Part shown: positions 1-26,706 of the stretch, piece after piece
Layout: every line of letters starts with the position of its first letter
How positions within the stretch are numbered: the first letter of the stretch is position 1
Assembly (NCBI GenBank): GCA_023247085.1
Contig: JAHFHC010000010.1
Location: 8,385 to 35,090, forward strand
Origin: Microcaldota archaeon
GTDB taxonomy: Archaea; Micrarchaeota; Micrarchaeia; Norongarragalinales; UBA8480
Length of the DNA: 26,706 nt
Direction of reading: 5' to 3'
The notes under the pieces: model-generated
What the model saw: the letters and a program-made list of their open reading frames with translations, nothing else
Databases searched by the model: none
Told to the model about the DNA's origin: nothing
Program-made: the position numbers and the translations under genes

Positions 1-10
1 CTTTTACTAT

Positions 11-1498
11 ATGAATAAACGAAACGAAATTAATTTTTTCTTAGTTTGCCTTGGTTTACTTTCAATTTTATTTGCAGGTTGCTTGTCAGACAACTACGAA
101 TCTGAATTGCCGCCAAAAGTTATTGAACAAATAAAAAATCAAGCCAACGTTTCACAAGCAAGTGTAGTCAATATTTCAAATAGTACAATTACGCGTCAGA
201 ACGCTACTATTAAAATAAATGAATTAAATGATTCGCCGACACTTACTCCCAATATAAGTTCCATAAATTCAACAGTTCGCGTACAGTTACTGCCTATAAA
301 CCAAACGCCGCTTGAATACGCGCAAATAAACTTCTATTCGCCTCCAGATTTTACGCCGGTTTCGCAAATAGAATACGCTGCGTTTATTGATAACCCGCAA
401 GTAAAAAATGCGTTGGGCGACTTACTTCCAACCGAAAAACAGTTCCTGCTAAACGCAGCGACCGAATTGGAACAAGGTGACAAGCAGAGTTGGAATGAAT
501 TTGACGGTCGCGCGAATTACAGTTTGTCACGAAACGAAGCGCGTCGCGCCTGGCTACGCCGCGTTGCACTTTCTGCCTACAATGAACTTCATCACAAAGT
601 TCCATGGACGATGCTTGACTATGCGGACAGTGACTTGCGCTATTTACTTTCTTTCTGCGTTGAAGATTACACTGAAACCACTACGCAGAATTATGCGGGT
701 TTCGTCCACTACCCGTGCCAGCAATTCTTTTATCTTCCAAACCCAAGTTATCAAAACTACGAATCTCTGTTAATCTGGAATCCAAATCCACTTGCGGTTC
801 AAGATGTTGCAAGAGAATTGCTTGAAAGTAAACAACCAGCTACGCAAGGGGAATTGATCAATGCCTTAGTGCTGAGAATGCGTTTAGTCGGTTGGCAGCA
901 TATTTCTAGTGTTGAAGATACTCAGTTTCTCACGCAAGGAAAGAATGGAATGTTGACAACTATGGATAGATTATGGCAACTTAAACGCGGGGGTTCTGGT
1001 TGGAATTCCGTTTTCGTAGCGTCTATACTTCGTAGTTTGAATGTGCCTGCACGTGTTGGTGAGGTTAATGGCCATGGTTATGTTTGGTTTTCAACTGAAA
1101 ATAAGGGAATGTATTCCGGAGACTGGATTCATGGCTGGTCAAATGGCTTGCCCATCCGCGATTCTTTTTTGTCCAACGACCAAATAAACTACTTATTCTC
1201 GCTTCCAGTTTGCAATTCACAAGTTGAAAAAGATAAAATCCAACTCGGGCGAATACTTCACTATTACGATAACCTTTCTTTCAACGAACGTATTTACTAT
1301 GGTTCCAATGGTTACTGTAACCTCCGTGAACGGTATATTTCAAAACTTCTAGAAAGCTTTAAGACAACCGACACAGAGTGTCTAGATGGCTCACAACCCG
1401 CAAAAGGAAAATGGACTACGCCTTTTACAACAGAAGAAGCCCAGTACTGGCAGCAACTTGTAGCTAGTTACGCAGACCGTTACAATATATGCAATTAG
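11..1498 (+). CDS. Secreted lipoprotein with a transglutaminase-like domain, catalytic Cys apparently lost
   Basis: The 495-residue product begins with a lipoprotein signal: a short basic start, a hydrophobic run, and lipobox LFAGC with Cys24 as the likely lipid anchor. Residues about 30-100 form a Ser/Thr/Asn-rich linker with many N-x-S/T sequons, as expected for an outer-surface glycoprotein. A transglutaminase-like core lies near residues 310-380: the helix motif FVASILRSLNVPAR (about 335-348), then GHGYVWF with His355, and Asp371 further on. In active members a Cys sits twelve residues before the Arg of the LLR motif; here that place is Ser329, inside GGSGW. The fold is therefore likely but protease or transglutaminase activity is doubtful. 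The ATG is only 10 bases from the window edge, so the promoter is not visible. The fold assignment is moderately sure and the role unknown. Confidence 0.62.
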   Translation: MNKRNEINFFLVCLGLLSILFAGCLSDNYESELPPKVIEQIKNQANVSQASVVNISNSTITRQNATIKINELNDSPTLTPNISSINSTVRVQLLPINQTPLEYAQINFYSPPDFTPVSQIEYAAFIDNPQVKNALGDLLPTEKQFLLNAATELEQGDKQSWNEFDGRANYSLSRNEARRAWLRRVALSAYNELHHKVPWTMLDYADSDLRYLLSFCVEDYTETTTQNYAGFVHYPCQQFFYLPNPSYQNYESLLIWNPNPLAVQDVARELLESKQPATQGELINALVLRMRLVGWQHISSVEDTQFLTQGKNGMLTTMDRLWQLKRGGSGWNSVFVASILRSLNVPARVGEVNGHGYVWFSTENKGMYSGDWIHGWSNGLPIRDSFLSNDQINYLFSLPVCNSQVEKDKIQLGRILHYYDNLSFNERIYYGSNGYCNLRERYISKLLESFKTTDTECLDGSQPAKGKWTTPFTTEEAQYWQQLVASYADRYNICN

Positions 1499-1524
1499 CT
1501 CACAAGAAATACCACGTGTAATTT

Positions 1525-2103
1525 ATGTATCAAAATATAGTTGTCAAAGATGGCGTATTGTGGATTGACGGCGTGCACATGCATCGGTTCCATAACGCCA
1601 GTCCACAACAAAACGCTTCACTTATGATTGACCAAGCAAATGTCAAACGCGGCGATGCGGTGCTAGACCTTTGCACTGGCCTTGGCTACACTGCACTTAC
1701 AGCAGCAAAACGCGGTGCAATCGTAACCACAATTGAAGGAAGTCCAGCTGTACTTGAGCTTCTAGCAAAACACAATTCAGTGCTATTAGAGCACGCAAAC
1801 GTCAAAATAATTCAAGACGATGCGTTTCACGCAGTTGCACAGCTTCCAGACGCGTCATTCAATGCGATTATTCACGACCCGCCGCGTTTTTCAATGGCAG
1901 GAGAACTGTACTCGCAAGCCTTTTACGACGAGTTATTTCGCTTGCTAGCCGCACGAGGTAGATTATTTCACTATACTGGCAAACCAGGGCTAAAAAGCGG
2001 GAAAAACATAGTCAGCGGGATAAAAAAACGACTAATGAATGCCGGTTTTCAAAAAATAACGTGGGTGGAAAGCTGCCAAGGCTACAAAGCAGTTAAACCA
2101 TAA
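1525..2103 (+). CDS. Archaeal class I SAM-dependent methyltransferase (COG2521-like)
   Basis: A 192-residue Rossmann-type methyltransferase. Motif I is LDLCTGLGYTA (residues 47-57), the acidic end of strand 2 is TTIEGSP (about 68-74), and the motif IV region is HDPPRFSMAGELYS (117-130), followed by FYDELFRLL and FHYTG. The DPPRF-x2-AGELYS signature is one I associate with a conserved archaeal methyltransferase family of unknown substrate (COG2521). DPP-type motif IV is compatible with a base-amino target in nucleic acid, but that is inference. It starts 26 bases after the lipoprotein stop and may be co-transcribed, although the two products have no obvious shared role. A run of T tracts follows the stop. 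Confidence 0.72.
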   Translation: MYQNIVVKDGVLWIDGVHMHRFHNASPQQNASLMIDQANVKRGDAVLDLCTGLGYTALTAAKRGAIVTTIEGSPAVLELLAKHNSVLLEHANVKIIQDDAFHAVAQLPDASFNAIIHDPPRFSMAGELYSQAFYDELFRLLAARGRLFHYTGKPGLKSGKNIVSGIKKRLMNAGFQKITWVESCQGYKAVKP

Positions 2104-2119
2104 AAAAAGACAAGAAATT

Positions 2120-2170
2120 GCTTTTTTTCGCTAAATTAACCCAAAGTCATTTTTTTGCTTTTTTTATGTT
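2120..2170 (+). terminator. Oligo-T terminator region
   Basis: Three T runs of seven (2126 onward, near 2151 and near 2161) follow the methyltransferase stop within 70 bases. Archaeal RNA polymerase terminates at oligo-T in the non-template strand without needing a hairpin, so this is the natural end of the 11-2103 transcript. Confidence 0.55.
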
Positions 2171-2271
2171 GAAACCATTGCTTTAAAAGCCAGTGTTAAC
2201 ACAATTTTTTAAGTCTCAAGCAAGAGATGATCGGCTAATTCTAGTTCGAGATTCAAAGCTTTGACAAATGA

Positions 2272-2321
2272 AAGTACTTCAGTAACTATTAACCAAAAGT
2301 TAGGCTTTACTAAGTACTTCA
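2272..2321. promoter_or_regulatory. Two copies of AAGTACTTCA upstream of the RGG/zinc-ribbon gene, possible operator
   Basis: AAGTACTTCA occurs at 2272-2281 and again at 2312-2321. Its core AAGTACTT is a perfect palindrome, and the two copies are 40 bases apart, close to four DNA turns. They sit 30-80 bases before the ATG at 2353, where a repressor or activator could act. The GGTGA ribosome site at 2338-2342 comes just after the second copy. A regulatory role is inference. Confidence 0.3.
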
Positions 2322-2352
2322 ATAGAGACAAACAATAGGTGAATATAGAAAC

Positions 2353-2730
2353 ATGAGAGACAATAGAGGAAGTTATAGAGACAGTAGAGATAGCAGAGGC
2401 GGTGGCCGTTCATTCCATGGTGGAGGCGGACGAAGATTCCAAAGCAGTGGACCACGAGAAATGCACGACGCAACATGTTCAGATTGCGGAGCAACTTGCA
2501 AAGTACCATTTACCCCAACTCCAGGAAGACCAGTATATTGCGATGCTTGTTTCCCGAACCACAGACCATCACGTGATGGCGGTAGTCGCGGAGGCGGCAG
2601 TTACAGCAACAGGCGCTCTGACCAAGATTCTTCAAGCGACAGCTCATCTGGAAGCGATTCCAGTGACTCAAGCAATGATGATTCTGTAGAGTCAGACGAC
2701 GAAGACTCAGACGACGAAGTAAAGGAATAA
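2353..2730 (+). CDS. RGG-rich protein with CxxC-x17-CxxC zinc ribbon and acidic Ser/Asp tail
   Basis: A 125-residue three-part protein. Residues 1-35 are Arg/Gly/Ser-rich with RGGG and GGGGRR, like RGG boxes that bind RNA. Residues 41-65 hold a compact zinc ribbon: CSDC, the spacer CKVPFTPTPGRPVY, then CDAC and FPNHRP. The CxxC spacing and VPF..TP..PVYC pattern match a small zinc-binding domain family common in DPANN archaea and candidate-phyla bacteria. Residues 85-125 are almost only Ser, Asp and Glu. Start choice is supported by GGTGA ten bases before the ATG. A disordered basic arm, a metal-bound core and an acidic tail suggest an RNA chaperone or condensate-forming protein, which is inference. 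A second reading frame (2402-2689) is open only because of the repetitive codons. Confidence 0.8.
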   Translation: MRDNRGSYRDSRDSRGGGRSFHGGGGRRFQSSGPREMHDATCSDCGATCKVPFTPTPGRPVYCDACFPNHRPSRDGGSRGGGSYSNRRSDQDSSSDSSSGSDSSDSSNDDSVESDDEDSDDEVKE

Positions 2731-2764
2731 AACACCCTTAAACGACGCCGTTTGCGCTAAAAAG

Positions 2765-2805
2765 TCTTTTTCTATTTTTTTTCTTTTTCTTCCCTTTTTT
2801 TTAAA
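2765..2805 (+). terminator. Oligo-T tract after the zinc-ribbon gene
   Basis: A long T-rich stretch with runs of five to eight T (TCTTTTTC, ATTTTTTTTC, CTTTTTTTTAAAA) follows the stop at 2730 and precedes the promoter of the next gene. It fits an archaeal intrinsic terminator. Confidence 0.5.
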
Positions 2806-2824
2806 ACACTTAGTTTCGACTCAA

Positions 2825-2863
2825 TCGCCTAAAGGTGCGGTTTAAGCACGTGCCAGTCGGCGA
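2825..2863. other. Nested stem-forming segment between two genes
   Basis: TCGCC (2825-2829) can pair with GGCGA (2859-2863), enclosing GTGC (2835-2838) paired with GCAC (2846-2849). It lies after the T tracts and before the strong TATA box at 2888, so it is in neither neighbouring transcript by the simplest reading. It could be a small RNA or a protein-binding site; I cannot assign it. Confidence 0.2.
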
Positions 2864-2887
2864 AGTTCAAATTAACTTGCAAACAAA

Positions 2888-2897
2888 GTATATATAG
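2888..2897 (+). promoter_or_regulatory. Strong TATA box for the 2954 gene
   Basis: GTATATATAG is a near-ideal archaeal TATA box. A start about 25 bases downstream would fall near 2917 and give a leader of roughly 37 nt that contains the AAGGTG ribosome site just before the ATG at 2954. Confidence 0.65.
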
Positions 2898-2953
2898 TAA
2901 AACTGCCCTTGTAATCTGTTCTTGTTTTAAAAAAGAAGGTGTATTAGTCTAAA

Positions 2954-3355
2954 ATGTCTTTGAATAACTATCAAGTCGATTTATTTTTCAACTTCACTGG
3001 AAGACACAAGCGTTTCTTGAAATTACGTGAAACTAGTTTCACCGTCAAACAAATCGAATACGGGGTAGGCATAGCTGAAAAAGCAGTAAAAGCAATGCAA
3101 GCTGTTTGTAAATCAACTGGCTTAACCGTAGTGGAAATACTTGAAAAACCAGCTAAGAAAACTCATGCGATTAAAGAAATGCGCAAAAAATCGCCTAAAC
3201 TAACTCCCAAACAAGCGTTGTTCATTCTTGAAAACTTTGAAGCATTCCAAAACGCAGTAAGCGCATCTCAAGTGCCAGTAATGGCAAAAAACGCAAAAAA
3301 AGCAGCCGAATTCGGCGACAAATACTACCAGCCAGCTGAACATAAGTACCGCTAA
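2954..3355 (+). CDS. Small basic helical protein of unknown function
   Basis: A 133-residue, Lys/Ala-rich, mostly helical product with no signal peptide or membrane segment. The motif KSPKLTPKQALFILENFEAF (about 79-98) looks like two amphipathic helices and suggests nucleic-acid or protein binding, but I do not recognise the family. Expression signals are unusually good: a strong TATA box at 2888-2897 and GGTG at 2938-2941 about twelve bases before the ATG, so it is probably well expressed. It converges with the gene at 3376-4101; the stops are 20 bases apart. Confidence 0.7.
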   Translation: MSLNNYQVDLFFNFTGRHKRFLKLRETSFTVKQIEYGVGIAEKAVKAMQAVCKSTGLTVVEILEKPAKKTHAIKEMRKKSPKLTPKQALFILENFEAFQNAVSASQVPVMAKNAKKAAEFGDKYYQPAEHKYR

Positions 3356-3375
3356 GCTTTCGGTATTTTTGCAGT

Positions 3376-4101
3376 TCAAAAATCGTAAAATGGCTTGCGT
3401 ACAAACTTTTGCTTAGATATTTTTTCGTGAATTTCCTGTGCTATTTTTTCAGAAACCACTGTGTCGACGTACTTTTTTTGGTTCTTGTGCTTCAACGGCG
3501 TCCTAAATTGGTGATAACTTCCAATCAAAGTATGTTCAACTCTATCGCGTTCAAACCCATATAACCCACTTTTTTGAACTGCGCTCCAAACTTCATCCGC
3601 TTTTTTCCTCTGCGTTTCTCCAGCTTTTGTTCTAAGTTCCTCGTAATATCCTGGCATTTCAATTGTCCACGCTTGCCTGTCAGCGTCTTCTAAAAATAGT
3701 AGTTCGGCGGTACTTGCAGCTGCCAAGGCCGTTTGGTCCGGGTCATCTGCGTAGGTATGTGGTACTGTTAAAACCTGAAATTCATCTGCTCTTCTCTCCT
3801 GTGCTTGTTTAAATTTAAAGTCTGGAGAACAGTGAAAATTAAACGCAAACGCGTTGTGTTCTAACCCCCTGCTTCGTGCTTTTTCTTCGCTTGAAAATCC
3901 AACTATGCGGCGCAAAGCTTCAACTGCATCAATTGGGTTTAATCTACTTACAATTCCATAGTTGGTTTCTTTTGCAGGAGTTTTTTTCAATACGACTTCG
4001 TGCCCGTACTTTTCGCGTAGAAGTTTTGCTACTTTCCTCGCGTGGAAACCAGCAACAACCTCAGCCGGATGCTCATTCCAAACCAAAAGAACTCTAGTCA
4101 T
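3376..4101 (-). CDS. Conserved-looking hypothetical protein downstream of metG
   Basis: A 241-residue soluble protein I do not recognise. It begins with a Rossmann-like strand (TRVLLVWNEHPAEVV), and contains FNFHCSPDF (about 88-96), VPHTYADDPDQT (about 113-124) and FLEDADRQAW. Clustered His, Cys, Asp and Glu could form a metal site as in amidohydrolases or carboxypeptidases, but this is only a resemblance. Its ATG lies six bases after the metG stop on the same strand, so the two are surely co-transcribed and possibly translationally coupled. The C-terminal third is basic and helical. Confidence 0.7.
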   Translation of the reverse strand: MTRVLLVWNEHPAEVVAGFHARKVAKLLREKYGHEVVLKKTPAKETNYGIVSRLNPIDAVEALRRIVGFSSEEKARSRGLEHNAFAFNFHCSPDFKFKQAQERRADEFQVLTVPHTYADDPDQTALAAASTAELLFLEDADRQAWTIEMPGYYEELRTKAGETQRKKADEVWSAVQKSGLYGFERDRVEHTLIGSYHQFRTPLKHKNQKKYVDTVVSEKIAQEIHEKISKQKFVRKPFYDF

Positions 4102-4107
4102 TTATTT

Positions 4108-5616
4108 TCACTGTATTTTTGGAAACAACACGAGTTTTTCAGCAGTTTGTTTTCCTTCTTTTATTTCGCCCCACTTACACTGTTTCAACTTAATTTTTTT
4201 CACTTCTTTTAGCCCAAGTGCATTATAGAGCCTTTCACTACTTGACGGCATAAATGGATAAAGTAGAACCGCGGTAATGCGTAGGGATTCGCACAATTCG
4301 TACATTACATTTTCAACTTCTTTTTGCTTGCCTTCTTTAGCTAATTTCCAAGGTTCAGAATCATTCACAAGCTTATTCGCCTCTTTGATAATGCTCCAGG
4401 TTTCTTCAAGCGCGCGGTTGAATTGATAAGCTTCCATTTTATCTTCGTATAGTTTTACTTTTTCTTCAACTGTTTTTTGCAATTTGGAAGTTTTTGGTTT
4501 AGGCGGCACTTTTCCGTTACAGTATCGGTTTAACATAACTAGCGTTCGATTTGCAAGGTTACCGAATTCATCTGCTAATTCGCCGTTATAACGTGCATCA
4601 AAAGATTTTTGTGAATAGTCTCCGTCTTCTCCAAAAGTGTTTTCGCGCAAGAGGAAATAGCGAAATGCATCGCAGCCATATTTTGCAATTACTGCATGTG
4701 GCTCAACGTAATTTCCTTTACTCTTGCTCATTTTGTCCCCTTCAATGGTCCACCAGCCATGTGCATAAACTTGCTTTGGCTCTTTTAAGCCAACTGCCCA
4801 TAACATCGCTGGCCAGTAAACTGCATGGAATTTTGCAATTTCTTTTCCAACCAAATGAACATCCGCTGGCCAAAAATTATTAGCGCTTTTTGGATTCTTT
4901 CCATCGTATTCAATTGCAGTTAAATAGTTGAAAAGCGCGTCTAGCCAAACGTAAATCACGTGTTCTTTGTCAAATGGTACTGGAATGCCCCACTTTACGT
5001 TTTTACGGCTCACGCTTAAATCTCGAAGTTCATCTTTGAAAAAATTATAAGCTTCATGCCATCTACTGTTCGGCTGTACAAATTGCTTATTTTCTTCAAA
5101 TAATTTTTGCAATTTCTTGCGATAAGTTGACAATTTAAAAAAGTAGCTCTCTTCTTGCTCGCGTTTTACATCCCTGCCACAATCTGGGCATTTACCGTTT
5201 ACCAATTGGGAATCAGTAAGAAAAGTTTCGCACGGTACACAATACCATCCTTCATATTTTCCCTTGTAAATTAAGCCAGCATCGTACATTTGTTGAAAAA
5301 TATTTTGCACTGCTTTTTCATGATAACTATCAGTAGTGCGTATAAATTTATCATACTCAATATCTAGCTCAACCCAAAGCTCCTTATATTGTTGAACTAT
5401 TTCGTTGACAAATTGAATTGGCGTTTTGCCCGCTTCCTTAGCCGCTTTCTCAACTTTTTGGCAATGTTCATCAGTTCCAGTTAAGAAAAACACGTCAAAG
5501 CCCTGAATTTTTTTGAACCTAGCAATTACGTCCGCGGCAATAGTAGTATACGCGTGGCCTAAATGCGGCGGGCCATTCGTGTAGTAAATTGGAGTAGTTA
5601 CGTAGAACTTTTTCAT
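4108..5616 (-). CDS. metG: Methionyl-tRNA synthetase, bacterial type
   Basis: Charges tRNA-Met in the cytoplasm. The 502-residue protein has the class I signature HLGH (18-21), KMSKS (295-299), and one zinc knuckle with Cys126-x2-Cys129 and Cys143-x2-Cys146 in the connective domain, followed by EESYFFKLS. This layout and wording (ITTPIYY-like start, EGWYC.PC, EESYFF, DGDYS) match the bacterial Thermus/Bacillus-type enzyme rather than the longer archaeal/eukaryal form. No C-terminal tRNA-binding (EMAP/Arc1-like) domain is present: the protein ends after the anticodon-binding helical domain. A bacterial origin by transfer is likely. It leads an operon with the unknown gene at 3376-4101. Confidence 0.95.
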   Translation of the reverse strand: MKKFYVTTPIYYTNGPPHLGHAYTTIAADVIARFKKIQGFDVFFLTGTDEHCQKVEKAAKEAGKTPIQFVNEIVQQYKELWVELDIEYDKFIRTTDSYHEKAVQNIFQQMYDAGLIYKGKYEGWYCVPCETFLTDSQLVNGKCPDCGRDVKREQEESYFFKLSTYRKKLQKLFEENKQFVQPNSRWHEAYNFFKDELRDLSVSRKNVKWGIPVPFDKEHVIYVWLDALFNYLTAIEYDGKNPKSANNFWPADVHLVGKEIAKFHAVYWPAMLWAVGLKEPKQVYAHGWWTIEGDKMSKSKGNYVEPHAVIAKYGCDAFRYFLLRENTFGEDGDYSQKSFDARYNGELADEFGNLANRTLVMLNRYCNGKVPPKPKTSKLQKTVEEKVKLYEDKMEAYQFNRALEETWSIIKEANKLVNDSEPWKLAKEGKQKEVENVMYELCESLRITAVLLYPFMPSSSERLYNALGLKEVKKIKLKQCKWGEIKEGKQTAEKLVLFPKIQ

Positions 5617-5699
5617 GCTGAAATAATAGTACCTAGCCGATTAATAGGCTTTTTCTCAGCAGTTCATTTTAAAACAATTGAATGAATTAAATTATAACA

Positions 5700-6113
5700 A
5701 TGAAACAAGTTGCAGAAAAATTAACGCGTGTTTTGAATGGTTTTCACGTGCAAGTGTATCGCCATGTACGCGATTTTATTCCAAAGGCGGGTGTTAAACA
5801 CACTAGCGGCGAGTTGTTTGGAGAAACTGGCTTGAAAATCGGAACTAAAAAACACAGTCAATCTGCAGTTGCACTTGTATTTAAGCCAAAAAAAGGCGGG
5901 TTTCATGCAACTAGACAAAAACAACTGCGCGATAAGTTAACCGAACTTTCACAATTATTTGCCGAACATAAGCTAAACGTAGTTTTTCAAATTCCACACG
6001 GAAAATCGGTATACGCGGTTGTTTCAATTAATCGAAAAGGGTTAACCGGCTGGACATTTAAGCGAACAATGTTCGTCGAACGTTTAAAACATTTAATCGG
6101 TGAACAAAAATAA
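5700..6113 (+). CDS. Small basic protein of unknown function, paired with a Nudix gene
   Basis: A 137-residue, Lys-rich, alpha/beta-like protein with no signal or membrane segment and no family I recognise. A TATA-like TTTTAAAA at 5668-5675 lies about 28 bases before the ATG, so the message is probably leaderless. Its TAA stop (6111-6113) overlaps the only possible start region of the following Nudix frame, so the two form a tightly coupled pair. It diverges from metG with about 80 bases between starts. Confidence 0.65.
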   Translation: MKQVAEKLTRVLNGFHVQVYRHVRDFIPKAGVKHTSGELFGETGLKIGTKKHSQSAVALVFKPKKGGFHATRQKQLRDKLTELSQLFAEHKLNVVFQIPHGKSVYAVVSINRKGLTGWTFKRTMFVERLKHLIGEQK

Positions 6114-6517
6114 CTCAACAAGTCCAAGTTGGCGTAGGTGTTTTTGTCAAGCGAAATAGTGACGGTAAAATATTACTTCTAAAGCGCAGCGGCAGCCACG
6201 GTGCAAGCACATGGGGTTTACCTGGCGGGCACTTGGAATTCGGCGAAGAAATTGAACACTGTGCAAAACGCGAAGTAATGGAAGAAACTGGCCTAAGCGT
6301 CAAAAACTTAAAAGTACTTGCTATAACGAACGACATAATGCCCGCCGAAAACAAACACTACATTACAATTTTTGTGGAAAGCGAATCCGAATCAGGCAAG
6401 GCCAAAGTGATGGAGCCACATAAAACAACTGAAATAACTTGGGCGACTCCAGGCCAATGGCCAGCGCCGTTGTTTTCCCCCCTGAAAAACTTCTTGGAAG
6501 GAAAAAAATATCCTTAA
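6110..6517 (+). CDS. Nudix hydrolase (NUDT15/MutT-like), start codon non-standard
   Basis: Hydrolyses nucleoside diphosphates linked to another group, probably nucleotide triphosphates. The complete Nudix box is present: GHLEFGE, seven residues, REVMEETGL, preceded by WGLPGG. The downstream pattern TNDIM...KHYITIFV and MEPHKTTEITW resembles NUDT15-like dNTP pyrophosphatases. The family needs the N-terminal strand VGVGVFVKR...GKILLLKRSG, which is encoded in frame from 6104 on but has no ATG, GTG or TTG before it. The in-frame codon ATA at 6110 overlaps the TAA of the upstream gene as ATAA, the place where an ATGA overlap would be expected. A TTG at 6233 would remove an essential strand. I annotate from ATA; an alternative is a sequencing change from ATG or translation by coupled reinitiation. 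Confidence 0.75.
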   Translation: MTQQVQVGVGVFVKRNSDGKILLLKRSGSHGASTWGLPGGHLEFGEEIEHCAKREVMEETGLSVKNLKVLAITNDIMPAENKHYITIFVESESESGKAKVMEPHKTTEITWATPGQWPAPLFSPLKNFLEGKKYP

Positions 6518-6523
6518 TTGATT

Positions 6524-7495
6524 TTACCATCCTAAAACATATGCAAACACAAGCGGCGCAACAATTGAAGCATCGCTTTCAATTATAAACTTCGGAGTAT
6601 TTTCTTCAAGTTTACCCCAAGTTATCTTTTCATTTGGCACCGCACCAGAATACGAGCCATACGACGTAGTTGAATCGCTAATCTGACAAAAGTATGCCCA
6701 ACGTGAAACTTTTTGCTTTAAATCCTGCGTAATCAATGGCACAACGCAAATTGGAAAATCGCCTGCAATGCCGCCGCCAATTTGGAAAAACCCAATTTCG
6801 CTTTTCGCTGACTCTTTCTTGTACCATGCAATTAGCTCATGCATGTAATGTAACCCGCCTTTAACTGTATTTAAGTTCTTTATTTTGCCTTTGACTACAT
6901 TTGAAACGAACATGTTTCCAAGAGTTGAATCCTCCCAACCAGGCACAAAAATCGGCAAATTTTTCTCAGCCGCTGCAAGTAACCAACTATTCTTTGGATC
7001 AATATCATAATGCTTTTTCAACACGCCGCTCTTTAGTAACTCATAGAAAAATTCATGAGGCAATTTCGACTGACTCGCTTTATCTGCCTTAACCCACAAT
7101 TCCAGTATAGCGCTCTCTATTTTGCGCATCGCTTCCTCCTCTGGAATGCAAGTATCAGTAACTCTATTCAACCCCTTTTCATAAAGCGCAGTTTCATCAG
7201 ATGGAGATAACTGGCGATAATGTGGAACGCGAGTGTATTGAGAATTTGCAACGAGATTAAACACGTCTTCTTCTAGATTTGCGCCAGTACAAGTAATAGC
7301 ATGTATTTTACCTTGCCGAATCATTTCAGCAAGGCTAATGCCAATTTCAGCTGTGCTCATTGCTCCAGCCATTGTAAAAAACATTTTACCTCCTTTATCG
7401 ACGAGGTCACAATAAGCTTTGCTTGCATCAATAAGCGTAGCTGCATTAAAGTGCTTGTAATTTTCTGTAATAAATTTAGTTATATTTCCTGTCAT
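6524..7495 (-). CDS. dys: Deoxyhypusine synthase family protein
   Basis: Members transfer the aminobutyl group of spermidine to a lysine of aIF5A (hypusine synthesis), or to putrescine in homospermidine synthase-like relatives. The 323-residue product carries the NAD-fold motifs TMAGAMSTAEIG, TGANLEEDVFN, GGGIAGDFPICVVPL and SDSTTSYGSYSGAVP, and the catalytic-type lysine in ITWGKL (Lys295). The wording SGAVPNEKITWGKL differs from the canonical SGARPDEAVSWGKI of eukaryotic and most archaeal enzymes and matches the shorter DHS-like group, so the acceptor is uncertain. The ATG at 7495 is chosen because GGTGA lies six bases upstream; TATA-like stretches lie at 7506-7519 and 7531-7538. Its neighbour makes a diamine, consistent with one pathway. 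Confidence 0.88.
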   Translation of the reverse strand: MTGNITKFITENYKHFNAATLIDASKAYCDLVDKGGKMFFTMAGAMSTAEIGISLAEMIRQGKIHAITCTGANLEEDVFNLVANSQYTRVPHYRQLSPSDETALYEKGLNRVTDTCIPEEEAMRKIESAILELWVKADKASQSKLPHEFFYELLKSGVLKKHYDIDPKNSWLLAAAEKNLPIFVPGWEDSTLGNMFVSNVVKGKIKNLNTVKGGLHYMHELIAWYKKESAKSEIGFFQIGGGIAGDFPICVVPLITQDLKQKVSRWAYFCQISDSTTSYGSYSGAVPNEKITWGKLEENTPKFIIESDASIVAPLVFAYVLGW

Positions 7496-7554
7496 TTTTT
7501 TCACCTTATATAATATAATCCGCGCATTTTTTTTATAAGCAATTCATACGTAAA

Positions 7555-8676
7555 TTAAATCTTGCCATTTACATAAACTATTTTAGCTGGTTCAAAACCG
7601 TTGTAACGCGAAGCAAGCCCATTTGTGTACGCGCCGGCTATTGGTACTAGAACTAAGTCGCCTACTTCCATTTCCGGTAACCATTCTTCTTTTGAAATAA
7701 CGTCAAAAGAATCGCAGGTTGGGCCAGCCAAAACACTTAGTTTCTTTCTACCTCTCCTGCTTACTAGAAAATCAAATTTCCAGCCAGAAAACTTAATGTC
7801 TGTAAGCGAATTAGAAGTGCCGTCATCTAAATAGTACCACATTGTGCCGCCGCGATTAGCCTTGCCAATAACTTTAGTGATAATCGTGCCAGCATCCATA
7901 ACTAGGAATCTTCCAGGCTCAGCAATTATCTCCACGCCTGTTTCTTTTGGGAAGTATTCGTCAAGTGCCTCATAAATCTCTTGCAAAATAACCTGCGAAT
8001 TTACATTTTCGTCTCCAAGAGGAGGAAAGCCTCCCCCGATATCAATAGTATCCAGCGTAATTCCCTCTTTCTTTGCTTCTTTGAAAAGTCCCTTACACAT
8101 CTTAATCCCTTCAATATAGTCAGCTGCGCCTAGCGTGTGTGACCCTGCATTGAAAGTTATTCCTGTTGGGCTTAAACCTGCTTTTTTTGCTTTTAACAAT
8201 AATCGAATCGCATGCTTTGGATCCGCCCCAAATTTACTTGACAGTTTATACATAGTGTGATTATTTGCCACAGCTACCCTGAGTACAACTTCACTTTCAG
8301 GCGCATAGCGCGCAAGTTTTTTGATCTCAGCATCACTATCGTACACAAACCACTCTACGCCAACATTGTACGCGCGTACAATGTCTTGTTCCATTTTAAC
8401 TGGGTTCGAATAAATCATTCGAGTTGCATCTACGCCTATAGAGAGTAAATATTCAATTTCAGCAAAAGAAGCTACGTCGAAATTGCTTCCGCAATTACGT
8501 AAAATATTCAACACGCCGCGGTGCCCATTTGACTTAACCGCATAATGTACTTCGACTCTCGGCATGTATTTTTTGAAAGTATTGTAATTATGCTTAATTC
8601 GATTCTCACTAATTGCAATTACTGGCGTGCCGTGTTTAGCCGCTATTTTTTTTGCTGTTCTAAAGTCGATAATCAT
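7555..8676 (-). CDS. PLP-dependent ornithine/arginine/lysine decarboxylase, alanine-racemase fold
   Basis: Decarboxylates a basic amino acid to a diamine or agmatine. The 373-residue product has the fold-type III signature set: VHYAVKSN with the PLP lysine Lys48, FNAGSH (about 175-180), DIGGGFPP (212-219), EPGRF (253-257), DDGTSNS (284-290) and the dimer-partner active-site segment GPTCDSFD (318-325) with Cys321 and Asp322. This is the ornithine/diaminopimelate decarboxylase superfamily; the CDSxD motif favours ornithine or lysine decarboxylase, while the divergent agmatinase next door would fit arginine. The ATG at 8676 is preferred: the open frame continues to 8862 but that stretch overlaps the agmatinase start and does not resemble the family. 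About 85 bases separate it from the divergent agmatinase gene. Confidence 0.88.
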   Translation of the reverse strand: MIIDFRTAKKIAAKHGTPVIAISENRIKHNYNTFKKYMPRVEVHYAVKSNGHRGVLNILRNCGSNFDVASFAEIEYLLSIGVDATRMIYSNPVKMEQDIVRAYNVGVEWFVYDSDAEIKKLARYAPESEVVLRVAVANNHTMYKLSSKFGADPKHAIRLLLKAKKAGLSPTGITFNAGSHTLGAADYIEGIKMCKGLFKEAKKEGITLDTIDIGGGFPPLGDENVNSQVILQEIYEALDEYFPKETGVEIIAEPGRFLVMDAGTIITKVIGKANRGGTMWYYLDDGTSNSLTDIKFSGWKFDFLVSRRGRKKLSVLAGPTCDSFDVISKEEWLPEMEVGDLVLVPIAGAYTNGLASRYNGFEPAKIVYVNGKI

Positions 8677-8731
8677 TTTTGTTAAAAAACTCAAATTATT
8701 TTTTTTCTCAATGTATTTTTTTTCTCCACTA

Positions 8732-8740
8732 TTTAAAAAT
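8732..8740 (+). promoter_or_regulatory. TATA box of the agmatinase gene, leaderless start
   Basis: TTTAAAAAT is centred about 26 bases before the ATG at 8762, so transcription should start at or next to the start codon. No GGTG ribosome site is present, in agreement with a leaderless message. Confidence 0.6.
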
Positions 8741-8761
8741 ATGTATTGAGTAAATAATTCT

Positions 8762-9646
8762 ATGAAGTATCCATCTCTAGGCCCAAATAATTTTTGTGGA
8801 GTTGAAACCACTTTTGAAGAAGCAAAAGCAGTGATAATTCCAGTTCCATATGATTCAGCCACTTCTTACCGCTCAGGTGCACGAGAAGGCCCGCGTGCAG
8901 CAATAGCTGCCTCTCGTCAACTTGAGTTATACGATTTGGAGTTAGATGCAAATATTTTTGAAAAAGTACCAATTTACACGCTTGATGAAGTTGCCATAAG
9001 CGTAGATTCGCCGAGAAAGACAATTGACAATGTACGCAAAACAGTTGAAAACGTACTCGCAGCTGGGAAGTTTCCAATTACGCTTGGGGGGGATCACTCA
9101 ATTGCACTTGGTCCATTTGAAGCGATTAAGAAAAAATATCCAAATGTAAGCGTAGCACATTTTGATGCACATTCTGACTTGCGAGATGAATTTGATGGTT
9201 CCAAATATAGCCACGCGTGTGTAATGCATCGCATTGCGGAACTTGGACCAAAAGTTGCTCAAGTTGGCTTACGTAGTACTGAAGAATCTTGCCAAGAGTA
9301 CGCTGAAAAAAATAAATCGCGTATCAAAACTTTTCCAGCAAGCGAAAAAGGTAAATGGAAACCAAGCGAAGTAGCTGACCACTTATCGCAAGAAGTTTAC
9401 ATTACTTTTGACGTGGATTGCCTTGACCCCTCCATAATGCCATCTACCGGTACTCCGGTTCCTGGCGGGCTAATGTGGTGTGAAGCACTTGATGTAATTC
9501 GAGAAATCGGCAAAAAGAAGAAAATCGTCGGCTTTGACGTAAATGAACTAATGCCATTACCTGGCTTCCACGCTCCAGACTTCCTAGTTGCTAACTTGAT
9601 TTACAAAATGCTTGCATATAGCCACTTGAATTTGTTTAAGAAATAA
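8762..9646 (+). CDS. speB: Agmatinase (ureohydrolase family)
   Basis: Hydrolyses agmatine to putrescine and urea with two manganese ions. All six metal ligands are visible: His112 in GGDHS, Asp135, His137 and Asp139 in DAHSD, and Asp217 and Asp219 in FDVDCLDP. YSHACVMHR (149-157) is the agmatinase-type substitute for the SGN loop of arginase, and TPVPGGL follows. Length (294) is normal. The gene is divergent from the PLP decarboxylase and near the deoxyhypusine synthase family gene, so the cluster could run arginine to agmatine to putrescine and on to spermidine and hypusine. If the decarboxylase is in fact ornithine-specific, an arginase role would be the alternative, but the motif argues against it. 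Confidence 0.9.
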   Translation: MKYPSLGPNNFCGVETTFEEAKAVIIPVPYDSATSYRSGAREGPRAAIAASRQLELYDLELDANIFEKVPIYTLDEVAISVDSPRKTIDNVRKTVENVLAAGKFPITLGGDHSIALGPFEAIKKKYPNVSVAHFDAHSDLRDEFDGSKYSHACVMHRIAELGPKVAQVGLRSTEESCQEYAEKNKSRIKTFPASEKGKWKPSEVADHLSQEVYITFDVDCLDPSIMPSTGTPVPGGLMWCEALDVIREIGKKKKIVGFDVNELMPLPGFHAPDFLVANLIYKMLAYSHLNLFKK

Positions 9647-9667
9647 AACAAATGAAAAATGGCATAG

Positions 9668-9711
9668 GTGGGGAGGGCATAAGTGCTCACAACGCAACGC
9701 ACAACCCCCAC
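9668..9711. other. GC-rich stem between speB and the thermosome gene
   Basis: GTGGGG (9668-9673) can pair with CCCCAC (9706-9711), with GTGC (9683-9686) and GCAC (9699-9702) pairing inside. It is conspicuous in an AT-rich background and is followed by a T run (TTTTTT at about 9733). It could be the end of the speB message or part of a small RNA; the role is unknown. Confidence 0.3.
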
Positions 9712-9860
9712 ATAAAGCCCCCCTAACGTAACTTTTTTAATCCCCTATAATTCTATTATTCTTACGAATTTTCGCAAAATACTTTTACTTAAAAATAAAC
9801 TTTAAGGTACACGCTAGTTCTTGCGTTTAAAAAAATCGTTAACTAAGGTGAATATAAATT

Positions 9861-11501
9861 ATGGCAGAAATAGGTCAACAAAACGTTTTACCCGAAGGAA
9901 GCACGCGCGTTCTCGGTAAAGATGCTCAACGCACTAACATAGCTGTTGGCTATTTAGTTGCACAAGCAGTGAAATCCACGCTAGGCCCGCGAGGAATGGA
10001 CAAAATGCTAGTAAGCGAACTTGGAGACATTATAATTACAAACGATGGCGCAACGATCCTCAAAGAGATGAACATAGGCCACCCAGCTGGCAAAATGATG
10101 GTTGAAATCGCCAAAACACAAGACAGTGAAGTTGGAGACGGAACAACCACTTCAGTTGTAATTGCAGGTGAATTACTACGCAAAGCGTCTGACTTACTTG
10201 ACAATGACATACACGCTTCAACAATTATAAGTGGATACAAGCTTGCAACTAGCCGTGCAATCGCCGAACTTGAATCAATCGGCGAACCAATTAAAATAAC
10301 TGACACTGAAAATTTGCAAAAAATCGCTAGTATTGCAATGGGTTCCAAGACAATCGGAGTCGGTACAGGCAAAGACGTTTTAGCTAAACTCGTTGTACAA
10401 GCCGTTACACAAGTAGCTGAACAACGCGGTGGCAAAACCATAATTGACAAAGACTATGTTAAACTCGAAAAAAAGAAAGGCAACGACGTGCTACAAACTC
10501 AACTCGTAAACGGAGTTGTTGTAGACAAAGAAATTGTGCACTCTGGCATGCCGAAAAAAATTGCAAATGCTAAAATAGGCCTCCTCGACGTGGCACTTGA
10601 AATTGAAAAAACCGAAGTAGATGCACGCATCAATATATCTTCTCCAGAACAAATGACCGCTTTCCTAGACCAAGAAGAAAAAATGCTCAAGACAATGGTA
10701 GACAAAATAGTCAAAAGCGGAGCAAACGTAATATTCTGCCAAAAAGGAATCGACGACGTAGCACAACACTACTTATCAAAAGCAGGTATAGTGGCTTGTC
10801 GACGCGTAAAGAAAAGCGACATGGAAAAACTAAGCCGAGCAACAGGCGCACAAATCGTAACAACGCTAGATGACCTTGGAACAAAAGACCTCGGCAACGC
10901 GGGTTCAGTTGAAGAACGCAAAATCGCAGGAGAACAAATGACTTTTGTCGAACAATGCAAAGACCCCAAAGCAGTTACTATACTAGTACGCGGAAGCACA
11001 GACCATATAGTTGACGAAGCTGAACGCGCTATTGTAGACGCAATAGGTGCAACAAGCAGCGCAATTGAACTAGGCAAATACGTAACCGGTGGCGGAAGCA
11101 CTGAAATGGAACTCGCTACACGCTTACGCAAATACGCTGTTGAAGTTGGTGGACGCGAACAACTCGCTATACAAGCTTATGCAGATGCACTAGAAGTAAT
11201 TCCAAAAACACTAACTGAATCAACTGGCTTAGACGCAATTGACACACTAGTTGAACTACGCGCTAAACACGAAAAGAAAGACGGCAAAACATACGGCATT
11301 GACGTATACGGCGTAAAAGTAGGCGAAATGAAATCACTCAATGTCATTGAACCACTAAAAGTCAAGAAGCAAGCTTTACAAAGCGCAAGCGAAGTAACTG
11401 AAATGATACTCCGCATCGACGACATGATCCTATCCCGCGGAAGGCCACAAATGCCACCAGGCGGAATGGGAGGCATGGGCGGAATGCCGGGAATGGAATA
11501 A
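9861..11501 (+). CDS. thsA: Thermosome subunit (group II chaperonin)
   Basis: ATP-driven protein-folding chamber in the cytoplasm. The 546-residue product is full length, with LGPRGMDKML (41-50), NDGATIL (61-67), the ATPase motif GDGTTT (92-97), VTGGGSTEMELA in the intermediate domain, DDMILSRG near the end and a Gly/Met-rich GGMGGMGGMPGME tail. The ATG is set by GGTGA ten bases upstream. The leader region has an AT-rich TATA candidate (CTTAAAAATAAAC near 9789-9801). Codon use is strongly regular, as for a highly expressed gene. It is the only chaperonin gene here, so whether a second subunit exists cannot be told. Confidence 0.97.
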   Translation: MAEIGQQNVLPEGSTRVLGKDAQRTNIAVGYLVAQAVKSTLGPRGMDKMLVSELGDIIITNDGATILKEMNIGHPAGKMMVEIAKTQDSEVGDGTTTSVVIAGELLRKASDLLDNDIHASTIISGYKLATSRAIAELESIGEPIKITDTENLQKIASIAMGSKTIGVGTGKDVLAKLVVQAVTQVAEQRGGKTIIDKDYVKLEKKKGNDVLQTQLVNGVVVDKEIVHSGMPKKIANAKIGLLDVALEIEKTEVDARINISSPEQMTAFLDQEEKMLKTMVDKIVKSGANVIFCQKGIDDVAQHYLSKAGIVACRRVKKSDMEKLSRATGAQIVTTLDDLGTKDLGNAGSVEERKIAGEQMTFVEQCKDPKAVTILVRGSTDHIVDEAERAIVDAIGATSSAIELGKYVTGGGSTEMELATRLRKYAVEVGGREQLAIQAYADALEVIPKTLTESTGLDAIDTLVELRAKHEKKDGKTYGIDVYGVKVGEMKSLNVIEPLKVKKQALQSASEVTEMILRIDDMILSRGRPQMPPGGMGGMGGMPGME

Positions 11502-11519
11502 AAAAATCATTCATTCTAA

Positions 11520-11572
11520 CTTCTCTTCTTTTCCTTTAATTTTTTCTTTTTTTATAATTTTTTTTATTCCCA
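11520..11572 (+). terminator. Poly-T terminator of the thermosome gene
   Basis: Successive T runs of five to eight bases begin within 20 bases of the thermosome stop, which is typical of strong archaeal termination after a highly expressed gene. Confidence 0.6.
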
Positions 11573-11674
11573 ACTAAAACCTAAACTTTATTATGCCTAG
11601 CGGCCGGTTTTTTTAACTTAGCCGCGGTTATTACCTATAGCCACGTCAAAGGCGCGTTGGGTGTTAAGTAAAAG

Positions 11675-12424
11675 ATGCCACTTGAATGGAAAACAACCAA
11701 ATTATATGGATTGAAGGTTACGCATTGGAAAAAACACCCACCACTCGGTTTACTTGCTGCACTTGAAAGTGAACCCGAAAAAGAGTTTCCTGAATCTACG
11801 CCTCCAGTTAGATTTCATAAATTTGCTGGCCAAACAATCGTTGCCCGAACCACTAATCCCCGCGGCGCATTTTTACGTCTTATAACTGGTTACCTTATTA
11901 CTTGTCTGCCACCAAAGGAAATTTTTGATATTCTTAAAGAGCTAGCAGAAAAAAAAGCTGCTTTTGTTGAAGTGCCGGTTGCTTTAGTTGAAGGAAAAGC
12001 AACTCACACGTTAGTTACTCTTGCTAAGCCGCACCGTGCTTCACTTGAAGAAGTGTTATGTGACGATGCTGTTCCTGAATCTAAAAAGCGCGCGTTAGCA
12101 GTAAAGGCGATTAAGCTGTTTGCCCGTTTAAATGCGCTTGGGTACAGACACAACCATCCGGGTCCTCGCAATGTGGTTGTTATGAAAAATGATGAAATTA
12201 GGTTAATTGACCCTACGTTACTTGAACGCCTTCCAAAGAATGGACTGTCAAGTATAGAACGTATAAACTCGCGCGAGAGATTGTTGCAGCCATTCCTAGA
12301 TATTCGAAATAGGAGAAATCCGCATAGGTATTATCCTCGCGAACATTTACATAACTTAATAGCTGCGTTGGATTCTGCATATGGCGCAGAATTTAAGCGA
12401 GTAAAAGCGAAGCAACGTGTTTGA
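11675..12424 (+). CDS. Divergent protein-kinase-like (WaaP/RIO-like) protein
   Basis: A 249-residue soluble protein. Residues about 155-185 read GYRHNHPGPRNVVVMKNDEIRLIDP when joined, which resembles the kinase catalytic loop (H-x-D/H followed four or five residues later by Asn) and the metal-binding Asp (here IDP in place of DFG). An N-lobe would lie in residues 1-110 but no clear glycine loop is seen. The match is closest to lipopolysaccharide-kinase or RIO-like folds. Activity is uncertain because the catalytic Asp seems to be replaced. It starts 173 bases after the thermosome gene, beyond its terminator, so it probably has its own promoter. Not assigned to a pathway. Confidence 0.55.
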   Translation: MPLEWKTTKLYGLKVTHWKKHPPLGLLAALESEPEKEFPESTPPVRFHKFAGQTIVARTTNPRGAFLRLITGYLITCLPPKEIFDILKELAEKKAAFVEVPVALVEGKATHTLVTLAKPHRASLEEVLCDDAVPESKKRALAVKAIKLFARLNALGYRHNHPGPRNVVVMKNDEIRLIDPTLLERLPKNGLSSIERINSRERLLQPFLDIRNRRNPHRYYPREHLHNLIAALDSAYGAEFKRVKAKQRV

Positions 12425-12633
12425 CATTTACGTTTATAGCCGCGTAATACAAAAAGCAGAATAATACTTTTCCATGTTAGCAACTTCTAAATCAAAGGAA
12501 TTAAGGCGCTTAGTTGGCAACCAACTTGAATACGCTGGGTAAATATTTACAAATAACCGATTTTATTTAGCATTTTAGAAAATTATTATTTGCCGTTTTT
12601 GCCTCCACAAACTCCTTATTTTTATAAGTGTTC

Positions 12634-13053
12634 TTAATTCTTTTTCACAAATTCCTTCGCGTTTTGTGATAACTTACAGCCCTTTTTCTTTAGAATTTCA
12701 ATCGTTTCCTTTAACGTGCTGTTTTTGAATATAAGCGCCCCGAATGTATTTTTGCTATTCTTAAATGTAAGCAGCAAATATCTTCCAAAGAGCGGTTTCC
12801 ATAAATCTACCAGTTCAACATCAGTATAATGATATTTTTGTGTTGAGAATATTATTCTGTATTCGAGATGATCCTCAAAAAGCACAAACTTCGGGGTTAG
12901 TTGGCTTTCTTCTTGTTTTAAGAACTGTGTTTTGCCCTTGAAGCCTGAAAATGCATCCGTCATTGGCACTGTTATTTTGCCATTCTCAATTTTCAAATCG
13001 CCAAATCTTGAGCTTATAACTTTAAAGAAAAAGAATGCCGCTATCGCTATCAA
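12634..13053 (-). CDS. Small protein with N-terminal membrane-type segment, unknown function
   Basis: A 139-residue product with a hydrophobic start (IAIAAFFFFKVI) that could be one membrane helix, then a beta-rich domain with FEDHLEYRIIF and LWKPLFGRYLLLTFKN, reminiscent of small PH-like or DUF-type membrane-associated domains. No ATG exists at the head of the frame; TTG at 13053 is the only usual start, and the TATA-like ATATAC repeats at 13076-13096 lie at leaderless distance. An internal ATG at residue 31 would remove the hydrophobic segment. It diverges from the gene at 13156. Function is not recognised. Confidence 0.5.
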   Translation of the reverse strand: MIAIAAFFFFKVISSRFGDLKIENGKITVPMTDAFSGFKGKTQFLKQEESQLTPKFVLFEDHLEYRIIFSTQKYHYTDVELVDLWKPLFGRYLLLTFKNSKNTFGALIFKNSTLKETIEILKKKGCKLSQNAKEFVKKN

Positions 13054-13110
13054 ACTCGAGCCAATAACAAGTTCAATCTCGTATATCGTATATTATGAAT
13101 TCAGTCTCGT

Positions 13111-13120
13111 GTATAAAATA
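13111..13120 (+). promoter_or_regulatory. TATA box for the 13156 gene
   Basis: GTATAAAATA followed by TTTAAG is a good archaeal TATA box. A start about 25 bases on falls around 13140, leaving a short leader before the ATG at 13156. Confidence 0.55.
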
Positions 13121-13155
13121 TTTAAGTGTTAGTGTTATTATAAGTGGGATTAAAA

Positions 13156-13644
13156 ATGGCGAAAAAACAACGTACGTTTATTAAAATGTCAGAATTAATC
13201 GGCTCCCCATTGTCAAAGCTAAACGCAAAACAGTCAGATGTGTTAAAAGCCCATCAAGTTGCGGCAAGAGCTTGGGATGATTTCCTTGAAACTGACAAAA
13301 AAAGAAGTATCGGCATAATGCAACGAAAGTTCTCAAATCGTTCTGTAGCAGAATTTAGAGCAAATGCACTTGCTTTAATTGCGCTTAAAAAAGCGATTTC
13401 TTATTATAATCTGCATGGACGGCTTGAAAGTGCCTATGATGAAATAAAAGAAGTTGCTAGGGAACACTGGCATCCAGCTGTTCACGAGGCGTGGCATCAT
13501 CACTTTCAAAAATGTGCAGACGCTGGTAAAATGGAAATAAGTGAAACACTAGCGAAGAGAATATCAGAAGATATTGAACGGGATCTTAATCTAACTTTAA
13601 TTGCTCTTCATCAAGCAAAAAATCAAAAAGGAAGGTTAAATTAA
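13156..13644 (+). CDS. Helical His-rich protein of unknown function
   Basis: A 162-residue, almost entirely helical soluble protein. The central stretch EHWHPAVHEAWHHHFQKC (about 113-130) clusters six His residues and one Cys and may bind metal. Nothing in it identifies a family. The ATG at 13156 is preferred over an in-frame GTG at 13144 because the latter would fall at or before the predicted transcript start. It has its own TATA box and convergent ribBA follows 44 bases after its stop. Confidence 0.62.
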   Translation: MAKKQRTFIKMSELIGSPLSKLNAKQSDVLKAHQVAARAWDDFLETDKKRSIGIMQRKFSNRSVAEFRANALALIALKKAISYYNLHGRLESAYDEIKEVAREHWHPAVHEAWHHHFQKCADAGKMEISETLAKRISEDIERDLNLTLIALHQAKNQKGRLN

Positions 13645-13688
13645 GCGTATAAAAATGTTGAAATGCCGAGCTAATTTTTTTTTAAAGC

Positions 13689-14873
13689 TTACAACAAGTG
13701 CCCCATTTTATTTTTTTTAGTTTGTAGATAATCAGTGTTATGCTTATTTGCATTTATTTTCAACGGAATTGTTTGAGTAACTTCTAACCCGTATCCTGCG
13801 ATTCCTGAAATTTTGCGTGGGTTGTTAGTTAAAAGCTTCATTTTTTTCACGCCGAGATCGCATAAAATCTGCGCTCCAATTCCATAATCACGCAAATCTG
13901 GTTTCAACCCAAGAGCTTCATTAGCTTCAACTGTATCCAATCCTCGGTCTTGCAAGTTATAAGCAATTATTTTACTAGTTAAACCAATCCCGCGTCCCTC
14001 TTGGTTCAAGTAAAGTACAACTCCTTTTTCATTAGCAATTTGTTTTAATGCTTCTTGTAGTTGCGGTCCGCAATCGCAACGCAGTGAGCCAAGTGAATCG
14101 CCGGTTAAACATGCAGAATGAACCCGCACGAGTATAGGCTCATTTTCTTCCCATTCGCCTTTAACAAGTGCTATGTGTTCACTGTTATCAATTACGCTAC
14201 GATAAACAAAAAGGTTGAATTCACCAAATAGCGTTGGCAATGTTGCCGTTCCAACTTTTTCAACCAAAGTTTCATTTTTCAAACGGTATTCGATTAATTG
14301 TGCAATTGATGTAATTTTTATTTTGTGTTGTTCAGCAAATTTCTTTAATTCGGGCAAACGCGCCATTGTACCATCTTCGTTGAGGATCTCTGAAATAACC
14401 CCAATTGGCTTTAATCCAGCTAATTTGCAAAGGTCAGTAGCTGCTTCTGTATGACCAGTTCGTTTTAACACTCCGCCATCTTTAGCTTGCAATGGAAAAA
14501 CGTGGCCAGGTCTACGTAATTGCGAAGGCTTTGTCTCATTGTCAACAATCGACAGTATAGTAGTTGACCGGTCAAAAGCTGAAACGCCGCTTCCTGTATT
14601 GATGGAGTCAACGCTAATTGTAAACGCTGTGCCATTCGGGTCAGTATTATCACTTGCCATTTGCCCTAGTTTTAATTCCACTGCGCGTTGCTTTGTTAAA
14701 GGTACGCAAATTATCCCGCGAGCGTGTAGCGCCATGAAATTAACTGCTTCTGGCGTAACTTTTTCAGCAGCCATAACTAAATCGCCTTCATTCTCGCGAT
14801 CTTCATCATCTACAACAACAACCATTTTGCCAGCTTTAATGTCCGCAATAGCCTCTTCAATAGCACAAAACAT
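13689..14873 (-). CDS. ribBA: Bifunctional riboflavin enzyme: DHBP synthase plus GTP cyclohydrolase II
   Basis: Supplies both precursors of riboflavin. The N-terminal half makes 3,4-dihydroxy-2-butanone 4-phosphate from ribulose 5-phosphate: EDRENEGD (24-31), TDPNGTAFT (77-85) and RTGHTEAATDL (138-148). The C-terminal half opens GTP: Zn ligands Cys255, Cys266 and Cys268 in CLTGDSLGSLRCDCGPQ, then QEGRGIGL (291-298) and DLRDYGIGAQIL. The fused form is bacterial; archaea typically use GTP cyclohydrolase III and a separate RibB, so horizontal transfer is likely. At 394 residues it is complete. It lies 54 bases after guaB on the same strand; both draw on GTP metabolism, which suggests an operon. 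Confidence 0.95.
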   Translation of the reverse strand: MFCAIEEAIADIKAGKMVVVVDDEDRENEGDLVMAAEKVTPEAVNFMALHARGIICVPLTKQRAVELKLGQMASDNTDPNGTAFTISVDSINTGSGVSAFDRSTTILSIVDNETKPSQLRRPGHVFPLQAKDGGVLKRTGHTEAATDLCKLAGLKPIGVISEILNEDGTMARLPELKKFAEQHKIKITSIAQLIEYRLKNETLVEKVGTATLPTLFGEFNLFVYRSVIDNSEHIALVKGEWEENEPILVRVHSACLTGDSLGSLRCDCGPQLQEALKQIANEKGVVLYLNQEGRGIGLTSKIIAYNLQDRGLDTVEANEALGLKPDLRDYGIGAQILCDLGVKKMKLLTNNPRKISGIAGYGLEVTQTIPLKINANKHNTDYLQTKKNKMGHLL

Positions 14874-14927
14874 AATCCATACCCTATTAACGATTGGAAA
14901 AAACCGTGCATTTAATTGCTTTGGTTT

Positions 14928-16355
14928 TCAAATTACGTCAACATCATGCGCATGGCTTTCGCGTAAAGAAGCGTTTGTTATTCTCACAAATTCAGCGTTT
15001 TTCCAAAGCTCTTGAATCGTACGCGCATTAGAATAACTCATCCCACTACGTAAACCGCCGAGTAGATTAGACACAACTTCTTTTGTTGAACCTTTGTAAC
15101 TAACCATTGACTCGACTCCTTCTGGTGTTCTATCGCTCTCTTTTAATCCTTGCAAAGCAGTCCACGACGCCATTCCGTGGTACATTTTGAAACGCTTGCC
15201 GTTTCGAAAAACCATTTTACCTGGAGACTCATCAGTGCCTCCGAACATTTGACCAAACATTCCGCTACTGGCTCCAGCTGCAATTGCCTTTACAAAATCT
15301 CCAGATGCTTTCATGCCTCCATCTGCAATTACGGGCACTTCACTGCGGTGACCTTCTTCAGCACATTTCAAAATCGCTGACAACTGAGGATAACCGGTAC
15401 CCGCGACGATTCGCGTCGTGCAAATTGAACCTGGTCCAACTCCAACCTTAACTGCATCAGCGCCTGCTTCAATTAAGTCGCGACAGCCTTGACGCGTCGC
15501 TACGTTTCCAGCGATAACTTCACAACCATAACTAACTTTTAGCCACTTGACTATTTCCAATACGCGTTCCATATGCCCATGCGCAACGTCAACTGCAATT
15601 ACGTCAGCCTCTGCGGCTAATACCGCTTCTGCGCGTTCTTTGTGGTCTCCGCGTATTCCGACAGAAGCACCAACGCGTAATCTGCCTCTAGAATCTCGAA
15701 CTGCATGTGGATAATTGCGCTTCTTCAACACGTCGCGAGCAGTTATCAATCCCTTGAGATGTTTGTTTTCGTCAACAAGTGGCACTTTTTCCACTTTGTT
15801 AACGCGCATTAACTCTAGCAACTCTTCGATTGGTTGCCCCCACTTTCCAATAACTGGATCTTTAGTCATGACTTCTCCAACTAACTTCCCGCCAGTTTCA
15901 AACATCAAATCTCTATGAGTCAAAATTCCCACTAACTTGCCATTCTCGTCAACCACGACTAGCCCAGATATTCCGTGTTTTTTAGTTTCAGCCAATGCTC
16001 GTTCAATAGTATCTGTAGGTTTAACTGAAAACGGTCGTTCAATAATTGTATTCTCGCTACGCTTTACTCGCCTAACTTCTTCAGCTTCTTGTTCAATAGA
16101 TAAATTGCGGTGAATAATACCAAACCCGCCTTGTTGAGCCATAGCAATTGCCATTGCACTTTCCGTTACGCTACTCATATTGGCAGACACAAGCGGAATT
16201 TTTAATTCAATATTCCGAGTTAATTTCGTTGCAAAGTCAACATCCATACGCGACGCAACGCTGGATCGCCGGGGTATAAGTAGCACATCGTCAAAAGTAA
16301 ACCCTTCGCTGATAATTTTTTCCCCAACAACTTGTTTTTCCACTTCAATTTCCAC
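14928..16355 (-). CDS. guaB: IMP dehydrogenase
   Basis: Oxidises IMP to XMP, the first committed step to GTP. The 475-residue product has [21 protein letters not shown], a tandem CBS domain pair (about 106-215), the catalytic loop GPGSICTTR with Cys312, [10 protein letters not shown] and the flap segment YHGMASW. GTG at 16355 is chosen because a G run ending nine bases before it can serve as ribosome site; an in-frame TTG at 16373 is the longer alternative. YHGMASW replaces the more usual YRGMGS, a mild variation. The gene precedes ribBA on the same strand and would raise the GTP used by that enzyme. Confidence 0.95.
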
Positions 16356-16451
16356 AAAAAGCCCCCATTGCAAATTATCAAAACAAAGTTTTAAACCATT
16401 TGTGTTGATTGCGTTATTTTATCGGTATGCTTTGAAGCGAAAACACTTCTA

Positions 16452-17150
16452 TTAATCCTTTAAGTCATCCCAGCTAATTGTAGCTTTTGGGTCAACGCTT
16501 AGCCCATTATCGCCAAATTTCAATGGATGCACATTGGAATCGTGGTTTGTTCCACGCATTTTTCTAATAGTCAAATAGTGGCTTGGTGGAAAGAAGTGAA
16601 GTGAAATAATCCCATCAACTAAAAACTCTTCAACCCCAAAACTAGAAAAGTCATTTTTTCTACCGCTTGTTTCACAAGCAAGCAAAGAAGTGCAACGTAA
16701 CTTGCGTAACTCTTCAATCAACACGTAAATCGAATACCGAATCTTTGCCTTGTCATTAGTCCAAAAAGCAAATGCAGTAATAGAATCAATAACTAAACGC
16801 TTTGCCCCAACTTGCCGCGCCTTTTCCACTATACGCTTCGCCTGGCTAGCCAAGTCAGTATAATCACCAGTCGGCTCAAATTTGTAAATCTTTAACTTAT
16901 TATCCCGCTCCAGCGCCTGCACGTCCCACTTGAACCGCTGTACATTCCACCATAAGTTATGCGCTCCTTCTTCAAGAGTCACGTAAACCCCTGGCTCGTC
17001 ATAATCATGCGCTCCAGCGTACAAGTACTCCATGCAAAAAATAGTTTTGCCAGTTCCAGGCCCACCTGAAATTAAAACGCTTGACCCCTCAGGAAACCCG
17101 CCTTCAGTTAACTCATCCAAACCAGAAATACCACTCTTAACACGATTCAT
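16452..17150 (-). CDS. KaiC-like single-domain RecA-family ATPase
   Basis: A 232-residue member of the archaeal KaiC/RadA-like family that acts as an ATP-dependent signalling or assembly protein. Walker A GGPGTGKT (29-36), catalytic Glu pair in TLEEG (58-62) and Walker B LVIDS (119-123) are intact, and the C-terminal strand-rich end (HYLTIRKMRGTNHD) is typical. There is one ATPase domain and no fused sensor domain. The ATG overlaps an AT-rich stretch that gives a TATA-like ATTATATTAT very close to the start. The gene is divergent from the tRNA-Thr region, about 80 bases from the first tRNA-like sequence. Its partner is unknown. Confidence 0.9.
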   Translation of the reverse strand: MNRVKSGISGLDELTEGGFPEGSSVLISGGPGTGKTIFCMEYLYAGAHDYDEPGVYVTLEEGAHNLWWNVQRFKWDVQALERDNKLKIYKFEPTGDYTDLASQAKRIVEKARQVGAKRLVIDSITAFAFWTNDKAKIRYSIYVLIEELRKLRCTSLLACETSGRKNDFSSFGVEEFLVDGIISLHFFPPSHYLTIRKMRGTNHDSNVHPLKFGDNGLSVDPKATISWDDLKD

Positions 17151-17207
17151 ATAATATAATTACCTACAACACAACAATGAGCGAAAATAAAAACAATACC
17201 TTACCAA

Positions 17208-17220
17208 ACATATCATAAGC
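17208..17220 (+). promoter_or_regulatory. TATA-like box 25 bases before the first tRNA-Thr 5' copy
   Basis: ACATATCATAAGC is centred about 20-26 bases before G17234, the first base of the upstream copy of the tRNA 5' end. The second, complete tRNA start at 17358 has only TTTTAAAAA centred about 17 bases upstream, a poorer position. This suggests that transcription may begin at the upstream copy. Confidence 0.4.
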
Positions 17221-17233
17221 AAAAACACAATTT

Positions 17234-17248
17234 GCCTCCGTAGCTCAG
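17234..17248 (+). repeat. Duplicate of the first 15 nt of tRNA-Thr(TGT)
   Basis: GCCTCCGTAGCTCAG here is identical to the first 15 bases of the complete tRNA at 17358-17372; with two preceding T the identity is 17 bases. It is followed not by the rest of the tRNA but by a hairpin-forming segment. Confidence 0.85.
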
Positions 17249-17357
17249 AACCGCCTTTTTCTTTAGAAAAGAAAAAGGCCTGTTCAGTCCAAAAAGAAAT
17301 AAGTGAACACTTTTCTTTTTTCGTCAACGTTTTTTCTTTTAAAAAGAAAAAAAGGTT
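17249..17357 (+). mobile_element. Small palindromic element between the two tRNA 5' copies
   Basis: This 109-base segment begins AACCGCCTTTTTCTTT and ends AAAGAAAAAAAGGTT, imperfect terminal inverted repeats. Inside are a 12-bp stem (GCCTTTTTCTTT against AAAGAAAAAGGC, 17253-17279) and a second stem at 17331-17350. It is bounded by the 15-base direct repeats of the tRNA 5' end. It has no open frame. It could be a non-autonomous mobile element with a target duplication, or an intron of the D-loop whose boundaries are hidden in the repeat. Confidence 0.45.
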
Positions 17358-17393
17358 GCCTCCGTAGCTCAGTGGCAGAGCGCCTGTCTTGTA

Positions 17394-17458
17394 AAGTTTT
17401 TTCTTCATTTTACCAAGAAAGAAAAACTTGGGAAAAAGAAAGAAAAAATCTCAAAGCA
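17394..17458 (+). other. tRNA-Thr(TGT) intron 1 (anticodon loop, 37/38), 65 nt
   Basis: The intron starts AAGTTTTTTC and ends CTCAAAGCA. GTTT near its 5' end can pair with AAAC at the 3' exon junction, and CCAAG/CTTGG forms an internal hairpin. The bulge-helix-bulge is relaxed, not ideal; the length of the anticodon loop fixes the size at 65 nt. Confidence 0.8.
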
Positions 17459-17477
17459 AACAGGAGGTTGCGAGTTC

Positions 17478-17581
17478 AATTCGAAAGCCCTTTTCTTAGG
17501 AAGAAAAGGTCTTTCAGTCCCAAAAGAACAAATAGTCTTTTTGGGTTGAAAGCCTTTTTCTACAGAAAAAGGGCTTCGTGA
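17478..17581 (+). other. tRNA-Thr(TGT) intron 2 (T-loop), 104 nt
   Basis: The flanks fold into a textbook bulge-helix-bulge: T stem GCGAG/CTCGC, 3-nt bulge TTC (17475-17477), 4-bp helix AATT (17478-17481) with AATT (17582-17585), 3-nt bulge TGA (17579-17581), then an intron helix CGAAAGCCC (17482-17490) with GGGCTTCG (17571-17578). Removal gives T-loop TTCAATT, the same as in tRNA-Thr(GGT); a one-base shift of the cut would give TTAAATT. The interior holds three hairpins, including CTTTCAGTCCCAAAAG against CTTTTTGGGTTGAAAG. AATTC is repeated at both ends. Confidence 0.85.
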
Positions 17582-17656
17582 AATTCTCGCCGGGGGCTTT
17601 TTCTTTTTGAGTTGGGTTCTTTCAGTTCGAGTTTTTTTAACCGGCGCAATGAAACC

Positions 17657-17664
17657 TTTATATT
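17657..17664 (+). promoter_or_regulatory. TATA box of the M64-like lipoprotein gene
   Basis: TTTATATT is centred about 25 bases before the ATG at 17686, so the message should be leaderless and start at this ATG, not at the internal ATG at 17719. Confidence 0.55.
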
Positions 17665-17685
17665 GATTGCGCGTTTTTTTTTTAA

Positions 17686-18867
17686 ATGGCTAGGTTTGGT
17701 AAACAAAGTGTCACTCTAATGAAGTACTATTTACTTTTTCTTTTTTCTTTTCTACTTTTTGGATGCATTTCAATCGACCAATCCGATTCAACCGTTACTG
17801 GTGTGCCAAATCAATCTTCCCAGCTTCAAAATGAATCCGCATTGCACGTTGAGCCTATTCCGCAGGAACGTAACCAAAATGAAACGGCTATTAGTTTTCC
17901 TCCAGCTTCGGAAACAAACCCAACCAATCAAACTCCAATTAGTTCATCTTCCACGGGTGTAGCTTCGCAAATGATCCAATTATTCCCAGATTTAAATCAC
18001 CCATATGTTGGGGCTATAAACATAGCTGCAGTTATAGACGACTCGTCTGAATACAACCAACCTGACTCGTATTTTTACAATTTGTTGCAGAACGCTAATC
18101 GGTCTTTCACAGGTTTAACTGGTATTTCGTTTAATGTTATTAACCTAGTCCATTTAGCTAGTAATCAAAATAGTCATCCTGCAGAGCCTAGTACAAATTC
18201 AACTTCAAGTCTAACTCAAAATCAAACTCCATCTAGTTCATCTTCCATTGACCTTGCAAAGGTATATCTCGCACGTTACCCTGCACCAGAGTACTTAATT
18301 ATTTTTACTAGAAATGATCTCTCTGCTATTTCAAAGGGTGGCCGTGGAGGTGGTATAAACGGTTCTTCGTTACCGGCTGATTTTACATGTAATCGACTTC
18401 ATACGATGTATGGCTCTAGATCAATTGTCCTTAATTATGCTGATGCTACGCACAAAGCATTTATCTGTGGATATAATTCCACTAGATTTAAGCCCGGTGG
18501 TTGGAATACGCCACCGACGAGTAAAGTTTCAATAGATGGCCAATGCCACAATAGTCTTGGCATTCCGTGCGTTGTAGAAGGAGGTGCAAGCCGTTGTTCA
18601 AATTGGAGGCAAGTGAGCGGGGTAAATAATACGGTTCTAATAACTGATCTTGATAATCAATTGGTACAAATGATTATAGTCCACGAACTAGGGCATTCTT
18701 TTGCGCCTAGTAATTATGAGCATTTTGGTGCTCGGGACTGCATTGTTCGAACTAGAGCCACGATTAACTGGAGCAATATAGATATTCAAAACTCTGCTAC
18801 TAATTTCTTTGGCTTATGCCCGGATATATTTCCTCGATTCGCACGTAATTATGCGTCATGTTCATAG
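17686..18867 (+). CDS. Secreted zinc metalloprotease lipoprotein, peptidase M64-like
   Basis: A 393-residue exported protein. The signal has a basic start, hydrophobic YYLLFLFSFLLFGC and lipobox Cys27, followed by a long Ser/Asn/Thr/Pro linker (about 30-100 and again 160-190) rich in N-x-S/T sequons. The zinc motif is HELGH (333-337) in the context HELGHSFAPSNYEH, close to the HEFGHSFAGLADEY motif of the M64 (IgA-peptidase-like) family, and the upstream LIIFTRND..SKGGRGGG stretch resembles the N..YGGSGG strand of that family. Six or more Cys in the catalytic half suggest disulfides, as expected outside the cell. The internal ATG at 17719 would give a shorter signal peptide. The substrate is unknown; it may be a surface or neighbouring-cell protein. 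Confidence 0.68.
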   Translation: MARFGKQSVTLMKYYLLFLFSFLLFGCISIDQSDSTVTGVPNQSSQLQNESALHVEPIPQERNQNETAISFPPASETNPTNQTPISSSSTGVASQMIQLFPDLNHPYVGAINIAAVIDDSSEYNQPDSYFYNLLQNANRSFTGLTGISFNVINLVHLASNQNSHPAEPSTNSTSSLTQNQTPSSSSSIDLAKVYLARYPAPEYLIIFTRNDLSAISKGGRGGGINGSSLPADFTCNRLHTMYGSRSIVLNYADATHKAFICGYNSTRFKPGGWNTPPTSKVSIDGQCHNSLGIPCVVEGGASRCSNWRQVSGVNNTVLITDLDNQLVQMIIVHELGHSFAPSNYEHFGARDCIVRTRATINWSNIDIQNSATNFFGLCPDIFPRFARNYASCS

Positions 18868-18998
18868 TTTTTTTATTTAATAAAGCATTTCAAAACTTAT
18901 TCAATTATCTTAGCGTTTCAGCATAGTTTTTCTGATCCTTGATTAATAGGATATATGGACTTGCGCCCAGTGGGCTCTCGCATTTGGGTTCATAAGTC

Positions 18999-19172
18999 GT
19001 GTTCTCCAAATTCGAAGCACTCAAAGAATTTCACCAACTAAATTCCAGCCAAAACAAGCTAGCTCCAAAACCAGATGATGCCGGCGATGCATATCGTTTT
19101 AAGCATATTTTGCTAACTATTTTCAAGGTGAGTATTGAATGGCTTTTCATCCTGAAGTTGAACTTGTTTTAA
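18999..19172 (+). pseudogene. Short open frame, possibly the remains of a gene
   Basis: A 57-residue frame starting with GTG (VFSKFEALKEFHQLNSSQNK then APKPDDAGDAYRFKHILLTI). The composition is protein-like in its first two thirds; its last residues run over the next gene start at 19139 in another frame. It may be a small real protein or an old fragment. No family recognised. Confidence 0.25.
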
Positions 19173-19544
19173 AAAATCATTTATCCAATACTGAAGTTGC
19201 TATTGTTCGTGCAAAGCTTGATCATGATGGCGCTAAAAAACACGTTGATTTTATTTAACAAAACAGAAAACCCACGCCTTCAGGCGTGGGATGAATGCTA
19301 GCTGCTTTGTTAAAGCCTTACACTTCGCCTTGCAGGAACACGAGTGCCGGTAAAACCAAGGGCTTTAGCCCTTGGTCAGGCACGAGTGGGCGAAGTGTAA
19401 GTTATAGCTAGACATCAACGCGCCCGTGCTGCTTTGAAAAATGCAATCCAAAGCGGAGTTTTAAACGAGCATGCTAACCGCGCTTTAAGTTCCGAAATTG
19501 TTAAGCTTGTAGCTACCCAACGCTGCTTTCAAAATCTTTAACCG
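19139..19544 (+). pseudogene. Small gene interrupted by a palindromic element
   Basis: ATG 19139 has GGTGA seven bases upstream (19127-19131), so it was a real start. The frame gives 39 codons (MAFHPEVELVLKNHL, later VRAKLDHDGAKKHVDFI) and stops at 19256-19258, next to the palindromic element. After the element an open frame from 19401 encodes another helical basic stretch (ARHQRARAALKNAIQSGVLN then EHANRALSSEIVKLV) ending at TAA 19542-19544. Joining the two is inference, based on similar composition and on the element between them. The original family is unknown. Confidence 0.4.
19260..19401 (+). mobile_element. Palindromic element, IS200/IS605-end-like (PATE/MITE type)
   Basis: Three nested or tandem stems in 142 bases: CCCACGCCTTCAGGCGTGGG (19271-19290); CTTACACTTCGCC (19317-19329) with GGCGAAGTGTAAG (19389-19401), enclosing GTGCC (19344-19348) with GGCAC (19379-19383); and innermost CCAAGGGCTTTAGCCCTTGG (19356-19375). 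Short hairpins with TTTA/TTCA loops are typical of IS200/IS605 and TnpB element ends. The left side directly follows TTTAAC (19254-19259), a target used by IS605-type elements, and no target duplication is seen, as expected for that family. No tnpA or tnpB is present, so it would be non-autonomous. Confidence 0.55.
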
Positions 19545-19693
19545 CGCATTCCCATCCGTGAGAGTTTTTTCAAGAGTTTTCTTGTATTCTTCTCGAGAAA
19601 GCATATGTGAGCCAAGAGGAGAATATGCGGTCATATGCCTTAATTGCAATTTACTTTGCTGAACAGTAGCGCCTATGGTATTATATGACTAAC

Positions 19694-20140
19694 TTAGTGC
19701 AGTTTTTTTAAAGTTTTTTTTAATGCATTTGCAATTTCTGAAAAATCGTTGTATCGAATAATAGCTGGAATATTGTTTTTTTTATTTGCCGGATTCTCCA
19801 AAAACAAGGCTTCTGTAAATGGAATTGAAATGCTATTGTGCACCGCCATTATTGTTGGTTTTCCCATTCCGGCAAAGTACCCCGCGTCCCAACCGCGCCC
19901 TTCGCTTGGGTCATTAAATGAATAAATACACAATGCAAGATCGCATGTTTCATAAAGTGCATAAGCTTTTCTAACTGCTTCAATTTTAGGCATTGAATCT
20001 GGATTCCAATTTTGTATGTCACACAACATAGTAACTACTTCGTGCCCGTTTGCCTGTAGCAATGCCTTAATTTCTTCTAACTGTGTTTTTAAATCTGTTA
20101 AATTTGCGCCCCTAAATTTATACGCCAGCCAAATTCTCAT
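19694..20140 (-). CDS. Nucleoside 2-deoxyribosyltransferase-like protein
   Basis: A 148-residue Rossmann-like protein. It begins with MRIWLAYKFRG, a typical first strand of the NDT/DUF4406-like fold, and has the substrate-site segment CDLALCIYSFNDPSEGRGWD followed by AGYFAGMGKPTIM, where the Glu of SEGRGWD matches the catalytic Glu of nucleoside deoxyribosyltransferases. It could cleave or exchange the base of (deoxy)nucleosides or nucleotides. The open frame continues to 20242, but the ATG at 20140 is preferred: it begins exactly at the first strand, and a TATA box (GATTATAAAAATC, 20162-20174 on this strand) lies at leaderless distance inside the longer frame. Confidence 0.68.
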   Translation of the reverse strand: MRIWLAYKFRGANLTDLKTQLEEIKALLQANGHEVVTMLCDIQNWNPDSMPKIEAVRKAYALYETCDLALCIYSFNDPSEGRGWDAGYFAGMGKPTIMAVHNSISIPFTEALFLENPANKKNNIPAIIRYNDFSEIANALKKTLKKLH

Positions 20141-20161
20141 AAAAAGACTTATGCCCCACCT

Positions 20162-20174
20162 GATTTTTATAATC
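20162..20174 (-). promoter_or_regulatory. TATA box of the deoxyribosyltransferase-like gene
   Basis: On the minus strand GATTATAAAAATC is centred about 27 bases before the ATG at 20140. It supports the shorter start and a leaderless message. Confidence 0.5.
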
Positions 20175-20264
20175 CACGTTGCCTTAACAATATAATTCTC
20201 TAAGCTTTTTTTCCAATGGTTTAAAATACTTTGAGTATCCAAAACAAATACAGTTGAATTTTAC

Positions 20265-20423
20265 ATGGGTAAGTTTCCAATCGCTGAACGACACATTTTA
20301 GGGGTACTAATTTGCAAAAAGTGCAAAACGCGCAACTCAAAAGCAGCAGAGCGATGCCGTAAATGTGCATACACTAATTTAAGGCCAAAACGAGCAAAGA
20401 AGAAAGAAGCAAAAGGCAAATAG
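20265..20423 (+). CDS. rpl40e: Ribosomal protein eL40
   Basis: A 52-residue large-subunit ribosomal protein. It reads MGKFPIAERHILGVLICKKC, then KTRNSKAAERCRKCAYTNLR and PKRAKKKEAKGK, with a four-Cys zinc site (Cys17-x2-Cys20-x10-Cys31-x2-Cys34) and the family pattern C..C..RN...A.RCRKC.Y..LRPK. It binds 23S rRNA near the factor-binding site. It is short and so easily missed in automated gene calling. A TATA-like TTTAAAATAC at about 20220-20229 would give a leader of roughly 15 bases. The gene is divergent from the deoxyribosyltransferase-like gene. Confidence 0.95.
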   Translation: MGKFPIAERHILGVLICKKCKTRNSKAAERCRKCAYTNLRPKRAKKKEAKGK

Positions 20424-20514
20424 AGCATCTTCTTCATATAGAACTATAATTTAGGCACTAGTTTTCACCGGGCAGTCCTTTTAAATCTAGGTTCAGTTAT
20501 ACCACAGATAACAA

Positions 20515-21651
20515 ATGCCACGGCCACTCTTTTCTACTAAAACTAAATTAGTTCTTGCTGAATTAGACCGAACATTTCCACTGGACCGAGCGGCTTTGGA
20601 GGAAATGGCCGCTAAAAAGGTAATTGTGCCACTTGGAAAACGCTTCAAAACTACTGCGCCTAATATCACAATTGCAGAAAGATTCAGGAGACTATTTAGA
20701 AATAGGCGCTTATACGCCATTCCATTTAAGGATATTCGTGGGAGTTCAGGTGGGCTTGCGGGTTTAACCTTGCATAACCGGAGTCTATTTACTGTTGCTG
20801 CTGGCCAAAGGCAATTTGTGTTCAAAGGTACTGGTTCACAGGGAGAGCACAGTTATCGCGGTGCCCTGGGAGATTATGCTGAACATCGTTTTTATGGCGG
20901 TGCAAGAGTTCAGACAATCAGATGGGCAGTTGATACCTTACAAGAATTAGAACATGCGTACAAGGCAGCTAACCGTGATGAGGTAGTACGGTGGGCAGCC
21001 AAAGAGCACGGAATAACTGAATTGCCAGTTATAAAGCACGTTGCAGTTTTCCGTCCACTTCAAATTCTCACTGGAAAACAAGGTACAAAGCTAAGGCGTT
21101 TGCCAATAACAAAACAATCAATGAAAGCATTAGGGTTAGGTGAATTTTATGGCGACCAACGGGTTCAAGTTTACAGTGCAGTTCAACCAAAGCGCATAGA
21201 AAATTTTGAAACCACCTCGGATTTCCTAGCCGATGCTAAAAATATTGCCAAAAAAACAGGAGAAGATATCAGGCGAGTGGTATTAAAACGTTTTTTAGCG
21301 CGCTCGCTGCTTTTCTTACATATAGCGCATTCGCGAAGAATTGTTCTCTCTAGCCCCAGTGGCTCAATTATAGGCTATACAAATACCGGGCCATTTGAAT
21401 TTTTTGACTTTGACGTGGCTGAAAAAATTCGTGACAGAAAAGAATTTTCAAAACGCGCTGAAACAGATTATGAAAAATTAGCCATACTAGCAAGTGGATT
21501 AGCATTAGGCTTGAAGGGACCGCCGTTCTCGTTTAAAAATATCTCCCGCATCGAAGCAGCTAGCCTCAAATTTGATACTCCCCCAAACGGCAAAGAATTA
21601 AATGAGCGCCTTGAACGGATTGCAGATCACTTCTTTCCAAAAAACGACTAA
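20515..21651 (+). CDS. Uncharacterised protein with possible SelO/kinase-like fold
   Basis: A 378-residue soluble protein. QFVFKGTGSQGEHSYRGALG with DYAEHRFYGGARV after it (about 100-132) recalls the KGTG..G....GA..EY..SEAM segment of SelO-type pseudokinases, and FEFFDFDVAEKI (about 294-305) could be a DFG-like metal motif, preceded by RSLLFLHIAHSRRIVL. The match is remote and may be chance. The N-terminal 80 residues are basic and contain RRLFRNRRLYAI. There is no signal peptide or membrane segment. A TATA-like TTTTAAATC near 20480 precedes the ATG. It lies just before the tRNA-Leu locus, with no evident functional link. Confidence 0.5.
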   Translation: MPRPLFSTKTKLVLAELDRTFPLDRAALEEMAAKKVIVPLGKRFKTTAPNITIAERFRRLFRNRRLYAIPFKDIRGSSGGLAGLTLHNRSLFTVAAGQRQFVFKGTGSQGEHSYRGALGDYAEHRFYGGARVQTIRWAVDTLQELEHAYKAANRDEVVRWAAKEHGITELPVIKHVAVFRPLQILTGKQGTKLRRLPITKQSMKALGLGEFYGDQRVQVYSAVQPKRIENFETTSDFLADAKNIAKKTGEDIRRVVLKRFLARSLLFLHIAHSRRIVLSSPSGSIIGYTNTGPFEFFDFDVAEKIRDRKEFSKRAETDYEKLAILASGLALGLKGPPFSFKNISRIEAASLKFDTPPNGKELNERLERIADHFFPKND

Positions 21652-21705
21652 GTGCAACTGTTCACAAGGTAATTAAATTATTTCAGCACAAAATACTTAA
21701 CAAAT

Positions 21706-21720
21706 GCAGTGGTAATAAAG
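21706..21720 (+). repeat. Decayed copy of the first 15 nt of tRNA-Leu(CAG)
   Basis: GCAGTGGTAATAAAG matches GCAGGGGTAGCAAAG (21811-21825) at 12 of 15 positions and lies 105 bases upstream in the same direction. A hairpin with TTTTCTTTTC against GAAAAGAAAA (21730-21752) follows almost at once, the same arrangement as upstream of tRNA-Thr(TGT). Its T at position 5 would break the acceptor stem, so it is not the functional tRNA start. Confidence 0.45.
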
Positions 21721-21727
21721 GAAAGAA

Positions 21728-21776
21728 CTTTTCTTTTCGCGGAAAAGAAAACCTCTTTTAAACTCCAAAAGAAAAG
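21728..21776 (+). repeat. Hairpin repeat of the tRNA-associated family, tRNA-Leu leader copy
   Basis: A 10-bp stem (TTTTCTTTTC / GAAAAGAAAA, loop GCG) is followed by CCTCTTTTAAACTCCAAAAG. The same order, a hairpin then CC..TTTNA..TCCAAAAG, occurs at 17253-17301 and 17488-17528 by tRNA-Thr(TGT), so these are probably copies of one sequence. Confidence 0.5.
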
Positions 21777-21810
21777 CTTCAATTACTTTATCCGCCTAAA
21801 TAGACTAATT

Positions 21811-21996
21811 GCAGGGGTAGCAAAGCTTGGTCAAATGCGCCAGATTCAGGGTCTGGTCCCGAATGGGTTCGAGAGCGAGCCTTTTTCTTTTGAGAAAAGA
21901 AAAAGCATCGATGGAAAAAGAAAACCGTATGCTCCTCGAATTCAAAAAGCCGTTCGGAAAAATATCCAACGGAGAGTGAAAATCTCTCCTCCTGCA
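21811..21996 (+). tRNA. tRNA-Leu(CAG) with an interrupted T arm
   Basis: Acceptor GCAGGGG pairs with CTCCTGC, the anticodon stem is CCAGA/TCTGG with loop TTCAGGG (anticodon CAG), the long variable arm is TCCCGAATGGGTTC as in archaeal tRNA-Leu, T stem 5' strand is GAGAG (21871-21875) and 3' strand CTCTC (21984-21988), discriminator A21996. Between the two T-stem strands lie 108 bases instead of 7. With a 7-base T-loop the mature tRNA would be 85 nt, normal for a class II tRNA. A T-run terminator follows at 21999. Confidence 0.88.
21876..21983 (+). other. Interrupted T-loop region of tRNA-Leu(CAG), one or two introns
   Basis: The segment holds an 11-bp perfect stem CTTTTTCTTTT/AAAAGAAAAAG (21881-21905), a second stem GCATCGATGG with CCGTATGC, and a third CCGTT/AACGG (21950-21954 / 21967-21971). 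A single 101-base intron between the GAGAG repeats (21871 and 21972) would leave T-loop TGAAAAT, which lacks the invariant TTC. A two-intron model (about 21876-21940 and 21944-21979) leaves TTCAAAT. A bulge-helix-bulge-like shape also exists: TTCGAG/CTCGAA, 3-nt bulge AGC with the cut point at 21875/21876, then GAGC/GCTC. The exact borders are unresolved. Confidence 0.6.
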
Positions 21997-22023
21997 CTAT
22001 TTTTTTTAATTGTTTAATCTAAT

Positions 22024-22947
22024 CTACTGTGTGCTTGCTTTTTCTAGTCGATTCAACAACGCTCTGCCAATCCCTTTTTTTTCTGGAATCTCCGCATAAA
22101 TATTTTCAATGCCCCGCAAATCACACTCGCGAAAGAACCAGTACAGTTTCTTTGCATACTCGCCCACCGTTTTTACTTTTATTTTGTACGTTGCATTTGG
22201 ATTTGAAAAACCAATAAACGCACAATTAGCTGGGAGTATTGCTCCTCGTTTCACCAAGTGTACTTTTCCATTTGGCGAGTAGTGTCGATACTTCATTCCA
22301 GGGCTAAGTGTTTCCTTTACATCAATTGGTATATTTATTTGCCCCACTATTTTTTCCAATTCTTCAACTGTAACTGCGCCTGGCCGCAGCAACACTGGAA
22401 CTTTTTTTGTGCAGTCAATAACCGTAGATTCCAAACCATGCCTGCACTTTGGCCCTTTTAAAATCAGTGGAATTCTTTCATTCATATCGTGCAAAACATG
22501 TTGCCAAGTTGTTGGGCTAGGTTTACCGGATAAATTAGCAGAAGGTGCGGCAACTGGAACCCCGCATTGCTTCAAAAAAGCACGCGTTATTGAAAGCGAA
22601 GGCATCCGAATGCAAACTGTTGACAATCCAGCAGTAACTATGCTTGGAATTCTCGCATTTTTTTTTACAACAACTGTAAGCTGCCCTGGAAAACATTTAT
22701 CCACGAGTTTTTTAGCAACTGGCGAAACTTCACTTGCAATTTCTCCAATTTGTTTTTTATTCCAAATGTGCACAATGAGGGGATTATCCGCTGGTCGGCC
22801 TTTAGCAGCGAAAATTTTCTTCACTGCACGTTCATCAAAAGCGTTTGCCCCTAAGCCATAAACTGTTTCAGTTGGAAACGCAACGAGGTTCCCCGCTAAA
22901 ATAGCTCTTGCCGCTTCACTTATAGTTGTAGTCAATTTGGTTTTCAT
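22024..22947 (-). CDS. sua5: Threonylcarbamoyl-AMP synthase (Sua5)
   Basis: Makes threonylcarbamoyl-AMP for the t6A modification at position 37 of ANN-decoding tRNAs. The 307-residue protein has the YrdC domain motifs FPTETVYGLGANA, KGRPADNPLIVHI, SANLSGKPSPT and LESTVIDC, plus a C-terminal Sua5 domain after the linker (about 215 on) starting SPGMKYRHYSP. That makes it the two-domain form rather than TsaC. The ATG at 22947 is preferred to an in-frame TTG six bases upstream. It converges on the tRNA-Leu gene and is divergent from the membrane-protein gene, with only 17 bases between start codons. Confidence 0.93.
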   Translation of the reverse strand: MKTKLTTTISEAARAILAGNLVAFPTETVYGLGANAFDERAVKKIFAAKGRPADNPLIVHIWNKKQIGEIASEVSPVAKKLVDKCFPGQLTVVVKKNARIPSIVTAGLSTVCIRMPSLSITRAFLKQCGVPVAAPSANLSGKPSPTTWQHVLHDMNERIPLILKGPKCRHGLESTVIDCTKKVPVLLRPGAVTVEELEKIVGQINIPIDVKETLSPGMKYRHYSPNGKVHLVKRGAILPANCAFIGFSNPNATYKIKVKTVGEYAKKLYWFFRECDLRGIENIYAEIPEKKGIGRALLNRLEKASTQ

Positions 22948-22964
22948 ATCCAACTTATTCTTTT

Positions 22965-23441
22965 ATGTTTCCCGCGCCATTAAAACTAATGCTTTTTTTA
23001 ACTGGCTACATCAATAATTTACTTGCAGGTGTTGCATTTATGGTCGGTATATTCAAGTGGCTTAATGAACCAGAAAACCAGTTTTTTGCATTTCATGCAG
23101 TTTTTATTTTAGCGGTTGCATTTTTAGCAGAAGAGTTCTTCCCGGGTTGGACGATTTTTATTTACCCAGCAGCGTTGCTTATCTCAGTTGCTAGTTTCAT
23201 GCTAAACTATCCAGCTGACCAAATCAAAAGCCACGGGTTATTTTCAGAATACTTAATTGAACTTCGTTTACTCTGGCTAATCGTATTAGGCGTATTCGGT
23301 GAATATGTAGTTTACCAAGCGCTTGAAAAAGGAGCCTTAACTTTATACGCCGGCGCAGCACTCTTAGTTGGAATAGTAATTCTCTTTTACAGCAGAAGCC
23401 ACTTGCAAGAAAAAATCATTGCAGCAAGAGGGTTCAAATAA
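22965..23441 (+). CDS. Integral membrane protein of unknown function
   Basis: A 158-residue product with about five hydrophobic spans (near residues 8-28, 41-57, 60-80, 96-115 and 122-141) separated by short charged loops (KWLNEPENQ, NYPADQIKSHG, SRSHLQEK). No motif identifies a family. The ATG is 17 bases from the divergent sua5 start, so the two promoters must overlap with the opposite coding regions. Converges with the murein hydrolase gene 30 bases beyond its stop. Confidence 0.65.
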   Translation: MFPAPLKLMLFLTGYINNLLAGVAFMVGIFKWLNEPENQFFAFHAVFILAVAFLAEEFFPGWTIFIYPAALLISVASFMLNYPADQIKSHGLFSEYLIELRLLWLIVLGVFGEYVVYQALEKGALTLYAGAALLVGIVILFYSRSHLQEKIIAARGFK

Positions 23442-23471
23442 AAAAGTCTAGGTGCTAAAATAGATGAGCGC

Positions 23472-24983
23472 TTAAGTAACGCCGGATCTTGGCGCTACAG
23501 AGTTACCTCTTGCGCTAACTGCAACATTTGAAATAGTTGGTTCAGTTGGCATTTCGCTACCAAATTTTTCCCTGTACTTTGTTTTAATTTTAGCTACGTA
23601 GCCAATTGTTTCTTGTGGTTTTGTATCCCCGCGTCCAAATGCAGTTGGTCCCATGTTGTACGCCGCTAGTAAATCTTCAGTTGTTTCAATGTTAGATGCT
23701 GCACGTCTTTGCCACAAGATTGCCATGTATTGGGCACCCGCACAAACGTTTATTGAAGGATTAATCAGATCATCAAAATTAATTTGGTTATCTTGGTCTC
23801 TATAATTGTTGACTTCGGCTACTGCGGTTTTTCTTAATTGCAATAACCCAAGTGCATTTGCGCCGCTTTGTGCTAAAGTATCTCCGCCGTTATCACCACA
23901 ATTCCCGCCACTTTCTGCTATAATTTGAGCCTTTAGTAGTTTTTCATTAATACCATATTCTGAAGAGCATTCGCTTATGACTGGGTTTAATTCGGCATCG
24001 GTAAATTGGAGGCAAGTGGGGGTTCTTGTTCTAGCAAGTGTCAATAACTCAGTATCTGACTTTGCAGTTACGTCCGCTGTTCCAGCTTCTTCTTCACCAG
24101 TATCTATTTCTTCAATTGCCGGTCCGCTTGCTGCTTCGCCTCTAAATCCTCCGGGGTATTCAATACATTTTGGCTTATCTGAAGGAGAACAATGAAAAGT
24201 TACGTGAAAGTGATTTCCATGTCCCTTCCAGTGTAGTAAAAGCGTTGAAAATATTTGATCTGTAAGTGGCCCGGGGTCATTTTCTGTTGCGTAAACTCTA
24301 AGTTGATTGATTAGAGTTCTGTCAAGCAATATTTGTCTAACTGGCGTGTATTCAGCTAAAGTACGTACAAAAATCCAGTTTGTTTCAGGGTCAAAAGTTC
24401 CAACGCTTGAATCCTGGTTATTGCAGTCCACGTAGCCCCCGCTTGGCGTATTGCATGTAAATGCGAGGTCTGCATCAAGCCCATTTTGGTGCGTTAAATG
24501 CGGGGGGTAAACCAGTCCACCGTCTTGAGCAGATAATGCGTTTATTCTAAGTTTAGTGCCACCCGTTGTATAACTAACTGCACACCCTGCGATTTCAAGT
24601 GAGTTAATTGCTTCTGTCGTAGCCCAATCATGATCAGTTGCCGCAACTTTCAAATATAAATTATCTGCCGGTACTTGAACTCCATTTTCCAACGAGCCGA
24701 CACCACGAGTTGTGCTCACGCTTCCATATTCTCCCATTGCTTTAGAGTCACTTTCAAAGTGTGTAACTTTGCATGGAATGCTGTGGCCGTCAACATGCAC
24801 TTGAGTTGGCGCGCGTGTTTCAATTGTCGGAATCCCACTTGGCGCTTCAGTTGGGCTCACGTCGCTGCCAGTTACAAACACTAAAATTTGATTGTCTTTC
24901 AATTCGTTGCCTTTATACGTCCAAACTGAAGCAACTAACACTAGCCCAAATAAAAACAATGCAGCAAATAGTCTGAGTTTCAT
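23472..24983 (-). CDS. Exported murein hydrolase: MepA (M74) endopeptidase domain plus SLT lytic transglycosylase domain
   Basis: A 503-residue exported or membrane-anchored protein with an N-terminal hydrophobic segment (residues 4-22). Residues about 85-280 match MepA-type murein endopeptidase: THQNGLDADLAF supplies His165 and Asp172, and HGNHFHV supplies His255, His258 and His260, with the same spacing as the E. coli metal-site residues. A linker rich in Glu/Thr/Ala (282-310) leads to an SLT domain (about 335-475): catalytic Glu357 in AQIIAESGGN, GANALGLLQL, INVCAGAQYMAIL and AAYNMGP. Both active sites appear intact. Several Cys suggest disulfides. Archaea have no murein, so the likely target is bacterial cell wall. 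A bacterial source is likely for both domains; the fused architecture is unusual. Confidence 0.88.
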   Translation of the reverse strand: MKLRLFAALFLFGLVLVASVWTYKGNELKDNQILVFVTGSDVSPTEAPSGIPTIETRAPTQVHVDGHSIPCKVTHFESDSKAMGEYGSVSTTRGVGSLENGVQVPADNLYLKVAATDHDWATTEAINSLEIAGCAVSYTTGGTKLRINALSAQDGGLVYPPHLTHQNGLDADLAFTCNTPSGGYVDCNNQDSSVGTFDPETNWIFVRTLAEYTPVRQILLDRTLINQLRVYATENDPGPLTDQIFSTLLLHWKGHGNHFHVTFHCSPSDKPKCIEYPGGFRGEAASGPAIEEIDTGEEEAGTADVTAKSDTELLTLARTRTPTCLQFTDAELNPVISECSSEYGINEKLLKAQIIAESGGNCGDNGGDTLAQSGANALGLLQLRKTAVAEVNNYRDQDNQINFDDLINPSINVCAGAQYMAILWQRRAASNIETTEDLLAAYNMGPTAFGRGDTKPQETIGYVAKIKTKYREKFGSEMPTEPTISNVAVSARGNSVAPRSGVT

Positions 24984-25017
24984 ATTATAACAAAAGTAAA
25001 GGCGACGCTAGTTATAA

Positions 25018-25608
25018 TTATTGGGGTTTAGCAATTGGCTTTCGCCAAAATGAAAGAAAAGCAGTATGCATTAATCCCGTGTTAACCGGCCGACACCCAC
25101 GGTTACGCACTAGCCAATCGCGCGTGTTTACTTCCATAATTCTCTCTTGAGAAAAACCAATTGTAATTGCGGTTTCAGCAAATGTGCGAATTTGTTCAAC
25201 ATTCGGGTGATAGCCAACTAGCACTCCGTTCTCTTTCAAGCAATTAAATGCATTGCCAATTGCTTTTTCACTATCAGCTAAATCAAGAATCACAGCATCA
25301 ACATCTTTTTCATCAATGCCATCAAAAACATTTTTCAACTTAAGTTCAACAATTTTTTCAAAACCCAACTTAACTGCGTTTTTTTCAACTAGCTTAGCAA
25401 AATCTTCCCGCCATTCATACGAATAAACCTTGCCTTTTTCTCCAACAACATTAGCAAGAAAAACAGATAGAAACCCCGAGCCAGCACCAGCTTCCACTAC
25501 TCTGTCGCCTGCGCCTATTCCTGCAAAACCAAGGATTGCAGAGGCGTCTTTCAATACAATCACTTGCGGCCCGCGTTTTAACTTTTCAAAAACATTTACG
25601 TCTAACAT
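25018..25608 (-). CDS. trmI: tRNA (adenine-N1)-methyltransferase, TrmI-like
   Basis: Probably makes m1A at position 57/58 of the tRNA T-loop. The 196-residue protein has RGPQVIVLKDASAIL, motif I VVEAGAGSGFLS (37-48), YSYEWRED, VDAVILDLADSEKAI and the C-terminal RPVNTGLMHTAFLSFWRK, all typical of archaeal TrmI. It is shorter than the usual 250 residues: the N-terminal beta domain is nearly absent and the frame starts just before the RG.QVI motif. The ATG at 25608 is used; an in-frame TTG nine bases upstream would add three residues. The neighbouring tRNA-Thr(GGT) is divergent. Confidence 0.8.
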   Translation of the reverse strand: MLDVNVFEKLKRGPQVIVLKDASAILGFAGIGAGDRVVEAGAGSGFLSVFLANVVGEKGKVYSYEWREDFAKLVEKNAVKLGFEKIVELKLKNVFDGIDEKDVDAVILDLADSEKAIGNAFNCLKENGVLVGYHPNVEQIRTFAETAITIGFSQERIMEVNTRDWLVRNRGCRPVNTGLMHTAFLSFWRKPIAKPQ

Positions 25609-25768
25609 AATATACAATTTTCACTTTACAACTTTCACTTACAACTAAGTTTATTTCAATGCAATTAAATAAAACAATAGTGACTCAAATAAGTTCTCCT
25701 ATTGACTTGACAAGCAAACCATAAAAAGTTAAGTTGCTCCATATTTTGTTTCGTTTAGCTGTGTTTTT

Positions 25769-25840
25769 GCCTTCGTAGCTCATCGGCAGAGCGTTTGCAT
25801 GGTAAGCAAAAGGTAGCGAGTTCAATTCTCGCCGAGGGCT
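25769..25840 (+). tRNA. tRNA-Thr(GGT), intron-free
   Basis: 72 nt: acceptor GCCTTCG/CGAGGGC, D stem GCTC/GAGC, anticodon stem TTTGC/GCAAA, loop ATGGTAA with anticodon GGT, variable loop AGGTA, T stem GCGAG/CTCGC and T-loop TTCAATT, discriminator T. No CCA is encoded. TATA-like ATATTTTG lies at 25741-25748, about 25 bases upstream. It shares most of its body with tRNA-Thr(TGT). Confidence 0.96.
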
Positions 25841-25860
25841 CTATAGTATTTTTGGCGACT

Positions 25861-25910
25861 GAAAGCACCTTTTCGCAAAAGGGGCTTTCGTTACCAACTC
25901 GCCGGGGGCT
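25861..25910 (+). repeat. Stray copy of an intron hairpin plus tRNA-Thr 3' end
   Basis: A hairpin (GAAAGCACCTTTT, loop CGC, AAAAGGGGCTTTC; 25861-25889) is followed by CTCGCCGGGGGCT (25898-25910), which is exactly the last 13 bases of tRNA-Thr(TGT). The order and spacing match the 3' part of intron 2 plus exon 3 of that gene (about 17548-17598). It stands 57 bases after the intact tRNA-Thr(GGT), whose own last 13 bases differ from it at one position. Confidence 0.75.
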
Positions 25911-26007
25911 TTCAAGGTTCCAGATGCCTTCACAAATTTTTGAGCCATTCGATGCATTTTTTAATTGCGATGCCTTTATTTTTTTTAAGTAAAGGTGATG
26001 TTTTTCA

Positions 26008-26706
26008 ATGGCTAGGCGAGGTGCAAGACGGGAACAAAGAGCAAGAGAACAATTAGACTTTTGGACAACGCGGCTAGGTGCTGAAAGCAAAGGAGTAGAA
26101 CGAGTTCCGCTCGAAGGTGGCTTTGAATTAAAAGAAGGGCGAAGCGTTAAAGTTACAAAAGCTCATTTGCAAGATTTAGCTAAAGAACATGCTAGAACGC
26201 AAATGGACTATGTTTTAAGGGTGGCAAAGAAGAGCGCCTTAGCTGGAAGCGCGGCGCACGCTGCAATTGTAGCTAGGCGTGGAACGGCTGAAGAAATTTT
26301 GGAACTTGCAGGTGCCGCTGCACTCAGAGGTAGGCCAGAAGCTGCTGCTTCAATACTAGCCGATGGAGTGAAAGCAGGCGCACTAAAACCAAGCGACGTT
26401 ACCGATGCTTTTCTTAAGCATGCAGATGCCGCTACACGCAAAGGTAGGCCAGAAGCTGCTGCTTCAATACTAGTCGATGGAGTGAAAGCAGGCGCACTAA
26501 ACAGAGGCCATACGGATGCTTTTCTTAAGCATGCGGATGCAGCTGCACGTGAAGGTAGTCCAGTTGCTGCTGCTTCAATACTAGTCGATGGAGTGAAAGC
26601 AGGTGCACTAAAACCAAGCGACGTTACCGATGCTTTTCTTAAGCATGCAGGTGCCGCTGCACTCAAAGGTAGGCCAGAAGCTGCTGCTTCAATACTAGCC
26701 GATGGA
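26008..26706 (+). CDS. Helical 38-residue-repeat protein, 3' end cut by the window
   Basis: At least 233 residues, open at the window edge. GGTGA at 25994-25998 sets the ATG, ten bases on. Residues 1-107 are a charged, helical head (MARRGARREQRAREQLDFW onward) with no signal peptide. From residue 108 come near-identical repeats of 38, 37 and 38 residues and the start of a fourth: GRPEAAASILADGVKAGALK then PSDVTDAFLKHADAATRK. Each unit predicts two amphipathic helices, so the array should stack as an alpha-solenoid (HEAT/TPR-like), a protein-binding scaffold. The family is not recognised. The repeats are almost identical at DNA level, which suggests recent expansion. Confidence 0.75.
   Translation, partial: MARRGARREQRAREQLDFWTTRLGAESKGVERVPLEGGFELKEGRSVKVTKAHLQDLAKEHARTQMDYVLRVAKKSALAGSAAHAAIVARRGTAEEILELAGAAALRGRPEAAASILADGVKAGALKPSDVTDAFLKHADAATRKGRPEAAASILVDGVKAGALNRGHTDAFLKHADAAAREGSPVAAASILVDGVKAGALKPSDVTDAFLKHAGAAALKGRPEAAASILADG
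26329..26706 (+). repeat. In-frame tandem repeat of 114/111/114 bases
   Basis: Units start at 26329, 26443, 26554 and 26668 (the last is partial). Each begins GGTAGGCCAGAAGCTGCTGC or a close variant. The second unit is one codon shorter because NRGHTDAF replaces KPSDVTDAF. Third-position differences are few. Confidence 0.9.

Follow-up and report, generated by a model that had tools for sequence, protein, structure and literature searches.

Short, probably mobile A/T-rich hairpin elements in and beside the tRNA genes of a Micrarchaeota archaeon

The locus described here raises the question of what the A/T-rich hairpins around its tRNA genes are, and whether they move. The window, i.e., the whole stretch of 26,706 nucleotides that was analysed (contig JAHFHC010000010.1 of assembly GCA_023247085.1), contains hairpins of the loose form TnCTm..AmGAn only at positions 17256-17276, 17330-17353, 17397-17420, 17491-17507, 21729-21751 and 21882-21904, and all of them lie inside or at most about 130 bp from the genes for tRNA-Thr(TGT) and tRNA-Leu(CAG). 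The strict hairpin form had four matches, whereas 200 dinucleotide-shuffled sequences gave 0.015 on average; the hairpins near tRNA genes noticed in the first-pass annotation are thus real. ARAGORN and Rfam detected only tRNA-Thr(GGT) there, and the other two tRNA genes were missed because of their introns (Table 1). At the gathering score, Rfam found nothing else in the window, and the Rfam group I intron model had no match in it. Weak matches to Rfam miRNA models at relaxed E-values were dismissed as A/T-hairpin noise.

Table 1. Elements, introns and tRNA genes in the window.
Feature	Position	Strand	Basis
Duplicated 5' tRNA-Thr fragment GCCTCCGTAGCTCAG	17234..17248	+	Left copy of direct repeat flanking two elements
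Element A: AACCGCC-TTTTTCTTT..AAAGAAAAA-GGCCTGTTCAGTCC-tail AAAAAGAAA	17249..17299	+	Consensus architecture
Element B, inverted, immediately 5' of tRNA-Thr	17311..17357	-	Family consensus and shuffle-tested hairpin
tRNA-Thr(TGT) gene, two introns	17358..17597	+	ARAGORN calls the 71-nt spliced sequence tRNA-Thr(tgt)
Anticodon-loop intron (37/38) with degenerate element	17394..17458	+	Also in G002
T-loop intron (59/60), 104 bp, with two previously reported hairpins	17481..17584	+	BHB and empty site in congener
Free element, 36 bp 5' of tRNA-Leu	21721..21775	+	Consensus; kept in G002
tRNA-Leu(CAG) gene, two T-arm introns	21811..21995	+	Spliced T-arm GAGAG-TTCAAAT-CTCTC
T-arm intron (53/54) with element, linker GCATCGATGG, tail AAAAAGAAAA	21876..21940	+	Consensus
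Second T-arm intron (59/60), no element	21947..21982	+	4-bp BHB helix
tRNA-Thr(GGT), intronless	25769..25841	+	ARAGORN, Rfam
Decayed hairpin and duplicated tRNA-Thr 3' end CTCGCCGGGGGC (25898-25909)	25858..25909	+	Sequence similarity

At tRNA-Thr(TGT), an exact 17-bp direct repeat starts at 17232 and 17356, and the 73-bp stretch with its left copy is missing in the congener G002 (locus L054), whose flanks are 88-91% identical to the host genome. Element A is 96% identical over 52 bp to the element in the anticodon intron of another tRNA of G002, while element B is kept in G002 and missing upstream of the G001 orthologue. A G001 contig that links tRNA-Thr via elements to the 3' end of another tRNA may be a misassembly and was left out. 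The bulge-helix-bulge motif (BHB) of the 104-bp intron consists of the T-stem, the bulge ATT, the helix TTCA:TGAA, a second bulge ATT and the inner helix CGAAAGCCC:GGGCTTCG, and the congener has a clean empty site, GCGAGTTCAATTCTCGCC. The hairpins at 17488-17507 and 17558-17575, previously taken for separate insertions with duplicated flanks, both belong to this one intron, and the hairpin-like anticodon-loop intron of the same gene had been overlooked. Similarly, the hairpin at 21881-21905 lies within the element-bearing T-arm intron of tRNA-Leu(CAG), which has a homologue, conserved in G002, in tRNA-Leu(TAG). The claim that a duplicated piece of tRNA flanks each copy therefore survives for the 5' and 3' tRNA-Thr fragments of Table 1 and fails for these three hairpins; most copies in the window are introns without duplicated tRNA pieces. 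The hairpin at 25867-25883, formerly counted as a copy, is related to the family but decayed, and it falls outside the consensus; its region is 74% similar to the T-loop intron and 3' exon of tRNA-Thr(TGT). The '(T)CAGTCC-AAAAGAA' tail described earlier does exist, in the more general form of a linker followed by an AnGAm tail.

The host Micrarchaeota genome as a whole has 40 hairpins, compared with 2 for a reversed-pattern control. tRNA genes occupy 0.8% of the genome, and by our reading they hold 31 of the 40 copies; a further 4 are beside such genes and 1 is in 16S rRNA. The expected enrichment at tRNAs was thus found, together with a shared consensus, a strict architecture that goes beyond A/T richness. 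tRNA genes are the main target and not the sole one, because elements also occur in 16S rRNA, at protein-gene ends and in intergenic DNA. We catalogued 60 introns across 34 tRNA genes. The 4-bp central BHB helix was present at the exact offset in 17 of 22 T-loop introns, against 1.8% at other offsets. The spliced sequences fold as tRNAs, and many were called by ARAGORN, some of them after a 1-nt shift of our anticodon-loop borders; intron borders were confirmed by empty-site orthologues. Both proposed routes of survival were seen, namely introns ready for a predicted splicing and duplications that spare an intact copy. A splicing endonuclease (PF01974) is present at C26, with two matches in one frame and a broken upstream part, and this layout is consistent with, but does not prove, the three-unit epsilon type. 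Elements in introns are mostly in the sense orientation (25:4); such a bias would not be needed if the process worked purely on DNA, and it counts against the mobile-DNA reading.

Read in parallel, the tail of the element complements the 5' arm of the hairpin, a description that appears to be new here. The correspondence was exact in 80 of 94 informative copies (shuffled mean 18, maximum 31, 2000 shuffles), and the run lengths of arm and tail were equal, i.e., they co-vary, in 91 of 96 further copies from 27 genomes. Two other descriptions of the tail were rejected: it was a direct repeat of the 3' (R) arm in 0 of 94 copies, and antiparallel pairing with a nearby T-rich tract was possible in 9 of 107, not above the mirror control (11 of 107). 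The order of the strands is Y-R-R, with the third strand in register with and antiparallel to the R strand, as in the definition of class II triple helices (PMC4666352). Judged from sequence, the parallel-complement tail would mark a class II intrastrand triplex, whose formation is predicted. The arrangement resembles that of TMECO/PIT repeats (Holder et al. 2015, PMC4666352; Hoyne et al. 2000), which are also genomic repeats with a pyrimidine, a purine and a reverse-Hoogsteen purine tract on one strand, the third strand running antiparallel to the duplex purine strand. However, TMECO repeats are G/C-rich and bacterial, with no mobility functions beside them (PMC4666352), whereas the Micrarchaeota elements are A/T-rich, have a third strand that co-varies, are polymorphic in their insertion and give rise to introns. 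The architecture was found in 59 of 301 Micrarchaeota genomes. It is not unique to this phylum, as phage contigs and bacterial replicons show the mirrored form too, and therefore the mirrored architecture by itself is no sign of tRNA-intron mobility.

Evidence of movement came from comparison of related genomes. G002 has clean empty sites for several host introns, and different elements occupy the same, otherwise conserved introns. A 52-bp core is 100% identical between the anticodon intron of tRNA-Arg(TCT) in G000 and the T-loop intron of the initiator tRNA in G002. At endA, the gene for the splicing endonuclease, an element sits at the 3' end between the two copies of a 29-bp direct repeat; in G002 the repeat sequence is single and the element is missing. 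These results indicate that the elements move, and the predicted presence/absence polymorphism is borne out, most of the polymorphic sites being compatible with gain as well as loss. The polymorphism occurs together with target duplication at the endA site and at GAPDH, the start of which is duplicated in G017 and single in G014. Direct repeats flank 20 of 31 hairpins of family f5, compared with 2 of 372 random positions; they are 14-66 bp long, sometimes longer, and extra sequence separates some elements from the second copy. A wider sample with one locus per genome gave direct repeats in only 1 of 31, so that repeat-flanked copies are mainly a feature of family f5 plus single cases. All these genomes are metagenome bins, in which repeats can mislead assembly. 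T-loop introns have no obvious target duplication, and they may arise by a route other than that of the repeat-flanked copies.

The matching integrase or transposase that had been anticipated was not found by searches covering two candidate movers, both rejected: the Y1 transposase (PF01797) of REP/RAYT (IS200/IS605-like) systems had no match in G000 (92% complete) at E<=1, and the reverse transcriptase (PF00078, RVT_1) expected of a retroelement or group II intron had none in six genomes. By inspection, the clearest insert, at endA, has no terminal inverted repeats at its ends. The elements are like prokaryotic MITE and REP sequences in being short, non-coding, repeated and hairpin-forming, but they lack visible terminal inverted repeats and a Y1 transposase in the genome, and their target duplications are long and variable instead of short and fixed.

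Taken together, we consider it likely that these are mobile DNA elements, non-autonomous and short (about 50-65 bp), that mainly target tRNA genes and survive as introns or beside intact targets. An element comprises a short outer stem (S1/S2) around a hairpin with the 5' arm TnCTm and the 3' arm AmGAn, 0-5 nt and the purine tail AnGAm, and the single DNA strand is predicted to fold into the Y-R-R triple helix. Copies insert into DNA, often with the direct target duplications observed above, and mainly into highly transcribed tRNA and rRNA genes. Survivors would be those that keep a functional target. The duplication may leave an intact gene beside a fragment, as seen at tRNA-Thr(TGT), or the insert may occupy a loop in which the junctions of exon and intron make a BHB, the motif being present in these introns, from which the endonuclease could excise it. 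The T-loop sequence TTCGAA is palindromic, and its duplication would by itself provide the BHB helix TTCG:CGAA. Introns once established would then turn over through replacement by other elements, as between host and congener, and may also be copied between tRNAs with similar arms. A more specific form of this proposal is an archaeal 'introner', in which an enzyme sees the triple-helix core and TTCGAA duplication makes a BHB, and thereby tRNA and rRNA introns de novo; we regard it as possible while leaning slightly against it.

Insertion could also be templated. A stalled fork or a break at a tRNA gene might be repaired by a template switch that copies a hairpin from another place and resumes upstream of the break, leaving an insert and a variable tandem duplication with no transposase. 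The variable repeat lengths, the extra sequence before some second copies, the negative searches for the two candidate movers and the link of triplex motifs to instability (PMC4666352) agree with this process, but random template switching does not predict constant ends at unrelated sites (AACCGCC..AAAAAGAAA, GCCATGCC..AAAGAAA and GGTCGCC..), and we consider it rather unlikely. It is less probable still that ordinary archaeal BHB introns passed from one tRNA gene to another through gene conversion or whole-intron recombination, with the hairpin as a stabiliser and not an independent mobile element. The BHB motifs, the sense bias, the recurrence of same-ended T-loop introns in tRNAs sharing identical T-arms (Ala-GGC, Ala-CGC and C28:14400) and the precedent in Thermoproteales (Fujishima 2010, as cited in PMC4090602) would suit such a spread. 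However, cores shift between intron positions with different flanks, elements occur in both orientations and replace one another within introns that are otherwise conserved, and the free copies with target duplication outside tRNAs and the empty sites of relatives oppose it as the whole story.

The tail and hairpin might instead be an intron RNA structure, with an A-rich third strand or an alternative pairing, selected for splicing and not as a DNA triplex. The sense orientation of most intron copies fits this idea, which we find about as improbable as gene conversion: the same covariation is present in repeat-flanked f5 copies beside protein genes and in bacterial and phage DNA, and a title cited in PMC4666352 states that purine-motif triplexes do not admit RNA strands. 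As for intrinsic transcription terminators or plain A/T-rich hairpins near tRNA genes, a few copies directly follow tRNAs (His in L009; L307, L322, L323) and C8:8421 looks terminator-like, but most lie within tRNA genes and have BHB ends and the mirrored tail, and for these the explanation is rejected as very improbable indeed.

Eukaryotic introners, which are non-autonomous and mobile, generate introns in large numbers, and those introns are spliceosomal and in mRNA. The mobile elements proposed here would likewise make introns in bulk, but BHB introns of tRNA and rRNA. Transposition of BHB tRNA introns has been inferred in Thermoproteales, with an unknown mechanism (Fujishima et al. 2010, as cited in PMC4090602 and PMC10714607). 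The present case differs in that a defined core with constant ends recurs in introns, in rRNA, at the ends of protein genes and between genes, in two orientations and with target duplications and empty sites, and in that the host belongs to the Micrarchaeota (DPANN), a group of tiny and little-known archaea. The tRNA-Thr of Caldiarchaeum (Sugahara et al. 2012, PMC3293823) offers a parallel, as it gained an intron and an upstream 5' tRNA-Thr fragment after insertion into the tRNA gene; that insertion is 1.9 kb long, encodes a predicted recombinase and concerns one tRNA (PMC3293823), whereas non-coding elements of about 55 bp at dozens of sites are seen here. The origin of archaeal tRNA introns is a long-standing open question, and with the element, the target duplication, the empty sites and the resulting introns all readable in close relatives, intron birth becomes directly testable. 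The three-strand covariation is unusually direct comparative evidence for a triple helix under selection in natural genomes. Finally, standard tRNA finders overlook most of these tRNA genes and the 16S genes in such lineages carry inserts, which may bias surveys of DPANN archaea.

The host of the window belongs to the Micrarchaeota, and its GuaB is 96% identical to that of MAG nzgw34 and 76% to that of MAG C4_metabat.bin.26; the genome bin (G000) comprises 893 kb and is 92% complete. ARAGORN and Rfam called only tRNA-Thr(GGT) in the window, and two intron-containing tRNA genes were recognized by reading of the sequence. The first-pass annotation had placed nearly all of its hairpins in or near tRNA genes; every reported window hairpin lies inside or adjoins these two genes, and the strict hairpin form occurs four times against 0.015 expected.

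Features and stretches discussed in the text
Feature	Position	Description	Basis
Window	C36:8385-35090 of G000		
tRNA-Thr(TGT)	window 17358-17597	two introns, anticodon loop and T-loop	sequence reading
tRNA-Leu(CAG)	window 21811-21995	two T-arm introns	sequence reading
Element A	window 17249-17299		
Open frame	window 26035-26641	repetitive, alanine-rich	
Partial copies of this repeat	L054 1519-2364	65-74% identity	
Splicing-endonuclease gene (L157)	G000:C26, about 3800-4300	element at 3' end; gene model interrupted by N run	
T-loop intron (L026)	C35:30885-31003	119 bp, nearly palindromic, hairpins in both orientations	
tRNA junction	L055 1-270 (JAUYPK010000088)	contig end	

The pattern TTTTCTTTN{2,14}AAAGAAAA matched 40 times in G000 and twice in the reversed control. 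By our own reading, 31 matches lie within tRNA genes, which account, introns included, for about 0.8% of the genome, 4 lie at most about 120 bp away, 1 is in the 16S rRNA gene (position confirmed) and 4 are elsewhere. The proposed enrichment at tRNAs is thus borne out. The intron catalogue holds 60 introns in 34 tRNA genes, two further genes having failed to parse. Introns are found foremost in the T-loop (59/60) and anticodon loop (37/38), next in the D-loop, and carry elements in both orientations (25 sense, 4 antisense). The L026 intron is 80% identical to the T-loop intron of the window tRNA-Thr, in inverted sense. In 17 of 22 T-loop introns, the intron end can pair with exon nucleotides 54-57 at the offset of the bulge-helix-bulge (BHB) motif, as compared with 1.8% at other offsets; some of our anticodon-loop borders are wrong by one base. 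The introns are BHB-ready, and splicing is predicted.

Presence/absence polymorphism was clear against the congeneric genome G002, whose flanks are 88-91% identical. Element-bearing T-loop introns of tRNA-Thr(TGT), Arg/C35, Trp, Ala-GGC, C21:11071 and Gln-CTG, the element-bearing D-loop intron of Gln-CTG and the 16S insert are all cleanly missing there. Two introns that hold no element, in the Thr-CGT T-loop and the Gln-TTG D-loop, are missing as well. Conversely, a Leu-CAG D-loop intron is present in G002 and not in G000. Elements are also swapped: Arg-TCT, Pro-CGG, iMet, C36:6160, Ala-TGC, Gly-CCC and others share an intron but with a different element, the exons being nearly identical. Element-free introns present in both genomes mostly show identities of 0.92-1.00 (exceptions, Ile D-loop at 0.78 and Gln-TTG), and elements are kept in both at C24, Leu-TAG, the Gln-TTG T-loop and C28:14400. 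The core of the G000 Arg-TCT anticodon intron and that of the G002 initiator-tRNA T-loop intron share 52 bp at 100% identity, and element A matches, at 96% over 52 bp, an element from the anticodon intron of a different tRNA in G002. At the L055 contig end, two elements link the 5' part of tRNA-Thr with a different tRNA's 3' end, by either recombination through the elements or misassembly.

Each hairpin had been said to be flanked by a duplicated target piece. This holds in part, since insertion occurs both with and without duplication. Copies of GCCTCCGTAGCTCAG from the window tRNA-Thr bracket elements A and B, and tRNA-Tyr (C27) is a similar, longer case. The splicing-endonuclease gene of G000 has, at its 3' end, two copies of GAATATTATGAGATAGRGTGGGTGCARCC (29 bp, 2 mismatches) that enclose a 54-56 bp element, where G002 has a single copy and no element; the enzyme that should remove such introns bears an element in its own gene. 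In family f5 genomes, direct repeats of 14-66 bp flank 20 of 31 hairpins versus 2 of 372 random positions, a 64-bp element (L287) being enclosed by exact 28-bp repeats. Among the duplicated targets are the 5' ends of tRNAs, where fragment, element and intact tRNA follow one another, the 3' ends of tRNAs, and the starts of protein genes; the GAPDH 5' end has two copies in G017 and one in its congener G014.

One architecture is common to the Micrarchaeota families f1, f4 and f5, which provides the shared consensus that had been sought: outer stem half S1, arm TnCTm, loop, arm AmGAn, S2 with a short rest, and tail. S1 and S2 pair over at least 4 bp in 49 of 121 elements, as against 11.6 on average and at most 21 after shuffling. 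Read in the same direction, the tail complements the 5' arm. Among 94 informative elements, 80 show this exactly along the entire arm (2000 shuffles: 18 on average, maximum 31), and none has a tail that directly repeats the 3' arm. A second C in the 5' arm is answered by a second G at the corresponding tail place (TTTTCTTTCTT, AAAAGAAAGAA). Because copying cannot produce such a mirror image, selection probably acts for a parallel three-strand contact of 5' arm, 3' arm and tail, which fits the definition of the class II purine-motif intrastrand triplex (PMC4666352).

Of 301 Micrarchaeota genomes, 59 hold the full pattern, as do 45 of 126 genera; reversed controls are near zero, and families f27 and f28 lack the pattern almost entirely. 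Among 96 listed copies from 27 further genomes, 91 have equal run lengths (42 on average and at most 58 after shuffling), and ARAGORN-detected tRNA introns elsewhere in the phylum contain elements too. Since several small elements are inserted in a G009 16S rRNA gene (L273), a 941-nt stretch of it spans only SSU rRNA model positions 20-709. Beyond Micrarchaeota, the mirrored hairpin-plus-tail occurs, rarely, in phage contigs (L336-L415) and some bacterial replicons (NC_014633.1, Pseudoalteromonas), often as outer stem, C and AAAAAGAAA; where the arms match, the tail matches as well in 53 of 65. The structural class thus extends beyond the Micrarchaeota intron family.

Transposition of tRNA introns has been described in Thermoproteales, by a mechanism given as unknown (PMC4090602, PMC10714607); for Caldiarchaeum tRNA-Thr, an insertion model is available (PMC3293823), and bacterial triplex repeats are known without evidence of mobility (PMC4666352). 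In literature that covers subscription journals thinly, we found neither a work joining these three subjects nor one on tRNA-intron mobility in Micrarchaeota. No moving enzyme was found among the two types searched: Y1 transposase is absent from G000, and reverse transcriptase from six genomes. Movement may occur at the DNA level, as a single strand in triplex form, with highly transcribed tRNA and rRNA genes as preferred sites. As TTCGAA is its own reverse complement, its duplication in the T-loop would supply the BHB helix at once, and copies would survive via an intact duplicate or via splicing.

Follow-up and report, generated by a model that had tools for sequence, protein, structure and literature searches.

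A predicted two-domain murein-degrading enzyme joining Peptidase_M74 and SLT domains in one genus of Micrarchaeota

A gene found in one genus of Micrarchaeota encodes a protein in which a Peptidase_M74 domain is joined to an SLT (lytic transglycosylase) domain, and judging from its sequence this real and conserved two-domain protein is probably an active murein-degrading enzyme. The gene was identified in a 26,706-nucleotide stretch of DNA (contig JAHFHC010000010.1 of assembly GCA_023247085.1, positions 8,385 to 35,090), hereafter called the window. MepA-type and SLT activities cut the peptide cross-links and glycan strands of murein. The predicted export, activity, bond specificity, target and purpose of the protein make up a reading that we consider likely, namely that it is secreted and degrades the murein of bacteria with two enzymatic activities.

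The source MAG measures 0.89 Mb in 36 contigs, with a completeness of 92% and a contamination of 0.26%, and its closest named relative is a Micrarchaeota MAG of the same genus (isolate nzgw34, here L002), which agrees with the archaeal genome claimed in the first-pass annotation of this DNA. Full-length two-domain orthologues were found in two other genomes of this genus, L002 (79% identical) and L010 (41% identical). The gene, the parts of its product and the neighbouring synteny markers are located in the window as follows:

23472..24983, minus strand: gene of the M74-SLT protein (503 aa, ATG start), probably exported
24924..24983, minus strand: N-terminal hydrophobic segment, residues about 1-20, read as a putative Sec signal peptide
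24699..24923, minus strand: N-terminal region without Pfam domain, residues 21-95
24159..24698, minus strand: Peptidase_M74 domain, residues 96-275 (Pfam)
23979..24158, minus strand: linker, residues 276-335, as deduced from the domain limits
23631..23978, minus strand: SLT (lytic transglycosylase) domain, residues 336-451 (Pfam), with catalytic Glu357
25018..25617, minus strand: GCD14-like methyltransferase gene, immediately upstream; likewise adjacent in L002 and L010
22965..23441, plus strand: conserved membrane protein, downstream; also at this position in L002
22024..22953, minus strand: Sua5/TsaC L-threonylcarbamoyladenylate synthase; also at this position in L002

Compared with the L002 orthologue, the gene displayed a dS of 0.66 and a dN/dS of 0.21 overall (0.13 for M74 and 0.25 for SLT), which indicates purifying selection on the protein, and it evolves faster than its three neighbours (dN/dS 0.06-0.15). 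The N-terminal region (residues 21-95), which was sought in 11 genomes, was present solely in the same-genus orthologues.

The first-pass annotation had described a two-domain hydrolase of M74 and SLT type and had called for domain searches; these accepted both profiles, each above its Pfam curated cut-off. Peptidase_M74 (PF03411) matched residues 96-275 with an E-value of 8.2e-10 and 39.1 bits against a cut-off of 25, and SLT (PF01464) matched residues 336-451 with an E-value of 2e-10 and 40.7 bits against a cut-off of 21.3. In the family alignment the M74 match recurred in all four rows (best E 8.8e-15), and the SLT match in all three full-length rows. Moreover, the residue numbers that had been given for H165, D172, H255/H258/H260, E357, GLLQ and AAYNMGP proved correct when checked in the sequence.

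In the M74 half, HQNGLDAD begins at H165 and includes D172, while GHGNHFH includes H255, H258 and H260. These five active-site residues, which are invariant across four sequences, are aligned to H113, D120, H206, H209 and H211 of E. coli MepA. MepA (1tzp, E 5.5e-6) was the sole protein returned when the PDB was searched with a profile of the four M74 domains, and the profile alignment placed its HQTGLDVD (from H113) under HQNGLDAD and its HRAHMHV (H206, H209, H211) under HGNHFHV. The motifs published for MepA are H-x(3-6)-D and H-x-H (PMC3927764), and the protein carries H-x6-D and H-x-H motifs as in the MepA family. The protein shares with E. coli MepA (1TZP/1U10), a penicillin-insensitive murein endopeptidase, the Pfam M74 domain, these motifs and an equivalent of H206, but its identity to MepA is about 20-24% in structure-based alignments, and it is archaeal, is fused to an SLT domain and contains an extra N-terminal region. 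The NCBIfam equivalog PRK09429 was not reached (36.5 bits against a cut-off of 272), and by its sequence the window protein is classed as a member of the M74 family and not as MepA itself. The E. coli M74 enzyme requires zinc and cleaves D-Ala-mDAP (PMC6403190). With the chemistry of its family, the M74 domain would bind zinc through H165, D172 and H260, with the help of H255 and H258, and would hydrolyse D-Ala-meso-DAP peptide cross-links, where DAP-type murein is proposed as the substrate solely because E. coli MepA acts on it.

The motifs of the SLT half are likewise intact, with E357 within AESGG, GLLQ at 379 and AAYNMGP at 440, and the catalytic Glu, G-L-x-Q and AYN motifs are kept in the L002 and L010 orthologues. 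A full-length profile searched against the PDB matched MepA over the M74 half and, over the SLT half, MltC and EmtA. These two GH23 lytic transglycosylases, the best PDB matches, have the SLT domain, the catalytic Glu and the G-L-x-Q and AYN motifs in common with the window protein, which differs from them by its low identity, by small insertions around residues 361-370 and 390-400, and by the peptidase that is the partner of its SLT domain. On the basis of its family, the SLT domain is predicted to cleave the MurNAc-GlcNAc bond via Glu357, yielding 1,6-anhydro-MurNAc, and the M74 and SLT domains may jointly dismantle the cross-links and glycan strands of bacterial peptidoglycan.

Structure prediction of the catalytic sites, another suggestion of the first-pass annotation, had a mixed outcome, in that the MltC and MepA families lead the fold matches at low model confidence. 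The full-length AlphaFold model had a pLDDT of 48, and in Foldseek its leading PDB families were MltC (prob 1.00) and MepA (prob 0.99); the model of M74 alone had a pLDDT of 51, and Foldseek ranked MepA chains first to fifth (E 0.02). Both models are poor because they were built on four sequences only. The Foldseek E-values for the AlphaFold models range from about 0.005 to 0.04, and the predicted fold matches to MltC and MepA are taken as support, not as proof.

The 503-aa protein contains one N-terminal hydrophobic segment and no second one, as well as ten cysteines, and on account of these features it is probably exported from the archaeal cell. No recognised peptidoglycan-binding domain was found in it with Pfam, and the mature protein is acidic (pI 4.8), so that binding to negatively charged walls is not favoured. 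Murein synthesis in the 92% complete genome was probed through two families: PBP transpeptidase was not found, and the single Mur-ligase match reads, by eye, like the folate synthase FolC. Since no PBP transpeptidase was found and murein is not known from archaea, the protein probably acts on murein that belongs to other cells, and the target may be nearby bacteria, whether these are prey, competitors or hosts. Action on bacteria is also the most parsimonious explanation because of this missing PBP transpeptidase, the purifying selection on the protein, and the killing of bacteria by other archaeal peptidoglycan (PG) hydrolases (PMC12352652). The first-pass annotation had proposed a weapon or a tool for attachment; its action on bacteria is upheld in this sense, whereas weapon, feeding and attachment are inseparable by sequence.

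Within Micrarchaeota, M74 was detected in 3 of 295 genomes, all of one genus, and no further M74 was found among the 29 genomes of the order (3 positive), also when a profile built from the family itself was used. The genome that holds L010 contains, in addition, a partial second M74 gene (L015:2-436); it begins at the contig edge, is 43% identical to the window M74 domain, and stops shortly past M74, without SLT. SLT is more widespread (57 of 295 Micrarchaeota genomes), and within the order it was encountered in 15 of 29 genomes (counted from the listing), with M23 in 15 of 29 and Amidase_3 in 3 of 29. Single-ORF fusions of SLT with M23 (L012, L024) and with Amidase_3 (L013, L030) occur in the same order; in L012, the M23-SLT gene adjoins that of a second M23 protein in the same orientation. 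Thus the order repeatedly combines a domain that cuts glycan with one that cuts peptide or amide bonds, and the partners differ. These proteins resemble the window protein in that SLT is joined to a second murein-cutting domain, but the partner domain differs, and a sister relation of the SLT domains was without support in an SLT tree of 31 rows. In this tree the three M74-SLT proteins were united (support 98/83) and most deeper forks were open, and for the latter reason the phylogeny that the first-pass annotation had proposed for finding a donor named none. Plasmid sequences were considered as donors and rejected, as their SLT (about 30% identity) and M74 (about 25-36%) matches are too distant. 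A tentative extension of these observations, to which we give clearly less than an even chance, is that the order consists of bacterium-eating or bacterium-parasitising Micrarchaeota that repeatedly build exported enzymes from SLT and an exchangeable partner (M74, M23 or Amidase_3), and that in one genus the version with M74 has become a fixed and stable gene of the chromosome.

An enzyme that serves the archaeon to attach to a specific host or partner cell, or to enter it, via a limited opening of the bacterial wall where the cells touch, and not to kill or feed, would have domains and biochemistry identical to those of a secreted enzyme degrading bacterial murein, and the small 0.89 Mb genome fits a dependent lifestyle. 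Pfam recognised no adhesin, anchor or surface-attachment domain in the protein, however, and no attachment genes were recognised next to its gene; moreover, Micrarchaeota are usually regarded as partners of other archaea, which are murein-free. Attachment has been put forward in the literature for SLT proteins of the DPANN lineages Woesearchaeota and Pacearchaeota (PMC8204110), but for the M74-SLT protein we regard it as unlikely.

Less probable still is a function in remodelling of the cell's own envelope, or in assembly of a surface or secretion machine, by action on a glycan or peptide other than murein. In bacteria, SLT domains are indeed used by flagella and in the transfer of mobile elements, the SLT part matches a Thermomicrobium flagellar-cluster gene, plasmid lytic transglycosylase genes adjoin S26 signal peptidase genes, and the M74-SLT gene is a stable part of the chromosome in its genus. 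Nevertheless, the presence in a single protein of two distinct domains that cut murein, each with its active site intact, the restriction of M74 to one genus of the order, the lack of a PBP in the genome, and the fact that no secretion or pilus genes were recognised nearby argue against such a function.

The gene neighbourhood bears on the two remaining explanations. The 35-kb contig also encodes a thermosome, IMP dehydrogenase and a deoxyhypusine-synthase-type gene, together with a MetRS gene identified by eye from the sequence, and both the GC content (0.427) and the codon index (0.73) of the M74-SLT gene are inside the range of the neighbouring genes. An origin as the lysis gene (endolysin) of a provirus, or by capture from a phage, would agree with the match of the SLT part to families of phage endolysins and tail lysins (phrog_669, E 9.5e-15). 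Phage matches are limited to the SLT level, however; no relative was found in viral contigs, E. coli MepA was without match in phage records, and the gene is not in a viral lysis region, since its neighbours are conserved archaeal housekeeping genes among which no viral genes were recognised. On account of these neighbours and the empty viral searches a provirus or phage lysin is rejected, and a viral origin is accordingly deemed very improbable. Bacterial contamination or a recent unselected transfer, although the two domains are of bacterial type and the MAG consists of 36 contigs, has a negligible probability and is ruled out by the archaeal genes on the same contig, by the synteny across separate assemblies (neighbours conserved in two other genomes, with both the L002 and L010 orthologues adjoining a GCD14-type gene), by the composition, and by the divergence under selection from the nearest orthologue.

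A 2025 survey reported PG hydrolases in nearly 5% of the archaeal genomes that it covered, with killing of a bacterium by two of these enzymes; its modular enzymes were defined by at least one catalytic and one cell-wall-binding domain (PMC12352652). The window protein, which has two catalytic domains but no binding domain known to Pfam, lies outside this definition, and because the survey required a wall-binding domain the M74-SLT architecture would be missed by it; M74, SLT and Micrarchaeota are absent from the main text of that paper. Those enzymes, from Halogranum salarium Woldo and others, are likewise archaeal, degrade murein as is predicted for the window protein, and are at least in part exported, but they carry a cell-wall-binding domain and the tested ones use M23, in contrast to M74 and SLT in the window protein. 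SLT proteins have also been published for the DPANN lineages Woesearchaeota and Pacearchaeota, with the idea that they serve to attack or attach to bacteria (PMC8204110, PMC9723730). They share with the window protein the DPANN origin, the SLT domain and the proposed action on bacteria, and are extracellular, as is predicted for the window protein, but belong to other lineages, are up to 3,000 aa in size and have no described peptide-cutting partner. In other Micrarchaeota (L041, L042, L031), SLT was seen in very large open frames of about 1,900-2,000 aa, which resemble the large proteins reported in Woesearchaeota.

In bacteria, SLT1 is listed as a partner of Peptidase M74 in Table 3 of a 2019 review, according to our reading of the row assignment in a plain-text version of the table, and the text of the review does not repeat it (PMC6403190). 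By this table listing, the bacterial proteins possess the same catalytic pair, listed in bacteria only. The view of the first-pass annotation, which did not know the fusion as a standard family, consequently needs qualification. For archaea, no description of the M74 and SLT pairing was found, but the general kind of enzyme is already known there. No report of M74 in archaea, or of murein hydrolases in Micrarchaeota, was found in the open-access literature. New are the occurrence of M74 in an archaeal genus (3 of the 29 genomes examined in its order) and the fusion of SLT to M23 or Amidase_3 in the same order. What makes the finding notable is the lineage and the repeated pairing of SLT with other domains in the order, more than the archaeal occurrence of such an enzyme. 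A conserved and probably secreted enzyme that could cut both wall bonds, together with the other SLT fusions, suggests direct dealings with bacteria. The M74-SLT protein can be tested at the bench, and enzymes of this type are candidate antibacterials.

Several other features of the window were observed. The gene at 17686-18867 encodes a probable lipoprotein with a HELGHSF zinc-protease motif, perhaps another secreted protease, for which Reprolysin_3 and Peptidase_M64 matches were obtained below the Pfam threshold only. Another probable lipoprotein (11-1498, 495 aa) has no Pfam match and contains the stretch GSGWNSVFVASILRSLNVPARVGEVNGHGYVWF, which by eye looks like the core of a transglutaminase whose Cys has been replaced. 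Finally, 114-bp tandem repeats in 3.5 copies, coding for 38-aa units, are located at 26307-26706 in an ORF that runs past the contig end.
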